Shown piece by piece: positions 1-64,000 of a stretch of DNA of 64,000 nucleotides; within the stretch, counting starts at the first letter, position 1; each line of letters opens with the position of its first letter. Location of the stretch: contig NZ_QSDR01000013.1 in assembly GCF_003464085.1 (NCBI RefSeq), positions 1 to 64,000 on the forward strand, written 5' to 3'. The DNA comes from Clostridium sp. AM58-1XD. Its GTDB lineage: Bacteria > Bacillota > Clostridia > Lachnospirales > Lachnospiraceae. The notes under the pieces are model-generated. The model ran no database searches. It was not told the origin of the DNA and saw nothing but the letters and a program-made list of their open reading frames with translations. Made by a program: the position numbers and the translations under genes.

Positions 1-290
1 ATTATAGTAGATATCTAGAATCTTTACGTTAAAAACCTGATAATTCAGGCTAAATTTTAAAGACCAGTGGAATTTAGTCCCGCACTGGAATTTACTTTTT
101 CAATTCAGCTACGAAAAAATTACCAATTATTTTGTAACTATTAAATATTACGAAAATATAAGTGTAAAAACCGGAGGCAAACACGGTAAGTAGTTTGTGC
201 ACCCTGTTTCTATCATAAAAAGTCTCCGCTGCTTCCCGTATGGACTCCGATCGTGCAGAAAAGGATACCATTCCTGATAGCTTACCGATT
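1..290. other. Gene-less left edge
   Basis: No convincing gene is seen. The region is AT-rich. It carries a short inverted repeat, CCAGTG (64-69) with CACTGG (83-88), and both arms are followed by the same GGAATTTA word. Lying downstream of the minus-strand protease gene, it could be a weak 3' end signal, but there is no clear U-run. Confidence 0.3.
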
Positions 291-1922
291 TCAGACCGTA
301 AAACCTCCCGCAAACATCTGGATTGTCTCATAATCCACCGCAAAATTCAGATTCTGCCCGTCATCGACACCGGCCGTTATGATTCCGATCAGATTACCAT
401 ATAAATCCAGCAGCGCTCCTCCGGAACTGCCATGAGAAATCGGCGCCGTAAACTGAATCATCGATACATCTTCCATTTTTCTAAAGCCGGAAATAATTCC
501 ATCCGAAACAGTGTTAAATAGTCCCAGCGGGCTACCGATTGCCACTACTTTCTGGCCTCTTACCAGCTTCTCCCTGCCTCTGTAAATCGGAATCGGAGGT
601 CTTGCCTTATCTGTTTTCAGTACGGCCAGATCATGATACTGATTATATTTAACAAGTTCTCTTGTATAAAAAATTTCTTCTTCCTCTTCCAGCCTGATCC
701 CATAGTAAGCTCCTTCGCAGGCCACATGAAAATTAGTGAGTATATATCCTTTGCTGCTGATCATTACTCCCGAACCTGTCTTAAAACACTGCCCCTTTTT
801 ATTGTAAACACTGATCATTACAATGGAAGTTGCCTTAGCAGCCAGCTCTACAAAATCCAGCGGCCGATCAGAAGGTAATGCCCCCTGTATCTGGCCTTCC
901 TGCCTCTGCCATTCCCTCTTCCGGCTTACAGATGCACCCGCCGGCTGCTGTATCCCGGTGCCTCTATGTGGCTGCTGCTGCGGAGGAGCAAAGGGATTAA
1001 CTCCGCCTGGAATAGTGGGAGGCTGCGTACTGACCACAGGTGTTCTTTGAGGCGCTCTTTGAGGAGGACTCTGAGGTGCTCTCTGAGGAGGACCCTGAGG
1101 CGTTTTTACCTCCGGTCTCTCTTGAATTCTCTCCGGTACTGCATGACTGGCAGCCGCAGGCCGCCTGAGTTCCCTCTGAGCCTGCTGTTTCTGATCACGC
1201 TCTATCCTTCGCAGGGAATCCCGGCTGATCGTTACTTTTTCCCGCTTTTTTTCATTGGAAGCCTGATACATCATGGACAGTGCCAGAAGCTTCTTGTCCT
1301 CGACTGCAACATCCTTCTCCTGTGCCAGAACCATGACATCGCATCCCATCATGGTCAGAAAATATAAAAACAGATATTCCTGTACCTTTACCTGACCCCC
1401 ACACACAAATTTCGGAAAGGACCGCATTTTCAAGGTCTCGCAAAACAACTTTGGAAAATACATGTCGATCCAGTATATAACCTTTACCCCAAAGTTTCTC
1501 CGAAAGGTTTCTTCCCTTCGTCCCGAAGTATCCACATACATCTGTATCAGCTTCTCATAGTTACAGTAAAATGCCTGTTCCCACATCTCATTTTGATAGT
1601 GAAATGGGAGTTTTCCACCATCTCTCTTCCATTTTTCATAAATATCCACATATTTTGCAGTCTGATCCGCAGGAAGTACTCTGGCAATCTCCTCAACTCT
1701 CAGATAACCCGATTGTTTCTGCTCCATTCTCCGTTTCAGAGTGCTGTCCATCTGGCTGATTCTCTCATCGTAATCCCTGTTATGACTGGCTCCCACATAG
1801 CGAATAAAGCTGACCTCTTTCGTAAAATTAGAGTATCGCCCCTCTGTAGCTGTAAATTCACCGATCACATCCTCTCCCGAGAGAGGTCTCACCGTAACCT
1901 GAAAGCTCTGTAAAAGACCCAT
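291..1922 (-). CDS. YceG-like domain / trypsin-like (S1C) protease fusion
   Basis: A 543-residue protein with no signal peptide, so probably cytosolic. The C-terminal 190 residues (about 355-543) are a trypsin/HtrA-type serine protease with its triad intact: His about 399 in TNFHV, Asp about 431 in HDLAVLK and Ser about 500 in GSSGGAL. No PDZ domain follows. Residues about 30-220 resemble the YceG family linked to tellurite/TerD stress operons, clearest at 146-205 (IYWIDMYFPKLF, PKFV, QEYLFLYFL, GCDVMVL). A proline/glutamine-rich linker with PPQRAPQ repeats joins the two (about 255-345). The start is the ATG at 1922, which has GGAGG eight bases upstream; a longer reading to 1982 would run into a repeat hairpin. 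The gene stands alone downstream of tuf. The protease call is firm; the YceG assignment is from memory of the family pattern and is moderate. Confidence 0.75.
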   Translation of the reverse strand: MGLLQSFQVTVRPLSGEDVIGEFTATEGRYSNFTKEVSFIRYVGASHNRDYDERISQMDSTLKRRMEQKQSGYLRVEEIARVLPADQTAKYVDIYEKWKRDGGKLPFHYQNEMWEQAFYCNYEKLIQMYVDTSGRREETFRRNFGVKVIYWIDMYFPKLFCETLKMRSFPKFVCGGQVKVQEYLFLYFLTMMGCDVMVLAQEKDVAVEDKKLLALSMMYQASNEKKREKVTISRDSLRRIERDQKQQAQRELRRPAAASHAVPERIQERPEVKTPQGPPQRAPQSPPQRAPQRTPVVSTQPPTIPGGVNPFAPPQQQPHRGTGIQQPAGASVSRKREWQRQEGQIQGALPSDRPLDFVELAAKATSIVMISVYNKKGQCFKTGSGVMISSKGYILTNFHVACEGAYYGIRLEEEEEIFYTRELVKYNQYHDLAVLKTDKARPPIPIYRGREKLVRGQKVVAIGSPLGLFNTVSDGIISGFRKMEDVSMIQFTAPISHGSSGGALLDLYGNLIGIITAGVDDGQNLNFAVDYETIQMFAGGFTV

Positions 1923-1955
1923 TTTTCTTTCCTCCGCCCACGTCGAATTGCTGCA

Positions 1956-2097
1956 CAGGTATAATGCCCGCTTTGCGGTCATTATCTATATCCGCTCTCC
2001 GGATATCATGCCTCCGGCGGAACTTAGCGCACGGTTTTTGGCGGCTTGCGCCAAAACCGTCTATGCGCAGGTATAATGCCCGCTTTGCGGTCATTAT
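1956..2097. repeat. Tandem hairpin repeat cluster
   Basis: A 30-base direct repeat occurs at 1956-1985 and 2068-2097. Each copy is itself a near-perfect hairpin, with ATAATG..CCGC pairing to GCGG..CATTAT around a TTT loop. Between the copies lies a second hairpin (2031-2060), ACGGTTTTTGGCG against CGCCAAAACCGT. The cluster sits between the tuf terminator and the ribosome site of the protease gene, so it would form the 5' leader or upstream region of that gene. The repeat copies are identical, suggesting recent duplication or selection on structure. Confidence 0.7.
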
Positions 2098-2147
2098 ACC
2101 ATCGTAATCTACAAAAATCAACAAAGCTGGTATGTGCTTATTGTACA

Positions 2148-2177
2148 GAAAAACCCGCAGAACAAAGTTCTGCGGGT
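2148..2177 (-). terminator. Terminator after tuf
   Basis: ACCCGCAGAAC pairs perfectly with GTTCTGCGGGT (2153-2163/2167-2177) across a three-base loop. On the minus strand the stem is followed by a run of five U. It lies 50 bases past the tuf stop and ends the str operon. Confidence 0.9.
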
Positions 2178-2226
2178 CTCTTACGCTTGGACACAATGCA
2201 CCCTGTGGTGCGATATATTCTAATGA

Positions 2227-3420
2227 TTATTCAATGATAGATACAACTCTACCTGAACCTACTGTACGTCCGCCTTCACGGATAGCGAAACGAAGTCCCT
2301 GCTCCATAGCTACTGGATGGATCAGTTCAACAGTCATTTCTACGTTGTCACCAGGCATACACATTTCAACGCCTTCTGGTAAATCGCAAACGCCTGTTAC
2401 GTCAGTTGTTCTGAAGTAGAACTGCGGACGGTAGTTGTTGAAGAAAGGTGTATGACGTCCACCTTCATCTTTTGTCAGTACGTAAACCTGAGCTGTAAAT
2501 TTCTTATGGCACTTTACAGAACCTGGTTTAACAAGACACTGTCCTCTTTCGATTTCGTTTCTCTGAACGCCACGAAGAAGAGCACCGATGTTATCACCAG
2601 CCTGAGCCTCGTCAAGTAACTTACGGAACATCTCGATACCGGTTACAACAACCTTACGAGTTTCTTCGTGTACACCAACGATTTCAACTTCGTCAGAAAC
2701 GTGTAATGTACCACGCTCTACTCTACCTGTAGCAACAGTACCACGGCCTGTGATAGAGAATACGTCCTCTACAGGCATTAAGAATGGCTTGTCTGTTTCA
2801 CGAACTGGGTCCGGAACATAGCTGTCAACTGCAGCCATTAATTCAAGGATTTTGTCGCCCCACTCGCTTGTAGGATCTTCCAGAGCCTTTAATGCAGATC
2901 CCTGGATGATAGGTGTATCATCGCCTGGGAATTCATACTCGTCAAGAAGCTCACGGATTTCCATCTCTACTAATTCAAGAAGTTCTGGATCGTCAACCAT
3001 ATCACACTTGTTCATGAATACTACGATGTAAGGTACGCCTACCTGACGGGAAAGAAGGATATGCTCTCTTGTCTGAGCCATAACACCATCAGTTGCAGCA
3101 ACAACCAGGATAGCGCCGTCCATCTGAGCAGCACCAGTGATCATGTTCTTTACATAGTCAGCATGGCCTGGGCAGTCAACGTGTGCGTAATGTCTTTTCT
3201 CTGTCTCATACTCAACGTGAGCTGTAGAGATTGTGATTCCACGCTCTCTCTCTTCTGGAGCCTTATCAATATTTTCGAAAGCAACAGCTTCACCAGTACC
3301 TAATCTCTCGTGAAGAGTCTTTGTGATAGCAGCTGTTAAAGTCGTTTTACCATGGTCAACGTGTCCGATGGTACCAATGTTACAATGCGGTTTGTTTCTT
3401 TCAAACTTAGCTTTAGCCAT
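2227..3420 (-). CDS. tuf: Elongation factor Tu
   Basis: EF-Tu delivers aminoacyl-tRNA to the ribosome as a GTPase. The 397-residue length is standard. The GTPase motifs are complete: GHVDHGKT (P-loop), the RGITIS switch I region, DCPGH, and NKCD. Domains 2 and 3 follow with [13 protein letters not shown] and a C-terminal [13 protein letters not shown]. The start has AAGGAGG upstream. It is the last gene of rpsL-rpsG-fusA-tuf and is separated from fusA by 173 bases that contain its own promoter and a hairpin. Confidence 0.99.
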
Positions 3421-3491
3421 TTTATAACGTCCTCCTTAATTTGCGCCCCCTAAAGAGGGCTATTATAGTTTCTATATCTAGGCTGTCTATA

Positions 3492-3520
3492 ATTATATTA
3501 TATTTAAATACTATTTTCAA
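3492..3520 (-). promoter_or_regulatory. tuf promoter
   Basis: Reading the minus strand, TTGAAA (3515-3520) is spaced 17 bases from TATAAT (3492-3497), a good sigma-A promoter. It lies in the fusA-tuf gap and would let tuf be made in excess of the other str genes. A GC hairpin, TGCGGCAG/CTGCCGCA at about 3540-3562, lies just upstream and may reduce read-through from fusA, although it has no clear U-run. Confidence 0.75.
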
Positions 3521-3593
3521 GCCTATTTTCTTTACACTCTGCGGCAGTTTTACTGCCGCAAAAGTGCTGCGGAACTTAATAATTTATTCCGAA

Positions 3594-5714
3594 TTATTTG
3601 CCGTTTCTTTCGTTAAGAACTTTCTCCTGAACGCTCTTCGGAACCTGCTCATATTTCTCAAAGAACATAGAGTAGTTACCGCGTCCCTGTGTCTTAGAAC
3701 GTAAGTCTGTGGAATAACCGAACATTTCAGAAAGCGGCACATATGCCTTGATCAGCTTTCCGCCGCCGATGTCTTCCATACCTTCAATACGGCCGCGGCG
3801 GGAATTGATATCGCCGATAACGTCGCCCATATATTCTTCAGGCATAGTTACTTCGACCTTCATGATCGGTTCGATCAGAACAGGATTTGCTTTCTTCATA
3901 GCTTCCTTGAATGCCATAGAACCGGCAATGTGGAATGCCATTTCAGAAGAGTCAACCTCATGGTAGGAACCGTCGTATACATTTGCATGTACGCCCAGTA
4001 CCGGGAATCCGCCTAAGATACCAGCCTTAGTTGCTTCTTCAATACCTTCGCCGACTGCAGGAACATATTCCTTAGGAATAGCACCGCCGACAACGCTGGA
4101 TTCAAACTTGAATACTTCCTCAGCATTTGCATCCATTGGTTCGAACTTAACTTTACAGTGTCCATACTGTCCACGTCCGCCGGACTGTTTTGCATATTTA
4201 TATTCCTGATCAACAGCCTTTGTGAATGTTTCCTTGTATGCAACCTGAGGAGCGCCGACATTTGCTTCTACGTTGAACTCACGGAGCAGACGGTCAACGA
4301 TGATTTCCAGATGAAGCTCGCCCATACCGGAAATGATTGTCTGTCCTGTCTCATGATCTGTTCTTGCACGGAAGGTCGGATCCTCTTCTGAAAGTTTTGC
4401 AAGAGCTTCGCCCATCTTCTGCTGTCCCGCTTTTGTCTTAGGCTCGATTGCAATGTCGATAACAGGCTCTGGGAATTCCATGGATTCCAGAATAACCGGG
4501 TGCTGTTCATCACAGATGGTATCACCTGTACCGCTGAACTTAAATCCGATTGCAGCAGCGATATCGCCGGAATAAACCTTATCTAATTCCTGTCTCTTAT
4601 TTGCATGCATCTGAAGGATACGTCCAACACGCTCCTTCTTGCCCTTCGTTGCATTCAGTACGTAAGAACCGGAGTTCAAAGATCCTGAATACACGCGGAA
4701 GTATGCCAGTTTACCAACGAATGGGTCTGTCATAATCTTGAATACGAGTGCTGAGAACGGCTCGTCGTCGGAAGAATGTCTTTCCACTTCGTTGCCTTCC
4801 AGGTCAGTACCCTTAATATCAGCAATATCTGTAGGAGCAGGCATGAATTCCACAACTGCATCAAGCAGCTTCTGAACGCCCTTATTTCTATAAGCAGTAC
4901 CGCAGCATACAGGAATTGCTGCACACTCGCAAGTACCCTTTCTAAGAACTTTCTTCAATTCTTCAATGCTCGGTTCTTCGCCTTCCAGATACTGCATCAT
5001 CAGATCATCATCCAGTTCGCAGATCTTCTCGACTAATTCAGTATGATACAGCTCTGCATCATCCTGCATATCTTCAGGAATATCTACGATGGAGATATCT
5101 TCGCCCTTTTCATCATTATAGATGTAGGCTTTCATCTCGAATAAGTCGATGATTCCCTTGAATTCATCTTCCTTACCGATTGGTAACTGCAGACAGATTG
5201 CATTCTTTCCCAATCTGGTACGAATCTGATCTACAGCGTTATAGAAATTCGCGCCTAAAATGTCCATCTTGTTGATGAATGCCATTCTAGGTACGTTGTA
5301 TGTGTCTGCCTGACGCCAAACGTTTTCAGACTGCGGCTCAACACCGCCCTTTGCACAGAAAACGCCTACAGCACCGTCAAGTACACGCAGGGAACGTTCA
5401 ACTTCTACTGTAAAGTCAACGTGTCCTGGAGTATCGATAATGTTGATACGATGTTCCAATGCACCTGGCTTTGGTTTACAGTTTTCTTCCAAAGTCCAAT
5501 GACAGGTAGTAGCTGCTGAAGTAATAGTAATACCTCTTTCCTGCTCCTGGGCCATCCAGTCCATGGTAGCATTACCCTCATGAGTATTACCAATCTTATA
5601 GTTTACACCAGTATAATAAAGGATACGCTCAGTCAATGTAGTCTTACCAGCATCGATATGAGCCATGATTCCAATATTCCTGGTTCTGTCTAATGGATAT
5701 TCTCTTCCAGCCAA
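3594..5714 (-). CDS. fusA: Elongation factor G
   Basis: EF-G drives ribosomal translocation. The 706-residue protein has the usual five domains, with GTPase motifs AHIDAGKT (P-loop), [17 protein letters not shown] and NKMD near the N terminus. A TTG start at 5714 is chosen because the protein then begins L/M-AGREYPL as in relatives and AAGGAGG lies eight bases upstream; a longer ATG reading to 5744 would add ten unconserved residues and swallow the ribosome site. It lies 55 bases downstream of rpsG. Confidence 0.97.
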
Positions 5715-5769
5715 GGGATTTTCCTCCTTATTATTCCGAAACACGGCCTACGCCGCATCACAGATTCGA

Positions 5770-6354
<585 letters not shown>

Positions 6355-6500
6355 TCATGCACCGGCGTACATGACTGTGCCTGATTCGGCCAGCCTTCTG
6401 CATGTTTCGTGCTCGGTTCTCCAATTTATATAATCCTGCAACCCACAGGTCAATATCAACCGGTCTTCCGGCACCAAAAATGATTCATGAACTGCGTGAA

Positions 6501-6920
6501 TTATTTCTTGTCTTTCGGTCTCTTAGCGCCGTATTTAGAACGGGCCTGCTTTCTGTTAGCAACACCTGCAGTATCCAGTGTACCTCTGATGATGTGGTAT
6601 CTGGTACCTGGCAAGTCTTTTACCCTTCCTCCACGGATCAGAACAACGCTATGCTCCTGAAGGTTGTGACCCTCACCTGGAATGTAGCTTGTTACTTCGA
6701 TTCCGTTAGAAAGACGAACTCTGGCGATTTTTCTAAGAGCAGAGTTTGGCTTCTTAGGAGTTGCAGTCTTAACAGCTGTACAAACGCCTCTCTTCTGCGG
6801 AGCAGAAAGATCAGTTGCACGTTTCTTTAAAGAGTTGTAACCTTTCTGAAGGGCCGGTGCTGTAGACTTCTTTTCTGAAGTCTGTCTTCCCTTTCTAACT
6901 AACTGGTTAAATGTTGGCAT
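6501..6920 (-). CDS. rpsL: Ribosomal protein S12
   Basis: S12 sits at the decoding centre and sets accuracy; it is the classic streptomycin target. It is 139 residues, starting [12 protein letters not shown], with the decoding loop [11 protein letters not shown] and the [11 protein letters not shown] region intact. The residue after TATP is the wild-type lysine, so no streptomycin-resistance substitution is visible there. The ATG at 6920 is chosen over the in-frame GTG three codons upstream, which overlaps the AGGAGGTG ribosome site. It is the first gene of the str operon. Confidence 0.98.
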
Positions 6921-7013
6921 TCTTTTCACCTCCTGTGATATTGTCTGTGGTTGCGCTTTTAATCAGCGTGATTTTTGCATACAAAAAACGCTTACGTTTA
7001 TGCACGCTTACTT

Positions 7014-7042
7014 ATTATATACAGATTCCATTTTTCTGTCAA
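7014..7042 (-). promoter_or_regulatory. str operon promoter
   Basis: On the minus strand a consensus TTGACA (7037-7042) is spaced exactly 17 bases from a consensus TATAAT (7014-7019), giving a leader of about 85 bases before rpsL. The presence of a perfect dedicated promoter fits the separation of this operon from rpoBC. Confidence 0.9.
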
Positions 7043-7327
7043 GCTGAAAAATCTATTTTTTTCCTGCATTTTATACAGATTTCATCAGCATCTTACCATG
7101 TCGGCAGACAGGGCCATTTTTCCGGCTGCATTTTAAAATTGCGGCTTATGCCGTGTATCCAAATAAAATATACGGCGCCTTCTTTAATAATTACCATATC
7201 TGCTGTAAATATTCCAGGTGCAGTGCATAGTAGCCGCAGCTCCTGTCTTTATCGGCTCAATCTTTGCCGGAGGAATATGTATTATAATATGTAGCAACGC
7301 CTTTCATCCGTTTCAACCGAATAGCTT

Positions 7328-7402
7328 CTAAAAATAAAAGCCGGCACAAAACTTCAGCAAAATAAAACCTTGCGGTAATATTTGCTGCGCCCCGTACCGG
7401 CT
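7328..7402 (-). terminator. Terminator after the alcohol dehydrogenase gene
   Basis: In the 588-base gap between the dehydrogenase gene and rpsL, AGCCGGCAC (7339-7347) pairs with GTACCGGCT (7394-7402). On the minus strand the stem is followed by UUUUAUUUUU. The rest of the gap, apart from the rpsL promoter, shows nothing recognisable. Confidence 0.7.
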
Positions 7403-7508
7403 GCTTTTTACGATTTGATCGACTGCATCCCTTCCTTAATATAAATATATAAATACAGAAGTAATAATCTTAAAAAAGACAAATGTTATCATCCCATTTC
7501 TATCGAAC

Positions 7509-8525
7509 TTATGGAATTAAAACAAAACGGCCGCATATATGCCCACCATCGTTCAGCTGACGTAAGACTTCATTCGCATTTTCCAGTGAATTGACTGCCC
7601 CTATGATCGGTTTAATCTTTCCCATCTCGACCATTTTGAGGGCATCCTTCAGATTCTTTACCGAATGACCGCGTGTGCCTATCAGGCTCAGTTCGTTCAC
7701 ATGCGCTGCAGCAGAAGAGAAAAGGGATGGACTGTTAACCGAATACCCCACCATGACAAATTTTCCCCGCCTTTTCAGATGAGATAATATTCCGTTATAA
7801 TTCGTTATTTTTCCTGTAACATCAAATATTGTATGGAACGTTTCATCCGCAGGCAAATCTTCTGCGTATCCGCAAAACACCTGATTAAGCCCAAGCTCCC
7901 CGGCAATGGTTACCTTCTCTCTGCATGGTTCACAGACTGTTACATCCACGCCGCAGCTGTTCAAGATCTGAGCCATGTGTACTCCAAGTCCTCCAAAACC
8001 GATTACGAGAGCCTTTTCCCCACTTTTGATATTAGCCGCTTCAAATGCTGCCCTCCAGCAGGTTGCCACTGCATCTGTAATGACGGCGGCCTCTGCGGCC
8101 GGAATTTCATCTGAAATCGGAACAAGATTTCTGGCCCGCACCTTCATTTTCTGTGCATAACCTCCATTTTCCGTGAATCCGATAATTTGCAGCTCATCAC
8201 TTTCACAGAGCTGTTCCATTCCAGCCCGGCAGCTGTCACACGTCGTGCAGCCCATATAGATGGAAACCAGGGCCCGCTCTCCAATTTTCCAGCCGTTCAC
8301 CCCGCTCCCGGCCGCGCTTACTCTTCCGACCACCTCATGGCCTGGAATAAACGGCAGCCGGATTTGTGCGCAGTTCGGATGCATGCCGGAAATTATCTTT
8401 AAATCTGAATGACAGACGCCGCATGCTTCCACGTCCAGAACCACCTCTCCATATCCCGGAACCGGGTCCGGGACTTCTCCGTAGCGCAGAGGCTGCCCGA
8501 ATTGTTCCAGCAGCATTGCTTTCAT
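7509..8525 (-). CDS. Zinc-dependent medium-chain alcohol/polyol dehydrogenase
   Basis: A 338-residue MDR-family oxidoreductase, interconverting an alcohol or polyol and its carbonyl with NAD(P). The catalytic zinc ligands are seen in CGVCHSDL and GHE, and the structural zinc site in CTTCDSCRAGMEQLC. The Rossmann glycine motif GFGGLGVH lies mid-protein. The ATG at 8525 has AGGGGG upstream; the frame extends 11 codons further without support. It lies 36 bases after the LacI regulator and probably shares its transcript, so its substrate may be linked to whatever that regulator senses. The exact substrate is not determined from sequence. Confidence 0.9.
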   Translation of the reverse strand: MKAMLLEQFGQPLRYGEVPDPVPGYGEVVLDVEACGVCHSDLKIISGMHPNCAQIRLPFIPGHEVVGRVSAAGSGVNGWKIGERALVSIYMGCTTCDSCRAGMEQLCESDELQIIGFTENGGYAQKMKVRARNLVPISDEIPAAEAAVITDAVATCWRAAFEAANIKSGEKALVIGFGGLGVHMAQILNSCGVDVTVCEPCREKVTIAGELGLNQVFCGYAEDLPADETFHTIFDVTGKITNYNGILSHLKRRGKFVMVGYSVNSPSLFSSAAAHVNELSLIGTRGHSVKNLKDALKMVEMGKIKPIIGAVNSLENANEVLRQLNDGGHICGRFVLIP

Positions 8526-8561
8526 CGTAAATCCCCCTTCCATATATACATGTTCCATCTT

Positions 8562-9614
8562 TCATGTTCCATGATCCGTATATCTCCCTACGGATTCCCT
8601 GTACTCAATATGGGTGGGCAGATACTGTACCAGAGGAGCCGCTTCGTTTTTCAGCAAACTCTCCAGAGTTTCCATAGCCTTTTCACCCAGCTCAGCTACA
8701 GGCACTGCAACTGTGGTAAGCGCAGGGGTTACAAACGTTGCCGCCTGTATATTGTCGAATCCCATCACCGATACCTCTTCCGGAACCCGGATACCATTTG
8801 CCTTCAAACCATTCAGGACACCGATAGCCATAAGATCGTTTTGGCAGAATACCGCTGTAATTCCGTCCCGTCCTCCAAATCCCTGCTTATTCAGTTCGTC
8901 TGCCGCACGCCTTCCTCCTTCTGCAGTAAAATCTCCATGTACAAAATATTGGTCAGGCACAGGAAATCCCGCTTCCTCCATCGCCTTCCTGTAGCCACGT
9001 TCCCGTTCTAATGCAGATATAGATGTTTCTGTTCCGGCTATCATGGCAATTCTCTTATGTCCCAGTGAGATCAGAGCTTTACAGGCCTGCCTGGCAGCCT
9101 CCACATTGTCAATCTGTACCGAATGGATGCTCTCATCTTCAGGCGTTCCGACCGCAACTACTTTCATTCCTGATTCGTGAAAATAGGCGGAATTCTCCAC
9201 ATTTCGAATGATGCTTCTTCCCACCATAATCAGTCCGTCCACCCTTTTTTCCCACATAATTCTCAAGGACTGTGTGATCTTTTCCTGGCTTCTTTGTGTA
9301 TTGGCGAGTATAATGCTGTATTTCGACTTCTGTGCGCGGCTCTCCGCACCTTTTACAATTCTGGGATAGTAGGGGTTTGTAATATCCTGTATGATTAATC
9401 CAACTGTCATGGTAGAAAAAGAGTGCAGTCCCCGGGCCAGCACATTCGGACGATATTTTAATTCTTCTATTACTCCCAGTACATGCTGCTTTGTCTGCTC
9501 ACTGACAAAATAATCGTTGTTGTTCAGAACTCTCGACACTGTGGTTATTGATACATTCGCTTTTTTAGCAACATCTTTTATCGTCATCGGCCGTAATGCC
9601 TGTTCATTTTTCAC
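8562..9614 (-). CDS. LacI-family transcriptional regulator
   Basis: A 350-residue LacI/GalR repressor. The N-terminal helix-turn-helix (TIKDVAKKANVSITTVSRV) and hinge (YRPNVLARGL) are followed by a periplasmic-binding-protein-like ligand domain. The start is a GTG at 9614 with GAGGG six bases upstream. It lies between the ABC sugar operon and the dehydrogenase. A likely target is the palindrome GAAAACGTTTTC at 16025-16036, on the ABC operon promoter. This link is inferred from position and from the palindrome type. Confidence 0.9.
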   Translation of the reverse strand: MKNEQALRPMTIKDVAKKANVSITTVSRVLNNNDYFVSEQTKQHVLGVIEELKYRPNVLARGLHSFSTMTVGLIIQDITNPYYPRIVKGAESRAQKSKYSIILANTQRSQEKITQSLRIMWEKRVDGLIMVGRSIIRNVENSAYFHESGMKVVAVGTPEDESIHSVQIDNVEAARQACKALISLGHKRIAMIAGTETSISALERERGYRKAMEEAGFPVPDQYFVHGDFTAEGGRRAADELNKQGFGGRDGITAVFCQNDLMAIGVLNGLKANGIRVPEEVSVMGFDNIQAATFVTPALTTVAVPVAELGEKAMETLESLLKNEAAPLVQYLPTHIEYRESVGRYTDHGT

Positions 9615-9694
9615 TCATATCCCTCATTTCTGCCAGTTCCGCCTTCGTAATGATTTCATGGGGAAATTCCCCAATTGCGTAAAAATCAGGCAGA

Positions 9695-9865
9695 TTATTC
9701 TGTTCTTTCTTCCTTTTTAGAGCCGCAGCTGTTCCTATGAGTACATCCTTGACAGCCGCCCTGGCAGCAGGATCTGCCCGACTTTTTATCCCGATAAATT
9801 TTACGTGCTGCCAGCCCGGCGGCAAAAGCCACACAAAGCAGCAGCAAAAGGTCTATGATCTGCAT
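9695..9865 (-). CDS. FeoB-associated Cys-rich membrane protein
   Basis: A 56-residue protein. One N-terminal membrane helix (IIDLLLLLCVAFAAGLAA) is followed by a basic turn and a Cys-rich tail with CC, CQGC and C spaced as in the FeoB-associated family found with ferrous iron transporters of Firmicutes. ATG at 9865 has GGAG upstream. No feoB is seen in the window, so the gene is an orphan here. Its probable role in metal handling rests on family resemblance only. A longer frame on the same strand (9604-9834) overlaps it but lacks any recognisable features. Confidence 0.75.
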   Translation of the reverse strand: MQIIDLLLLLCVAFAAGLAARKIYRDKKSGRSCCQGGCQGCTHRNSCGSKKEERTE

Positions 9866-9883
9866 TCTCTTTTCTCCATCTGT

Positions 9884-10054
9884 TTATTCTTTCTCCAGCA
9901 CAATATATGCCTGACCAAAATTCATGCTATTGGCGGCACAGGCTGATATTAATTTTACTTTCCATCCCTGTTTAAGCTCTTCATTCACCTCTTCTAACCC
10001 ATCATTCACACTTTTGGCATTTGCACTGCTTCTTATCCAAATTATTTTTTGCAT
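9884..10054 (-). CDS. Small DUF4177-like protein
   Basis: A 56-residue soluble protein resembling DUF4177-type proteins: a beta strand start (KIIWIRSS), a helix (NDGLEEVNEELKQGW) and strands KVKLISACA and AYIVLEK. The ATG at 10054 has GGAG eight bases upstream. A sigma-A promoter lies about 80 bases upstream (10135-10163), so it probably begins a short transcript running into the Cys-rich protein, the LacI regulator and the dehydrogenase. Function unknown. Confidence 0.65.
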   Translation of the reverse strand: MQKIIWIRSSANAKSVNDGLEEVNEELKQGWKVKLISACAANSMNFGQAYIVLEKE

Positions 10055-10134
10055 TTTACACGCTCCTTTCAAAATCCGGTTTCTGAGTACACCGCTTTCG
10101 CCTGCGGCGGACAGACACAGCTTAATTTCTTTTC

Positions 10135-10163
10135 ATTCTAATAGCAGCCGGTGGAAATGTCAA
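10135..10163 (-). promoter_or_regulatory. Promoter for the small-gene/LacI/dehydrogenase unit
   Basis: Minus strand TTGACA (10158-10163), 17-base spacer, TAGAAT (10135-10140). The -35 region (GAGCTGTTTGACATTTC) is almost identical to that of the promoter at 32506-32534. Confidence 0.75.
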
Positions 10164-10203
10164 ACAGCTCATTTCATATCAAACCTCCTGCGATACAAGT
10201 ATA

Positions 10204-10248
10204 TCAGGTTCCTGAAGATATGGGTGATTCTTCTCACAGGAACCTGGT
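10204..10248. other. Hairpin in the gap after the binding-protein genes
   Basis: CAGGTTCCT pairs with AGGAACCTG across a loop of about 20 bases. It lies just past the last gene of the ABC operon on the minus strand. It has no clean U-run, so it may be a weak terminator or an mRNA end stabiliser. Confidence 0.4.
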
Positions 10249-10293
10249 ACATATGAAAGTATGTTCCGGATTTTGAATATGCGGAATGCTATT

Positions 10294-11306
10294 TTAATTT
10301 ACGGTCTCATCTACATTGTCCTTATCGATAATCAGCATCTTAGTGACGACTCGCTCTTCTACCTCTTCCCCATTGACGATTTTAGCTGCTGCCGCAACCG
10401 CCTGATATCCCTGATCGTATGGGACTAAATCACAGGAAAATGCCAGCTTGTCGTCCCGGATTGCGGTACGCGCATCTGCGTTTCCATCACACCCACCTAC
10501 AATAATCTGATCTGACCTTCCTGCAGCCGCGATCGCCTCCACACATCCAAGAGCCATCTCATCATTGATAGCATAAACTCCCTGTACATCCGGATGGGCC
10601 TGAAGCAGGTTCTGCATCACTTCCATGGCCTTTGCCCTGTTCATATCTCCCGACTGGGAAGCGACAATCTCCATGTCCGGATAGCTTTCGATAACTTCCC
10701 TGGCTCCTCCGATCCGGTCAATTGAGTTCTGCGCACCTGTGACGCCTTCTATCAGAATTACCTTTCCTTTATAGCCCATTTTCTTTGCCAGTGCTTCACC
10801 GCAGGCACGTCCGACTTCCCAGTTCTCACATGCCACATAACTTTCCCATATGGTATCCTGCTGTTGATCGCCGTATTGAGTATGACAATGGGAATATTTG
10901 CGTCATAAGCTTTCTGCACTGCCGGTACGATGCCGATGGAGTCAGACGGAAAAACAATTAGGGCGTCACATTCACCGCTGGCTACCGCCTGTTCTGTCAG
11001 CTGCATTAGTTCCTCATTATTATCCCCCTGGACAGGAGTAAGAATCGTCAGATTCAGGTCGTTATCCTTCCCAGCCTGTTCCGCCCCCTCTTTCACCGTG
11101 ACACAGAATGGATTAATCAGATTTTTAAGTACGAGCGTTACATTACGGCCTCCTTCTGACGGTTTTGCCTCCTTTTCCGTATCCTGCGCAGATGTGCCGG
11201 CAGGCTGAGAATCAGCAGCGGATGACGATTTCCCGGAATTGGAACAGGCCGAGAGCGTCACAACCATGGTTATGCATAAAGCAGCGGTCATCACGTTTCT
11301 TTTCAT
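10294..11306 (-). pseudogene. Sugar ABC transporter binding protein, copy 2 (frameshifted)
   Basis: A lipoprotein (signal peptide ending LSACSN) of the Peripla_BP_4 type, closely similar along its length to the neighbour at 11377-12426. The frame breaks near 10858-10862: the first frame reads NTAINS and then diverges, while the next frame resumes DTIWESYVACENW, matching IWETFVACKDW in the paralogue. Adding one base, for example a C giving AGCCAGG, restores a 337-residue protein. It starts at ATG 11306 with AAGGAGG upstream. It is the last gene of the ABC operon. It is either a decayed duplicate or intact with a sequencing error; the second is favoured because the same kind of deletion recurs in this window. 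Confidence 0.85.
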
Positions 11307-11376
11307 TGTAAAACCTCCTTATTTATAAACATAAGCCATCAGTTATCAATCTGTTCTGAAAATGTCGCATACCAGA

Positions 11377-12426
11377 TTATTGAATCACCTCGTCTGCATG
11401 GTTCATATCCAGAATGCGCATATCGGTTACGATTCTCTCCTCCACTTCTTCACCGTCTATGATCTTTGCAGCCGCTAAAATTGCCTGATATCCCTGATTA
11501 AACGGAGAAATATCACAGTCAAAGGCCAGTTTTCCCTCTTTCAGAGCATTGCGCCCTTCCGTATCCCCATTACAGCCGCCGATAATAATCTGATCACTCT
11601 TTCCCGCTGCTGCAATCGCTTCTACACATCCTAATGCCATCTCATCATTAATTGCCCATACCCCGTTCACATCCGGATGAGCCTGCAGAAGATTCTGCAT
11701 CACTTCCATTGCTTTTGCCCGGTTCATATCTGCCGGCTGGGAAGCCACGACTTTCATATCCGGATAACTCTCAATTACTTCTCTGGCTCCGCCGATCCGG
11801 TCAATGGAAATCTGCGCACCTGTTACGCCTTCTATCAAAATGACGTTTCCTTTGTAATCCATTCGCTCCACCAGAGCTTCGCCGCAGGCTCGCCCGATTT
11901 CCCAGTCTTTGCATGCAACGAACGTTTCCCATATTTTTTCCTCGCTTTTAATCGCGGTATTGAGAATTACTACAGGTATCTCAGCGTCATAAGCCTTCTG
12001 CACCGCCGGAATAATGCCGATAGAGTCAGACGGAAATACCACCAGAACATCGCAATCCCCACTGGCTACCGCCTGTTCTGTCAGCTGCATCAGTTCCTCG
12101 TTGTTGTCTCCCTGAACCGGTGTAAGAACCGTCAGATTGATGTTGTTGTCCCGGGCGGCCTGTTCTGCTCCTTCCTTCACCGTAACGCAAAAAGGATTGA
12201 CCAGATTTTTGAGAACAAAAGTAACGCTGCGGCTCTCTTCTTTGCTCTCTGCCGCATTTTCCAGGGCCTTATCCTCTGTTTTCTGCTCAGATTGTTCCGT
12301 TTTCTCCGCTTGGGCCGTCTCAGGCCCGTTCACGTCGTCTGACCCTGATCCTGTGGAACCGGTACAGCCGGTGAGAGACAAAACAGCTGCCAAATATAAT
12401 GTTGCAACTACTGTGACCTTCTTCAT
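11377..12426 (-). CDS. Sugar ABC transporter binding lipoprotein, copy 1
   Basis: A 349-residue substrate-binding protein of the ribose/galactofuranose type (Peripla_BP_4), anchored by a lipobox (SLTGC) and an acidic, Glu/Gln/Lys-rich linker of about 50 residues. The ligand domain begins at VTFVLKNLVNPFCVTVKEGAEQA and contains INDEMALG, which is typical of sugar-binding members. The ATG at 12426 has GGGAGG upstream. It lies 25 bases after the second permease gene and is followed by a close paralogue, so two binding proteins probably share one membrane channel. The sugar is not known. Confidence 0.92.
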   Translation of the reverse strand: MKKVTVVATLYLAAVLSLTGCTGSTGSGSDDVNGPETAQAEKTEQSEQKTEDKALENAAESKEESRSVTFVLKNLVNPFCVTVKEGAEQAARDNNINLTVLTPVQGDNNEELMQLTEQAVASGDCDVLVVFPSDSIGIIPAVQKAYDAEIPVVILNTAIKSEEKIWETFVACKDWEIGRACGEALVERMDYKGNVILIEGVTGAQISIDRIGGAREVIESYPDMKVVASQPADMNRAKAMEVMQNLLQAHPDVNGVWAINDEMALGCVEAIAAAGKSDQIIIGGCNGDTEGRNALKEGKLAFDCDISPFNQGYQAILAAAKIIDGEEVEERIVTDMRILDMNHADEVIQ

Positions 12427-12451
12427 AGAAATCCTCCCATCCAAAACTACA

Positions 12452-13400
12452 TCAGTTTTTATTATTTGTTAAAATCCTCGTGCATGCCTCCAGCCCAATA
12501 GACGCCAGAATTACGAAGCCAATTGCCGCCTGCTGCCACGTCGTGGCAACGCCAAGAATATTCATTCCGTTGCGTATAAATACGATGATCATGGCCCCTA
12601 TTGCCGCATTTCCAATAGATCCTTCTCCGCCGATGAAAGAATTGCCACCGATCAGAGTCGCTGCGATAGAGTCCAGCGTAAAGTTTCCGCTGATTCCAGG
12701 ATCTGCTGCGTTCAGACGCGCCATGTAAAGAATACCCGTTACAGCGGCCAGAATGCCATTTATCATATATACAATAATGATGGTTTTTTCTGCATCAATA
12801 CCGGTCAGTACGGTGGCGCCGAAATTCGTTCCCGTAGAGTAAATTCCCCGGCCGAATGTAGTGCGTTTCATCATAAACTGAAGTCCCCATAGAATCACGA
12901 GGTTATGACTGCCAGACTGGTAACCCCTGCAATGGAAAATGTGCTGATTTTTCTAAAACCGTCACTGAACCCGTAGATCGATACGCCGCCCGTATAAACA
13001 TATGCCAGGCCGAGTGTAATAAAATCGACGCCGTATGTAGCTACAAAGGCGGAATTCCCGCTTTCGTAATCAGCAGCCCGTTGCAGACCCCGCAGATAAT
13101 GCCGATCAGCAATGCAGTCGTGATCCCGAGAAAAATCTGATTATTTTTCACAATTGTCGCTGCAATCACATTGCTGAGCACAAGAATGGAACCCATCGAT
13201 TTATCAATTCCTTTTGTGATAATAGCCAGGGTCATCCCAAAGCTCATAAGCATGGTAAATGGTGCCTGTTGGAAAATGACGGTTGTAATATTGCCCCAAT
13301 TCCAAAATGCTTCCGGCTTCAGCATGGCCAGTACCGCAACGATTAATAAAAGCAGTAAAATTCTTGAATACTGAGAGAGCATTTTCTTAACAGCTTTCAT
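12452..13400 (-). pseudogene. Sugar ABC transporter permease 2 (two frameshifts)
   Basis: A BPD_transp_2 (RbsC-type) membrane permease. Three pieces in different frames line up as one protein: an N-terminal part ending ITKAGIPP, a middle part beginning FVATYGVDFITLGLAYVYTGG, and a C-terminal part with MKRTTFGRGIYSTG. The breaks lie near 13043 and near 12901. Each is repaired by one extra C (CCGCC to CCGCCC; ACCTCG to ACCCTCG), giving 316 residues, the family length. The start ATG overlaps the restored stop of permease 1 (ATGA), so the pair is translationally coupled. Genuine decay or a sequencing artefact are both possible. Confidence 0.85.
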
Positions 13401-14391
13401 CTTGCATACACCCTCCTGGAATCTCTGATTTTGCGATGTTTTGTACTGATGGCATCGGCTACCAGCACTGCAACAATGACAAAGCCTATAATTGCCTCTG
13501 CCAGGTGGCGGGAACGCTCATGCACCCAAGTCCGTTGGACAAAATGCGAAGCATAAGCGCACCAAATACCGTTCCAGCCAGGGAACCTCGTCCTCCTTCA
13601 AATGTAGTTCCTCCTATGATAACGGCGGCCATCGCATCGAATGAATAATTTGCGCCGCCTATGGGATTGGCAGAACTGCTCATAGCGGAGAGAATGATTC
13701 CCGCCGCCGCGGCAAAAAATCCGCTGCATATAAATACAAGGATTCTGTTTTTAACCACATTCAGGCCGTTCAGCCTGGCTGATATCTCCGAACCTCCGAT
13801 AGAGTAGATATTGTAACCGAATTTCGTCCTGCGGAGCACGAAAATGACAGCGGCAACAACGGCGGCAGTTATGTAAATCATCACATAAATACCACCCACT
13901 TTCCCATTTCCCAGCCAGTTAAACGTCTTGTTTGAAATCGGTACCGTCCCGCCATCCGCAACGACAAGGGCAAGTCCGGAGCAAATTCCCATTGTAGCAA
14001 ACGTAGTGATCCAGTAGTCAAAACGAAAAACCGCAATCAGGATCCCGTTGAGAAGTCCTACTGCCATTCCGACCACAAGTCCGGACAGTATGGAAGGCGC
14101 CAGCCCCAAACCGGCGTTCAGCACAACCGCAACGACCGCCCCTGCCAAAGACATAACCGGACCGATGGAAATATCCACCTGCGAAACCAGAATGACCATG
14201 TTCATACCGATCGATGCCAGTATCAGAACTGCTGAGTTGCGTAGAATCAGAAGCACATTGGCCGGTGCGGCGATTCTCCAGCCTGTCAGGAAGCCGAAAA
14301 ACAGAAAAAACAACGCCGTGCTGTAAGCCATCCCTGGAATGTTAAACCTTTTAAAAAATGCGGCGGCTCTATTGTTTATGAATCTATTCAT
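13397..14391 (-). pseudogene. Sugar ABC transporter permease 1 (frameshifted near C terminus)
   Basis: An RbsC-type permease with about eight or more membrane helices. It reads in frame for 301 residues to ATWQRQL and then stops, while the next frame continues AIIGFVIVAVLVADA to a stop at 13397 that overlaps the next start as ATGA. One extra G near 13498 (CAGAGG to CAGGAGG) restores 331 residues. Without repair it would lose only the last helix. It lies 20 bases after the ATPase gene. The first permease of a two-permease sugar ABC system. Confidence 0.85.
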
Positions 14392-14411
14392 GCTGAATCC
14401 CTCCTTCCATC

Positions 14412-15923
14412 TTATCCTTTCTTAGCTGCCTTTACGCCTCCCACACTTTTCGCAACAATTGCTTCCTGAGATACTTCTTCATGGCTGAATTCGCCCATAA
14501 TTTCTCCTTCATACATCACATACACCCTGTCGCTTAAACCAATTACTTCATTCATTTCGGAAGAAATCATCAGAATAGCTGCCCCCTCGGCTGCCAGGTG
14601 ATCCAGAAGCTGGTAAATTTCTGCCTTAGCCCCTACGTCAATCCCTCTGGTCGGTTCATCGAAAATAAAAAACTGATTACCGGTAGCCAGCCATTTTCCG
14701 ATAACCACCTTCTGCTGATTACCTCCTGACAATTCACCTGCCAGTTTCTCTACACCGGTAGTCGCGATCTTCAGCTCATTTCTGTACCTCTCCGCAATCT
14801 CCGCCTCTCTTCGGTCATTCAGAAGTCCCTTGGGAAAGAATTTGAACAGGCCGGCGCTGACTACGTTCTCCTTAATGGATTTTCTCAGGAGAAGCCCTTC
14901 GTTCTTTCTGTCCTCCGGCAGGAAAGCCATTCCCATTCGCACGCTCTTTTTAGGAGTTGGTCTTGTAATTTCTTTTCCATTGAAAAAATATTTTCCTCCG
15001 GTGACAGGGTCGTAACCGAATATGGCTTTTGCAACTTCCGTCCGTCCTGCTCCTACAAGCCCGGACAGAGAAACGATCTCTCCCTTTCTGACCTCAATGT
15101 TCACATTGCGTAAGCGGATTCCACATAGACTCTCCGTCCTTAGAACGACAGCTCCCGGCTCATTCCACCGGCGATTGTAAAGTTTTTCAATTTTACGGCC
15201 GACCATTTTGGAGACCACCTCATCCATATCAATATGATCCGTATCGACACAGTCAATGTACTCACCGTCCCGCATAATTGTGATCTGATCCCCTACCCGG
15301 AGCAATTCATCCATCCTGTGTGATATGTAAATAATACCGATTCCCTGGGATTTCAGCCTGTCTACAATTTCAAAGAGCTTGTCAATCTCATTTTTAGTTA
15401 AAGAGGAGGTTGGTTCGTCCATAATCAGCAGCTTTAAATTGAAAGACAACGCTTTCGTAACTTCAACCATCTGCTGCTGAGCGATGCTTAGATTTTTAAC
15501 GAGGGAATTCGGGTTTAAATCCAGGCCCAGGTTATTCAGAAGCTTTCTGCTTTCCATGACCATTTTCTTATAGTCCACAATCCCTCCTGTTTTCATCGGT
15601 TCACGTCCGAGAAAAATATTCTGGGCAATGGTGCGTTCAGGAAGCATATTAAGCTCCTGGTGTATAATACTGATTCCAGCTTTCTGTGCTTCCTTTACAT
15701 TTGCAAATTCAACTTTTTCTCCGTTGAGCCAGAGATCGCCCTCATCACGGATGTAAACCCCTGAAATTATTTTTACAAGTGTGGATTTTCCAGCACCATT
15801 TTCTCCCAGGAGTACGTTTACCTTGCCGGGATACACCGTAAGCTGAACCTTATTGAGAGCTGTCATTCCGGCAAAGCGTTTCGTAATTCCTTCAGCCTTC
15901 AGCAAAATCGTTTGCTGTTCCAC
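14412..15923 (-). CDS. Sugar ABC transporter ATP-binding protein (RbsA/MglA type)
   Basis: A 503-residue double ATPase. The first domain has GENGAGKST (Walker A), LSIAQQQ and MDEPTSSL. The second has the degenerate Walker A SGLVGAGRTEV normal for this family, then a full LSGGNQQK signature and DEPTRGIDVG. It powers uptake through the two downstream permeases. A GTG start at 15923 with AGGAGG upstream is preferred over an unsupported extension to 15998. It is the first gene of the operon ATPase-permease-permease-binding protein-binding protein. Confidence 0.95.
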   Translation of the reverse strand: MEQQTILLKAEGITKRFAGMTALNKVQLTVYPGKVNVLLGENGAGKSTLVKIISGVYIRDEGDLWLNGEKVEFANVKEAQKAGISIIHQELNMLPERTIAQNIFLGREPMKTGGIVDYKKMVMESRKLLNNLGLDLNPNSLVKNLSIAQQQMVEVTKALSFNLKLLIMDEPTSSLTKNEIDKLFEIVDRLKSQGIGIIYISHRMDELLRVGDQITIMRDGEYIDCVDTDHIDMDEVVSKMVGRKIEKLYNRRWNEPGAVVLRTESLCGIRLRNVNIEVRKGEIVSLSGLVGAGRTEVAKAIFGYDPVTGGKYFFNGKEITRPTPKKSVRMGMAFLPEDRKNEGLLLRKSIKENVVSAGLFKFFPKGLLNDRREAEIAERYRNELKIATTGVEKLAGELSGGNQQKVVIGKWLATGNQFFIFDEPTRGIDVGAKAEIYQLLDHLAAEGAAILMISSEMNEVIGLSDRVYVMYEGEIMGEFSHEEVSQEAIVAKSVGGVKAAKKG

Positions 15924-16024
15924 GTCAAGACCTCCTATCTCCTCATATTCTCTATAAACCGTTCCTGTCTCTCTATTTTTATTCCTCTCATGCAGCATTG
16001 GCCCAGTTATAGAAAAGGTTTTCC

Positions 16025-16036
16025 GAAAACGTTTTC
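16025..16036. promoter_or_regulatory. LacI-type operator
   Basis: Perfect 12-base palindrome GAAAACGTTTTC with the central CG step typical of LacI/GalR operators. It lies immediately downstream of the -10 box of the ABC operon promoter, where a bound repressor would block initiation. Confidence 0.75.
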
Positions 16037-16043
16037 TATTTCG

Positions 16044-16072
16044 ATATTAACACACAGAAATCTGAAAGTAAA
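16044..16072 (-). promoter_or_regulatory. ABC sugar operon promoter
   Basis: Minus strand TTTACT (16067-16072), 17-base spacer, TAATAT (16044-16049), about 120 bases upstream of the ATPase start. Confidence 0.65.
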
Positions 16073-16200
16073 TACATTTTTATTATTTTTGCTATTTTTC
16101 ATCCAGTTATCATCAAATTATCAGTTTATATTATCCGTGTTTGGATAATATTAGCCTATTTTTTTGTGTCTGGCTTACGTTTGAAAACCTCCTGTAAAAA

Positions 16201-16256
16201 AGCAAAAAGAAGGGATCGCAAGTCTGCTATTACTCTTGCGATCCCCTCTTTTTATT
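16201..16256. terminator. Bidirectional terminator after the glycosidase-like gene
   Basis: GGGATCGCAAG (16212-16222) pairs perfectly with CTTGCGATCCC (16235-16245). The stem is followed by T-rich sequence on both strands. It ends the TRAP/glycosidase transcript on the minus strand. Confidence 0.85.
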
Positions 16257-18411
16257 ATTCTATCACTACCATTTCATGAACACTCAAATTTTCTATCTGA
16301 AATACAATCCAGCCATCCTTCTGTTCAAATTCAACTGCACCATCCTCTACCATCTTATAAACCCGTTTGACCTTCTGCTCTCCGACATATATCTTAAACT
16401 GATTTGGACCAACTGAATAGTGTTCTTCTGCATATCCAGGCCACATATTCAAACCAGACAAATTAATCAGCTGGAGAATCCACCGTTCTTCCTGTCGATA
16501 CATCTTACAGTCGATATATCCTTCTCCTTCCGACTCAAAAACACCTGTGCCGCCTGCTGCCCACTTTACACAGCTGCCCAGCAGCTTGCCATGATCCGGA
16601 ATTTTAGCATAGCCATATCGTCTGTCAATATCGGCGGAAATATAAACACCTCTTCCGCCATAAGGGCTCATTCCCGCCATTATAACAGGAAAATCGGTGG
16701 ATCTTTTATCGTCTTCCATATAGCTTATTTCAGGCGGATAAGTCGGAAACTCCGGTATATAAGTCGTCACCGTCTCAAGGCCGCCGACAGATCTCACCTT
16801 ATAAACCTGTCCGGATATCGTAATAATGTCAGTATCTTCAAATCCTTTTAAAATTTCATGCGATTTGTTATCAAGCCTCATGTAATTGTGCAGGTCATAA
16901 TTATCAATCGTATTAAATGTATATCCTCCCTGAAGTTTGACATCATGAACCGTATTCTCTTTCTCAATTCCCAGCAGTTCCATGACCGGATTTCTCTCTC
17001 TTTGATATCCCAACTCATCTAATTCCCCTGTTGCTCCTGTAACGACGAGGCTCTTGCCTGATTTATAAAACTCTATAACCTGATCAATCTGGTCGTCAGT
17101 AAGCACTGCCACATCCGGCATAACAAGGACATCTATTTTATCCATATTTTTTACGATCTGGCTACAGTGTATTGGTGAAAATAGAATTCTGCCCTTTATC
17201 ATGGCTCCGGAAAATCCTCTCCAGGGCAGTTCACATACATCAGAAATTCTGTCTTTTCCGTAAAACCTTATATTATCGTGGCTCCATGCGAGACCCACTC
17301 GAAATACAGGCTGACGGCCATATAGAAAGTTTTCTGCTTTTTTATGCCATTTCATCACAGGCGTACATGTACCATAAATCCGCCTGTCCTCCTGTACTCC
17401 CCCGATAAAATGTGTCCAAGGTGATAGACCTCCGGCAATGCCTTCCAGCATCCAGGTTCTTGTTTCCTCCGGTGGGTTGGCCGCTCTCCGTATGAAATAA
17501 CGTCCGCGGTTATAGTTGGCCATGCTTTCCGGTATCAGTGATTCATCTCCTGCAAGGGAGTGCAGCAGCATACCATTCATACTGTTCTGTTCAAATCCGC
17601 CGATTTCTTCTCTGCATTGATGATCCGTCATAATGCATCGACCATACCGTTCTGCAATCTTTTGCAGATCACTGAACATGCCGTGATCCGACATGGGATT
17701 TGCATTTACCATACCTAGCCACAGGCAGTCCTCTCCCCCTTCTTTCTGTGTTACTTCATTAAATAGCTCCCAGTTTTTCATACGGCATTCGACACTCCAC
17801 TGAATCCACTGCCTGTACCTTCTGTCAGTCCAGTCTGCTTTCTGAGGCAGGTCAAACCCACAGTAATCCCGGAAGCTTTTTTTACATGCATCGCAGTAAC
17901 AGATCTGCTTCGGACTGGCCCCCCACCAGGAATTATCCGTGATCCCATTGGGATGATACTCTCTTATAATTTCCCTCATCAATTCAGGTATATATTCTTT
18001 ATAATATCCACTGTTTAAACAGGCAATGTATCGTTCCCCCGCCCTATAGGGTTTTCCGTTTCTGTCAGTAGCAAACCATTCCGGGTGCTCCTCGTAAACC
18101 TCTTTCGTCGCTCTGTTAATATCCATACGTGCTAAAACAACAATTTCCGCCTCTTTTGCTGCATCGCAGAATTCCTTCAGCAAATCCCGATCTCCCAGGA
18201 ACTTCGAACGGTATTGATTTGGATTTTTGCTGGGATAATACGCTACAATTCCTCCTGCGTTTACTACGATTCCCTGTATTTCATTTGTTTTCCAGAACTC
18301 TTTCCATGTATTAAGGTCGCAGTCTCTGGCATCAATTTCTGTTAAATTTGTCTGAGCCCATCTATATGTATTTCTATACCACGGCTGCTTTTTTTCTTTA
18401 TACGTATTCAC
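16255..18411 (-). CDS. Glycoside-hydrolase-like protein (GHL6 / beta-galactosidase trimerisation type)
   Basis: A 718-residue cytosolic protein, without a signal peptide. Residues about 1-390 look like the TIM-barrel of the hypothetical glycosyl hydrolase 6 family (ARMDIN, HPEWF, CLNSGYYKEYI, GITDNSWWG, CYCDAC). Residues about 400-560 resemble the glutamine-amidotransferase-like trimerisation domain of GH42-type enzymes (DVLVMPDVAVLTDDQI, GKSLVVTGATGE). A beta-rich tail follows. The GTG start overlaps the end of the TRAP permease gene by 14 bases, so the two are coupled. This suggests that an imported carboxylate-bearing glycoside is cleaved inside the cell. The exact activity is not known. 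Confidence 0.7.
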   Translation of the reverse strand: MNTYKEKKQPWYRNTYRWAQTNLTEIDARDCDLNTWKEFWKTNEIQGIVVNAGGIVAYYPSKNPNQYRSKFLGDRDLLKEFCDAAKEAEIVVLARMDINRATKEVYEEHPEWFATDRNGKPYRAGERYIACLNSGYYKEYIPELMREIIREYHPNGITDNSWWGASPKQICYCDACKKSFRDYCGFDLPQKADWTDRRYRQWIQWSVECRMKNWELFNEVTQKEGGEDCLWLGMVNANPMSDHGMFSDLQKIAERYGRCIMTDHQCREEIGGFEQNSMNGMLLHSLAGDESLIPESMANYNRGRYFIRRAANPPEETRTWMLEGIAGGLSPWTHFIGGVQEDRRIYGTCTPVMKWHKKAENFLYGRQPVFRVGLAWSHDNIRFYGKDRISDVCELPWRGFSGAMIKGRILFSPIHCSQIVKNMDKIDVLVMPDVAVLTDDQIDQVIEFYKSGKSLVVTGATGELDELGYQRERNPVMELLGIEKENTVHDVKLQGGYTFNTIDNYDLHNYMRLDNKSHEILKGFEDTDIITISGQVYKVRSVGGLETVTTYIPEFPTYPPEISYMEDDKRSTDFPVIMAGMSPYGGRGVYISADIDRRYGYAKIPDHGKLLGSCVKWAAGGTGVFESEGEGYIDCKMYRQEERWILQLINLSGLNMWPGYAEEHYSVGPNQFKIYVGEQKVKRVYKMVEDGAVEFEQKDGWIVFQIENLSVHEMVVIE

Positions 18412-20362
18412 TGATTTTTACATTCCTTTCTTTCACTTGTACAAAAATCAAAATGCACAAAAAGACAATTCCTATTATATCTGTTATGGACTCTGGCACC
18501 ACCATCAAAGCCGCAACAATTCCTGCAAGCACTCTCTGCGGCAGCTTCATCCTAGTCATCAGCCATCCTTCCACCGCGCTGCTGAGCAGTACGACTCCTG
18601 CGATAGATGTTAAAATCGTAACAGCTGTTTTGTATGTAGGATGAATGAATAACAGGTCAGGCGAGACGATGAAGATAAACGGCACCAGATATCCGCCCAA
18701 TGCCAGCCGAAACGCCTGCCATCCTGTTTTTGAAGGATTTGAATCCGCCAGTCCAGCCGCCGCATACGCCGGTATTGCCACCGGAGGCGTCACATTTGCC
18801 AAAAGGCCGAAATAGAAGACAAAAAAGTGCGCTGCCAATACAGGCACATCAAAGCCCATAATTAATGCAGGTGCCGCTACTGTTGACAGAAGCATATATA
18901 CAGATACCGTCGGAAGCCCCATTCCCATCACAATGCAGATCACTGCGATTAAAATAAGAGTTATAAAAAAGTTTCCACCTGCCAGCTTAATAATCATACT
19001 ACTCAGTGTCTGTGTGATTCCCGTCAGATTGCATACCGCCATAATCATGCTGATTCCGCCGCACACGGCCCCGATCGACAGCAGCCTTTTTCCCGAAATA
19101 GCCAGAATTCCAATAATGTCTTTAATATTTAATCTCGTTTCCTTTTTTAATGCAGCAATGATAACACACAAAGGTATTGCCAGAAATCCTACAAATGTAA
19201 CGGTGTATCTCATCATCAGCATAGTCACTACAAAAATAAATGGAATGGCTAAATATCCCTCTTTTAAAATTACATTCCTGAGTTTTGGCAGTTCTTCTTT
19301 TGGCAATCCTTTTAAATCAAGCTTTTTTGCCCGCAAATGTACCATCGTAAAACAGCCTGCATAGTACAGCAGTACCGGGACAATCGCTGCAATACAGATC
19401 TTTGAATACGCGATTCCCGTGATGTCAGCCATAATAAACGCACTGGCTCCCATAATAGGCGGCATGAGCTGACCGGCTGTTGAGGACACCGCTTCAACCG
19501 CACCTGCAAATTCACTCTGATATCCTGTCTTTTTCATAAGCGGTATGGTAAATGCTCCCGTAGTCACGACGTTGCTGACCGCATTGCCGCTGATTGTCCC
19601 AAACAGCGCGCTGGTTACTACCGATACTTTAGCCGGACCGCCTGCGCTTGATCCTGTCAAAGAAAATGCAAAATTATTTATGAAGCGCCCGACTCCTGTT
19701 TTTTCCATAAACGAAGCAAATATAATAAACAGCCCCACCATACCGGCTGCCGTACCTACGGTACTTCCAAATATACCCTCAGCCGTCAGCAAGAGGTAGG
19801 AGGCCATTCTTCCAAATGTAATTCCAGGATGAGCGAAAACACCGGGAAGGTATTTGCCAACATAGGCATATGCGAGGAAAACGCCGATTATGCAGACCAT
19901 CCCTAAACTCGCAACTCTTCTCACTGCTTCCAGAATCACCAGAACAGCGATTGCAAACAGGTACTTTTCAAACGAGGTAGCCATTGCATTTCTCTGAATA
20001 ATCGCATTATGTTGAATCATCATATAGAGGCATATGGCAATACTAACGCCTGCCGCTGCATAGTCATACCATTTTGGAGGGAAACCTTTGTTTGATTTTT
20101 TCGCGGGATAAATCAGAAAAACAAGAGGCAGACACATGAGCATAAACGTTGCGCGATGCAGCATCGCTTCCGGGGCTCCGAATCCGCACGTATATATAAT
20201 ATACAGCGACATAAATGCTGCGACTGCATCCGTTATATAACCCAGTTTTCCGCCGTCTGTTTTTTCAACAACGGAATCCCTGTCAAATTTATCTAATAGT
20301 TCCTGTTGTGTTTCTTCATCAATTATCTTTTTTTCTCCATTCGTATCTCTTAAATCGTCCAA
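18398..20362 (-). CDS. TRAP transporter fused permease (DctQM fusion)
   Basis: A 654-residue membrane protein with the fused 4TM/12TM TRAP permease layout: a cytosolic N terminus of about 45 residues, a small QM-type helical domain, then the large M domain with GTAAGMVGLFIIFASFMEKTG, GTISGNAVSNVVTTGAFTIPLMKK and QLMPPIMGASAFIMA. It imports organic acids using an ion gradient together with the TAXI binding protein encoded upstream. The TTG start at 20362 has GGGGG eight bases upstream. Gap to the TAXI gene is 32 bases; the 3' end overlaps the glycosidase-like gene. Confidence 0.95.
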   Translation of the reverse strand: MDDLRDTNGEKKIIDEETQQELLDKFDRDSVVEKTDGGKLGYITDAVAAFMSLYIIYTCGFGAPEAMLHRATFMLMCLPLVFLIYPAKKSNKGFPPKWYDYAAAGVSIAICLYMMIQHNAIIQRNAMATSFEKYLFAIAVLVILEAVRRVASLGMVCIIGVFLAYAYVGKYLPGVFAHPGITFGRMASYLLLTAEGIFGSTVGTAAGMVGLFIIFASFMEKTGVGRFINNFAFSLTGSSAGGPAKVSVVTSALFGTISGNAVSNVVTTGAFTIPLMKKTGYQSEFAGAVEAVSSTAGQLMPPIMGASAFIMADITGIAYSKICIAAIVPVLLYYAGCFTMVHLRAKKLDLKGLPKEELPKLRNVILKEGYLAIPFIFVVTMLMMRYTVTFVGFLAIPLCVIIAALKKETRLNIKDIIGILAISGKRLLSIGAVCGGISMIMAVCNLTGITQTLSSMIIKLAGGNFFITLILIAVICIVMGMGLPTVSVYMLLSTVAAPALIMGFDVPVLAAHFFVFYFGLLANVTPPVAIPAYAAAGLADSNPSKTGWQAFRLALGGYLVPFIFIVSPDLLFIHPTYKTAVTILTSIAGVVLLSSAVEGWLMTRMKLPQRVLAGIVAALMVVPESITDIIGIVFLCILIFVQVKERNVKISEYV

Positions 20363-20394
20363 ATATTTATCCCCCAGATTATTCTGCTATCCGT

Positions 20395-21465
20395 TTATTT
20401 CAGATATCCCTTTTCCTGATAGTACTTTTTAGCACCTGGATGAAGAGGTGCCCATTCTTCATTAGCCAGTCCGATCTCTTCCGGTGATGTCTGTTTAAAT
20501 ATATCGTGATATTCTTCCAGTTCGCTCCAGTTCTCACAAACAGTCTTAACGAATTCATAAACCAGTTCTTCCGGAAGATCTTCACGGCAGATCAGGCCTC
20601 CTGTAGAAGCAACAGTCAGAAGTTCTTCTCCGACTTTGCCATCATAAGAGCCTGCCGGAATTGTTCCTGCCATATATCCGCAGTTTGCATCCACAAGTGT
20701 TTTCACTTCATCTTCCGTAAAGCCGATCAGCTCTATTTTCTCATTAATAAACATTTCAGTAAAATTAGTAAATGGGATGGAGCCGCCGATTAAAATTGCA
20801 TCTGCCAGACCATTTGAGATCAGATCGCAGCCTTCTGAGACACCGCTGTATTCCGCTTCAAAGTCGTATTTTCCATCTTTATACAGACCGAGATTTCCAA
20901 AAATTCGTTTGCTCATCGCTTCCGTACCGCTTCCGGCAGCGCCTACAACCACCTTTTTCCCTTTCAAGTCCTGTATACTCTTTATACCCGAACCTTTCCT
21001 GACCGCCAGCTGTACAATTGTCTTACTGTAGTTCATCACCTGACACATTCCCAATTCGACCGGGTCATTTTCGTAAGATTCCAGCCCGTTATGCGCTGTA
21101 TAAATCAGATAACCGTCTCCCCATGCGAACTGCCCTTCTCCCTGTTCCATTAATAAGACATTCTGATTGGAACCTGCTGTTACCTGTGCCGTCACGGTTG
21201 ATGGAACATGTTCGGAAACTACCTGTGCAATCGCGCTGACCGACAGAATCGCGTTTCCGCCTGAACTCGCTCCCAGAATTGTAATAAATTTCGGCCATAC
21301 ATCCGTTTTACTTTGTGTTTCACTGTCTTTTGCCACACTGCCGTTTCCCCCGCTGCTCTGAACCTCCTGGCTCTGTTCGGAACTCTTTTCTGCCGTCTGG
21401 CCGCACCCTGTCATTGCTGTGAATAGAAACGATATCGTTAATAGAATACTTATTATTTTTTTCAT
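20395..21465 (-). CDS. TAXI-family TRAP solute-binding lipoprotein
   Basis: A 356-residue binding protein. The signal peptide ends in a lipobox (AMTGC), then a Ser/Glu/Gln-rich linker leads to the TAXI ligand domain: ILGASSGGNAILSVSAIAQVV, VTAGSNQNVLLM, and LKGKKVVVGAAGSGTE. Partners the fused permease directly downstream. A promoter with TTGGAA (21507-21512) and TATAAA (21483-21488), 18-base spacer, lies upstream on the minus strand, so this unit can be transcribed apart from the GntR gene. The ligand is probably a carboxylate, but its identity is not visible. Confidence 0.93.
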   Translation of the reverse strand: MKKIISILLTISFLFTAMTGCGQTAEKSSEQSQEVQSSGGNGSVAKDSETQSKTDVWPKFITILGASSGGNAILSVSAIAQVVSEHVPSTVTAQVTAGSNQNVLLMEQGEGQFAWGDGYLIYTAHNGLESYENDPVELGMCQVMNYSKTIVQLAVRKGSGIKSIQDLKGKKVVVGAAGSGTEAMSKRIFGNLGLYKDGKYDFEAEYSGVSEGCDLISNGLADAILIGGSIPFTNFTEMFINEKIELIGFTEDEVKTLVDANCGYMAGTIPAGSYDGKVGEELLTVASTGGLICREDLPEELVYEFVKTVCENWSELEEYHDIFKQTSPEEIGLANEEWAPLHPGAKKYYQEKGYLK

Positions 21466-21482
21466 TTACTTCACCCTTTTCC

Positions 21483-21512
21483 TTTATACTAAGGCTTGAC
21501 AATAGATTCCAA
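21483..21512 (-). promoter_or_regulatory. TAXI/TRAP operon promoter
   Basis: Minus strand TTGGAA (21507-21512), 18-base spacer, TATAAA (21483-21488), just upstream of the TAXI start. Confidence 0.45.
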
Positions 21513-21606
21513 TCTCTCTAAAATAGAATTAGTCTGAATACTTGACGGTATTTTGATCACTGAGGTTATTACCGGGTCGCATCCTGTAATGGCCTCTTTT
21601 TCTTTA

Positions 21607-22272
21607 TTACTTATTATTTAAGCTTTCATTGAATTCTCTGATCTTCTTCCTGTTGGATATTAATGAAGCTGCAAAGTGGACTTTGTTGCAGTTAGCCGCC
21701 TGATCTGGTTCATGCATCGCAATTGCACTCAAAATCTCTTTATGTTCCCTGATGGAAATCACATATCTTTCTCTTCTGAATCCAATTGCATACAGGATTC
21801 TCTTCTCTCGTCCGTAAATGTCCTTTACGTAGGATAAAATCGTACTGTTATGTGATGCTTTCGCCACAAGAATATGAAATTTCTGATCCAGTTCGTTCGC
21901 CATATCCTGGTCAAATTCCATCGTTTCCATCGTTTCCTGAACCTCTAAAAGCTGCTGCAGTTCATCGTCTGCCGCATTGATTGCCGCCAGTCTGCTGGCC
22001 TCCTGGAGCAGGACACCCAGCACATACATCATATCGATGATTTCCTCTTCATTTAATCCATCTGCTACTACCACCCCTTTCTGCGGAATATGCTTCAACA
22101 GCCCTTCCGACTGCAGAACACGGTAAGCCTCTCGCAACGGTGTTCTGCTTACTTTCAATTCCTCTATCATCTCCCTTTCACATAGTTTTTGGCCTGGCTT
22201 GAGGGTTCCATCTAAAATCTTCTTTCTCAGCTCCTTGGCCGCATAGTCTACCAATACTTCTTTGTTTTCCAT
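21607..22272 (-). CDS. GntR-family (FCD) regulator
   Basis: A 221-residue regulator. The N-terminal winged helix has VSRTPLREAYRVLQSEGLL; the C-terminal all-helical FCD domain senses an organic acid. The ATG has TAGGAGG upstream. It lies between the TRAP and aldolase units and likely controls one or both. Upstream there are AT-rich palindromes built on TGTATACA, including a perfect 16-base one at 22440-22455, which are credible operators for this protein. Confidence 0.92.
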   Translation of the reverse strand: MENKEVLVDYAAKELRKKILDGTLKPGQKLCEREMIEELKVSRTPLREAYRVLQSEGLLKHIPQKGVVVADGLNEEEIIDMMYVLGVLLQEASRLAAINAADDELQQLLEVQETMETMEFDQDMANELDQKFHILVAKASHNSTILSYVKDIYGREKRILYAIGFRRERYVISIREHKEILSAIAMHEPDQAANCNKVHFAASLISNRKKIREFNESLNNK

Positions 22273-22282
22273 TTTACCTCCT

Positions 22283-22340
22283 AAAATATATACATTTTAG
22301 ATATTTTAGCGTGTTTAACATTAAAATTATATACATTATA
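22283..22340. promoter_or_regulatory. Imperfect GntR-type operator sites
   Basis: AAAATATATACATTTT (22283-22298) differs from a perfect palindrome by one position per arm, and a related TATATACATTATA lies at about 22328-22340. Both sit within 70 bases of the gntR start, so autoregulation is plausible. Confidence 0.45.
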
Positions 22341-22439
22341 TTTCATATATACCATTTTTAAGTCAGTAAATCAATACATTTTTTATGTTTTGACGTATTT
22401 CAGCATATTCTACAGTTATTTTTGTGATAAATAAACAAT

Positions 22440-22455
22440 AAAATGTATACATTTT
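22440..22455. promoter_or_regulatory. Perfect GntR-type palindrome
   Basis: AAAATGTATACATTTT is a perfect 16-base palindrome. It lies between the aldolase terminator and the gntR gene and matches the core of the imperfect sites nearer gntR. Confidence 0.55.
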
Positions 22456-22474
22456 AAAACACTGAGATCATTGC

Positions 22475-22529
22475 AAAAGAGCCCGCAGCCCCGGTATTTG
22501 ATATGTACCCAGGATTGAGAGCTCTTTTT
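22475..22529 (-). terminator. Terminator after the aldolase gene
   Basis: AAAAGAGC (22475-22482) pairs with GCTCTTTT (22521-22528) with an inner weak stem. On the minus strand the stem ends in a U-run (GCUCUUUUGC). It closes the tct-pdxA-isomerase-aldolase operon. Confidence 0.65.
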
Positions 22530-22555
22530 CATTTTATTTCTATTATTTCAGGATT

Positions 22556-23315
22556 TTACAGTGTTTTTACCATCTCTGCTGTTTCTGCAAATCCTTTCGT
22601 TATAATATCTGTGTCAGTGCCACACATCACAAGCGTCAGATCATCTGCAAACTTACGCAGCATGCCTTCGCCTGCATGAAGTCCGAAATTTTTCCCGTAT
22701 TTCCTACACGCTTCAGCCACCTTTGAAATCGCTTCCAGCTCAATGGGGTTCATCAGATCGCCTGGAATTCCCAATGAAACTGAAAGGTCGTTCGGACCGA
22801 TCAAAAGTGCATCGATCCCTTCCACAGAGGCAATTTCTTCGATATGTTCCACTGCTTTCTTTGTTTCAATCTGTGCGATTGCTATCACTCTGTCGTTTGC
22901 GGCCTGCATGACATCCGCATGTCTGCCGCCTTTATAACCGCAGTGAGCAATTCCCCCAGAAAATCCTCTTCCCCCTACAGCTGATACTTTGAATAGAACA
23001 CAAGGTTTTCTGCCTGCTCTCTTGTTTCAATCATTGGCACCATAACGCCGGAAGCCCCCTGATCCAGTACGCGAGAAATCCACTCCTTTGTTCCGTTTGG
23101 GACTCTTACCAGCCTTCCAGTCCTAACGCATTGCCCATAAGAAACAGATCGTGAAGGGATTCCATATTATAATCGCTGTGCTCACAATCATACATAACGA
23201 AATCAAGGCCGCCGTTATTTGCCAGATACGCCAGCGCCGGATTCCGTACAATCCGAATCATGACGCCGGAAATTTTCTGGCCTTTCTTTAATTTTTCTTT
23301 TATTGACATTTTCAT
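22556..23315 (-). pseudogene. HpcH/HpaI-family aldolase (two frameshifts)
   Basis: Class II metal-dependent aldolase of the 2,4-dihydroxyhept-2-enedioate family, cleaving a 2-oxo acid to pyruvate and an aldehyde. Three frames line up: an N-terminal part with the catalytic His in CEHSD, a middle part LVRVPNGTKEWISRVLDQGASG, and a C-terminal part with QIETKKA and IGPNDLS. Breaks near 23108 and 22980 are each repaired by one C (GGCTGG to GGCCTGG; AGCTGT to AGCCTGT), giving 253 residues, the family length, with the usual YQPVGGRG motif restored. It lies four bases after the isomerase in the tct operon order. The reading frame may be intact in the living cell. Confidence 0.85.
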
Positions 23316-23319
23316 CCTC

Positions 23320-24135
23320 CTATCGGTTCATCCAGTAATTTAATGTGTGGTACGATATTTTTGCAGCCGTATAACTGTCCGGCCTCTGAAGCACTTCCAC
23401 AGAAATATAGCCATTATAACCAGTCACTTTTAACATCTCTATCATATCGCTGACAGAAAGCCTTCCTGTGCCGACCGGCAGCCTCTTATTTTCGGAAGCA
23501 TGAATAAAACATGTTCGTTTTCCTGATTGAACGACAGCCGCGCACATGGATATTTCTGCGATATCCATATGAAACATATCCAGAAGAAGGCCAATATTTT
23601 CTGCACCGATCTCCACTGTTTTCGCAAGGACTTCTCCCACCGTATGCAGGTTGTTGATCCCAGGTGCGCTCTGAGGTTCCAGCAAAACAGTCACCTCCTT
23701 TTCCGCCGCATATTCCGCGATCGCCTTTAACGTCTCTGTCAGGTCCGCCATGGTGCTGCCTGCCGCGGCCTCATCCACATTACCTCTGAACTTCCCAATA
23801 CAGTAAGGAACTTTAAAAGAAGATGCGAAATCGATTCCCGCCTTAGCCCGTTCCAGAGCCAGCTTCCTGTTTTCCGGATCTTTATTGGCCAAAGTCAGCT
23901 TTTCCTGTGTAAAAATAGGGCTGCTTCCAACCGCAGCCGCTTCCAGACCATACCTGGCGAGTATGGATTTGATGTATTCCTCATCGACCTGGCTGCCGTC
24001 CCGTACGAGAAGTTCTACTCCCTGATAACCGATTTCTGCAATTGCTTTTACATTATTCTCAAATTGTTTCTCACCCCAAAAAGCCATTAGTGAAACATTG
24101 GAATCTGGAGTGGCTACCGGGTAACACAGCTTCAT
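23320..24135 (-). CDS. Sugar phosphate isomerase/epimerase-like TIM-barrel protein
   Basis: A 271-residue AP-endonuclease-2/xylose-isomerase-like barrel of the hydroxypyruvate isomerase/epimerase type. Metal ligand candidates are Glu in LLEPQSAPG, Asp in LLLDMFHMD, His in CFIHASENKR and Glu in ISVEVLQRP. The ATG at 24135 has GAAGGAGGAAG upstream; the frame extends to 24207 without support. It sits between the PdxA-like gene and the aldolase, which fits isomerisation of an oxidised acid sugar before cleavage. OtnI-like isomerases act this way in four-carbon acid sugar pathways; the exact substrate here is inferred only. Confidence 0.88.
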   Translation of the reverse strand: MKLCYPVATPDSNVSLMAFWGEKQFENNVKAIAEIGYQGVELLVRDGSQVDEEYIKSILARYGLEAAAVGSSPIFTQEKLTLANKDPENRKLALERAKAGIDFASSFKVPYCIGKFRGNVDEAAAGSTMADLTETLKAIAEYAAEKEVTVLLEPQSAPGINNLHTVGEVLAKTVEIGAENIGLLLDMFHMDIAEISMCAAVVQSGKRTCFIHASENKRLPVGTGRLSVSDMIEMLKVTGYNGYISVEVLQRPDSYTAAKISYHTLNYWMNR

Positions 24136-24151
24136 GATCTTCCTCCTTCTT

Positions 24152-25195
24152 TCAGTCCTGTTCCTGACATTTTTTCGCTGCAGCCACTTTGCACATCTGA
24201 ACCACAATATTGTATGCCGTCACGTATGCACGGTGTCCTGCGACTCCCTTTCCGGCAATATCATAGGCCGTGCCATGGGCTCCGGTTCCTACGGGATATG
24301 GAATCCCCCCGTAAATCGTAACCACCCTGTCAAAATTGATTAATTTAAATGCAATCTGTCCCTGGTCATGACTCATCGTCAGCGCCAGATCATATTTTCC
24401 TGCAAACAGCTGGCCGAATAACGTATCCGCTGCCAGCGGCCCTGTAATATCAATCCCTTCTTTTCTGGCCGTTTCCACTGCCGGGGCAATAATATCTATT
24501 TCTTCTGTACCGCACGTTCCATTCTCGCCTCCATGAGGATTCAGTGCCGCCACCGCAACCCTGGGCTTTTCAATTCCAAACCGTTTCACCGTATCATAGC
24601 TCATATGGAGCGTATCCAGTATTTTTTCAACAGAAAGCGCCGCAGAAACATTTTTTGCCGGGATATGACCGGTTACTCTGGCGTTAAAGGCCGCTCCGTT
24701 GATGTTGATTTCTCCTTTTATTCCCCTATACTCAAACATTTCTGCAAGGAAATCCACCATTCCGCTTAAATGATAACCAGCCATTTTCAGCGCACTTTTA
24801 TTGTTGGGAGCGAAACAGAAGCCTTCGATCAGTCCCAGCCGGCAGAATTTGACGGCAAGCGCCATGTTTTCTGCCTCATCCTTTCCGCATTCAGCGCTCA
24901 GCTCTCCCAGTTTCACTGCATACGCATCCAGAAATTTCGTATCATATATGACAATTCCCTTGTCCTCCGATGCATATTTTACCGCTTCTTCTATGGTATC
25001 TTTTACTTCTACCGGAAAGTCCGCGCCTGCAATTTCCATTCCTCTTTCCAGCTGCCTGTAATCTCCTATAATTACCGGCCTTGCCTCTTTTGTCAAAGAT
25101 CCTTCTTCTGCCGCTTTTGCAATAATCTCTGAACCTATACCAGCTGCATCTCCCATGATTACACCGATCACCGGCCTGTATGTCGTAAGCTCCAT
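24152..25195 (-). CDS. PdxA-family dehydrogenase with altered substrate pocket
   Basis: A 347-residue NAD-dependent oxidative decarboxylase-type enzyme of the PdxA fold. Aligned by eye with E. coli PdxA, all three metal ligands are kept (His177 in VTGHIP, His221 in NPHGGENG, His276 in SHDQG). Of the five substrate-contact positions in E. coli PdxA (His136, Thr137, Lys274, Asn283, Arg292), only the lysine is kept (Lys284); the others are Met146, Val147, Thr293 and Val302. The protein therefore probably does not use 4-phospho-hydroxythreonine and may not need a phosphorylated substrate. ATG at 25195 has GGAG upstream. It is encoded with a TTT transporter, an isomerase and an aldolase, consistent with acid sugar catabolism. 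Confidence 0.88.
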   Translation of the reverse strand: MELTTYRPVIGVIMGDAAGIGSEIIAKAAEEGSLTKEARPVIIGDYRQLERGMEIAGADFPVEVKDTIEEAVKYASEDKGIVIYDTKFLDAYAVKLGELSAECGKDEAENMALAVKFCRLGLIEGFCFAPNNKSALKMAGYHLSGMVDFLAEMFEYRGIKGEININGAAFNARVTGHIPAKNVSAALSVEKILDTLHMSYDTVKRFGIEKPRVAVAALNPHGGENGTCGTEEIDIIAPAVETARKEGIDITGPLAADTLFGQLFAGKYDLALTMSHDQGQIAFKLINFDRVVTIYGGIPYPVGTGAHGTAYDIAGKGVAGHRAYVTAYNIVVQMCKVAAAKKCQEQD

Positions 25196-25202
25196 TCTTC
25201 CA

Positions 25203-26294
25203 TCACTCCTCATTTTCATCTGCCATCGTAAGATCAGATTTTAAATTATTTGTATCTGCCAGAATCCTTCCCACATATTCTGTATAGACCTCTACATAAT
25301 GGCCCTTTGCTACTTTTTCCCAGTCCTCTGCCAGATAGACCTCTTCTTCCATGCACTGCTGTTGTAAGTATTCCTTCCACTCTGGTGTCTCTGCAACTTT
25401 CCCAAGCAGATCCGCATAGTACTGAACCGCTTCCTGACTTGCTTTATTAGACATTACAAATCCTCTTGGCTGCTCGTGTTCAATGTCTACTCCAGCTTCT
25501 TTAAAGGTAGGCACTTCTTCCATTCCATCCATAGCCACTCTTTTTTCTGCGCTGACAACAATGGGCTTTACATTTCCAGCCGTGATATTATCACCAACCT
25601 CCGCAGGATTTAAGATCCCAAGCTGTACATGGCCGCCCATAACGGCTGCCAGCACATCTGCTCCGCTCTCATATGTCACGTAATTAAGTTCAACTCCACA
25701 CGTGCTCTGGATCATATTGCACAGAATTGCATCGTCGGAATAGGCGCTGGAGCCTGCTGCAGAAACGGCTCCCGGATTTGATTTCGCATATTCAATCATG
25801 CCGTCAAAATCAGAAAACGGGGCGTTGTTTGCGGCAAAAAGCAGGTTCGGATCCTTACAGAGCATCGCTACATAGGAAAAATCTTCAAATTTAAACGGCG
25901 AGTTTCCAGATACCGGCTGCGTAAAAAAGCTGGCCGACGTAACATCCAGATGGTAATCGTCACCGTGATCCAGCAGATATGTATAGCCGGCTACGTGAGA
26001 AGACCCCGGCTTATTTACTACCGTAATGTTGGTAGGACACATTTTATACTGATCTATGATGGAAACCACTTCTCTTGTAAAAAGATCCGCACCGCCTCCG
26101 GCGCTGTTCCCTACAATAAATTCAATATCATCCTTCGGAACCCAGCCTCCGCTATCTTCTCCGCTGTCTGATTCTGCCGCCTGCGTATCTGTTTTTTTTG
26201 CTTCTGTGCCTGCTGAAGGAGTGCTGCTGTTCCCTGAACATGCTGTCAATCCCAATACTGCCATAGAAAGCATAACGAATAACATTTTCCTCAT
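25203..26294 (-). CDS. tctC: TctC-family binding lipoprotein of a TTT transporter
   Basis: A 363-residue solute-binding protein. The signal peptide ends LGLTACSG (lipobox), then a Thr/Ser/Glu-rich linker leads to the TctC (Bug) domain starting IEFIVGNSAGGGADLF, with VNKPGSSHVAGYTYL and GHVQLGILNPAEV. It captures a carboxylate for the TctA/TctB membrane pair encoded just upstream (38 bases). The stop lies seven bases from the PdxA-like start. Gene symbol given by family; substrate unknown. Confidence 0.92.
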   Translation of the reverse strand: MRKMLFVMLSMAVLGLTACSGNSSTPSAGTEAKKTDTQAAESDSGEDSGGWVPKDDIEFIVGNSAGGGADLFTREVVSIIDQYKMCPTNITVVNKPGSSHVAGYTYLLDHGDDYHLDVTSASFFTQPVSGNSPFKFEDFSYVAMLCKDPNLLFAANNAPFSDFDGMIEYAKSNPGAVSAAGSSAYSDDAILCNMIQSTCGVELNYVTYESGADVLAAVMGGHVQLGILNPAEVGDNITAGNVKPIVVSAEKRVAMDGMEEVPTFKEAGVDIEHEQPRGFVMSNKASQEAVQYYADLLGKVAETPEWKEYLQQQCMEEEVYLAEDWEKVAKGHYVEVYTEYVGRILADTNNLKSDLTMADENEE

Positions 26295-26332
26295 TTTAAA
26301 ATCCTCCTGTATTTGATTTATTTTTTATGTGT

Positions 26333-27843
26333 TCAGGCCGCCGCCTGATTTCTGACCATTAATTTCTTAATTAAATTTCCGATTGGTTTTCCGAAAGCCA
26401 GCCCTAATGCTATCAATAAAATGGCTGCCGTAAGAGGCCTGCTGATAAACGCAAGTACGCTGCCGTGTACAAGCGTCATTCCCTGCCGAAATGTGATTTC
26501 CAGATTGTTGCCCAGCACAAGTGCCAGTATCATAGGCGCCGCCGGTATCTCCAGTTTTTTAAACAGGTATCCGATGCCGCCGAAAACGATCACAATACCT
26601 ACGTCAAACAGTGAATTGTTCATCGCATAAGCGCCGACCAGAATGAATCCCATGACAACTGCATTCAGAATTCCTCCTTTTACCTTTATAATCTGAATGA
26701 ACAGCGGCAGGGCAAAGATGACCAGAATCAGCATAATCACATTCGCTACATACAGACTCGCACACAGGTTCCATGCAAACTCTGCATTTTTCTGGAAAAG
26801 AAAGGGGCCCGGCGTCATCTCAAACATAAGCAGTGCACCCATCATAACAGCCGTTGCTCCGGAGCCGGGAACCCCCAGAGTAAGCATGGGTATCATTGCG
26901 CCGATGCAGGCTGCGTTGTTGGAACTCTCCGGCGCTGCAATTCCTTCCGGAATACCCGTGCCGAACTTCTCTTTTCTTTTTCCCGTTCTTCTCGCCAGGT
27001 CATAGCTTAGGAACGTAGCGATCGTAGCTCCCGCTCCTGGAAGAATGCCTACAAAGAAGCCAAGAATCGATCCCCTGAAAATATGTGGCAGGCTGAAGTG
27101 CCAGTCTTCCCTGCTGGGGAGCAGTTTTCTGAAACGGATATCTCCCCTTTTTAACTGAATTTTATTATCTTCATCACGTACCGCTATCATTTCTGCGATA
27201 CCGAACAGCCCCATTGCTACAGGTATAAAGTCGATTCCACTGTACAGAGGGGTAATGCCGAATACAAATCTCTGGGTTCCATTCACCGCATCCAGGCCGA
27301 TCGTTCCTACAAACAGGCCAAGCATGCAGGACATAAATGCTTTTGTAACACTTTTTCCCGTCATGCCTGCAATCGCCGTAAGGCCCATAACATACAGCGC
27401 TGCGTATTCCGTAGAACTAAATACAAGAGCATATGTAGAAATAACGGGAGCCAGAAATACGAATCCGATCAGGGCAATCGTACCTCCGATTACGGAGCAA
27501 AAGCCGCCATGCCGAGAGCCTGCGCCGGCCTGCCGTTTTTTGCCATCGGATGGCCGTCAAAGGTCGTCACAACAGCAGCCGAGTCCCCTGGAGTATTAAT
27601 CAGAATGGAAGTGATCGAACCGCCATACATAGCTCCGTAATAAATACCTGCCAGCATGACAATTCCTGCCGTGTGATTCATCCCATAAGTAAGCGGAAGT
27701 AAAATTGCAATACCGGTAGACGGCCCCAATCCAGGAAGCGCCCCAATTATAATTCCGCTCAGCACGCCAATAAAGCAATAAAGCAGTACAAGCGGTTCTA
27801 ACGCTCCGGCAAATCCGCCTGCCAAGTTAATCAATGACTGCAT
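26333..27843 (-). pseudogene. tctA: TctA large membrane subunit of TTT transporter (frameshifted)
   Basis: The 12-helix-type subunit of a tripartite tricarboxylate transporter. The N-terminal frame shows GALPGLGPSTGIAILLP and NTPGDSAAVVTTFDGHPMAKNG, ending LGMAAFAP. The next frame continues SVIGGTIALIGFVFLAP and runs to the end with GILPGAGATIATFLSY and APESSNNAACIGAMIPMLTLGVPGS, the second copy of the conserved TctA motif. The break near 27492 is repaired by one C (GCTCC to GCCTCC), giving 503 residues, the family length. It lies between tctB and tctC in the usual B-A-C order. Confidence 0.88.
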
Positions 27844-27858
27844 AGTTTCCTCCTCCCC

Positions 27859-28356
27859 TTAAATACCAAGTAATCCTTTTGGAAAATGAACCTTTAAGAA
27901 CAGTACAAAAATACAGTAAATTACGATACCCATTCCAATTCCGATCACTAGACTTTTCAGCCAGTTTTCACCGCTCAGTAATTTTGTATACAACACCATG
28001 GCTACGGCAACACACGGAATAAATCCCAATACCTCGCTTAGCAAAACCACGATCACGGCGATTCCCAGAACGACGCAGAAATTATATAATTCCCTGCTTT
28101 TGATCTCGATGATCTTCGTCTCCTGTCCGTCTGGGGCCTTCCTTTTTCCGAGGATGGCTTCTATAAGAACGCCGATCCCACAGAGAATGATTCCCCCTCC
28201 TGCAATCATGGGAAACAGCCCCTGTCCCGGACCCCCGCGGCCCCATATGGTATAATTCTGTGTTTTTACTATCCCAATAATCAGTGCGCCAAACGCAGCA
28301 ATTCCTGCCCCCAGAATTATATTTGCCATGCAGTCATTCCATTTAAACGCTTTCAT
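27859..28356 (-). CDS. tctB: TctB small membrane subunit of TTT transporter
   Basis: A 165-residue protein with four predicted membrane helices (ANIILGAGIAAFGALIIGIV, a second after GQGLFPMIAG, FCVVLGIAVIVVLLSEVLGF, and a C-terminal one), the TctB layout. The ATG at 28356 has GGAGGG upstream; the frame begins at 28401 but that start lacks a ribosome site. It is the first gene of the tctB-tctA-tctC-pdxA-isomerase-aldolase operon, with promoter and LysR-type box upstream. Confidence 0.88.
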   Translation of the reverse strand: MKAFKWNDCMANIILGAGIAAFGALIIGIVKTQNYTIWGRGGPGQGLFPMIAGGGIILCGIGVLIEAILGKRKAPDGQETKIIEIKSRELYNFCVVLGIAVIVVLLSEVLGFIPCVAVAMVLYTKLLSGENWLKSLVIGIGMGIVIYCIFVLFLKVHFPKGLLGI

Positions 28357-28431
28357 ATACCCTCCTTTTTTATGGCAATCGTTTCGTCTATCCGTTTTCA
28401 TACTAAAACTGCAGTTTTTTGTGATATGTTC

Positions 28432-28460
28432 ATTTTAACAACAAACATCAGGGGCGTAAA
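28432..28460 (-). promoter_or_regulatory. tct operon promoter
   Basis: Minus strand TTTACG (28455-28460), 17-base spacer, TAAAAT (28432-28437). The weak -35 box suits an activator-dependent promoter. Confidence 0.55.
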
Positions 28461-28482
28461 ATGACTTTTAGCACTTTTGTCC

Positions 28483-28497
28483 ATTCCAGAACGGAAT
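28483..28497. promoter_or_regulatory. LysR-type binding box upstream of tct promoter
   Basis: ATTCCAGAACGGAAT is an interrupted palindrome (ATTCC-N5-GGAAT) with the T-N11-A layout of LysR sites. Its centre lies about 65 bases upstream of the predicted start of tct transcription, the position LysR activators usually occupy. The LysR gene is next door. Confidence 0.5.
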
Positions 28498-28501
28498 GAT
28501 A

Positions 28502-28546
28502 AAAGCATCTGCAGCAGCGTAAGAGTGCTGTTGCAGATGGCTTTTT
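28502..28546. terminator. Terminator after the LysR gene
   Basis: CATCTGCAGCAG (28506-28517) pairs with CTGTTGCAGATG (28528-28539). The minus strand continues CUUUUAUC and the plus strand GCUUUUUC. Confidence 0.7.
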
Positions 28547-28559
28547 CATTTTTCCTGAT

Positions 28560-29444
28560 TCAGTTCCTTGGCTGTTCTTCCTCATTCGGGTACAGGGAAC
28601 TTACAAAATCGATGAACTTTCTAATCGTCTGGTCCTTTTTATTATTTGGATGGTAAATCATCCATGTGCTGCGCTTAACCGGGTTCCCATTCAGATCTTC
28701 CATGGGAATTTTATAGAACTGCTCGTCCTCTCCCAGCGCCGTACTGTACATAATTCCATAGCCCATTCCTGCTGCGATCCACTTTAGACTCGTAGCAATA
28801 TCGGAAACCGTATATGTCACATGAAAGGGAGTCTTAAAATGATCTCTCCACCAGTTGCTCAGAATTTTCAACGAGTATGCATCCCTGTGATGGCAGATCA
28901 TCGGCAGATGTGGCAGATCCTCCATTTTCAAGGGATTTTTGGAAATAATATATCCGTACCCGACAGAGCAAAGCACTTTGGAATCCCAGTCCCTGTCCCC
29001 GTTTACAAATCCGATTTTTAATTCCTGCCTCTGGACCATACTTATAATTTCACTGCTGGTCATCACCTGAACATTATAATGAATCTCATTCTCTTTGTTC
29101 AAATCATTGTATCTGCTCATCAGTTTCGGAAGGGCATACCTCGCAAAACTTGAAGCCGAACCAATGGACAGTACCTTGCTTCCAAGCCTCATTTCTTTAT
29201 ACGTCTGCATTGTTTCTGAGATTAATTTTGTAATTTCTACTGCCTGCATAGCAAGATATTCTCCGCTTTCAGTAAATACTACGCCTTTATTTGAACGTTC
29301 TATGATCTTATCTCCCAGCTCCGCTTCAATGCGGTTTAAGTTTTTGGAAAGCGTAGGCTGGCTCATATACAGCATATTAGCGGCCTTTGTCACATTCTTG
29401 CAGTCATACAGTGTCACAATAATTTTCCAGTCAATATCACGCAT
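28560..29444 (-). CDS. LysR-family regulator
   Basis: A 294-residue LysR protein. The N-terminal helix-turn-helix (NVTKAANMLYMSQPTLSKNLNRIE) is followed by a substrate-binding effector domain. The ATG at 29444 with GGGGG seven bases upstream is preferred over a longer frame to 29558, whose extra residues are not LysR-like. It lies between the tct operon and a divergent oxidoreductase, and two interrupted palindromes of the ATTNN-N5-NNAAT type (28483-28497, 29545-29559) flank it, so it likely controls both. Confidence 0.93.
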   Translation of the reverse strand: MRDIDWKIIVTLYDCKNVTKAANMLYMSQPTLSKNLNRIEAELGDKIIERSNKGVVFTESGEYLAMQAVEITKLISETMQTYKEMRLGSKVLSIGSASSFARYALPKLMSRYNDLNKENEIHYNVQVMTSSEIISMVQRQELKIGFVNGDRDWDSKVLCSVGYGYIISKNPLKMEDLPHLPMICHHRDAYSLKILSNWWRDHFKTPFHVTYTVSDIATSLKWIAAGMGYGIMYSTALGEDEQFYKIPMEDLNGNPVKRSTWMIYHPNNKKDQTIRKFIDFVSSLYPNEEEQPRN

Positions 29445-29544
29445 GTAGTTTCCCCCTGTTATCTTAATGGTTCCCGTTCCGCTTGAATCCGGCACGCAGC
29501 TGTTTTCATCATTCCATTTTGGCATTGTCATTTTACCATAAATA

Positions 29545-29559
29545 ATTGTACAAAACAAT
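29545..29559. promoter_or_regulatory. LysR-type box between LysR gene and oxidoreductase
   Basis: ATTGTACAAAACAAT (ATTGT-N5-ACAAT) has the same size and symmetry as the box before the tct promoter. It is 64 bases upstream of the oxidoreductase start codon. Confidence 0.4.
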
Positions 29560-29622
29560 CTGCTTTTTATATACTTTAACCGAAAGCCAAATATAGTACA
29601 CCGTTAAGAAAGGAGTTTCAAA

Positions 29623-31035
29623 ATGATTTACCACCATCTGTACAACAAATTCCGTAAGAAAGACTGCGTGAATGTTGGAATTATCGGAACAGGCGCTTAT
29701 GGCACTGCGATCGTAACTCAGGGAATACGGACGCCGTTTTTAAATGTATGTGTCATTGCCGATATCAGGCTTGAAAATGCAAAAAAGGCTTATGAAAGAG
29801 CGGGAATTCCCGCTTCCCGACAGATTTACTGTAACAGCGCCGAAGAGGCCGAAAAAGCCCTTTCCGACGGTATGTATGTCTATACGGATCAGAGCAGCCT
29901 CCCTGCCTGCATTGCCTCTCTGGATATCATCTGCGAAAGTACAGGAAATCCGGAACAATCCGCCGGAAATATTTTAGATGCCATTGAACGCGGAAAGCAT
30001 GTTGCCGTTATTACCAAGGACTGCGATGCCTGCATCGGACCGATTCTTAAGAAAAAAGCGGATGAAAAGGGAGTTGTCTATACGCCTGTTGACGGCGATC
30101 AGCATGGACTGCTGATTCAGATGTATGAATGGGCCAAATCAATTGGGCTGCACGTCCTGTGCGGAGGCAAGGCAACCGACGGTGAGTTTATTTATGATAA
30201 AGAAGCCGGGACAGTATCAATCAAGACTGATAAAACAGTAGCGCCGCCTTTTTCAGCATCCGTAAAACTTTCTGAAGATGATAGAAAATACTTTGAAAAA
30301 ATACCGGCCGGCCATGTCAAGGAATATATTGAAGCCAGAAAAGCCGCGCTAGACAGGCTGCCCCATCCTGGAGCATATGATCTATGCGAAATGACGATCG
30401 CAGGCAACTATACGGGATTGACGCCCCAGGTTGAGACTCTGATTCATGCCCCAATGAGAATTTCGGAGATTCCAGATGTTTATATCGGTACTGACCATGG
30501 CGGCCTTCTCGAGCATGAGGATACCCTTGATTTAGTTACCTGCATGCACGAGCCTGCCGACGCCGGCCTTGGGGGCGGAGTATTTCTTGTCGTAAGAAGC
30601 GACAGCGAATATTCCAATGAAATTCTCGCAACAAAAGGCCAAATCGCCAGTTATGACAAACATGCAACCGTCATTTACCGCCCTTATCATCTATGCGGTG
30701 TAGAGACACCTTGCACTCTGCTTCTGGCCGGACTTCTCGGTATCAATACAGCTTCCGACCATTACCTCCCCCGCTTTCAGCTGGCTAAGGTCGCCGATGA
30801 AAACATAGAAGCCGGCGCTACATTCGGCGGAGATCACAGCACCTCCATGAGAGCAGTGATCAGGCCTTATATGCCTGTGGCGCCGGGCAATTATGCAGAA
30901 GGCCATCTCCTGTTCGGTAATCGTGCCAGAGTCCGTATTCCAAAAGGAACACTCATCACTTATGATATGGTGGAAGAGCCTGAAAACTCCCTTTTATGGC
31001 GGCTCAGGCGGGAACAGGATGCATATTTCGCATAA
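29623..31035 (+). CDS. NAD(P)-binding oxidoreductase with SAF domain (COG4091 type)
   Basis: A 470-residue protein of the homoserine-dehydrogenase-like family with a C-terminal SAF domain. The Rossmann motif is VGIIGTGAYGTAIV near residue 18; a conserved central part includes VITKDCDACIGP and TPVDGDQHG; the SAF-like end has NIEAGATFGGDH and IPKGTLITYDMVE. The family is often annotated as homoserine dehydrogenase or FlgA-like but is not part of amino acid synthesis in most contexts. Divergent from LysR and beside the TTT/PdxA-like cluster, it may oxidise or rearrange the imported acid. ATG has AAAGGAG upstream. Confidence 0.85.
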   Translation: MIYHHLYNKFRKKDCVNVGIIGTGAYGTAIVTQGIRTPFLNVCVIADIRLENAKKAYERAGIPASRQIYCNSAEEAEKALSDGMYVYTDQSSLPACIASLDIICESTGNPEQSAGNILDAIERGKHVAVITKDCDACIGPILKKKADEKGVVYTPVDGDQHGLLIQMYEWAKSIGLHVLCGGKATDGEFIYDKEAGTVSIKTDKTVAPPFSASVKLSEDDRKYFEKIPAGHVKEYIEARKAALDRLPHPGAYDLCEMTIAGNYTGLTPQVETLIHAPMRISEIPDVYIGTDHGGLLEHEDTLDLVTCMHEPADAGLGGGVFLVVRSDSEYSNEILATKGQIASYDKHATVIYRPYHLCGVETPCTLLLAGLLGINTASDHYLPRFQLAKVADENIEAGATFGGDHSTSMRAVIRPYMPVAPGNYAEGHLLFGNRARVRIPKGTLITYDMVEEPENSLLWRLRREQDAYFA

Positions 31036-31459
31036 AAGTTCCGCACCTTTCTCAAAACCACAAGTGGCAGAGCGGACTTTTCGGACGTAAAACCGAGGGG
31101 CCTGTATCATTCCACCTAAACTCCAGAAAACGGCCTGCTATCGTTCCGCACGACCGCTCCGGCGTGAAACGTACCCCCTCTCATGCTGGGGCTGGCTTCA
31201 TGCGCGGCGGGAATTGGGATCCCACCGAAAGCAATTGTGGCAAGCAGGGCAGGAGTCTATACACGCCTGTAAAATCGTTTCGTGTGTACCCTGAAACACT
31301 GCTTGCCACTATTATCCCGAATTCGGTTTAACCACTATTGAAAACGTATAAAAGGGAAGTATGTATAAAACCAAAAAGGCGTACTTAAAGGCCCGATAAA
31401 CGGGAATTGCCAAAATCACTTTATGTATTTTTTCTTAATCACCAAAGAATAAACTGCCA
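31036..31459. other. Structured gene-less region with large inverted repeat
   Basis: No convincing coding pattern is seen in 424 bases, although an open frame crosses it on the plus strand. GTGGCAAGCAG (31237-31247) pairs perfectly with CTGCTTGCCAC (31299-31309) around a loop that has its own small ACACG/CGTGT stem. Flanks also pair loosely (GGGAATTGGGAT with ATCCCGAATTC). GC content is higher than in ordinary spacers here. It could be a mobile-element remnant, a palindromic repeat, or a structured RNA. Confidence 0.5.
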
Positions 31460-31738
31460 TCAAACTATGGTTTCAACTACAGCTCCCGCAACCGAGAGAA
31501 ATATCCATTTGGGATGTCCTGCAAGCAAAGGCAGTCCGAGCAGAATAAATACAATTCCATGCGCAACATAGAGTTTGGACATGGCATGATTATACTTTTT
31601 TATATCCGTCACCTCAAACATTTTCTTATTTCCCCATAAACCGATTGCTTTTTTTGAAAACCATATGTATACGGCCAAACATAAATAAATAACGGCCCAA
31701 ATGCATAATATGATAAAAAAGAATATATTTCCTTCCAT
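31460..31738 (-). CDS. Small membrane protein, unknown function
   Basis: A 92-residue protein with an N-terminal membrane helix (FFFIILCIWAVIYLCLAVYIWF), a short cytosolic part with GLWGNKKMFEV and YNHAMSKLYV, then one or two further helices (IVFILLGLPLLAG, IFLSVAGAVV). Similar in layout to DUF3784-like small membrane proteins. It lies 30 bases after the DinB-like gene and probably shares its transcript. Function not recognised. Confidence 0.65.
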   Translation of the reverse strand: MEGNIFFFIILCIWAVIYLCLAVYIWFSKKAIGLWGNKKMFEVTDIKKYNHAMSKLYVAHGIVFILLGLPLLAGHPKWIFLSVAGAVVETIV

Positions 31739-31768
31739 TCAGATACCTCATCAAATTGGAATTTTTGC

Positions 31769-32425
31769 TTATAAATGTATCTTGTTCTTAATACGTAAAC
31801 AGGCTTCTGTGTGTATAATCCAATGTCTTGAAAGCGGCATTTGAATTAGTCCACGAATATCTTTATTACACCAATAATCAATCAGCCAAATTGCTTTTTC
31901 ATTGTCGTTTACTACATTCAACGACTCTAAGTATCCTTTTCTTTCTTCCGGTATTTTTCTTTTCAATTCATCATAAGATAGCCGTTCAAGCATCTTCTCA
32001 GTGCTTTCCCGTACTTCAAAAATATATGAATATAATTCTTCCAGATTAAGCTGTTTTGAAAAGTCTGCAATCTGCTGTTTAATGAGTTCATTTCCTGTTG
32101 TAATGATGGGTGAATTGATACGCTCCTGATAATTGCCTGCAAAAAATACTTGTTCATCTTCATTTATCACTGTATGCGCAACTATATCTTCAATGCGAAA
32201 AATATGCCAAATAGAATAAGCAATCGTCTTACTATGATAACCATCAGCGTTTATGAAGGGAATTGCGTTAAAAGATTCTCTGCATAACTCCTCTTTGAAA
32301 GATACTAAGGTTTGCATTAGCTGACTTCGTAAACTAAGTAAAGTATCAAGCCCCATCTTATAAGTATCTTTCTTTTTTATTTGCGCCTGCATTGATTTAT
32401 TTAGTTCAGACCATTCCTTATTCAT
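31769..32425 (-). CDS. DinB/YfiT-like four-helix protein
   Basis: A 218-residue soluble, helical protein that resembles the DinB superfamily of metal-binding, thiol-transferase-like proteins. Histidines placed as in that family are seen in IAYSIWHIFRIEDIVAH and LSRHWIIHTEACLRIK. The ATG at 32425 has GAGGG upstream; the frame begins eight codons earlier. A good promoter (32506-32534) precedes it. Codon use looks more AT-rich than in neighbouring genes, suggesting possible transfer. Function unknown. Confidence 0.65.
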   Translation of the reverse strand: MNKEWSELNKSMQAQIKKKDTYKMGLDTLLSLRSQLMQTLVSFKEELCRESFNAIPFINADGYHSKTIAYSIWHIFRIEDIVAHTVINEDEQVFFAGNYQERINSPIITTGNELIKQQIADFSKQLNLEELYSYIFEVRESTEKMLERLSYDELKRKIPEERKGYLESLNVVNDNEKAIWLIDYWCNKDIRGLIQMPLSRHWIIHTEACLRIKNKIHL

Positions 32426-32505
32426 ATTCAATTCCCTCTCAAATTCCAATTTGCCGTGCTACGCCTTATCCGCCTAAGTCTTACAACACATAACTCGCTT
32501 TTTTC

Positions 32506-32534
32506 ATTCTAATCTTTGCATTTTGAAATGTCAA
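32506..32534 (-). promoter_or_regulatory. Promoter of the DinB-like gene
   Basis: Minus strand TTGACA (32529-32534), 17-base spacer, TAGAAT (32506-32511). The -35 surroundings (GAGCCGTTTGACATTTC) nearly match those of the promoter at 10135-10163. Confidence 0.75.
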
Positions 32535-32569
32535 ACGGCTCATTGCTCGCTCTATAAAAATAACGGGAA

Positions 32570-32688
32570 GAGGGTGTTGCAAAAGTCGAATCCGCATTGC
32601 CGCCGATACCAGATTCCGTTCCAGGCAGTAGCCAAGTCACTCCATCTGGTATCGGCGGCAATGCCCTATTCCTTTTTGTAACATCCTC
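32570..32688. mobile_element. MITE-like palindromic repeat, copy A
   Basis: A 119-base element with a perfect 20-base-pair stem (32595-32614 with 32644-32663, core CGCCGATACC) and outer inverted ends, GAGGGTGTTGCAAAAG at the left and CTTTTTGTAACATCCTC at the right. A second copy lies inverted at 50901-51017. No coding capacity. It sits between the rpoC terminator and the DinB-like promoter. Confidence 0.8.
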
Positions 32689-32690
32689 AG

Positions 32691-32727
32691 CAAAAAAGTT
32701 CCGCGCTTTTTAAGCGCGGAACTTTTT

Positions 32728-32729
<2 letters not shown>
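32691..32729 (-). terminator. rpoBC terminator
   Basis: AAAAAGTTCCGCGCTT pairs with AAGCGCGGAACTTTTT around a short TTT-type loop. On the minus strand the stem is followed by UUUUUU. It overlaps the rpoC stop codon region. Confidence 0.9.
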
Positions 32730-36354
<3,625 letters not shown>

Positions 36355-36373
36355 GAATGATACTCCCTTCTAC

Positions 36374-39300
36374 TTATTCTTCATCATCAAAAGTTTCATC
36401 TTCTTCAAGGTCAAATTCATCTTCAGACTCATCAACCTCTTCTTCTACATCTACCAGTTCTGCACCTTTGAATTCCTGTTCCTGATATCCAAAGGAACTA
36501 TAGGATTCATCGTCACGGTAATGTTTGTCACCTTCAATGATAGAGCGCAAATCGGTATCGCCGTAATCGATCGTTTCGGTCAACTCAACTTCTGTATTGT
36601 CATCTCTCAGGACTCTGACATCCAGGCCAAGTGACTGGAGCTCTTTAAGAAGAACCTTAAAGGATTCCGGAATGCCCGGCTCAGGGATATTCTCACCCTT
36701 GATGATTGCCTCATAAGTTTTGACACGGCCTACAACGTCATCGGACTTCACTGTAAGAATTTCCTGCAGTGTATAGGAAGCGCCATATGCCTCCAGAGCC
36801 CAAACCTCCATCTCTCCGAAACGCTGTCCGCCGAACTGAGCTTTACCGCCCAGAGGCTGCTGGGTAACGAGTGAGTAAGGGCCTGTTGAACGTGCGTGAA
36901 TCTTATCATCTACCAGATGATGGAGCTTCAGGTAGTGCATGTGTCCGATTGTAACGGCGCTGTCGAAGTATTCTCCGGTACGTCCGTCACGAAGCCTTAC
37001 CTTACCGTCACGGCTTAACGGAACACCCTTCCACAGCTCTCTGTGATCCAGATGATCGCCAAGATAGTCCATTACGTCAGGCTTCAGCACATCCTTATAT
37101 TTCTCCTGGAAATCTTCCCAGGAATTATTTACATAATCATTTGCCACATCCAGAGTGTCCATGATATCGATCTCGTTCGCGCCGTCGAAGACCGGTGTTG
37201 CGATATTGAAACCGAGGGCTCTTGCAGCAAGGCTCAGATGAATTTCCAGAACCTGACCGATGTTCATACGTGAAGGCACGCCAAGAGGATTCAGAACGAT
37301 ATCCAGCGGGCGTCCGTTCGGCAGGAACGGCATATCCTCAACAGGAAGCACACGGGAAACAACACCCTTGTTTCCATGACGGCCAGCCATCTTATCACCA
37401 ACAGAAATCTTTCTCTTCTGAGCGATATAAATACGCACGGTTTCATTAACACCTGGGGACAGTTCATCACCGTTTTCACGTGTAAATACCTTTGCATCAA
37501 CAACGATACCGTAAGCGCCGTGAGGCACCTTCAGAGACGTGTCACGCACTTCTCTTGCTTTTTCGCCGAAAATTGCCCGAAGAAGTCTTTCTTCTGCTGT
37601 CAGCTCGGTTTCTCCCTTTGGTGTAACCTTTCCTACAAGGATATCCCCGGCACGCACTTCTGCACCGATACGGATAATGCCTCTTTCGTCCAGATCCTTT
37701 AAGGCATCCTCGCCTACGCCCGGAACATCACGTGTGATCTCTTCCGGTCCCAGCTTTGTATCACGGGCCTCTGCCTCATATTCTTCAATATGGACGGACG
37801 TATAGACGTCTTCCTGCACCAGTCTTTCGCTGAGCAGTACGGCATCCTCGTAGTTATAGCCTTCCCATGTCATGAATCCGATCAGCGGATTCTTTCCGAG
37901 AGCGATTTCTCCGTTCTGTGTGGACGGACCATCTGCAATGACCTCGCCCGCTTCTACATGATCACCCTTATAAACGACCGGTTTCTGGTTGTAACAGTTG
38001 CTCTGGTTGCTTCTCGTAAATTTAATCAGATGATAAACGTCTCTGTTTCCGTCGGAATCTCTCTTGATAATGATTTCATTGGAAGCGGAACGTTCAACGA
38101 CACCTGCATTTTTAGCTACCACGCAGACGCCAGAGTCAACGGCTGCCTTAGATTCAATACCTGTGCCGACTACCGGCGCTTCCGTCGTTAGAAGCGGAAC
38201 GGCCTGACGCTGCATGTTGGATCCCATAAGGGCACGGTTGGCATCGTCGTTCTCCAGGAAAGGAATCATGGAAGTAGCAACCGAGAATACCATCTTAGGA
38301 GAAACGTCCATCAGGTCAATATTCTTTTTCTGGAATTCAGAAGTTTCTTCACGGAAACGTCCGGAAACGTTGTTGTGAATGAAATGTCCCTCTTCATCCA
38401 GCGGTTCGTTCGCCTGTGCTACGATGAAATTGTCTTCCTCATCAGCAGTCAGGTAAACTACCTGATCCGTAACGATCGGGTTAACAGGATCTGTTTTATC
38501 TACTACACGGTACGGAGCCTCAATAAATCCGTATTCATTAACTCTTGCATAAGTAGCAAGAGAGTTGATCAGACCGATGTTCGGGCCTTCAGGCGTCTCG
38601 ATCGGGCACATACGTCCGTAATGGGTGTAGTGTACATCTCGAACCTCGAATCCGGCTCTGTCTCGTGACAGACCGCCTGGACCAAGTGCTGAAAGACGTC
38701 TCTTGTGAGTCAGCTCAGACAGCGGGTTGTTCTGATCCATAAACTGTGACAGCTGGGAACTTCCAAAGAATTCCTTTACCGCCGCAGTAACAGGCTTGAT
38801 ATTAATTAAGGACTGCGGAGTGATTCCCTCCATATCCTGTGTTGTCATTCTTTCACGCACCACACGTTCCATTCTGGAAAGTCCGATACGATACTGGTTC
38901 TGAAGAAGCTCTCCCACGGCACGAATACGACGGTTTCCGAGGTGATCAATATCGTCAGCCGTGCCTACTTCTTCCTCCAGGTGCATATTATAGTTAATAG
39001 AAGCCAGGATATCCTGTTTTGTAATATGCTTAGGAATCAGATCATGCACATGTTTCCGGATTATCTCCTTCAGTTCTTCCTGGTCTGCACTTCCAGCTTC
39101 TGACAGGATAGACTGAAGCGCCGGGTAGAATACTAACTCCGTAATCCCTGCTTCCTTCGGATCGAAGTCCACGTACTCTGCTAAATCTACCATCATATTG
39201 GAAAGGACTTTCTGATTTCTCGTCGGTCCCTGAATCACCACATAGGAAACGGCAGCATTCTGAAGCTTAACCGCCAGGTCTTTGTCGATGGAAGTGCCTG

Positions 39301-40228
39301 CTTCTGCAAGGATTTCCCCTGTTGTCATGTCGACTGTATCTTCTGCCAGCACATGACCGGTAATCCTGTTTTTAAAATGAAGCTTCTTATTAAATTTATA
39401 TCTTCCGACCTTTGCAAGGTCGTATCTTCTAGGGTCGAAGAACATACTGTTCAGTAAGCTCTCTGCACTATCAACGGATAAAGGCTCGCCCGGACGGATC
39501 TTTTTGTATAACTCTAAAAGACCATCCTGGTAATTGTCAGATGTATCCTTACCAAAGCTGGCCAGTAATTTCGGTTCTTCCCCGAATAAGTCGATAATTT
39601 CGGCATTTGTACCATAACCGAGGGCACGGATCAGTACAGTTACCGGAACCTTTCTCGTTCTGTCTACTCGTACATAAAAAATATCGTTGGAATCTGTTTC
39701 GTACTCCAGCCATGCACCACGGTTCGGGATAACCGTACATGTATAGAGTTCCTTACCAACTTTATCATGGCCTACGCCATAATAAATTCCAGGAGAACGC
39801 ACCAGCTGGCTGACAATGACACGTTCCGCACCGTTAATAACGAAAGAACCGGTATCCGTCATGAGAGGCAGATCACCCATGAAAATCTCATGTTCGTTAA
39901 TCTCATCTTTATCTTTATTGCAAAGTCTTACCTTTACTTTTAAAGGAGCTGCGTAAGTTGCATCTCGTTCCTTGCATTCTTCGATGGTATATTTGATATC
40001 GTCCTTACACAAGGTAAAGTCCACAAATTCCAAACTCAGATGGCCTGCAAAATCAGCGATTGGAGAGATGTCTTCAAATACCTCTTTCAATCCCTCATCA
40101 AGGAACCACTGATAAGAGTTCTTTTGAATCTCAATCAGGTTGGGCATTTCAAGGACTTCTTTTTGTTTCGAGAAGCTCATTCTTACGCTTTTCCCGGCCT
40201 GAACCGGACGCATCTTGCTTTTTTCCAT
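36374..40228 (-). CDS. rpoB: RNA polymerase beta subunit
   Basis: A 1284-residue subunit. The rifampicin pocket is wild-type in pattern ([22 protein letters not shown] split over about 20 residues), and the active-site region has [14 protein letters not shown] and [16 protein letters not shown] glutamate/aspartate-rich tail ends the protein. The ATG at 40228 has AGGGGTG eight bases upstream; a frame to 40312 is unsupported. No rplJ or rplL lies upstream; instead a dedicated promoter faces a divergent gene. Confidence 0.99.
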
Positions 40229-40310
40229 TGACGTTTCACCCCTGTTTTCTAAAATTCTAAATTTGGGCATGGCTGTGCCAAGCACATGCCGCCACAATAG
40301 TGCACTTTCC

Positions 40311-40339
40311 ATATTATCATAGGAAAGTCAAGGTGTCAA
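40311..40339 (-). promoter_or_regulatory. rpoBC promoter
   Basis: Minus strand TTGACA (40334-40339), 17-base spacer, TAATAT (40311-40316), with a leader of about 75 bases before rpoB. Confidence 0.85.
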
Positions 40340-40350
40340 GGATTTTTTGC

Positions 40351-40379
40351 TTGCACTTTTCTCCAAAAAATGATATACT
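40351..40379 (+). promoter_or_regulatory. Promoter of the divergent membrane-anchored gene
   Basis: TTGCAC (40351-40356), 17-base spacer, TATACT (40374-40379). Its -35 box is only 11 bases from the -35 box of the rpoBC promoter on the other strand. Confidence 0.8.
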
Positions 40380-40428
40380 ATTGCAGATAGGTTTGTCCTA
40401 TTGAATAGAACTGCTGGAGGTACTCCCC

Positions 40429-40878
40429 ATGTTGAACACAATTTTAAATGTATTGTTAATTGTTCTTGCAGTGGCGGCAATCGTGTTGGTAGTCTTATAT
40501 TTCCTGGGAAGAAAGCTGGAAAAGCGTCAGATTGAACAGCAGCAAGCTCTGGAAGCAGCAGCACAGACCGTTTCCATGCTGATTATTGACAAGAAAAAGC
40601 TTCGCCTGAAGGAAGCCGGACTTCCAAAGATCGTTTATGAGCAGACGCCGAAATATCTGCGCCGTTCCAAAGTTCCGGTAGTAAAGGCAAAAGTAGGTCC
40701 GAAGATCATGACTCTTATGGCTGATGCAAAAGTATTTGAGGCACTTCCAGTCAAGGCAGAAGTCAAAGTCGTAATAAGCGGTATCTACATAACTGAGATT
40801 AAAAGTGTCCGCGGCGGCGTTGTTGCACCACCGCAAAAGAAAAAGGGACTGTTTGCAAGATTTAAAAAAGACAAGTAG
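40429..40878 (+). CDS. Conserved membrane-anchored protein, unknown function
   Basis: A 149-residue protein. One N-terminal membrane helix (LNVLLIVLAVAAIVLVVLYFL) precedes a coiled, Glu/Gln-rich stretch and a compact domain with MLIIDKKKLRLKEAGLPKIV, TPKYLRRSKVPVVKAKVGPK and PVKAEVKVVISGIYITEIK. The tail is very basic (KKKGLFARFKKDK). I recall similar proteins in Lachnospiraceae but no assigned function. ATG has GGAGG upstream. Divergent from rpoB with its own promoter and terminator. Confidence 0.8.
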   Translation: MLNTILNVLLIVLAVAAIVLVVLYFLGRKLEKRQIEQQQALEAAAQTVSMLIIDKKKLRLKEAGLPKIVYEQTPKYLRRSKVPVVKAKVGPKIMTLMADAKVFEALPVKAEVKVVISGIYITEIKSVRGGVVAPPQKKKGLFARFKKDK

Positions 40879-40928
40879 GAACGTATTAACGGAGCAGCCG
40901 GGCTGGTAAAGCGGCAGGCACTCCTGTA

Positions 40929-40990
40929 ATATAGAAAAGGGATTCTGTTTCGAGGCATTGGCCGCGTCGCAGAATCCTTTTCTATATTAT
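40929..40990 (+). terminator. Terminator after the 40429-40878 gene
   Basis: Long stem: AATATAGAAAAGGGATTCTG pairs with CAGAATCCTTTTCTATATT, ending near a short T-rich run on the plus strand. Confidence 0.75.
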
Positions 40991-41230
40991 TACAATATCG
41001 TCTCTTTCATCACATGTGATCTATGGAGTAATCGTGTTGCAGGGAGAATTTTCTTCACTTATATATGCCCTCGCCTTGTGGGCGTTTGTTTCCCGTGTAT
41101 CTATGATATAGCATATTCACACGAATCTTCAAGAAGTTAATTCAGCAACATTCAAATTCTGCTTCGTACCCTCCGCCATACATAATCCATTCCTTTTTCC
41201 CCCATCTCCAAAAAACGCGGCCACCAAAGC

Positions 41231-41288
41231 AAAAACTCACATATTCTGCGCCTTGCCACTACATCGGAACAGAATATGTGAGTTTTTT
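41231..41288. terminator. Terminator after yfcC-like gene
   Basis: AAAAACTCACATATTCTG pairs perfectly with CAGAATATGTGAGTTTTT. U-runs are present in both directions; it ends the transporter transcript on the minus strand. Confidence 0.85.
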
Positions 41289-41295
41289 GATATTA

Positions 41296-42810
41296 TTATG
41301 AGAATCCAATTAAAACTGCCGTCACCATCGCTATACTGGCGCATACAAACAGGACTGCCTGGAATTTGATCTGGAATTTCGCCCATCTTCCCCAGTCCAG
41401 CCGCGCAGCCGCCAGTGCTCCAAGAAGACAACCGGAAGTCGGAACGATAAAGTTGCTGAACGCATCTCCAAGCTGGAACGCCAGTACCGCCGTCTGTCTG
41501 CTCACACCTACAATATCGGAAAGAGGAGACATGATCGGCATAGTCAGTGCCGCCTGGCCGGAACCGGATACGACGAAGAAATTAAATACCGTCTGGAACA
41601 CATACATAAGCCATGCGGATACCATAGGCGGGAAATTCTTCATACCCTCACCGATAGAGTGGAGGATCGTATTCAATACAGTGCCTTCTGTTGCACTCGT
41701 TCCTCCCAATATAATGAGGATACCCTGAGCCATTCCAACACAGATAGCCGCTCCAAGAAGGTCTGCCGCTCCACGATCAAACGATCTTGCAATGTCATTT
41801 AAATGCATGTCGTTCAGCTTGAATGCAACGCCGATAATTCCGGATACAAGGCCCATTACGAAGAACTGGGAAGCAATTTCAGGTATATAATATCCTTTTG
41901 CAATCACACCCCAAATGGTCCAGGCTACTGTAAGAACAATTGTCAGAAGCACTAGCTTATGTCCTAATGTAAATGGAAGATTTTTCTTATCTTCAGAACT
42001 GAAATCATCCCTATAGTACTTGTCCGATTCATACGCTACGGACTTCATCGGATGTTTTCTGATCGAAATTGCATAGCGCATTGTAAATACACACGCAATC
42101 CCCGTGAATGCCACCCACAGTACAATACGGAATCCCGCTCCTGACATAACAGGGATTCCGGCCACGCCCTGAGCGATTGCCAGGCTGAACGGATTCATCC
42201 AGGATGTTCCGAAACCGATCTGCGTTGCCACATAGGAACACATGACCCCGACTACCGCATCATAACCAAGCGCGATAAACATGGGTACCAGAATCATTAC
42301 AAACGGCAGCGCTTCTTCTCCCATGCCAAATACGGCGCCTCCCAGAGAAAACAGAATAATCAACAGGGGAATCAACAGGATCTCACGTCCCTGGGCCCGT
42401 TCAATTACCCTCATAATTCCGCTTTCTACCGCGCCTGTCCGAAGCACGATTCCAAATGCGCCTCCGACTACGAGAATAAATGCAATAATTCCAACAGCCG
42501 TACCATTTTTATCTCCGACTGTTAAACCTTCAAATACATAGTTTAAGATTCCCTGCCTTCCAAAATCTTCTGTTCCAAAAAGCGGAGCCGCTTTAATTAC
42601 CTTATTTCCGTCTTCATCCAGAACATATCGGAAGCTGTCCGGGTCCAGGACCGTCCTTGTTTTCTCCTGACCGTCCTGCATATAAGTGATTTCCTTCGTA
42701 TCATACTGGCCTAAGGGAATAAACATGGTGAATGCTGCTGCAAGTAGGATAACAAAGAAAATAATGATGTACGTATGAGGCATCTGAAATTTCTTCTTCG
42801 TATCTGCCAT
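41296..42810 (-). CDS. YfcC-family (DcuC-like) transporter
   Basis: A 504-residue membrane protein with about 12 helices. YfcC signatures include an N-terminal helix then FIPLGQYD, GGAFGIVLRTGAVESGI, FGMGEEALPFV and late SGSGQAALTMPIMSPLSD with GDAFSNFIVPTSG. Family members move dicarboxylates, basic amino acids or dipeptide-like substrates, so the substrate is open. A 190-base leader with two small hairpins precedes it. Single-gene unit with its own terminator. Confidence 0.92.
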   Translation of the reverse strand: MADTKKKFQMPHTYIIIFFVILLAAAFTMFIPLGQYDTKEITYMQDGQEKTRTVLDPDSFRYVLDEDGNKVIKAAPLFGTEDFGRQGILNYVFEGLTVGDKNGTAVGIIAFILVVGGAFGIVLRTGAVESGIMRVIERAQGREILLIPLLIILFSLGGAVFGMGEEALPFVMILVPMFIALGYDAVVGVMCSYVATQIGFGTSWMNPFSLAIAQGVAGIPVMSGAGFRIVLWVAFTGIACVFTMRYAISIRKHPMKSVAYESDKYYRDDFSSEDKKNLPFTLGHKLVLLTIVLTVAWTIWGVIAKGYYIPEIASQFFVMGLVSGIIGVAFKLNDMHLNDIARSFDRGAADLLGAAICVGMAQGILIILGGTSATEGTVLNTILHSIGEGMKNFPPMVSAWLMYVFQTVFNFFVVSGSGQAALTMPIMSPLSDIVGVSRQTAVLAFQLGDAFSNFIVPTSGCLLGALAAARLDWGRWAKFQIKFQAVLFVCASIAMVTAVLIGFS

Positions 42811-42848
42811 CTACAATTCCTGCCTTTCTCTTATACTTTTTCAATAAT

Positions 42849-42906
42849 ATGGCCGCAAGGGGCCATGAGCCTCCGGCGTATTTATGCGCATATCTTCGAT
42901 ATGATA
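42849..42906. other. Hairpins upstream of the yfcC-like gene
   Basis: ATGGCC (42849-42854) pairs with GGCCAT (42861-42866), and CATATC pairs with GATATG across TTC further on. The sequence between (GCCTCCGGCG then TTTATGCGCA) resembles part of the repeat cluster at about 2009-2030. Possibly the same family of small dispersed elements or a leader control site. Confidence 0.35.
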
Positions 42907-43002
42907 TCATACTCCTGTGCAAAAATCACGTAGTTTTTGATTTTTTATGCATTATTACTGAAAAAAATTATAATTATACACCAAATTTTTTTAGGCCTGA
43001 TA

Positions 43003-43446
43003 CTATTTCAGGCTGAATGCCGCACCAATTCTGGATTTAATATCCACAACTATGTTGCAGTCTGAAATTCTCTCATAATTGATATCGAGTGAATAATCCA
43101 CGTGTACTCTCAGATTATTCTCCTCTTCTTCCACTTCTATGCTGCTCGTATGAATTCCCACCATCATCTCACCAAAAGGTGTCACATAACGGGTCTGGGT
43201 CTTCTTCCCCTTTTCAAAAGCCATATGGACATTTGAAAGGCCTCTTTTTATGATATCCAGGCTGACCGGACTGATCTTGATAGTATTTTTAATAACCCCA
43301 TCCATTCCTTCCAGGGCTTCATCATAAAGAATATAGTGCTTCCCATCCTTCAGATAATAGTTCCCTGCGGTTATCATTTCCACATCACTGTTTTCTCCGT
43401 CAGCCGCCTGCATGCCGCTTATACTGATCAATACATCTTTTGTCAT
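43003..43446 (-). CDS. DUF1934 (YwiB-like) beta-barrel protein
   Basis: A 147-residue small protein of the DUF1934/YwiB family, predicted as a lipocalin-like beta barrel, with YYLKDGKHYILYDE, TPFGEMMVGIHTSSIEV and LRVHVDYSLDIN. It lies four bases after murI, the third gene of ddl-murI-DUF1934, so it may act in or near wall precursor synthesis; the family has no firm function. Confidence 0.88.
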   Translation of the reverse strand: MTKDVLISISGMQAADGENSDVEMITAGNYYLKDGKHYILYDEALEGMDGVIKNTIKISPVSLDIIKRGLSNVHMAFEKGKKTQTRYVTPFGEMMVGIHTSSIEVEEEENNLRVHVDYSLDINYERISDCNIVVDIKSRIGAAFSLK

Positions 43447-43450
43447 TGTA

Positions 43451-44266
43451 TTAATACTCCTCTATCGCGATTTTTTTTGTTTCCTTTACCTGTTCCGGAA
43501 GAATCGCGGTGGCAAAATTTTTAAACTTTTCTGCAAGGTCACTGACGAAAAACTGGTACTTTTCGCCTTCCATACGATCTTTGCTGCAGGAAAGGCCTTC
43601 CCTTTCCAGCAGGCCGCGCAGTTCGATCGCCGTCTCATACGCCGGATTTACCAGCTGTACATTATCTCCCATAATGCGCCTCAGCGTCGAGCGGATCAGC
43701 GGATAATGCGTACAGCCCAGAACAAGCGTGTCAATATATTTCCCCTTCAGATCCGCCATATATCTGGACGCGATCTCATCGGTCACAGAATCATGCAGAA
43801 GCCCTTCCTCAACCAGCGGAACAAAAAGCGGGCATGCCTTTCCAAACACTTCTGCACCTGAATTCCACTGCCGTATGGTTTCTGCATAGATCCCGCTGTT
43901 AATCGTTCCTTCTGTTCCGATAACACCAATTTTCCCGTTTTTTGTCGTTTTTGCCGCCATATACGCTCCGGCATTGATAACTCCAATCATGGGGATATCG
44001 CATTCTTTTTTCACAGTTTCAAGTGCATACGCACTGGCTGTGTTACATGCAATAACAATGGCCTTCACATCCTGTGTCCGCAGGAAACGGATAATCTGCC
44101 TGGAATACCGTATAATTGTATCCCTCGACTTGGTACCATACGGCACCCTGGCCGTATCTCCAAAATAAATTACTCTTTCATCCGGAATCTGACGAATGAT
44201 TTCCCTGACAACCGTCAGACCGCCTACACCTGAATCAAAAACGCCGATTGGCGCATTCCTGTCCAT
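43451..44266 (-). CDS. murI: Glutamate racemase
   Basis: Makes D-glutamate for peptidoglycan. The 271-residue protein has both catalytic cysteines in context, VIACNTASAYAL and LVLGCTHYPLI, and starts IGVFDSGVGGLTV. It lies 17 bases after ddl, so the two D-amino-acid steps of wall synthesis share a transcript. Confidence 0.97.
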   Translation of the reverse strand: MDRNAPIGVFDSGVGGLTVVREIIRQIPDERVIYFGDTARVPYGTKSRDTIIRYSRQIIRFLRTQDVKAIVIACNTASAYALETVKKECDIPMIGVINAGAYMAAKTTKNGKIGVIGTEGTINSGIYAETIRQWNSGAEVFGKACPLFVPLVEEGLLHDSVTDEIASRYMADLKGKYIDTLVLGCTHYPLIRSTLRRIMGDNVQLVNPAYETAIELRGLLEREGLSCSKDRMEGEKYQFFVSDLAEKFKNFATAILPEQVKETKKIAIEEY

Positions 44267-44283
44267 GACAATCCCTTAACCTC

Positions 44284-45351
44284 TTACCTTTCGTACCGTT
44301 GCAGCGCATGTTCAATCAAGGCCTGAACAAGGGCATCCTTATCCATTCCCGCCGCTTCCCAAAGCATGGGATACATGCTGATCGCCGTAAATCCCGGCAT
44401 GGTATTAATTTCATTAAATACAATCTCCCCGTCATTCTTCACAAAGAAATCGACTCTGGCGAGGCCATAGCCATCTACAGCTCTGAATATATCTGCGGCC
44501 GCCTTTCGTATCTCTTCCGCCGCATTGCCGGGCAGCTCCGGATTCATGACCGTTCTGGATTCCGGATTGTAATATTTTGCTTCAAAATCATAGAAATCTG
44601 CTGCCGCAAGAATTTCTCCGACCCCGGAAGCCTGAATTTCCTTCGTTCCTCCTCCGAATACGGCGCATTCCACTTCGTGGCCCACGATCATCTCTTCTAC
44701 AAGGATCTTTCTGTCATGGCGGGCTGCCTCATTCAAAGCTTCTTTCAGTTCTTCCCTGTTCTCTGCTTTTCCTACGCCCTTAGATGAACCGGCGTTAGAC
44801 GGCTTCACAAATACAGGATATGAAAACTTTGCCTCTACCCTGGCGATGATATCCTCCATCTGCCCTTCCATCTCTTCCCGTCTGACAGGAACGTAATCGG
44901 CCTGGCGAACGCCTAAATCATCTACAATAATTTTTGTATAGATCTTATCCATAGAAACAGCGGAGGCCAAAACACCACAGCCAACATATGGAATCTTAGC
45001 CAGCTCCAGCAGTCCCTGGATGGTCCCGTCTTCCCCATATAACCCGTGAAGCACCGGAAATACTACATCGAGCTTTATGGTTTCCCACTGTATTCCTTCT
45101 GTGAATACGGCGCACTTTTCCGTCGCATCCGGCAGGATTGCTGCCTTAACCTTGCTTTCTCTCCAGGAACCATCTTCGATGCTATCCAGAGAATCTGCTC
45201 TCAGCCATTTCCCCTCTTCAGTGATTCCAATTAAAACTACATTATATTTTTCTTTATTAATGTGCTTCACCACATTGATAACTGACATACATGATACAAC
45301 ATGTTCAGAGGACTGTCCCCCGAATACGACTGCGATCGTTTTCTGATCCAT
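44284..45351 (-). CDS. ddl: D-alanine--D-alanine ligase
   Basis: A 355-residue ATP-grasp enzyme making D-Ala-D-Ala for peptidoglycan. It has the N-terminal VVFGGQSSEHVVS, the VFPVLHGLYGEDGTIQG segment, the glycine loop KPSNAGSSKGVGK and the metal site EINTMPGFT. The LYGEDG motif carries the tyrosine expected of D-Ala-D-Ala (not D-Ala-D-Lac) ligases, so vancomycin-type resistance is not suggested. First gene of the ddl-murI-DUF1934 operon. Confidence 0.97.
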   Translation of the reverse strand: MDQKTIAVVFGGQSSEHVVSCMSVINVVKHINKEKYNVVLIGITEEGKWLRADSLDSIEDGSWRESKVKAAILPDATEKCAVFTEGIQWETIKLDVVFPVLHGLYGEDGTIQGLLELAKIPYVGCGVLASAVSMDKIYTKIIVDDLGVRQADYVPVRREEMEGQMEDIIARVEAKFSYPVFVKPSNAGSSKGVGKAENREELKEALNEAARHDRKILVEEMIVGHEVECAVFGGGTKEIQASGVGEILAAADFYDFEAKYYNPESRTVMNPELPGNAAEEIRKAAADIFRAVDGYGLARVDFFVKNDGEIVFNEINTMPGFTAISMYPMLWEAAGMDKDALVQALIEHALQRYER

Positions 45352-45447
45352 ATTTTGTTCTCCTTCCGCTTTTTTACCTAGAAGCGTTTATATTATAGCA
45401 TACCTGGTTACAATTACAATTAGATATTGAAAAAAGGAGTGATTTCC

Positions 45448-46074
45448 ATGAAACGAACTGTATTTCTTGCCCTTTCCCTTTGTTGTTTTCTGATCTCCGG
45501 GCTCTGCCTGTTTTCCATAAAACGCGCCGATGACGAAGCGCTGGCTTCACGTATTGCCCCGGAAATCCTGCGCCTTCATGTATTGGCCAACAGCGACAAT
45601 CATGCAGACCAGCAGCTGAAAATAGAAGTGAAATCTGTGCTCGTTGACCGGATCAGCCGCGATATGACAAGCTGTTCCTCCAAAGAAGAAATGTGCGCTT
45701 ATTTAACTGACAACCGCGACGAGCTGGAGTCCCTTGCAGAATCATACATACAGACAAAAGGCTATTCTTATCCCGTAAGCCTTAAACTGACAAAAGACTA
45801 TTTTCCAGCTAAAACCTATGGTGACATGTCATTTCCATGCGGTACTTATGATGCAGCCCGTTTTGTAATCGGCAAAGGAAAAGGACACAACTGGTGGTGT
45901 GTCCTCTATCCATCCTTATGCTTTATTGATCCCACTTATGCCACCGTACCTGATTCTTCCAAAGAAAAACTGAAGTCTGCGGTGGACGATAAGGATTTTC
46001 ATGCTCTGGAAAGCAGCAAACGGCCTGCCCCTCATATAAAATTTAAAATCCTTGAACTCTTTGGCCGCTCATAA
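45448..46074 (+). CDS. spoIIR: Stage II sporulation protein R
   Basis: A 208-residue secreted signal protein made in the forespore that triggers SpoIIGA to process pro-sigma-E in the mother cell. It has an N-terminal signal/anchor helix (VFLALSLCCFLISGLCLFSI), the LRLHVLANSDNHADQQLK core and GHNWWCVLYPSLCF. ATG at 45448 with GGAG upstream is preferred over a frame start at 45427. It supports the organism being an endospore former. Confidence 0.95.
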   Translation: MKRTVFLALSLCCFLISGLCLFSIKRADDEALASRIAPEILRLHVLANSDNHADQQLKIEVKSVLVDRISRDMTSCSSKEEMCAYLTDNRDELESLAESYIQTKGYSYPVSLKLTKDYFPAKTYGDMSFPCGTYDAARFVIGKGKGHNWWCVLYPSLCFIDPTYATVPDSSKEKLKSAVDDKDFHALESSKRPAPHIKFKILELFGRS

Positions 46075-46080
46075 AAACAG

Positions 46081-46275
46081 CTATTTTCTCTGACTGTCCA
46101 AAAGAGCTTTTAAGGCTTCTTCACTCTCATCAATCCAGGCGTCTTCCTCTTCAGTATTCAGTCCGAGGAAGACGGCCAGTCTCCTGTCGTCGTCACTGTT
46201 ATTCCACTCTTCCACAAAATCATCAATCGCCTCGAATGGGATTTCTCCCGCAAGATATTTCTCTTTAAATGTCAT
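46081..46275 (-). CDS. Small acidic protein
   Basis: A 64-residue soluble, acidic protein (FVEEWNNSDDDRRLAVFLGL, EEDAWIDESEEALKALL). Its ATG overlaps the stop of the preceding regulator (TAATG), so it is translationally coupled to it. Not recognised beyond looking like a conserved small Lachnospiraceae protein. Confidence 0.7.
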   Translation of the reverse strand: MTFKEKYLAGEIPFEAIDDFVEEWNNSDDDRRLAVFLGLNTEEEDAWIDESEEALKALLDSQRK

Positions 46276-46952
46276 TATGCTTCCTTCCCCTTGATATTCC
46301 TTGAAACCGTTATTTCCTGATTGTCAATATGCTCTCTCATCAGTTCCTTTGCTTCGGCCACCTTCCGGTCCCTTACAGCCTTCAAAATGCGCTCGTGTTC
46401 ACTTAAAAGTATCTGCCTCTTATCCGCGTCCTTCACATACTCCAGACGGTAACGGTACATCTGCTCACGCAGATTATTGAGAAGCTGAATCAGGCGCACA
46501 TTTCCCGTCCCCTGGTAAATAATATCGTGATAGTGTTCATCTGCCTCTGCAATTTCCATCGGCTCTCCGCCTTCTACTGCACGGCCGAACTGAGTATTGG
46601 CATCCGAAAGTTCACGGATTTCATCCGCAGACATACGCTCACACGCCAGTTCGATCGCCAGTTCTTCCATGGCCCGGCGTACTTCCAGTACGTCCCTCAA
46701 ACTCTTTTCGGAAATTTTAGCGACTTCGGCTCCCTTTCTTGGAATCATAAGTACGAGTCCTTCCAGCTCAAGTTTTCTGATCGCTTCTCGAATCGGCGTA
46801 CGGCTCACACCAAGACGGTCTGCCAGCTGAATCTCCATAAGCCTTTCTCCCGGTGCCAGTTCCCCTTTTAATATTGCCTGGCGCAGCGTATTAAAAACCA
46901 CATCTCTCAGCGGAAGATATTCATTCATCGTCACTTTTAAGTTATATTCCAT
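46275..46952 (-). CDS. GntR-family (FCD) regulator
   Basis: A 225-residue FadR-type regulator. The winged helix (GERLMEIQLADRLGVSRTPIREAIRKLELEGL) is followed by an FCD ligand domain with a metal-type His pattern (ADEHYHDIIY, SEHERILKA, MREHIDNQE). ATG at 46952 has AGGAGG upstream and lies inside the 3' end of ispE (11-base overlap); a longer frame to 47045 is unsupported. Coupled to ispE and to the small acidic gene; its regulon is unclear. Confidence 0.93.
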   Translation of the reverse strand: MEYNLKVTMNEYLPLRDVVFNTLRQAILKGELAPGERLMEIQLADRLGVSRTPIREAIRKLELEGLVLMIPRKGAEVAKISEKSLRDVLEVRRAMEELAIELACERMSADEIRELSDANTQFGRAVEGGEPMEIAEADEHYHDIIYQGTGNVRLIQLLNNLREQMYRYRLEYVKDADKRQILLSEHERILKAVRDRKVAEAKELMREHIDNQEITVSRNIKGKEA

Positions 46953-47849
46953 TGCCGGAAACCTCCTTGTTATTGTAAAAATTCGTAAGATAAACCTGCT
47001 TGGCCATCTCCGCAGACTGTCCGTAACGCAGTTCCTCATAAGCATTCTCCGCCGCGGCAGGACTTGTAAACAGGCCGAAAACTGTCGGGCCGCTTCCGCT
47101 CATCATGGCGTTAACAGCTCCCATTCCTTTCATCTTATCTTTTATTTCCTTTATTACCGGATACTCCTTTTCCGTGACCGTCTCAAGAACATTTCCAAAT
47201 CGCTCTGCAACTCCATAAAGATCCTGGTTTCGTATCGCCTGAATCATTCCGTCAATATCCGGATGCTGCTCTTTTTTCAGCTCATTTGCATGAAGGTTTT
47301 CATAAACAAATTTAGTCGAGACACTGATTGCCGGCTTCGCAATCAGAATCTGACACTGCGGCATCGGCGGCAGCGGAGTGAGTATTTCTCCAATCCCTTC
47401 CGAAAGAGCCGTTCCGCGCATCAGACAATATGGAACATCGGCGCCGATCTTCACGCCTCGTTCCATCAGGTCTCTCATGGACAGTCCCAGGCTGAACATC
47501 TTGTTGACGCCGAACAGGACTGCTGCCGCATCACTGCTGCCCCCGGCCATTCCTGCCGCAACCGGAATAAACTTTCTGAGTTTTATCATTACGCCCTTTT
47601 TAATTCCGAATTCTTCCATTAAAAGCTGCGCCGCTTTATAAACAAGATTGTTTTCATTGCATGGCAGATAATAGAGATTCGTTTCAACTTCAATTCCAGG
47701 CTCGTCCTCAGAATCAGATCAATCCTGTCATATATTCCGACTGTCTGCATGATCATTTTCACTTCGTGATAGCCGTCTTCTCTTCTCCTGAGGACATCGA
47801 GACCCAGATTGATCTTTCCATATGCCTTCAGATTCAGGTGGTGTATCAT
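46942..47849 (-). pseudogene. ispE: 4-diphosphocytidyl-2-C-methylerythritol kinase (frameshifted)
   Basis: GHMP kinase of the MEP isoprenoid pathway. The N-terminal frame has [23 protein letters not shown] and diverges after IDLILRT. The next frame continues [31 protein letters not shown] and holds the GHMP loop PVAAGMAGGSSDAA and the C-terminal MSGSGPTVFGLF. One extra C near 47700 (GCCTGG to GCCCTGG) restores 302 residues, the normal length. Because IspE should be essential here, an assembly error is the likelier cause. Confidence 0.9.
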
Positions 47850-47997
47850 ATTCAGAAACTCCTCTGTTTTCGTAAATTGTATTTTTATATTTTTTTGTAT
47901 ACAATATTTATTATACTATGTACACCAAAAAATACAAGCTATTTCTTTTGGAAGTGTTTTAAGTTTTGCCGTAGGCCCTTTCACTGTGCACCGGCTA

Positions 47998-48026
47998 TGG
48001 ACAAATTCTGGCGTATTTGATATATT
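47998..48026 (+). promoter_or_regulatory. Cyclophilin gene promoter
   Basis: TGGACA (47998-48003), 17-base spacer, TATATT (48021-48026), about 45 bases before the start codon. Confidence 0.7.
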
Positions 48027-48071
48027 CATTATAGCAATACGCTTAAAATACACATAAAGGAGATTTTTACT

Positions 48072-48590
48072 ATGAAAAATCCAGTTGTTACCATTGAAAT
48101 GGAAAACGGCGATATCATCAAAGCAGAGCTTTATCCGGAAATTGCACCGAATACAGTGAATAATTTTATCAGTCTTGTAAACAAGGGATTCTATAACGGC
48201 CTGATCTTCCACCGCGTCATCAGCGGCTTTATGATTCAGGGTGGATGTCCAGACGGCAACGGCTGCGGCGGACCTGGTTATGGCATTAAAGGTGAATTCA
48301 GCCAGAATGGCGTAGATAACCAGCTGAAGCATACGGCCGGCGTTCTTTCCATGGCTCGGGCTATGCACCCTGATTCCGCAGGATCGCAGTTCTTCATCAT
48401 GCATAAGGACTCCCCACATCTCGACGGCTCCTACGCCGCATTTGGAATGGTTATTGATGGAATGAATGTAGTAAACAATATCGCTGCTGTTCGTACAGAC
48501 TACAACGACCGTCCCATGAAGGAACAGAAGATGAAGTCTGTGACTGTTGATACGTTTGGAGAATCTTATCCGGAACCGGAGAAATGTTAA
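48072..48590 (+). CDS. Peptidyl-prolyl cis-trans isomerase (cyclophilin)
   Basis: A 172-residue cytosolic cyclophilin that speeds proline isomerisation in protein folding. Core motifs are FHRVISGFMIQGG, GAGS-like SAGSQFFI and LDGSYAAFGMV. AAAGGAG lies upstream of the ATG. No signal peptide. The GNAT gene begins only five bases after its stop. Confidence 0.95.
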   Translation: MKNPVVTIEMENGDIIKAELYPEIAPNTVNNFISLVNKGFYNGLIFHRVISGFMIQGGCPDGNGCGGPGYGIKGEFSQNGVDNQLKHTAGVLSMARAMHPDSAGSQFFIMHKDSPHLDGSYAAFGMVIDGMNVVNNIAAVRTDYNDRPMKEQKMKSVTVDTFGESYPEPEKC

Positions 48591-48594
48591 TCTT

Positions 48595-49341
48595 ATGGTC
48601 ATTGAACGATGTGTAAACATAGGTTTAGATGAATATACCGTCGTCCTATCCGACGAACCAGACAGCCTTCTGGCCGCAGCTGCGGCCGGCAAGGCTGTTG
48701 TTGGTCTGTGGGACCCCGGCAGGCCGGACGTATCCCTGTTTCCTGCCAGATATGTAATAGAGCGGCCGGAAGATGCCGACGCCGCTTATCTGGAACGGGC
48801 AGTAAGGCGCCATTTGGGGCTTCCGCTTACCATCTGCCGGTCCGAACGTCTGATCATCCGGGAATTCACGCCGGAAGACTGCCGGTTCATTCCTTTTGAA
48901 GAAGAGGCCGGTACGGACGATGCCGTTTTCCGGACTCCCGAGCTTCTGTATGCCTATATAAAAAATCAATATGAATTTTATGAATATGGAATCTGGGCTG
49001 TCGTACGGGCGTATGACAATGTTCTGGTTGGTAAAGCAGGCATATCTCCTATGCATGTTTCAGAAGAACTGCTGTCAGAAGGCGGGAAATCCGATGATCC
49101 CGCCGCAGAGCTGAGTTATCACATATTCCGCCCCTTCCGCCGTCACGGCCTGGCCCTGGAGGCGTGCCGCCATATCCTTTCATATGCCCGGTCCCAGGTC
49201 ACGTCCAATCTCTTCATTCGGATCATGCCGGATAATCTTCCATCTGCTTTATTGGCGAAAAAACTTGGATTCTCTCCTGTTCAAACATCCTTTTCCCCCT
49301 CAGAGGAAATATCTGCAGCTTCTCCTGTCTTTTATCGCTAA
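48595..49341 (+). CDS. GNAT-family acetyltransferase
   Basis: A 248-residue protein. The first about 75 residues are a separate small domain (VVLSDEPDSLLAAAAAGKAVVGLWD). Residues about 80-248 are a RimJ/RimL-like GNAT domain (SERLIIREFTPEDC, ELSYHIFRPFRRHGLALEACRHIL, PDNLPSALLAKKLGF). The ATG at 48595 has only a distant GGAG, so translation may depend on coupling with the cyclophilin gene. Substrate unknown. Confidence 0.85.
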   Translation: MVIERCVNIGLDEYTVVLSDEPDSLLAAAAAGKAVVGLWDPGRPDVSLFPARYVIERPEDADAAYLERAVRRHLGLPLTICRSERLIIREFTPEDCRFIPFEEEAGTDDAVFRTPELLYAYIKNQYEFYEYGIWAVVRAYDNVLVGKAGISPMHVSEELLSEGGKSDDPAAELSYHIFRPFRRHGLALEACRHILSYARSQVTSNLFIRIMPDNLPSALLAKKLGFSPVQTSFSPSEEISAASPVFYR

Positions 49342-49420
49342 TCGCAGCAGCATAAAATCTTCTGACTTTCATATCTGATCTGCAAATATACGTTTTCCTT
49401 CTCCCCTTGTGCCGGCGAAA

Positions 49421-50791
49421 TCATGCCTTTCGTTCCGGCACTTTCTGCATCTTTTTAAAGATTCTGAACAACATCCAGACGGCAGCCGATGCAAGTACGG
49501 ATTCCGCGATGCACTGTGCATAGGAAAGTCCATAAAGCGGAAACAGATGATTCAGCACGTAAAGGGCCGGAATCTCCAGCACAATTTTTCTCAAAACAGC
49601 GAATGCCAGAGCCGCTCTTCCCATTCCCACCGCCTGGAACACGCCGACTGCAAGAAAATCCAGGCAGATGAACGGCAGCCCAAGGCAGAATCCCCTCAAA
49701 AATCTCGTTCCATACGCAATGATATTCTCATTGTCCATAAAAGCTTCTGTCAGCACTCCAGCTCCAAAATAGTAAAATACAGCGACAGCCAGCATAAACG
49801 GCAGCAGCGTTTTTATGGTAAAGAAAATTGTCTCTTTCATTCGTTTCTGATTCCCACAGGCAAAATTATAGCTGATCAATGGCATAATACCCTGTGAAAA
49901 TCCCATGGCTACCTGCAGCGGCACCATATTGACCTTCTGTGCAATTCCCATTGCCGCTACTGCATCCGCACCGTAAGAAGACGTGAAATTATTTAATATT
50001 GTCATACCTGTCACATTGAGAAGGTTCTGAATTGAGGCGGGAATTCCCACGCCGCATACGCCCAATACAATTGCTTTCTGCAGACTGAATTTCTTAGGAA
50101 GGATACAGACAGATGTGCTCTTTCTTCTGACGTACAAAAGCACAAAGAAGTAGAGGCAGGCAACACAGTTTGACAGGAATGTGGCCAGGCCGGCACCAGC
50201 AGCGCCCATATTCAGTCCCCATGGAAGGATAAAGATCGGGTCCAGAACCATGTTCAGCAGGCAGCCGCTCATCGTTCCGATACTGGCATGGAGCGAAGCC
50301 CCTTCCGACCGAACCATGTAAGCCATTACGACATTCAGAATTGCCGGCGCTGCACCGAAGAAAACGGTCCATTTCAGATATCCTTCCGTAGCAGCTGCCG
50401 TATTCACATCAGCCCCCAGAAGAACCAGAAGCTGTTTCCGGAATACGATACACAGCAATGAAAAGATGATTCCGCAGAACAGGGCGCAGTAAAAACCGAA
50501 TGCAGAGCTTCTATGTACCGCTTCGTAGTCCTTCCTCCCCAAGGCCCGGCTCATCATGCTGGAACTGCCGACGCCGAACAGGTTATTTACCGCATTAAAC
50601 GCCAGAAGCACCGGCGCCGCCAGGGTAACCGCCGCATTCTGAATCGGATTGTTCATCATCCCTACAAAATATGTATCTGCCAGATTATAGATTACCATTA
50701 CGAGTGAACTGAGAACGGTGGGAACCGCCAGCTGCATAACAGCTTTTGGCACCGGCATCTGTTCAAATAACATCGTTTTTTTATCGTCCAT
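49421..50791 (-). CDS. MATE-family efflux transporter
   Basis: A 456-residue protein with 12 predicted helices in two similar halves. Typical MATE features: PKAVMQLAVPTVLSSLVMVIYNLADTYFVG, VGSSSMMSRALGRKDYE, and the second-half FSQGIMPLISYNFACGNQKR. It exports drugs or metabolites against Na or H. A GC hairpin (GTGCCGG/CCGGCAC, about 49409-49441) overlaps its stop. Monocistronic by context. Confidence 0.93.
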   Translation of the reverse strand: MDDKKTMLFEQMPVPKAVMQLAVPTVLSSLVMVIYNLADTYFVGMMNNPIQNAAVTLAAPVLLAFNAVNNLFGVGSSSMMSRALGRKDYEAVHRSSAFGFYCALFCGIIFSLLCIVFRKQLLVLLGADVNTAAATEGYLKWTVFFGAAPAILNVVMAYMVRSEGASLHASIGTMSGCLLNMVLDPIFILPWGLNMGAAGAGLATFLSNCVACLYFFVLLYVRRKSTSVCILPKKFSLQKAIVLGVCGVGIPASIQNLLNVTGMTILNNFTSSYGADAVAAMGIAQKVNMVPLQVAMGFSQGIMPLISYNFACGNQKRMKETIFFTIKTLLPFMLAVAVFYYFGAGVLTEAFMDNENIIAYGTRFLRGFCLGLPFICLDFLAVGVFQAVGMGRAALAFAVLRKIVLEIPALYVLNHLFPLYGLSYAQCIAESVLASAAVWMLFRIFKKMQKVPERKA

Positions 50792-50900
50792 TCCATTATC
50801 CCCTTTGCCCTATCCCTATGCAGCCTTCCCGCCGCAAGTACTTCTTTTTAGTTTATCACGGGACGGGCCATAAGACAAGTTGACCATAATGCAGCAAAAA

Positions 50901-51017
50901 GAGGATGTTACAAAAAGGAATAAGGCTGTGCCACCGATACCAGATGTAGTGACTTGCCACTGCCTGTGACGGAATCTGGTATCGGTGGCACAGATGATTC
51001 AACTTTTGCAACCCCTC
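50901..51017. mobile_element. MITE-like palindromic repeat, copy B (inverted)
   Basis: The same element as at 32570-32688 in opposite orientation. Ends are GAGGATGTTACAAAAAG and the complement of GAGGGGTTGCAAAAG. The stem is again a perfect 20 base pairs (50926-50945 with 50974-50993), although its outer bases differ from copy A (CTGTGCCACC against CATTGCCGCC), so both arms changed together. It lies 19 bases past the zinc-ribbon gene and may serve as its transcript end. Confidence 0.8.
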
Positions 51018-51036
51018 TTTATATTCTCAGTACATG

Positions 51037-51534
51037 TTAAAATGCCAAAATAAAAAGTGCTATAACCAGTCCGACCACCATGCCAATGACTGAGACCAAA
51101 TAACTTTTTTTCAACAGTTCTACAGCTTCTGTCGTATCAGAAGCCTTTTTTACTTTACTGATACAAATCATACTGTAAACACTGGCCGGCCATAGAAAGA
51201 ATAAGCAGATAACAGCCAAAAACCAGGCTCCTCCCGTACGAATCACTGGTTCGGCCGGTACCGGAACCGTTGGCTTTATCTTCTGCTTCGGAGATGGATT
51301 TTCCTTTTTCTCCAGCTTGATCTCCGGTTCTTTACCCGGCTGCTTTACCGGATCTATCTTTTGCACCTGCGGCATCCGGTGCCCGCAGTTCGGACAGAAA
51401 ATCTGCTCTCCGTCTACCCTGGTACCACAGTAAGCACATGTATTCTCTTCCACACTCCTCACGGGAGCGCCGCATTCCGGGCAGAAGCCTTCCGAGTTAC
51501 TCAGACCTGCGCCGCAGTTTGGACAATAGATCAT
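51037..51534 (-). CDS. Zinc-ribbon membrane protein of the dynamin operon
   Basis: A 165-residue protein. Two zinc-ribbon units lie at the N terminus (CPNCG, CPECG, then CAYCG, CPNCG). A charged, Lys/Pro-rich linker (about 60-100) leads to a C-terminal membrane part with two helices (AWFLAVICLFFLWPASVYSMICI and SVIGMVVGLVIALFILAF). This layout fits a small cytosolic sensor or adaptor tethered to the membrane. It is the last gene of the operon, 30 bases after the third dynamin gene. Function unknown. Confidence 0.85.
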   Translation of the reverse strand: MIYCPNCGAGLSNSEGFCPECGAPVRSVEENTCAYCGTRVDGEQIFCPNCGHRMPQVQKIDPVKQPGKEPEIKLEKKENPSPKQKIKPTVPVPAEPVIRTGGAWFLAVICLFFLWPASVYSMICISKVKKASDTTEAVELLKKSYLVSVIGMVVGLVIALFILAF

Positions 51535-51564
51535 ACCCTAACCTCCTATATTAATAATTTCTCC

Positions 51565-53307
51565 TTACATCTCCATTTGGGCCAGTATGGATCGGATCTT
51601 GCCAATTGCCTCTCTCGTCTCTTCCTTTTTTGCTTCATCCTGACGCGCAACCATTGCAGACTGCTCCACCTGCTGCTGTGCTGCAAGAATTTTATCCCCG
51701 TAATATTCCGCCAGTTGTTTTATTACGTTTTCGGCCATCGTTCGGTAAGTATTTTCGATTGCCTGCTGCACGGATATATGCAAGTTCGTGTATTGAACCT
51801 GAATTGACTTGATAATATCAGGTGTTTTATCAGACATCTCCTTCTGCCGCATGGCTCCTGCAATTCCATCAGCAACCAGGCTGAAAAGTCCCAGGCTGTC
51901 AATTTTTGAAACTACAAAACTGACATTGTCCCCCATTGTCCATGTCTTATTGTCTAAAGCAAAGCGAAAGCCATATGCTGTATTTTGTGCATTTTTCGAA
52001 AGGCTGTACGTAAGTTCACTGGATATTTCATCCAAAGCGTCATACAGAATGACCGTATGATAATCTGTACAGCGGGTAATTGCCTCCTGCATCATATCGA
52101 TGCAATAAAACGAATAGTATTTTGTCAGATCCTTGGCTTCCACATCTGAGAGTGTACTGACATCTTCCTGCATTCGATTAAGAAGCTCCTCTATCCACTC
52201 ATATGTTTCGGACTGCATAACCTGAATCATACCGTCAATTCTGCTCTCCGTCTCCGACTGCTGTTTCATCTGCTGTATTTTCTGCTCACTGACCCTTTCT
52301 ATGGCGGCCTGCACATCCTGACTGCTCATAATCAGACCATTTTCCAGTGCGGCCAGATCGTCAGCCAGGTCAACCAGCATTCCGCGAAGCATACGCTGCA
52401 TGCGGTCAGGCAGAATCACGTCTTTCTTGTCCTGTACCAGCCTGGTTATCTGTGATCGGAAGCCATCAAAGTTCCTCCCCAGCAGTTCTTCCATTCTGAC
52501 ATTCGGCCGTTCCTCTCCCGTCTGGCGGCAGCGCTCATCCAAAGCGCTTACCATCCACGGTTCCTGGGCAGGAAGCAGCCCGTGAATTCGCTCTTCCAGC
52601 ATTTGTTTCATGCGCTCATATTCCTTTTCATTGGAAAGGACATCCGCATAGTTGCCAATCAGAAATAAGTCTGTATATTTCTGCGGAAGGATGACCGTTT
52701 TAAGAAACATCTGCTCTGCCTGTGACAGCGGATAATTTACAGAAAACAGATAGACAACTGCATCTGCCTGACATAATGCCTGCTCCACCATATCAGTAAA
52801 ATCCTTCATGGAATCGCCTAAACCTGGCGTATCAATAATCGTAACATACCGGAGCAGCTCAATCGGACGTTTGATTTCCAGCTGCCGTACAGGCTCCCCT
52901 GCCTGGCTGATCAGCTCTTCCAGACGGTCACGTTCCATCTCCTCATCGGACAGGCGCATCCGCCGGCCGCCGGAAAGAATTGCTTCATTGGAATGTGCCC
53001 CATAACTGATTTTATTCAGCGTGACTGTTTCTGTCGTTACATTGGTGGTAACTACTTCCTCTCCCAGCAATGCATTAATAAGGCTGGATTTTCCCCGTTT
53101 GAACTCGCCGCATACAACCACTGTAAACGGGTCCTCTTTACGATTACGGATATTCTGTTCCCATCTGGACAGCTTGCTGATAAACGGGTCTCCCAGAAGA
53201 GCGCGGTACTTGCTGTCAAACTGAAACATCTTTAATTTGTCCAGTTCGCTTTCTATCCTCCGTATCATTTCTTCCGGATCATATATAATGCGGTCCTGCA
53301 TCTCCAT
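51565..53307 (-). CDS. Dynamin-like GTPase 3
   Basis: A 580-residue dynamin-family protein. GTPase motifs: GEFKRGKS (P-loop, 67-74), a switch I threonine in TTNVTTETVTLNK, and DTPGLGDS (159-166). The G4 position reads IGNYADV, a weak match to NKxD. Residues 300-560 are helical and coiled-coil-rich, with a hydrophobic patch near LGLFSLVADGIAGAM that could touch membrane. Encoded 12 bases after the M48 protease. Bacterial dynamin-like proteins bend, tether or repair membranes; the exact role here is unknown. Confidence 0.88.
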   Translation of the reverse strand: MEMQDRIIYDPEEMIRRIESELDKLKMFQFDSKYRALLGDPFISKLSRWEQNIRNRKEDPFTVVVCGEFKRGKSSLINALLGEEVVTTNVTTETVTLNKISYGAHSNEAILSGGRRMRLSDEEMERDRLEELISQAGEPVRQLEIKRPIELLRYVTIIDTPGLGDSMKDFTDMVEQALCQADAVVYLFSVNYPLSQAEQMFLKTVILPQKYTDLFLIGNYADVLSNEKEYERMKQMLEERIHGLLPAQEPWMVSALDERCRQTGEERPNVRMEELLGRNFDGFRSQITRLVQDKKDVILPDRMQRMLRGMLVDLADDLAALENGLIMSSQDVQAAIERVSEQKIQQMKQQSETESRIDGMIQVMQSETYEWIEELLNRMQEDVSTLSDVEAKDLTKYYSFYCIDMMQEAITRCTDYHTVILYDALDEISSELTYSLSKNAQNTAYGFRFALDNKTWTMGDNVSFVVSKIDSLGLFSLVADGIAGAMRQKEMSDKTPDIIKSIQVQYTNLHISVQQAIENTYRTMAENVIKQLAEYYGDKILAAQQQVEQSAMVARQDEAKKEETREAIGKIRSILAQMEM

Positions 53308-53319
53308 TCCTCAGCCCTC

Positions 53320-54294
53320 CTATCCCTCTTTTGCTACGTCGACGAATCTCCGGCAGCGCTCATCCGTTTCTTCCTTGGAACGCATGATCTGCCCAGGCTG
53401 CATTAGTTCCGGACGCCACCGGTAGAACACCTCGCATTCGATAAACTCCATCTCTGCAACAATCCTTCGCACCGAAGTGGGATGATCATAAAGTAGTTCA
53501 TTAAATTTAGTGAGATTACCCATCTGCATATCCAGCTGCTTTCTAAGCGCTTCATAATTCACTGTATGTTCTCCGAGTGCTGCACCATACATCAGTTTGG
53601 CATTTACCTGATAGGCATCCTCCGGCTTGTCACAGCAGATCAGGCCAGCACGGTCGCATGTGACTTCAGCCGCACGGCTCCATGCGTTCAGAGCAATTCT
53701 GCTTCCCATCGTCAGAAGGGCCATCAGTTGTGTAGATATAATTCCAGTCGCAGCAATCCCTACGTTCAGCAAGATATTACTCAGCATGGAATACACGGAG
53801 TGCTGATTATGTATATGACCGCACTCGTGTCCGATCACGCACCGCAGCTCTCCCGGTGTAAAACGTTCATAAAGGCCGCTGTGAATAACGATCAGCGGCT
53901 CAATATCGTCCGTTGCAATCGTATACGCGTTTATGGAAAGATCATTTATAATATAGATATTCGGAATACCGATTCCCAGAGTCCTGGCGCAGTCGCAGCC
54001 AATCTGATAGACCTCCGGGAACTGATCCGGACCGACAATAAGCCCATCCATGTTGATCACCTGAAGCGTCCGGCTCGCATAGGTCGCACATATCTTCTTG
54101 GCAATGCTGTAAAAGTGCGGAATTGCGTCCAGCTTTCTGCGGCATTCATAGTCAAAAGCAAAGGCATAATCCGGCAGTCCGTTGCCTGACAGACGCCTGC
54201 TTTCCATTGCCTTTCGACGCGCCATGTAATCTCTGAAACTGTAGTCCATCCCCTGCAGAGGAGATGATGTACTCGAATCCATGAAATCATTCAT
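53320..54294 (-). CDS. M48-family zinc metalloprotease of the dynamin operon
   Basis: A 324-residue Ste24/HtpX-clan peptidase. The zinc site is HECGH (156-160) with the third ligand Glu210 in SRAAEVTCDRAG, the standard M48 arrangement. Hydrophobic helices follow the active site (about 172-205), but the N-terminal helices of HtpX are missing, so the enzyme is probably cytosolic or peripheral. ATG at 54294 with GGAGG upstream is preferred over an in-frame GTG at 54321. It lies between the second and third dynamin genes with gaps of 19 and 12 bases, so it should act with them, perhaps cutting them or damaged membrane proteins. Confidence 0.9.
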   Translation of the reverse strand: MNDFMDSSTSSPLQGMDYSFRDYMARRKAMESRRLSGNGLPDYAFAFDYECRRKLDAIPHFYSIAKKICATYASRTLQVINMDGLIVGPDQFPEVYQIGCDCARTLGIGIPNIYIINDLSINAYTIATDDIEPLIVIHSGLYERFTPGELRCVIGHECGHIHNQHSVYSMLSNILLNVGIAATGIISTQLMALLTMGSRIALNAWSRAAEVTCDRAGLICCDKPEDAYQVNAKLMYGAALGEHTVNYEALRKQLDMQMGNLTKFNELLYDHPTSVRRIVAEMEFIECEVFYRWRPELMQPGQIMRSKEETDERCRRFVDVAKEG

Positions 54295-54313
54295 TTTCAG
54301 TTCCTCCAGTCTG

Positions 54314-56361
54314 TCAGGCACTTTCCAAGACCTGGCGCACCTTCATATTCAACGGCTTCAGGTTTTCCAGAATCTGCTTCACGGTAGCAACGATCTCGTC
54401 GCATTCTGCTGCCATTTGTTTCCGCTGCAGTTCATTTCTGGTCAAATCCTTTTTAATATTGTCCATCGTGCTTTCCGTATCATTGAGCATTTTCTCACAC
54501 TCTTCCTCCATACTTGCGGTCAGCTCATTAAACCGGATCTCCACACGCTGGTGTACCCAGTTTTCCAGTTCTCGCTTTGCCTGCATTTCCACAATCATCT
54601 GTTTCATATTGTCTCTTATTTCTCTGCGCAGTTCTTCCAGTTTTCTCTTTCCAGAATCTCTGGCAAACAGTTTGCTTGTGAAATGCTTACTGACAGCCGT
54701 GCCGGTAGCACAGCTGATAATCAGCATTGGCAGTCCTACAATCGACATTGAACCCAGAATCGCGGCTACCGTAAGGTTGCTACAAGCCCTACGCCGCCCC
54801 CTGCAAGCGCGCCCTTTACCCCCGCCTCCCTGTATCCTGCAACAATTCCGCCAATTCCATATATCCCCATGAAATCTGTCAGCACATCGACTCCTGTTCC
54901 TATTAAATTAGTCTTGTCTAGACCTTTTCTATTTTCAGTTATGCTGTTTCGGAATGCGTCCATCTGTGTAGAAATTTCCTGAGTAAACTCGCCCAGGCGA
55001 ACGGCCTCTTTTCCTACGATATCCTGAAGCTGCAATTCGATCTTTTCGGAAAGAAGAGACATCGACGATCTCATTTCATCGGAAACTGCTTTCTGCAGCT
55101 TTTCCGCCGCTGCTTTCTTTCCCCCATCGCTGGACAGCGTCGTCACATCAATCGGAGTGTTCTCCAGCTTTGCAGCCAGTTTTGCCTCCAATTCCGAGTA
55201 GAACTGACTGACTTGGGGAATCAGCTTATTCTTTGCATTCGTCGCACTGGATGAAAGGCGCCGCTTTTCTTCCTGTTTTTTCTTTCTCATTTCCCCTATC
55301 TTTGCCAGCGCCTCTTTCTGATGTTTTTCAAATTCCTCAGCATCTAATTCGAGAGCTTTCTTCCGTGTTTCCGCAGCCTTTATCACTTCCAGGGACGTGC
55401 GCTGAATCAGATTCAGCGGAGTTCCAAGCTCCAGAGCGCCTCTCTCTTCGGTCAGCATCTTAGTCAGCGCCTCTTCGAAAGGCAGCGTACCGCTCTCTTC
55501 AATCAGCTTCTGGTCGCCGGTCATCTTCCCGTCCAAAGCATCCAGCGCTGAAAATGGATAAATCCGAATGTTTCCCATCTTAAATTCAGAATCCTTATAT
55601 TTTTCAGAATCTTTTCCATACAGCTCTGCCATTTTATCCAGCACGCTTCTCTGTATTTTTTCCCGTATCCCCTGTACCACACGTTCCCGGTCTGCAGCCC
55701 TTCGTATTGTATCAATCTTATTAACAAGAAAAATCAGACGCCCCAGGTCACTGGCCATAAGCTTGCTGCGCACAAATTCAGCTTCGGACATACTGAATGG
55801 ATTGTCAGGAGTAATAACCATGATCACAGCATCCAGCTTGGGAATCACCTCTTCCGTAACACGGTTCATTCTTTCGTCATCATTCAGTCCCGGCGTGTCG
55901 ACGATGTCGACGCCGTTCTGGCAGAATCTGCAGGGATAATATACCACTGCCTCTTCCACTTGTGAAGCGCGCGCTTCATTTTCACCCGTCAGCTTCGTTA
56001 CATAACCGGCCAGATCATCTATGGATATATTCTTGATGGAGTTATCTTTCATCAGAAGCTCTACATGTGGCTGCATATCATAAGTCACTCTGTTCATCGT
56101 AGCAGAACATGGCAGTATATCGGCAGGCATAATTTCCTTTTCCAGCATAGAATTGATTACCGTGCTCTTTCCCCTCTTGAATTCTCCCATAATTCCTACG
56201 GCAAATTTATGCTCCGCCAGTTTCTCCCTGCTCTTCTCCAGGGATTTCTTGTTCTCATCCAGCTCCATTCTGCCGCAGATTTTCTCCATCTGCACCATGC
56301 TCGTATTAACCTGGGCTACCATGTTCTGATAATTCGTATAGCTTGCGTTACCATGCTCCAT
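54314..56361 (-). pseudogene. Dynamin-like GTPase 2 (frameshifted)
   Basis: A dynamin-family protein with the cleanest GTPase of the three: GEFKRGKS (59-66), DTPGLNDDE (155 on) and NKID (214-217). The first frame stops after GGGVGLVATLR; the next frame continues LTVAAILGSMSIVGLPMLII and a coiled-coil tail to 54314. One extra C near 54777 (AACCTTA to AACCCTTA) gives 682 residues with an intact hydrophobic hairpin, the paddle-like membrane segment of bacterial dynamins and mitofusins. Starts at ATG 56361 inside the end of dynamin 1. Probably intact in the cell. Confidence 0.87.
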
Positions 56362-58156
56362 TTGTATCTCTCCTTTCACCCCTGATCTCCTCGTCGAACC
56401 TCACTTTCAGGCGGTCGTTATCCTGCAAAAGCTGATCTAGTTGTAATCGCAGCTCCTTTCCTGCCAGATGATCTGCACATGCCTGTAATTCCCTGATACG
56501 TCCGTTTGCCCGATTGTAAAGAATGACTACTATTTCCTCCAGTTTATCGCCTGCCTTTCCGCACGTGTATTCCAGTCTGCCTGCTATTTTCCCTTTTTTT
56601 CTGATGTTGAAGTCCTCCATCGACTGATCAGCCGCCCGTTCAATCCACATAATAATGTCACTGTTCAGAAGCTGGTTTCTCGGCGGCAATGGAGAATAGG
56701 TCCATTCAAACATTACGCCGTTATCATCTTTTAGATATATGGTTTTTTCATCAGGCAAACGTTCCAGCCGATCATTTACTTCTCTGAACATTTCCCCCTC
56801 AGGCCTAAGCAAAGTCTGCAGCGCTCTGGATATATCAGTCAACAGATATCTTGTCTGCTCTGCATAATACTGGTCCAGCCATGGATCCAATTCTCTTTTA
56901 ATCCTGTCATTCACGTACTTTTGTGTTTCATCCATCTGCTGCACCAGCGCATTTTCCAGTGTTAGGACGTCAAGAGTCCTTATTTTAGACAGCTGTAAAA
57001 TAAAATCTTTTTTTATTTTCTCTCTGACCGTACAAAAGTCATTCACTTTTCCATACATCTTTACTCTCGCTTCATCCATCATGGTTTCAGCCATGCCATA
57101 GCTTAATTTCGCAAAATCCGCTTTTTTATTTTCCATGTATTTTATCTGGTTGGTAATCGAAGTGTGGAGAATTGGAAGCATACTACGATACTTTGAAGCG
57201 GTCTGTTCGATTGTCTTCATCGACTTCATTACAGAACTGCTATTCTGGCTGTTCAGTATCAGCTGAGGCAGTCTTCTGTTCAGCCTTTTAAACCCGCTCT
57301 CCTCAAAGCGTTCATCATCATTGAACTCCCTTGCCTCCAGCGCGTCCAGCGAGGATACGGCAAAAATCTCAAGTTTCGGAAAAATCGTCTCATATTTATC
57401 AAATACAGGATCCCCTTCATCATGAGTCTCTTTCAGCTTATCTAGAACCTTTTCCTTAATCCTCTCTGTCAGATAGGTGATCAGGCGCTCCCTGTCTCTC
57501 TTGCGGACCAGATCGATATAAGTGATCACAACTACGATCTGGCAAATCTCCGAATTTTCCACCAGCTGTGCCATAAAACTGCTTTCCGTATCACTAAAAG
57601 GCAGATTAGCAGATATTGCTACGATAGCCAAATCAATTTTCTCCAGTTGGGATACTGTCACCTGATTCATAACATCATCATCATTCATTCCAGGAGTATC
57701 AATCAAATCCACGTAGTTCTGGCAAAAAATAGACGGATACTCCACCACTGCCTCTTCAATCTGGGCCGCGTTCCCCATCGCTTCTTCTGTCAGCTTCGTC
57801 ACATAATCAGATAAATTCTCAATTCCTACCTCCTGCTCTCTGCCGTCTTTATAGCGCAGGCAGGCTTTGGGAACTGAACCATATGTAATGCGGTTAATTG
57901 TCGCTGTAGTAGGATTTGCATCCGCCGGTAGAATTTCTCTGCCCAGCAGCGCATTGATAAAACTTGTTTTTCCCCTTTTGAATTCTCCAACAACCGCAAC
58001 ACGGAATCTTCTTGTTTTAATTCTGTCCCGTTCCTCTTCTACACGGTTCTGCCATTTTCCGATCTCAGGGAGAAATTTTTCTCCCTTCAGTTCCTGGCGC
58101 AGTTTAATCAGATATTCATATATCTGAAAGTCATAATCCTTATAATCAATTGCCAT
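56348..58156 (-). CDS. Dynamin-like GTPase 1
   Basis: A 602-residue dynamin-family protein, first gene of the five-gene operon. GTPase motifs: GEFKRGKT (57-64), a switch I threonine in NPTTATINRITYG, and DTPGMNDDD (153 on). The G4 site reads ITYID in place of NKxD, so nucleotide specificity may differ. The rest is helical with no obvious membrane hairpin, so it may need dynamin 2 for membrane contact. Its 3' end overlaps the start of dynamin 2 by 14 bases. Two tandem promoters lie upstream. Confidence 0.88.
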   Translation of the reverse strand: MAIDYKDYDFQIYEYLIKLRQELKGEKFLPEIGKWQNRVEEERDRIKTRRFRVAVVGEFKRGKTSFINALLGREILPADANPTTATINRITYGSVPKACLRYKDGREQEVGIENLSDYVTKLTEEAMGNAAQIEEAVVEYPSIFCQNYVDLIDTPGMNDDDVMNQVTVSQLEKIDLAIVAISANLPFSDTESSFMAQLVENSEICQIVVVITYIDLVRKRDRERLITYLTERIKEKVLDKLKETHDEGDPVFDKYETIFPKLEIFAVSSLDALEAREFNDDERFEESGFKRLNRRLPQLILNSQNSSSVMKSMKTIEQTASKYRSMLPILHTSITNQIKYMENKKADFAKLSYGMAETMMDEARVKMYGKVNDFCTVREKIKKDFILQLSKIRTLDVLTLENALVQQMDETQKYVNDRIKRELDPWLDQYYAEQTRYLLTDISRALQTLLRPEGEMFREVNDRLERLPDEKTIYLKDDNGVMFEWTYSPLPPRNQLLNSDIIMWIERAADQSMEDFNIRKKGKIAGRLEYTCGKAGDKLEEIVVILYNRANGRIRELQACADHLAGKELRLQLDQLLQDNDRLKVRFDEEIRGERRDTNGAW

Positions 58157-58237
58157 TTCCCGCCGCCTCCGTTACAGGCCTCCACATTTTAGTAATTTTT
58201 TACAATTTTATCTTTTTATTTTGCTTTATATTCAACC

Positions 58238-58266
58238 ATTATAACAATCAGCCTTCTTTATTTCAA
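58238..58266 (-). promoter_or_regulatory. Dynamin operon promoter P2 (proximal)
   Basis: Minus strand TTGAAA (58261-58266), 17-base spacer, TATAAT (58238-58243), about 80 bases before the first dynamin gene. Confidence 0.75.
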
Positions 58267-58294
58267 TATATCATAGTATATTTTGCATAAGGTC

Positions 58295-58323
58295 ATTATA
58301 ACAAATATGCGTCTTTCATACAA
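58295..58323 (-). promoter_or_regulatory. Dynamin operon promoter P1 (distal)
   Basis: Minus strand TTGTAT (58318-58323), 17-base spacer, TATAAT (58295-58300). The -10 surroundings (TTTGTTATAATG) repeat those of P2 (GATTGTTATAATG), 57 bases apart. Confidence 0.55.
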
Positions 58324-58410
58324 CGTCATAACGCAATTTTGATTCTTTCACATATTAGATCATCTCTATGGGCCTCGCATGGCCTGCCTCTAACTTTGGT
58401 GAACATAACA

Positions 58411-58466
58411 AAAGAGAGTCCCGGGAATATGTGCCTTATTACTGTCACACTTTACCTGGTACTCTC
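58411..58466 (-). terminator. Terminator after the DHH gene
   Basis: GAGAGTCCCGGG pairs with CCTGGTACTCTC (two mismatches) across about 30 bases, followed on the minus strand by UCUUUUGUU. It insulates the dynamin operon from the gene upstream. Confidence 0.65.
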
Positions 58467-58481
58467 CTTATTTTTAACATT

Positions 58482-59393
58482 TTATGGATTCACCAATTCA
58501 TACAGGAGCTTTGGAAGGCGCTCCTCCATCGTATCGTCGCTGAACTGGCAGGTTCCAACCGCTTTATGACCGCCTCCGCCGTATTTCAGCATCAGGCTGC
58601 CCACATCGATATCCGATGTCCTGTTCAGTACGCTGTAACCAACTGCTACGGAACATCCCGCTCCGCCTTTACCGTTTACAATCCAGGCAGAAATGTTCTG
58701 TTCCGGATACATGCTGTATATCAAGAACCGGTTTCCGGTATAGATCGGGTCCACACCCCTCAAATCTGAAATAATAACATCCTTTTCCGTCCTGGTATAT
58801 TTTGCAATCATGTCCTTAAATTTTTCATTCTGCTCAAAATAAATCTCAATCCGCTCTTTTACGTCCGGCAGGTTCAAAATTTCTTCCGTATTCATCGTCC
58901 GGCAGGCATCTATCAGCCGTTCCATCAGCTGATAATTCGAAATCGTAAAGTTTCTCCAGCGGCCCAGCCCCGTTCTTGGATCCATCAGAAATCCAATTAA
59001 TATCCAGCCGCCTGGATTCTGTATCTCATCAATCGTGAGATTCCCGGAGTCCACTTTGTCCACCGCTTCCATCATTTCATTAAAATGAGAAAATCGTTCA
59101 TTTCCTCCATAATAATCGTAAATAATTCTGGCACAGGATGGGGCAATTCTGCTTTCTCCCTTATACTTTCCTTCCAGCTGCAGCCTCTCAAACTCACTGG
59201 AATGATGATCAAACCAAAGCCCGCAGCCTTTTGCGTATGGTACATTTGCAAGGCAGTCATCTTCTGTCACCTCTACCAGGCCATCCTGTATGTCCTTTGG
59301 ATGGGCAAATTTCCAATGATCAATGATTCCCGCCTCTTTCAGCAAAGCTCCGCATACAAGGCCATCAAAATCCGAACGTGTTACAAGTCTCAT
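58482..59393 (-). CDS. DHH-family phosphoesterase
   Basis: A 303-residue member of the DHH/DHHA1 family, related to exopolyphosphatase and nanoRNase proteins. N-terminal metal site RSDFDG and the signature WFDHHSSE lie in the DHH domain; GGGGHKAVG marks the DHHA1 domain near the C terminus. Substrate could be a short RNA, a cyclic dinucleotide product or polyphosphate; sequence alone does not say. Monocistronic with a terminator. Confidence 0.9.
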   Translation of the reverse strand: MRLVTRSDFDGLVCGALLKEAGIIDHWKFAHPKDIQDGLVEVTEDDCLANVPYAKGCGLWFDHHSSEFERLQLEGKYKGESRIAPSCARIIYDYYGGNERFSHFNEMMEAVDKVDSGNLTIDEIQNPGGWILIGFLMDPRTGLGRWRNFTISNYQLMERLIDACRTMNTEEILNLPDVKERIEIYFEQNEKFKDMIAKYTRTEKDVIISDLRGVDPIYTGNRFLIYSMYPEQNISAWIVNGKGGAGCSVAVGYSVLNRTSDIDVGSLMLKYGGGGHKAVGTCQFSDDTMEERLPKLLYELVNP

Positions 59394-59490
59394 GTTTTCA
59401 GCTCCTTCATGTTTTTTATCAGCACATCATACATATGAGAATATTATAACACGAATTCGCCCGTCGGGACAGATCGATTCATTTTCTTTT

Positions 59491-60963
59491 CTATTGAAAT
59501 ATATTCAAATCCGGAACAGCCAGCCGGCCGGCTTCAGGAAGGCCATAATTCACGATATGATCCCGAACCATCTCCAAAATGTGACTGTAGCACAGAGACA
59601 TCTGGTCACCGAATTCTTCGTTCCTGCCTGAGCGCAAATACTCGAATGCCTCCAGGCTCATATTGTTCAGTTTATTGCCGCCGCGGGCCCCTTCACTGAA
59701 AAAGGAAAAATAATATCCCCAGTGAAGAATCTCGCTTACTTCTTTCAAGATAATTTTATATGGCTTTAATGGAATATGGTCGATTATCACACGGATCAGT
59801 ACGGCCAGCGGTATCGTTTCAGAGCGTTGGACTTTCTCCTGTATCTCCTCAAGCTCTCCCTGCAGAATCCGTTCCGCAGCAATACATGCAGCCGGCCGGA
59901 CTGCGATTGCCATCAGCTGAAGTCCGCTCAGATAAATAAGGGTATCCTCTTTGCGCTCTTTATCCTTCATGCATTGCTGCGTAGCCGTATGATTAAATAA
60001 GGTCACCTGTGTCCCTTTCACATTATATGTCCGGCAAAATCCTGTTTTATTCAGGAGTGAAATGGCTCTGCGTATAGTCGAGACGGAAACACCATAACGG
60101 TCTGCAAGCACCTTTTCTGACGGCAGGAAGGTGCCGTCCTTATATTCCCCCAGCCCGATCCTGTCAATCAGGTCTCTGGCGATCTGCATATAATACTGAT
60201 CCCTGGACCGTTCCGCATTCCAGGAATAGCATTCCTTCTTATAGATTACAGGACTTGAGGCTTTGCCTGATATCTCATTTAAATACATTTTAACATCATC
60301 TGCAACAGAACGGTACATCGTACGGAAACGTCTGCGGATCTCTTCCGGATTCTCCGTACGCACTGCCTCATACATCCACATAGGATCTTTATATATTTCA
60401 TAAGAATCAGTAAAGGATTCGGCTTTCCTGTGCTCAAGAAAAAACGGAACTCTTGCGCCCAGTTCCAGACTGGTAAAAACATCCCTAAATATCCTGTTTC
60501 CGGAAGCATCCAGCAATGCATGCAGTGCCGAAGCAGAAGCCTTCCATCGTACCGCAAGCGGTTTTCTGCTGCTTTTTCTCAGCTGGCAAAAGCACCGTTC
60601 CAGCGTCTCTATGCTGCATACGCTGGCAGAAAACGCAAACAGGATGGGCATTAACAGATACATGGTTTCATAAACTTCCAGGATCGACTCTTTTCTTTCC
60701 AGTACCGCCTTAACCACCCACTCTTTTTTCTCTTCTTCAGGCAAACGGTAAATCACAACAGCTGGCCGCCGTTCTTCCGTCAGGATCAGTCCTTCTGCTT
60801 TTAGCGCATGGAGTACTTCTCTGACCGTTCTGATTCCAACATGATAGACCTCACTGATCTGACTCATAGAAGGGAGCTTTTCTCCATATTGCAGATATCC
60901 GTTCAGTATCTGTTCTTTTAAATTTTCATATAAATATTCAAACAATGTTCTTTTTATTTCCAT
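59491..60963 (-). CDS. Tandem GntR-type regulator (two winged helices)
   Basis: A 490-residue protein with two GntR winged-helix DNA-binding domains: residues about 8-75 (LKEQILNGYLQYGEKLPSMSQ, GIRTVREVLHALKAEGL) and about 265-330 (DGTFLPSEKVLADRYGVSVSTIRRAISLLNKTG). Each is followed by a helical region of 150-190 residues, so the chain looks like a duplicated regulator rather than the usual single-headed one. An extended -10 promoter and a 12-base palindrome ATATCCGGATAT lie upstream. Targets unknown. Confidence 0.85.
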   Translation of the reverse strand: MEIKRTLFEYLYENLKEQILNGYLQYGEKLPSMSQISEVYHVGIRTVREVLHALKAEGLILTEERRPAVVIYRLPEEEKKEWVVKAVLERKESILEVYETMYLLMPILFAFSASVCSIETLERCFCQLRKSSRKPLAVRWKASASALHALLDASGNRIFRDVFTSLELGARVPFFLEHRKAESFTDSYEIYKDPMWMYEAVRTENPEEIRRRFRTMYRSVADDVKMYLNEISGKASSPVIYKKECYSWNAERSRDQYYMQIARDLIDRIGLGEYKDGTFLPSEKVLADRYGVSVSTIRRAISLLNKTGFCRTYNVKGTQVTLFNHTATQQCMKDKERKEDTLIYLSGLQLMAIAVRPAACIAAERILQGELEEIQEKVQRSETIPLAVLIRVIIDHIPLKPYKIILKEVSEILHWGYYFSFFSEGARGGNKLNNMSLEAFEYLRSGRNEEFGDQMSLCYSHILEMVRDHIVNYGLPEAGRLAVPDLNIFQ

Positions 60964-61075
60964 ATCCGTCCCCTCCCAATTCAGGCAATATCATTCGATG
61001 CCATGGCTGGTCCCCACAATGAATCCATGGCGTATTTAATCCCCCATTCTCACCGCTGCATAAGCTAAAAACGGT

Positions 61076-61111
61076 ATATCCGGATATCATGTTTGCTATG
61101 CGAATATTATA
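61076..61111 (-). promoter_or_regulatory. Promoter and palindrome of the tandem GntR gene
   Basis: Minus strand extended -10 TGATATAAT (TATAAT at 61106-61111) without a good -35. The palindrome ATATCCGGATAT (61076-61087) lies just downstream, a possible self-control site. Confidence 0.45.
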
Positions 61112-61157
61112 TCATAAATTCCTCAAATACTATATGCTAATGTACACAAATTTACGA

Positions 61158-61187
61158 TTGACTGGTTCATTGCAGTCGATTTAAAAT
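61158..61187 (+). promoter_or_regulatory. EAL gene promoter
   Basis: TTGACT (61158-61163), 18-base spacer, TAAAAT (61182-61187). Confidence 0.5.
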
Positions 61188-61237
61188 AGAACAGAATCAA
61201 GCCGCTTTATGATTTTTATGGGAGGGATTTTTGGAAA

Positions 61238-63505
61238 ATGACACACTTAAATACCGGGCAGGCAGGCTATCAGAAGATTTTTTACAAAAAATGGACTTTG
61301 ACAGTCCTTCTTTCTGCTGTCCTTATTTCAGCCTTTACCTTTTCAATCTACAATGCTGCCGGCCTTCGTACTGCTCTCGAACAGAGTACCAAATCCTATC
61401 TGCATGATGTAACAGCTCAGACTGCAAATGAGATCGGAGATACCATGAAAACTAAAATGAATGAGTTAGCAGTAATTTCCGATACTGTTGCACAGTTTCA
61501 TCTCCATGAAAATCCTGATGATACAACCGAGTTTTTAAAGAGAAAGGCCGCGCTCCTTGAATTCGATACACTAATCATCATGGATCAAAACGGAAATCTG
61601 CTGGCTTCCAATAAGGATTCTCAATTATCAGAGCACGAATTAACCAGCCTGCTGGAACTCCCTGGTGTATCGGAATCATTTCGCGGCGAAATACGGGCTG
61701 GCTACAGAGACGGGCAGCATATATTTTATTCTGCTCCAGTCCGACGGAACAGCCAGATTCCCGAACTTATGATAGGTACCAGAAAAAAAGAGAACATTCA
61801 GGCAATGATATCATCCAAGCAGTTTCATGGTCATATGCTGAGCTGTATTGTAGACGGCAGCGGCCAGGTAATCATCTCTCCCACAGATTTGAAACCTTTT
61901 CTTCAGTTGGACAGTATTTTTAAGAGCCATAAGGATTCTAAAGTAAATAAAGAAATACAAAACATGCTGAACGATCTCGCAGAGAAGCGTAGCGGATCGT
62001 TGAAATTCACGTCTATTTACGATGAACAGCTGGTTTTATCCTATAATGCGCTGGGTATCAACGACTGGTTTCTTCTTACCATCATTCCTGCCGATATCGT
62101 CACTGGAGGTGCGGATCCATATATTATAAGGACATTTGTCATAATTGGTTTTACTATTTTGCTGTTTTCTTTGTTCCTTTATTCTATTTTCCGTTTTTAT
62201 AATGACCACAGGAAGCAACTGGAACGGATGGCTTTTACCGATCCAATAACAGAAGGACTGAATAACACTGCTTTTCATGTTAAATACAACGAATTATCCA
62301 TGCATATGATTCCGGGTACTTATACCATTGTGCTTTTGAACATAATCGGTTTTAAACTAATAAATGAGCATTTCGGGGTTCAGGCGGCGAATCGCTTTCT
62401 TTCATATATTTACCACGTAATACAGCGTCATATTTGCCTGCTCGATAACGAATTCGCAGCCCGAAGTGAATCTGATCATTTTTTTCTCTGCCTGAAAGAG
62501 CACGATCCCTCCATTGTCCAAATGCGTCTGGATCAGATCATCGAAGATATCAACGCCTTTCATGATACCGACCTTCCTGTCTATCACATAGCCTTTAAAC
62601 AGGGCGCCTGTCTTGTGGATGATCCAAAGCTGGAGATCACCCTTCTTCAGGATCACGCGAGAATGGCTTATCAGCCTCTGGACTTCAGCGTGGCTCAAGC
62701 CTGTGCCTTTTTTAATGACAGCATAACAGAACGGATGAAAATGGAGCATGAATTGAATGATATGTTTGATCTCTCAATCGAAAACCATGATTTCCAAGTG
62801 TATTTACAGCCTAAAATGAGTTTAATCAGCGGAACTGCACAAGGGGCAGAAGCTTTAGTCCGCTGGAATCATCCTCATAAGGGAATGATTGCGCCGGTCG
62901 ATTTCATTCCTCTTTTTGAAAATAACGGCAAAATATGCCGTCTGGACCTATATGTATTTACAGAGATCTGCTCCCTTCTGAAAAAATGGAAGCAGGATGG
63001 AAAAACTCTGATTCCCATCTCTGTTAATCTGTCCAGACAGCATTTCCGAACCCCTGGTTTCCTCGAAGCATTTGCCGCAATTGCACAAAAGTACGAAATC
63101 CCCCGTAGATATATCGAATTTGAATTGACAGAATCCATCTTTTTCGATCATCAGCAGATTCATATTGTCAAAAAAAGCATACAGCAGATGCATCGCCTGG
63201 GCTTTCTGTGCTCATTGGATGATTTTGGTTCGGGTTATTCATCTTTGGGCCTGCTGAAGGAATTTGATGTTGATACCATAAAGCTGGACCGCTCCTTCTT
63301 CTTAAACATATCCGGCACCAGGGCGTGGGATATCATCGCATGCTTGGTCGAGTTATCAAAGCGTCTGGATGTACAGACGGTCGCTGAAGGAATTGAAAAT
63401 CAGGAACATCTGGATCGTCTTCGCAGGATCGACTGTGATATGGTCCAGGGATATATTTTTTCGAAACCCGTCCCAATTTCAATATTTGAACAGCTTTTCC
63501 CATAA
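61238..63505 (+). CDS. Membrane c-di-GMP phosphodiesterase (sensor / degenerate GGDEF / EAL)
   Basis: A 755-residue membrane signalling protein. A first helix (about 18-40) and a second (about 295-320) enclose a Cache-like extracellular sensor. A GGDEF-type domain (from TDPITEGLNN, about 335-475) has lost the GGDEF signature (SESDHF instead), so it should not make c-di-GMP. The EAL domain (about 500-750) is complete: EALVRW, NLSRQHF, ELTES, DDFGSGYSSL, KLDRSF, AEGIE and QGYIFSKP, so it should hydrolyse c-di-GMP. A ribosome site GGGAGG lies 12 bases upstream. Confidence 0.93.
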   Translation: MTHLNTGQAGYQKIFYKKWTLTVLLSAVLISAFTFSIYNAAGLRTALEQSTKSYLHDVTAQTANEIGDTMKTKMNELAVISDTVAQFHLHENPDDTTEFLKRKAALLEFDTLIIMDQNGNLLASNKDSQLSEHELTSLLELPGVSESFRGEIRAGYRDGQHIFYSAPVRRNSQIPELMIGTRKKENIQAMISSKQFHGHMLSCIVDGSGQVIISPTDLKPFLQLDSIFKSHKDSKVNKEIQNMLNDLAEKRSGSLKFTSIYDEQLVLSYNALGINDWFLLTIIPADIVTGGADPYIIRTFVIIGFTILLFSLFLYSIFRFYNDHRKQLERMAFTDPITEGLNNTAFHVKYNELSMHMIPGTYTIVLLNIIGFKLINEHFGVQAANRFLSYIYHVIQRHICLLDNEFAARSESDHFFLCLKEHDPSIVQMRLDQIIEDINAFHDTDLPVYHIAFKQGACLVDDPKLEITLLQDHARMAYQPLDFSVAQACAFFNDSITERMKMEHELNDMFDLSIENHDFQVYLQPKMSLISGTAQGAEALVRWNHPHKGMIAPVDFIPLFENNGKICRLDLYVFTEICSLLKKWKQDGKTLIPISVNLSRQHFRTPGFLEAFAAIAQKYEIPRRYIEFELTESIFFDHQQIHIVKKSIQQMHRLGFLCSLDDFGSGYSSLGLLKEFDVDTIKLDRSFFLNISGTRAWDIIACLVELSKRLDVQTVAEGIENQEHLDRLRRIDCDMVQGYIFSKPVPISIFEQLFP

Positions 63506-63727
63506 GGTTCTTCTAATTTTCCATGGGAAAAACATTTTAAATCCGAATCTCCAGCCGGGATCGTTGCCGAATGGCATAGTCTGATATTTTGTTCACAATT
63601 TGTTTAAAATTAATTTAAAAACCTTTCATATTATCAACATGATTTCTTCATGTTTTCTGCTTATACTAATCAATGTAAACAGTTAGTGCTGTTTCATACA
63701 GGTTACAAGATTTTTTTCATAATACTC

Positions 63728-63766
63728 GAGCTGATATCCTTATATCAGCTCTCCTCCCTTTTTAAT
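63728..63766 (+). terminator. Terminator after the EAL gene
   Basis: GAGCTGATAT pairs perfectly with ATATCAGCTC around CCTT (63728-63751), followed by a pyrimidine run ending CCCTTTTT on the plus strand. Confidence 0.65.
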
Positions 63767-63767
63767 G

Positions 63768-63824
63768 ATATAAAAATGATGGCTGCTACAGGTGTGATTT
63801 ACTCTCCTCGTAGCAGCCATTTTC
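63768..63824 (-). terminator. Terminator after the antiporter gene
   Basis: ATGGCTGCTAC (63779-63789) pairs perfectly with GTAGCAGCCAT (63810-63820), with UUUUUAU following on the minus strand. Confidence 0.75.
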
Positions 63825-63891
63825 TGGTTTCATTCACTTTTAGCTAATTTCTTCATCTAATCGATCGAATCCCATTTTATCTTATTATTCC

Positions 63892-64000
63892 TTATCTTAC
63901 AATGATATAAGTCATATATCCCGCATACATTACCACCATCAGCAGACCTTCTGCCCGCGTAACCTTCATGGATGTCCTTGTAATCACCCACGCAATCAGG
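63892..64000 (-). CDS. Calcium/sodium antiporter (CaCA family), C-terminal fragment
   Basis: The last 36 residues of a protein continuing beyond the window: TSMKVTRAEGLLMVVMYAGYMTYIIV then stop. The R-x-EG-motif and final helix match the end of bacterial CaCA-type (YrbG-like) antiporters. Assignment from a short tail only. Confidence 0.55.
   Translation of the reverse strand, partial: LIAWVITRTSMKVTRAEGLLMVVMYAGYMTYIIVR

Follow-up and report, generated by a model that had tools for sequence, protein, structure and literature searches.

Three dynamin-like GTPases and an M48 metalloprotease, often with zinc-ribbon proteins, recur as a gene unit in scattered bacteria

Introduction

What might three dynamin-like GTPases, a metalloprotease and a zinc-ribbon protein do together when their genes lie side by side on one strand? 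The question is raised by a stretch of 64,000 nucleotides of Clostridium sp. AM58-1XD (contig NZ_QSDR01000013.1, hereafter the window), whose minus strand carries in this order the genes of the dynamin-like proteins (DLPs) DLP1 and DLP2, an M48 protease, DLP3 and a zinc-ribbon protein (Table 1). Discussions of bacterial dynamins usually treat them as pairs whose use is uncertain, and a conserved unit of three dynamins, a protease and zinc-ribbon proteins, joined in some genomes by a kinase, NACHT or caspase partner, would give them a testable job, that of reporting membrane damage so that proteolysis follows. The cluster would also offer a bacterial parallel to the mitochondrial OMA1-OPA1 couple and to GTPase-driven immune assemblies, tractable by genetics in simple hosts.

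Results

Organisation of the cluster in the window

The initial annotation had described five closely spaced minus-strand genes preceded by tandem promoters. The gene arrangement is borne out by ORF coordinates and Pfam matches: DLP1 and DLP2 overlap by 32 bases, the M48 gene overlaps the end of DLP2 by 8 bases, and the remaining gaps are of 12 and 30 bases. If the M48 gene starts instead at the ATG at 54294, a 19-base gap separates it from DLP2, and the product has 324 aa, as in database entry P0001. As for the promoters, one is a good match; the second, at 58304-58275, is weak (9/12 consensus positions), and the region holds 14 promoter-like sites versus 12.6 expected.

Table 1. Features of the cluster and its putative promoter in the window.
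Feature	Position	Strand	Description
DLP1	56348..58156	-	602-aa dynamin-like GTPase without hydrophobic hairpin; Pfam Dynamin_N E 1.6e-28
DLP2, N-terminal part	54766..56379	-	GTPase domain and start of hydrophobic tip; Dynamin_N E 6.4e-25
DLP2, C-terminal part	54314..54748	-	Different frame; remainder of hydrophobic tip and stalk; no Pfam match alone
M48-family metalloprotease	53320..54321	-	HECGH and AEVTCDR motifs; Peptidase_M48 E 9.2e-22; no clear transmembrane pair
DLP3	51565..53307	-	580-aa dynamin-like GTPase; Dynamin_N E 2.3e-22
Double zinc-ribbon protein	51037..51534	-	Pfam Zn_ribbon_3 / DZR; two C-terminal hydrophobic segments
Putative operon promoter	58238..58266	-	TTGAAA-17-TATAAT, TG before -10; 11/12 consensus positions; consensus match only

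DLP2 had been taken for one intact gene, which it is not in the window: its open frame ends at 54766 and resumes in another frame at 54748, a break inside the hydrophobic tip that had been missed. Relatives of DLP2 are single frames of about 680 aa, intact ones being common, and among the matches listed the sole 100% identical DLP2 entry (P0121, 531 aa) apparently lies on the window's own contig. A sequencing error is plausible, if not proven, since other window genes also look split (10294-11306, and an ispE-like gene at 46942-47619).

The genes recur together

The initial annotation had made its proposal hang on co-occurrence of the genes in other genomes, and they do co-occur. Of 366 loci with kin of the window's M48, the best 80 were retained, a sample that favours close kin and is mostly made of MAGs (labels are doubtful for L065 and for L009, which is near-identical to L010). 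A same-strand DLP gene adjoins the M48 gene in 80/80 of them, with a DLP on both sides in 63 and on one side in 17, the other side lying at the contig edge in 7 of the latter. Among 34 control loci with remote M48s, whose flanks were short (for 28 of them the shorter flank measured 1.2 kb or more, for 6 less), none had a DLP pair; 33 had no DLP, and one (L133) gave weak one-sided DLP2 matches. DLPs were present on both sides in 7/7 close-M48 loci from the genome samples, which only shows that the control method finds DLPs, since most of these apparently repeat loci already present in the set of 80.

Tree distances of M48, DLP2 and DLP3 correlate with r 0.69-0.84 (60 loci), and those of DLP1 with the other three with r 0.51-0.62 (45 loci); none of 1000 label shuffles reached any of these values, to which common descent of whole genomes adds, as they were computed without a housekeeping-gene control. 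DLP1, DLP2, M48 and DLP3 form a recurrent unit with similar trees, to which zinc-ribbon proteins are often added. In Myxococcota-type loci, the M48 stands with one DLP. The ordinary flanking genes of most loci would suit chance neighbours rather than a system, a reading whose probability is negligible in view of the two-sided DLPs, the similar trees and the control loci devoid of DLP pairs; a chance operon was rejected on co-occurrence and controls together. The papers searched gave no description of DLPs with an M48 and no characterised homologous cluster.

One dynamin carries the hydrophobic tip

Alignments of relatives show that each of the three DLP families has retained G1 and G3, and that the G4 Asp never varies in aligned rows; the Dynamin_N GTPase domain with G1, G3 and G4 Asp, a mark of the dynamin superfamily, is thus present. 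DLP1 and DLP3 had been described as having degenerate G4 sites. The degeneracy was given too much weight, and as a mark of defective partners it is not supported: the G4 Lys is present in only 30/63 alignment rows of the DLP2 family itself, and solved NpBDLP1 aligns with NAWD at this position. With their motifs kept, DLP1 and DLP3 are not supported as defective GTPases.

The earlier assignment of a hairpin to DLP2 only holds broadly. All DLP2 relatives (61/61) have at least one hydrophobic segment, and 26 have two or more, versus none in 34/44 DLP1 and 49/60 DLP3 relatives. The tip of DLP3 shows, rather than a hairpin, a near-invariant W-T-x-x-D and a mildly hydrophobic stretch. The proposed hetero-complex with one membrane-inserting member keeps the conserved unit, with one tip-bearing dynamin and two mostly without, and loses the argument from degenerate G4 sites. 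DLP1 is less conserved than DLP3 (mean column identity 28% versus 41%).

The predicted structure of DLP3 (mean pLDDT 80, pTM 0.64) has a GTPase with a long helical stalk, and its best Foldseek matches are BDLP, IniA, the Cj-DLPs and mitofusins. By sequence, the nearest solved relative of DLP2 is NpBDLP1 (2j68, E 4.2e-27). That NpBDLP1 and a cluster DLP are one gene was rejected, since NpBDLP1 matches two DLPs in the Goleter cluster (L059) with only about 113 bits.

The protease and the zinc-ribbon protein

HExxH and a distal Glu ligand, as expected of M48 enzymes, are present in 63/63 alignment rows. That the protease is HtpX itself was rejected, the best NCBIfam HtpX equivalog score being 48.5 against a 355-bit cut-off. 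A structure-model search matched the protease core only, and barely tested the first 56 residues.

Four CxxC motifs are present in the zinc-ribbon protein, whose C-terminal part contains two segments of strong hydrophobicity (hydropathy maxima of 2.97 and 2.12). Its membership in the cluster, as initially annotated, is supported. Counted by CxxC pattern, where chance matches and spurious frames are possible, zinc-ribbon genes lie within or next to 43/80 clusters (best 80 of 366), and a further 4 have a DLP with a ribbon fused to it, bringing the pattern to 47/80; 59 similar ORFs from 40 loci form one family, all on the strand of the cluster. The gene order differs in part, a frequent position in related loci being between DLP1 and DLP2, unlike in the window.

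Comparison with known systems

Paired bacterial dynamins (Nostoc BDLP1/2, Campylobacter Cj-DLP1/2, IniA/C, DynA) resemble the cluster in being Dynamin_N GTPases encoded in tandem with a hydrophobic-tip member, and among solved members NpBDLP1 is the best match for DLP2 by sequence, BDLP and IniA for DLP3 by structure. The cluster differs in its three DLPs, its M48 and its zinc-ribbon proteins, and its similarity to the solved members is only remote.

Eleos/LeoABC is likewise a multi-dynamin operon, and models of LeoA and LeoBC give remote matches to DLP2 and DLP3. With the PADLOC 2023 models, these remote hits were the only ones for the DLPs, and the M48 and zinc-ribbon proteins gave no hit at E 0.01. 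The cluster DLPs fall outside the LeoA/HP0731 family (NCBIfam DLP_LeoA_gen, 325-bit cut-off), DLP2 scoring 41.9 and DLP1 24.8, with DLP3 not listed. By analogy with LeoABC, the dynamins might shape or shed membrane while the M48 matures a cargo. Some hosts are Firmicutes without an outer membrane, and no cargo or secretion gene was seen, by eye, among families common to at least 4 loci; such a vesicle or secretion machine is quite improbable, in spite of the remote similarity and of the finding that E. coli, when it loses leoAB, releases less of its periplasmic and outer-membrane markers (PMC4159319). A word count of the main text of that paper returned no mention of a protease, in contrast to the cluster.

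The DO-GTPase/GAP1 conflict systems also associate paired GTPases, zinc ribbons, transmembrane components and, in some, peptidase-type effectors (Kaur et al. 2020, PMC7159879). The GTPases of the cluster match Dynamin_N, whereas the main text of Kaur et al. never names dynamins. A scan of ten window proteins against Pfam as a whole, which includes GAP1 models, gave no GAP1 match.

Distribution and mobility

The dynamin trio and the protease keep the same order in their hosts, which are scattered over gut Firmicutes, cyanobacteria and a small number of other groups of bacteria. In three groups sampled, the module was present in 3/200, 3/195 and 1/200 genomes, centre genomes included, and absent from about 98-99%. 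It is rare and patchy, even within families. This patchiness had been missed by the initial annotation. Cyanobacteria and Myxococcales, many of which differentiate, appear among the hosts by record titles, as would suit a role in cell division or development like that of Streptomyces DynA/DynB; with the module lacking from nearly all sampled genomes, and many hosts being gut anaerobes, we consider this analogy highly improbable.

On an 8.8-kb contig filed as phage, DLP2-M48-DLP3 adjoins genes for a phage-type tyrosine integrase, for an HTH_17 protein and for a PemK-type toxin. A relative was found in 1/50,697 phage records and none in the scans of IMG/VR. A near-identity plasmid search was empty; nine plasmid records carry M48s, remote only, and no DLP was found in the stretches of three of these. 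Plasmid or virus cargo as a rule was rejected, given the IMG/VR result and the remoteness of the plasmid M48s. Relatives of the window's DHH gene were found in 37/150 genomes; at 30 such loci the flanks (up to about 1.5 kb) held one weak MATE match and no other searched window gene, so that none could be taken as an empty site. The module is best explained as a system that is accessory and scattered horizontally.

Neighbouring genes

Neighbour ORFs were called mechanically, spurious antisense frames included. After removal of near-duplicates (L004, L009, L015), of ORFs below 180 aa and of zinc-ribbon ORFs below 330 aa, 225 of the remaining 261 were scanned, the 36 left out under a residue cap being 34 of L058-L065 and two long antisense ORFs. 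Neighbours are ordinary at most loci, window included. Kinases, of Ser/Thr type at some copies, account for 8/225 versus about 0.4 expected, a rough control drawn from 19 of the genomes, in which 62.2 Mb contain 93 kinases, and the count is not of independent loci, as L016 has two. Kinase-NACHT, PP2C, vWA, FHA-trypsin and nSTAND genes adjoin the cluster at single loci, and histidine kinase genes lie beside 7 scanned clusters. Strong defence-gene matches among the 225 are few, one PDC-S37, beside the cluster at a single locus, and one PDC-S01. The unit seems, in some genomes, to be connected with kinase/PP2C/vWA/FHA signalling or with a membrane histidine kinase. That certain copies stand next to genes of signalling, cell-death or immunity type had previously gone unnoticed.

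Mitochondrial OMA1, an M48 protease, cuts the dynamin OPA1 upon a drop in membrane potential (PMC8027119), a coupling to which the M48-DLP cluster can be likened. By analogy, a stress-activated M48 could clip the dynamins and stop membrane fusion or repair, with no immune role. The M48 gene between dynamin genes with similar trees, and the adjoining histidine kinase genes, are consistent with such homeostasis. It is nevertheless rather unlikely: the cluster is rare and patchy, unlike housekeeping genes, caspase-dynamin companions and NACHT/nSTAND neighbours occur at some loci, and OMA1 is an inner-membrane protein (PMC8027119) whereas the cluster M48 has no clear transmembrane pair. The cluster differs, too, in having three dynamin genes, and its M48-DLP coupling is a putative one.

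Discussion

The unit looks like an undescribed membrane-alarm or self-defence machine. On the best reading, a hetero-dynamin complex that is accessory and senses the membrane is coupled to a protease, and serves in cell-autonomous immunity or in the response to envelope damage. We assign a probability of about 0.45 to membrane-triggered, GTPase-gated proteolysis as a means of stress defence, which would most probably be cell-autonomous immunity. DLP2 would insert its hydrophobic tip into the cytoplasmic membrane and form a hetero-oligomer with DLP1 and DLP3, as do paired bacterial dynamins, with zinc-ribbon proteins, or in some cyanobacteria the ribbon that a DLP upstream of DLP2 carries by fusion, as putative recruiter or sensor. 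Membrane damage by phage or another envelope attack would alter GTPase assembly, and thereby release or present the M48, which might cut the DLPs themselves and so switch off fusion, or else cut some other protein of the host, with dormancy or death as the outcome. That the M48 acts on or through the DLPs is suggested by gene adjacency and similar trees; a role in repair or phage response is what we infer for the cluster.

Several observations count for proteolysis in stress defence: DLP-M48 adjacency with similar trees, patchiness, the integrase contig filed as phage, zinc ribbons, caspase-dynamin fusions, the kinase, NACHT, PP2C, vWA, FHA-trypsin, nSTAND, PDC-S37 and histidine kinase neighbours, and the remote LeoA/LeoBC matches of DLP2 and DLP3. 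The scarcity of strong defence matches, the mostly ordinary neighbours and the near-absence from virus and plasmid data count against it.

A bolder reading, which we regard as possible though unlikely, makes the cluster a dynamin-based counterpart of the inflammasome: a membrane-inserted hetero-dynamin coat would sense breach of the envelope by phage, and GTP-driven assembly would unleash the M48, with a caspase in some cyanobacterial variants, leading to abortive infection. If true, bacteria would have here an immune system of a new class, and the dynamin-protease coupling of mitochondria would have a prokaryotic parallel. The caspase-dynamin fusion, a companion of the cluster in some cyanobacteria, adjoins DLP2 in L057. 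It recalls the EACC1-caspase systems (PMC7159879), with the difference that the caspase is found only in a cyanobacterial subset of clusters. Both caspase and dynamin domains are present in 12/120 proteins among the matches listed, the query's own counted, and several caspase relatives of the fusion are named 'caspase, EACC1-associated type' by NCBI.

Conservation of the M48-dynamin unit

Scanning one genome per species for the window's M48 protease gave 366 relatives, and analysis was carried out on the best 80 of these, with genes for dynamin-like GTPases (DLPs) near M48 located by six-frame profile searches. Each of the 80 loci (best 80 of 366) had a DLP gene adjoining M48 and on its strand. 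DLPs were placed on both sides of M48 in 63 of them, downstream only in 10, and on one side, with a contig edge at the other, in 7. Co-occurrence of the genes in other genomes, which the initial annotation had named as a check, was therefore found. At 33 of 34 control loci carrying remote M48s (E 1e-38 or weaker), the six-frame profile method detected no DLP; applied to seven loci with a close M48, mostly repeats of loci already counted, the control method found the protease gene flanked by DLPs to either side in every one. At L133, from a genome of a cyanobacterial order, a remote M48 is adjoined on one side by weak matches, in two pieces, to DLP2, the member with a hydrophobic tip; this is perhaps a second type of M48-dynamin pairing. 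In the Myxococcota-type loci (L070, L071, L073-L080), a single DLP was seen beside M48 in the DNA examined, and an FHA-like protein family (FHA recognised by eye) is common to five of them.

Over 60 loci, pairwise tree distances correlated with r = 0.69 for M48-DLP2, 0.84 for M48-DLP3 and 0.82 for DLP2-DLP3; DLP1 distances correlated with each of these three at r = 0.51-0.62 over 45 loci. None of 1000 label shuffles reached any observed value. Among 34 well-supported M48 splits, 28 were found again in the DLP3 tree and 20 in the DLP2 tree. Part of the correlation, which was computed without a housekeeping-gene control, is common descent.

Genes in the window

The five packed minus-strand genes first described from sequence alone are borne out by ORFs and Pfam domains: DLP1 (602 aa), DLP2, the M48 protease, DLP3 (580 aa) and a protein that combines a double zinc ribbon with two hydrophobic segments at its C-terminal side, all tightly spaced. 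The M48 shares 80% identity with its counterpart in an uncultured Lachnospiraceae bacterium (L001). DLP2 is interrupted in the window (see table); it is a single frame in relatives, where intact copies are common, and the sole identical database entry among the matches listed is 531 aa long. Two other split or shortened genes hint at sequencing errors in the window record. The genes around the cluster are ordinary (MATE transporter, DHH-type protein recognised by eye, GntR).

Positions of features in the window and at L057, one of the 80 loci
Feature	Locus	Position	Remark
Five-gene cluster	window	51037..58156	minus strand
DLP2, first frame	window	stops at 54766	break within hydrophobic tip
DLP2, remainder	window	54748-54314	different frame
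Sugar-binding-like protein	window	10294-11306	split over two frames (by eye)
ispE-like gene	window	46942-47619	lacks its start (by eye)
563-aa protein	window	291-1982	HtrA/trypsin-like domain at C-terminus; also matched by PADLOC RT-Protease_XI models
Caspase-dynamin fusion	L057	4742-6967	adjoins DLP2

Zinc ribbons and neighbouring genes

A zinc-ribbon pattern marks genes within or next to 43 of the 80 clusters (best 80 of 366); none was found by pattern in 33, one-dynamin types and short contigs among these. The clearest sign that the ribbons work with the dynamins comes from four further loci (L057, L058, L059, L062) in which the pattern ends a DLP located upstream of DLP2, closer by profile to DLP2 than to DLP1.

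Flanking genes vary from locus to locus. Protein kinases made up 8 of 225 mechanically called neighbour ORFs (5/114 + 3/111), whereas a background of 93 kinases in 62.2 Mb, taken from 19 of the genomes, would predict about 0.4; the loci are not independent. Genes are inserted between DLP3 and DLP1 at two loci: kinase, PP2C and trypsin-FHA genes (by domain) with a vWA-like gene (group tally and reading) at L016, and PP2C, vWA and trypsin-FHA genes at L019, where a kinase match is presumably on the same contig. Kinase-NACHT proteins occur at L016 and L034. Histidine kinase genes adjoin clusters from two widely separated branches in the M48 tree (seven loci scanned: L001-L003, L033, L038, L043, L045; response regulator scanned too in three), and five of these kinases have 5-6 TM-like segments.

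The caspase-dynamin fusion of L057 gave 3084 matches, and 12 among the 120 listed, the query's entry included, combine both domains; several two-domain relatives are near 1000 aa. Two of these 12, besides that of L057, are apparently on contigs with a DLP2-scoring protein (839-842 bits, versus 849 for L057's own DLP2), so that the pairing seems repeated.

L051 has an nSTAND1 gene and a gene with sub-threshold SLATT/SLOG matches, and L050 carries a PDC-S37 defence candidate some 3 kb downstream. Weighing against such links, known defence genes gave few strong matches among neighbours, most of the remaining PADLOC matches seem to be generic hits to kinases or ATPases, and the window's own flanking genes are ordinary.

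Novelty and possible mechanism

The initial annotation knew of no named system with this composition, and this held: a literature search, with most subscription journals outside it, found no paper that places dynamins together with an M48 protease in a single bacterial system, and for the cluster PADLOC (2023) gave only remote matches. The word "dynamin" is absent from the main text of PMC8195603. As far as searched, the components are known families in an undescribed combination.

According to the available parts of the papers cited, the majority of bacterial DLP genes sit in operons as pairs (PMC6104087), DynA postpones lysis following phage infection (review PMC9950537), paired GTPases together with zinc ribbons make up predicted conflict systems (PMC7159879), the Bacillus ydjFGHI-type PspA operon includes double zinc ribbon plus TM proteins (PMC11237479), and the dynamin OPA1 is cut by the M48 protease OMA1 upon loss of membrane potential (PMC8027119). 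Those parts do not describe the DLP/M48 unit. We infer a hetero-dynamin assembly that DLP2 would anchor at the membrane. Membrane damage would alter dynamin assembly, and M48, then presented or released, might cut the DLPs or some other protein.

Distribution and possible mobility

A high-scoring M48 was present in two Firmicutes families, at 3 of 200 genomes in one and 1 of 200 in the other, and in 3 of 195 genomes from a cyanobacterial order. These counts include the centre genomes, those of Lachnoclostridium An131, Pseudoflavonifractor An569 and Fischerella thermalis. On a Thermus thermophilus plasmid (L196), a remote M48 gene has Swt1-HEPN/DUF499 and HNH genes nearby, with no DLP in the stretch examined. 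L053, a Fibrimonadales MAG, nests among Firmicutes loci in the tree, which suggests horizontal transfer provided that the MAG label is right. IMG/VR scans gave no relative. MT836781 (L199), an 8.8-kb contig from human faeces filed as phage and "UNVERIFIED", carries DLP2-M48-DLP3 with genes for a tyrosine integrase, a PemK-type toxin and an HTH_17 protein alongside. The contig resembles an integrating element, the alternative being bacterial DNA in the sample.
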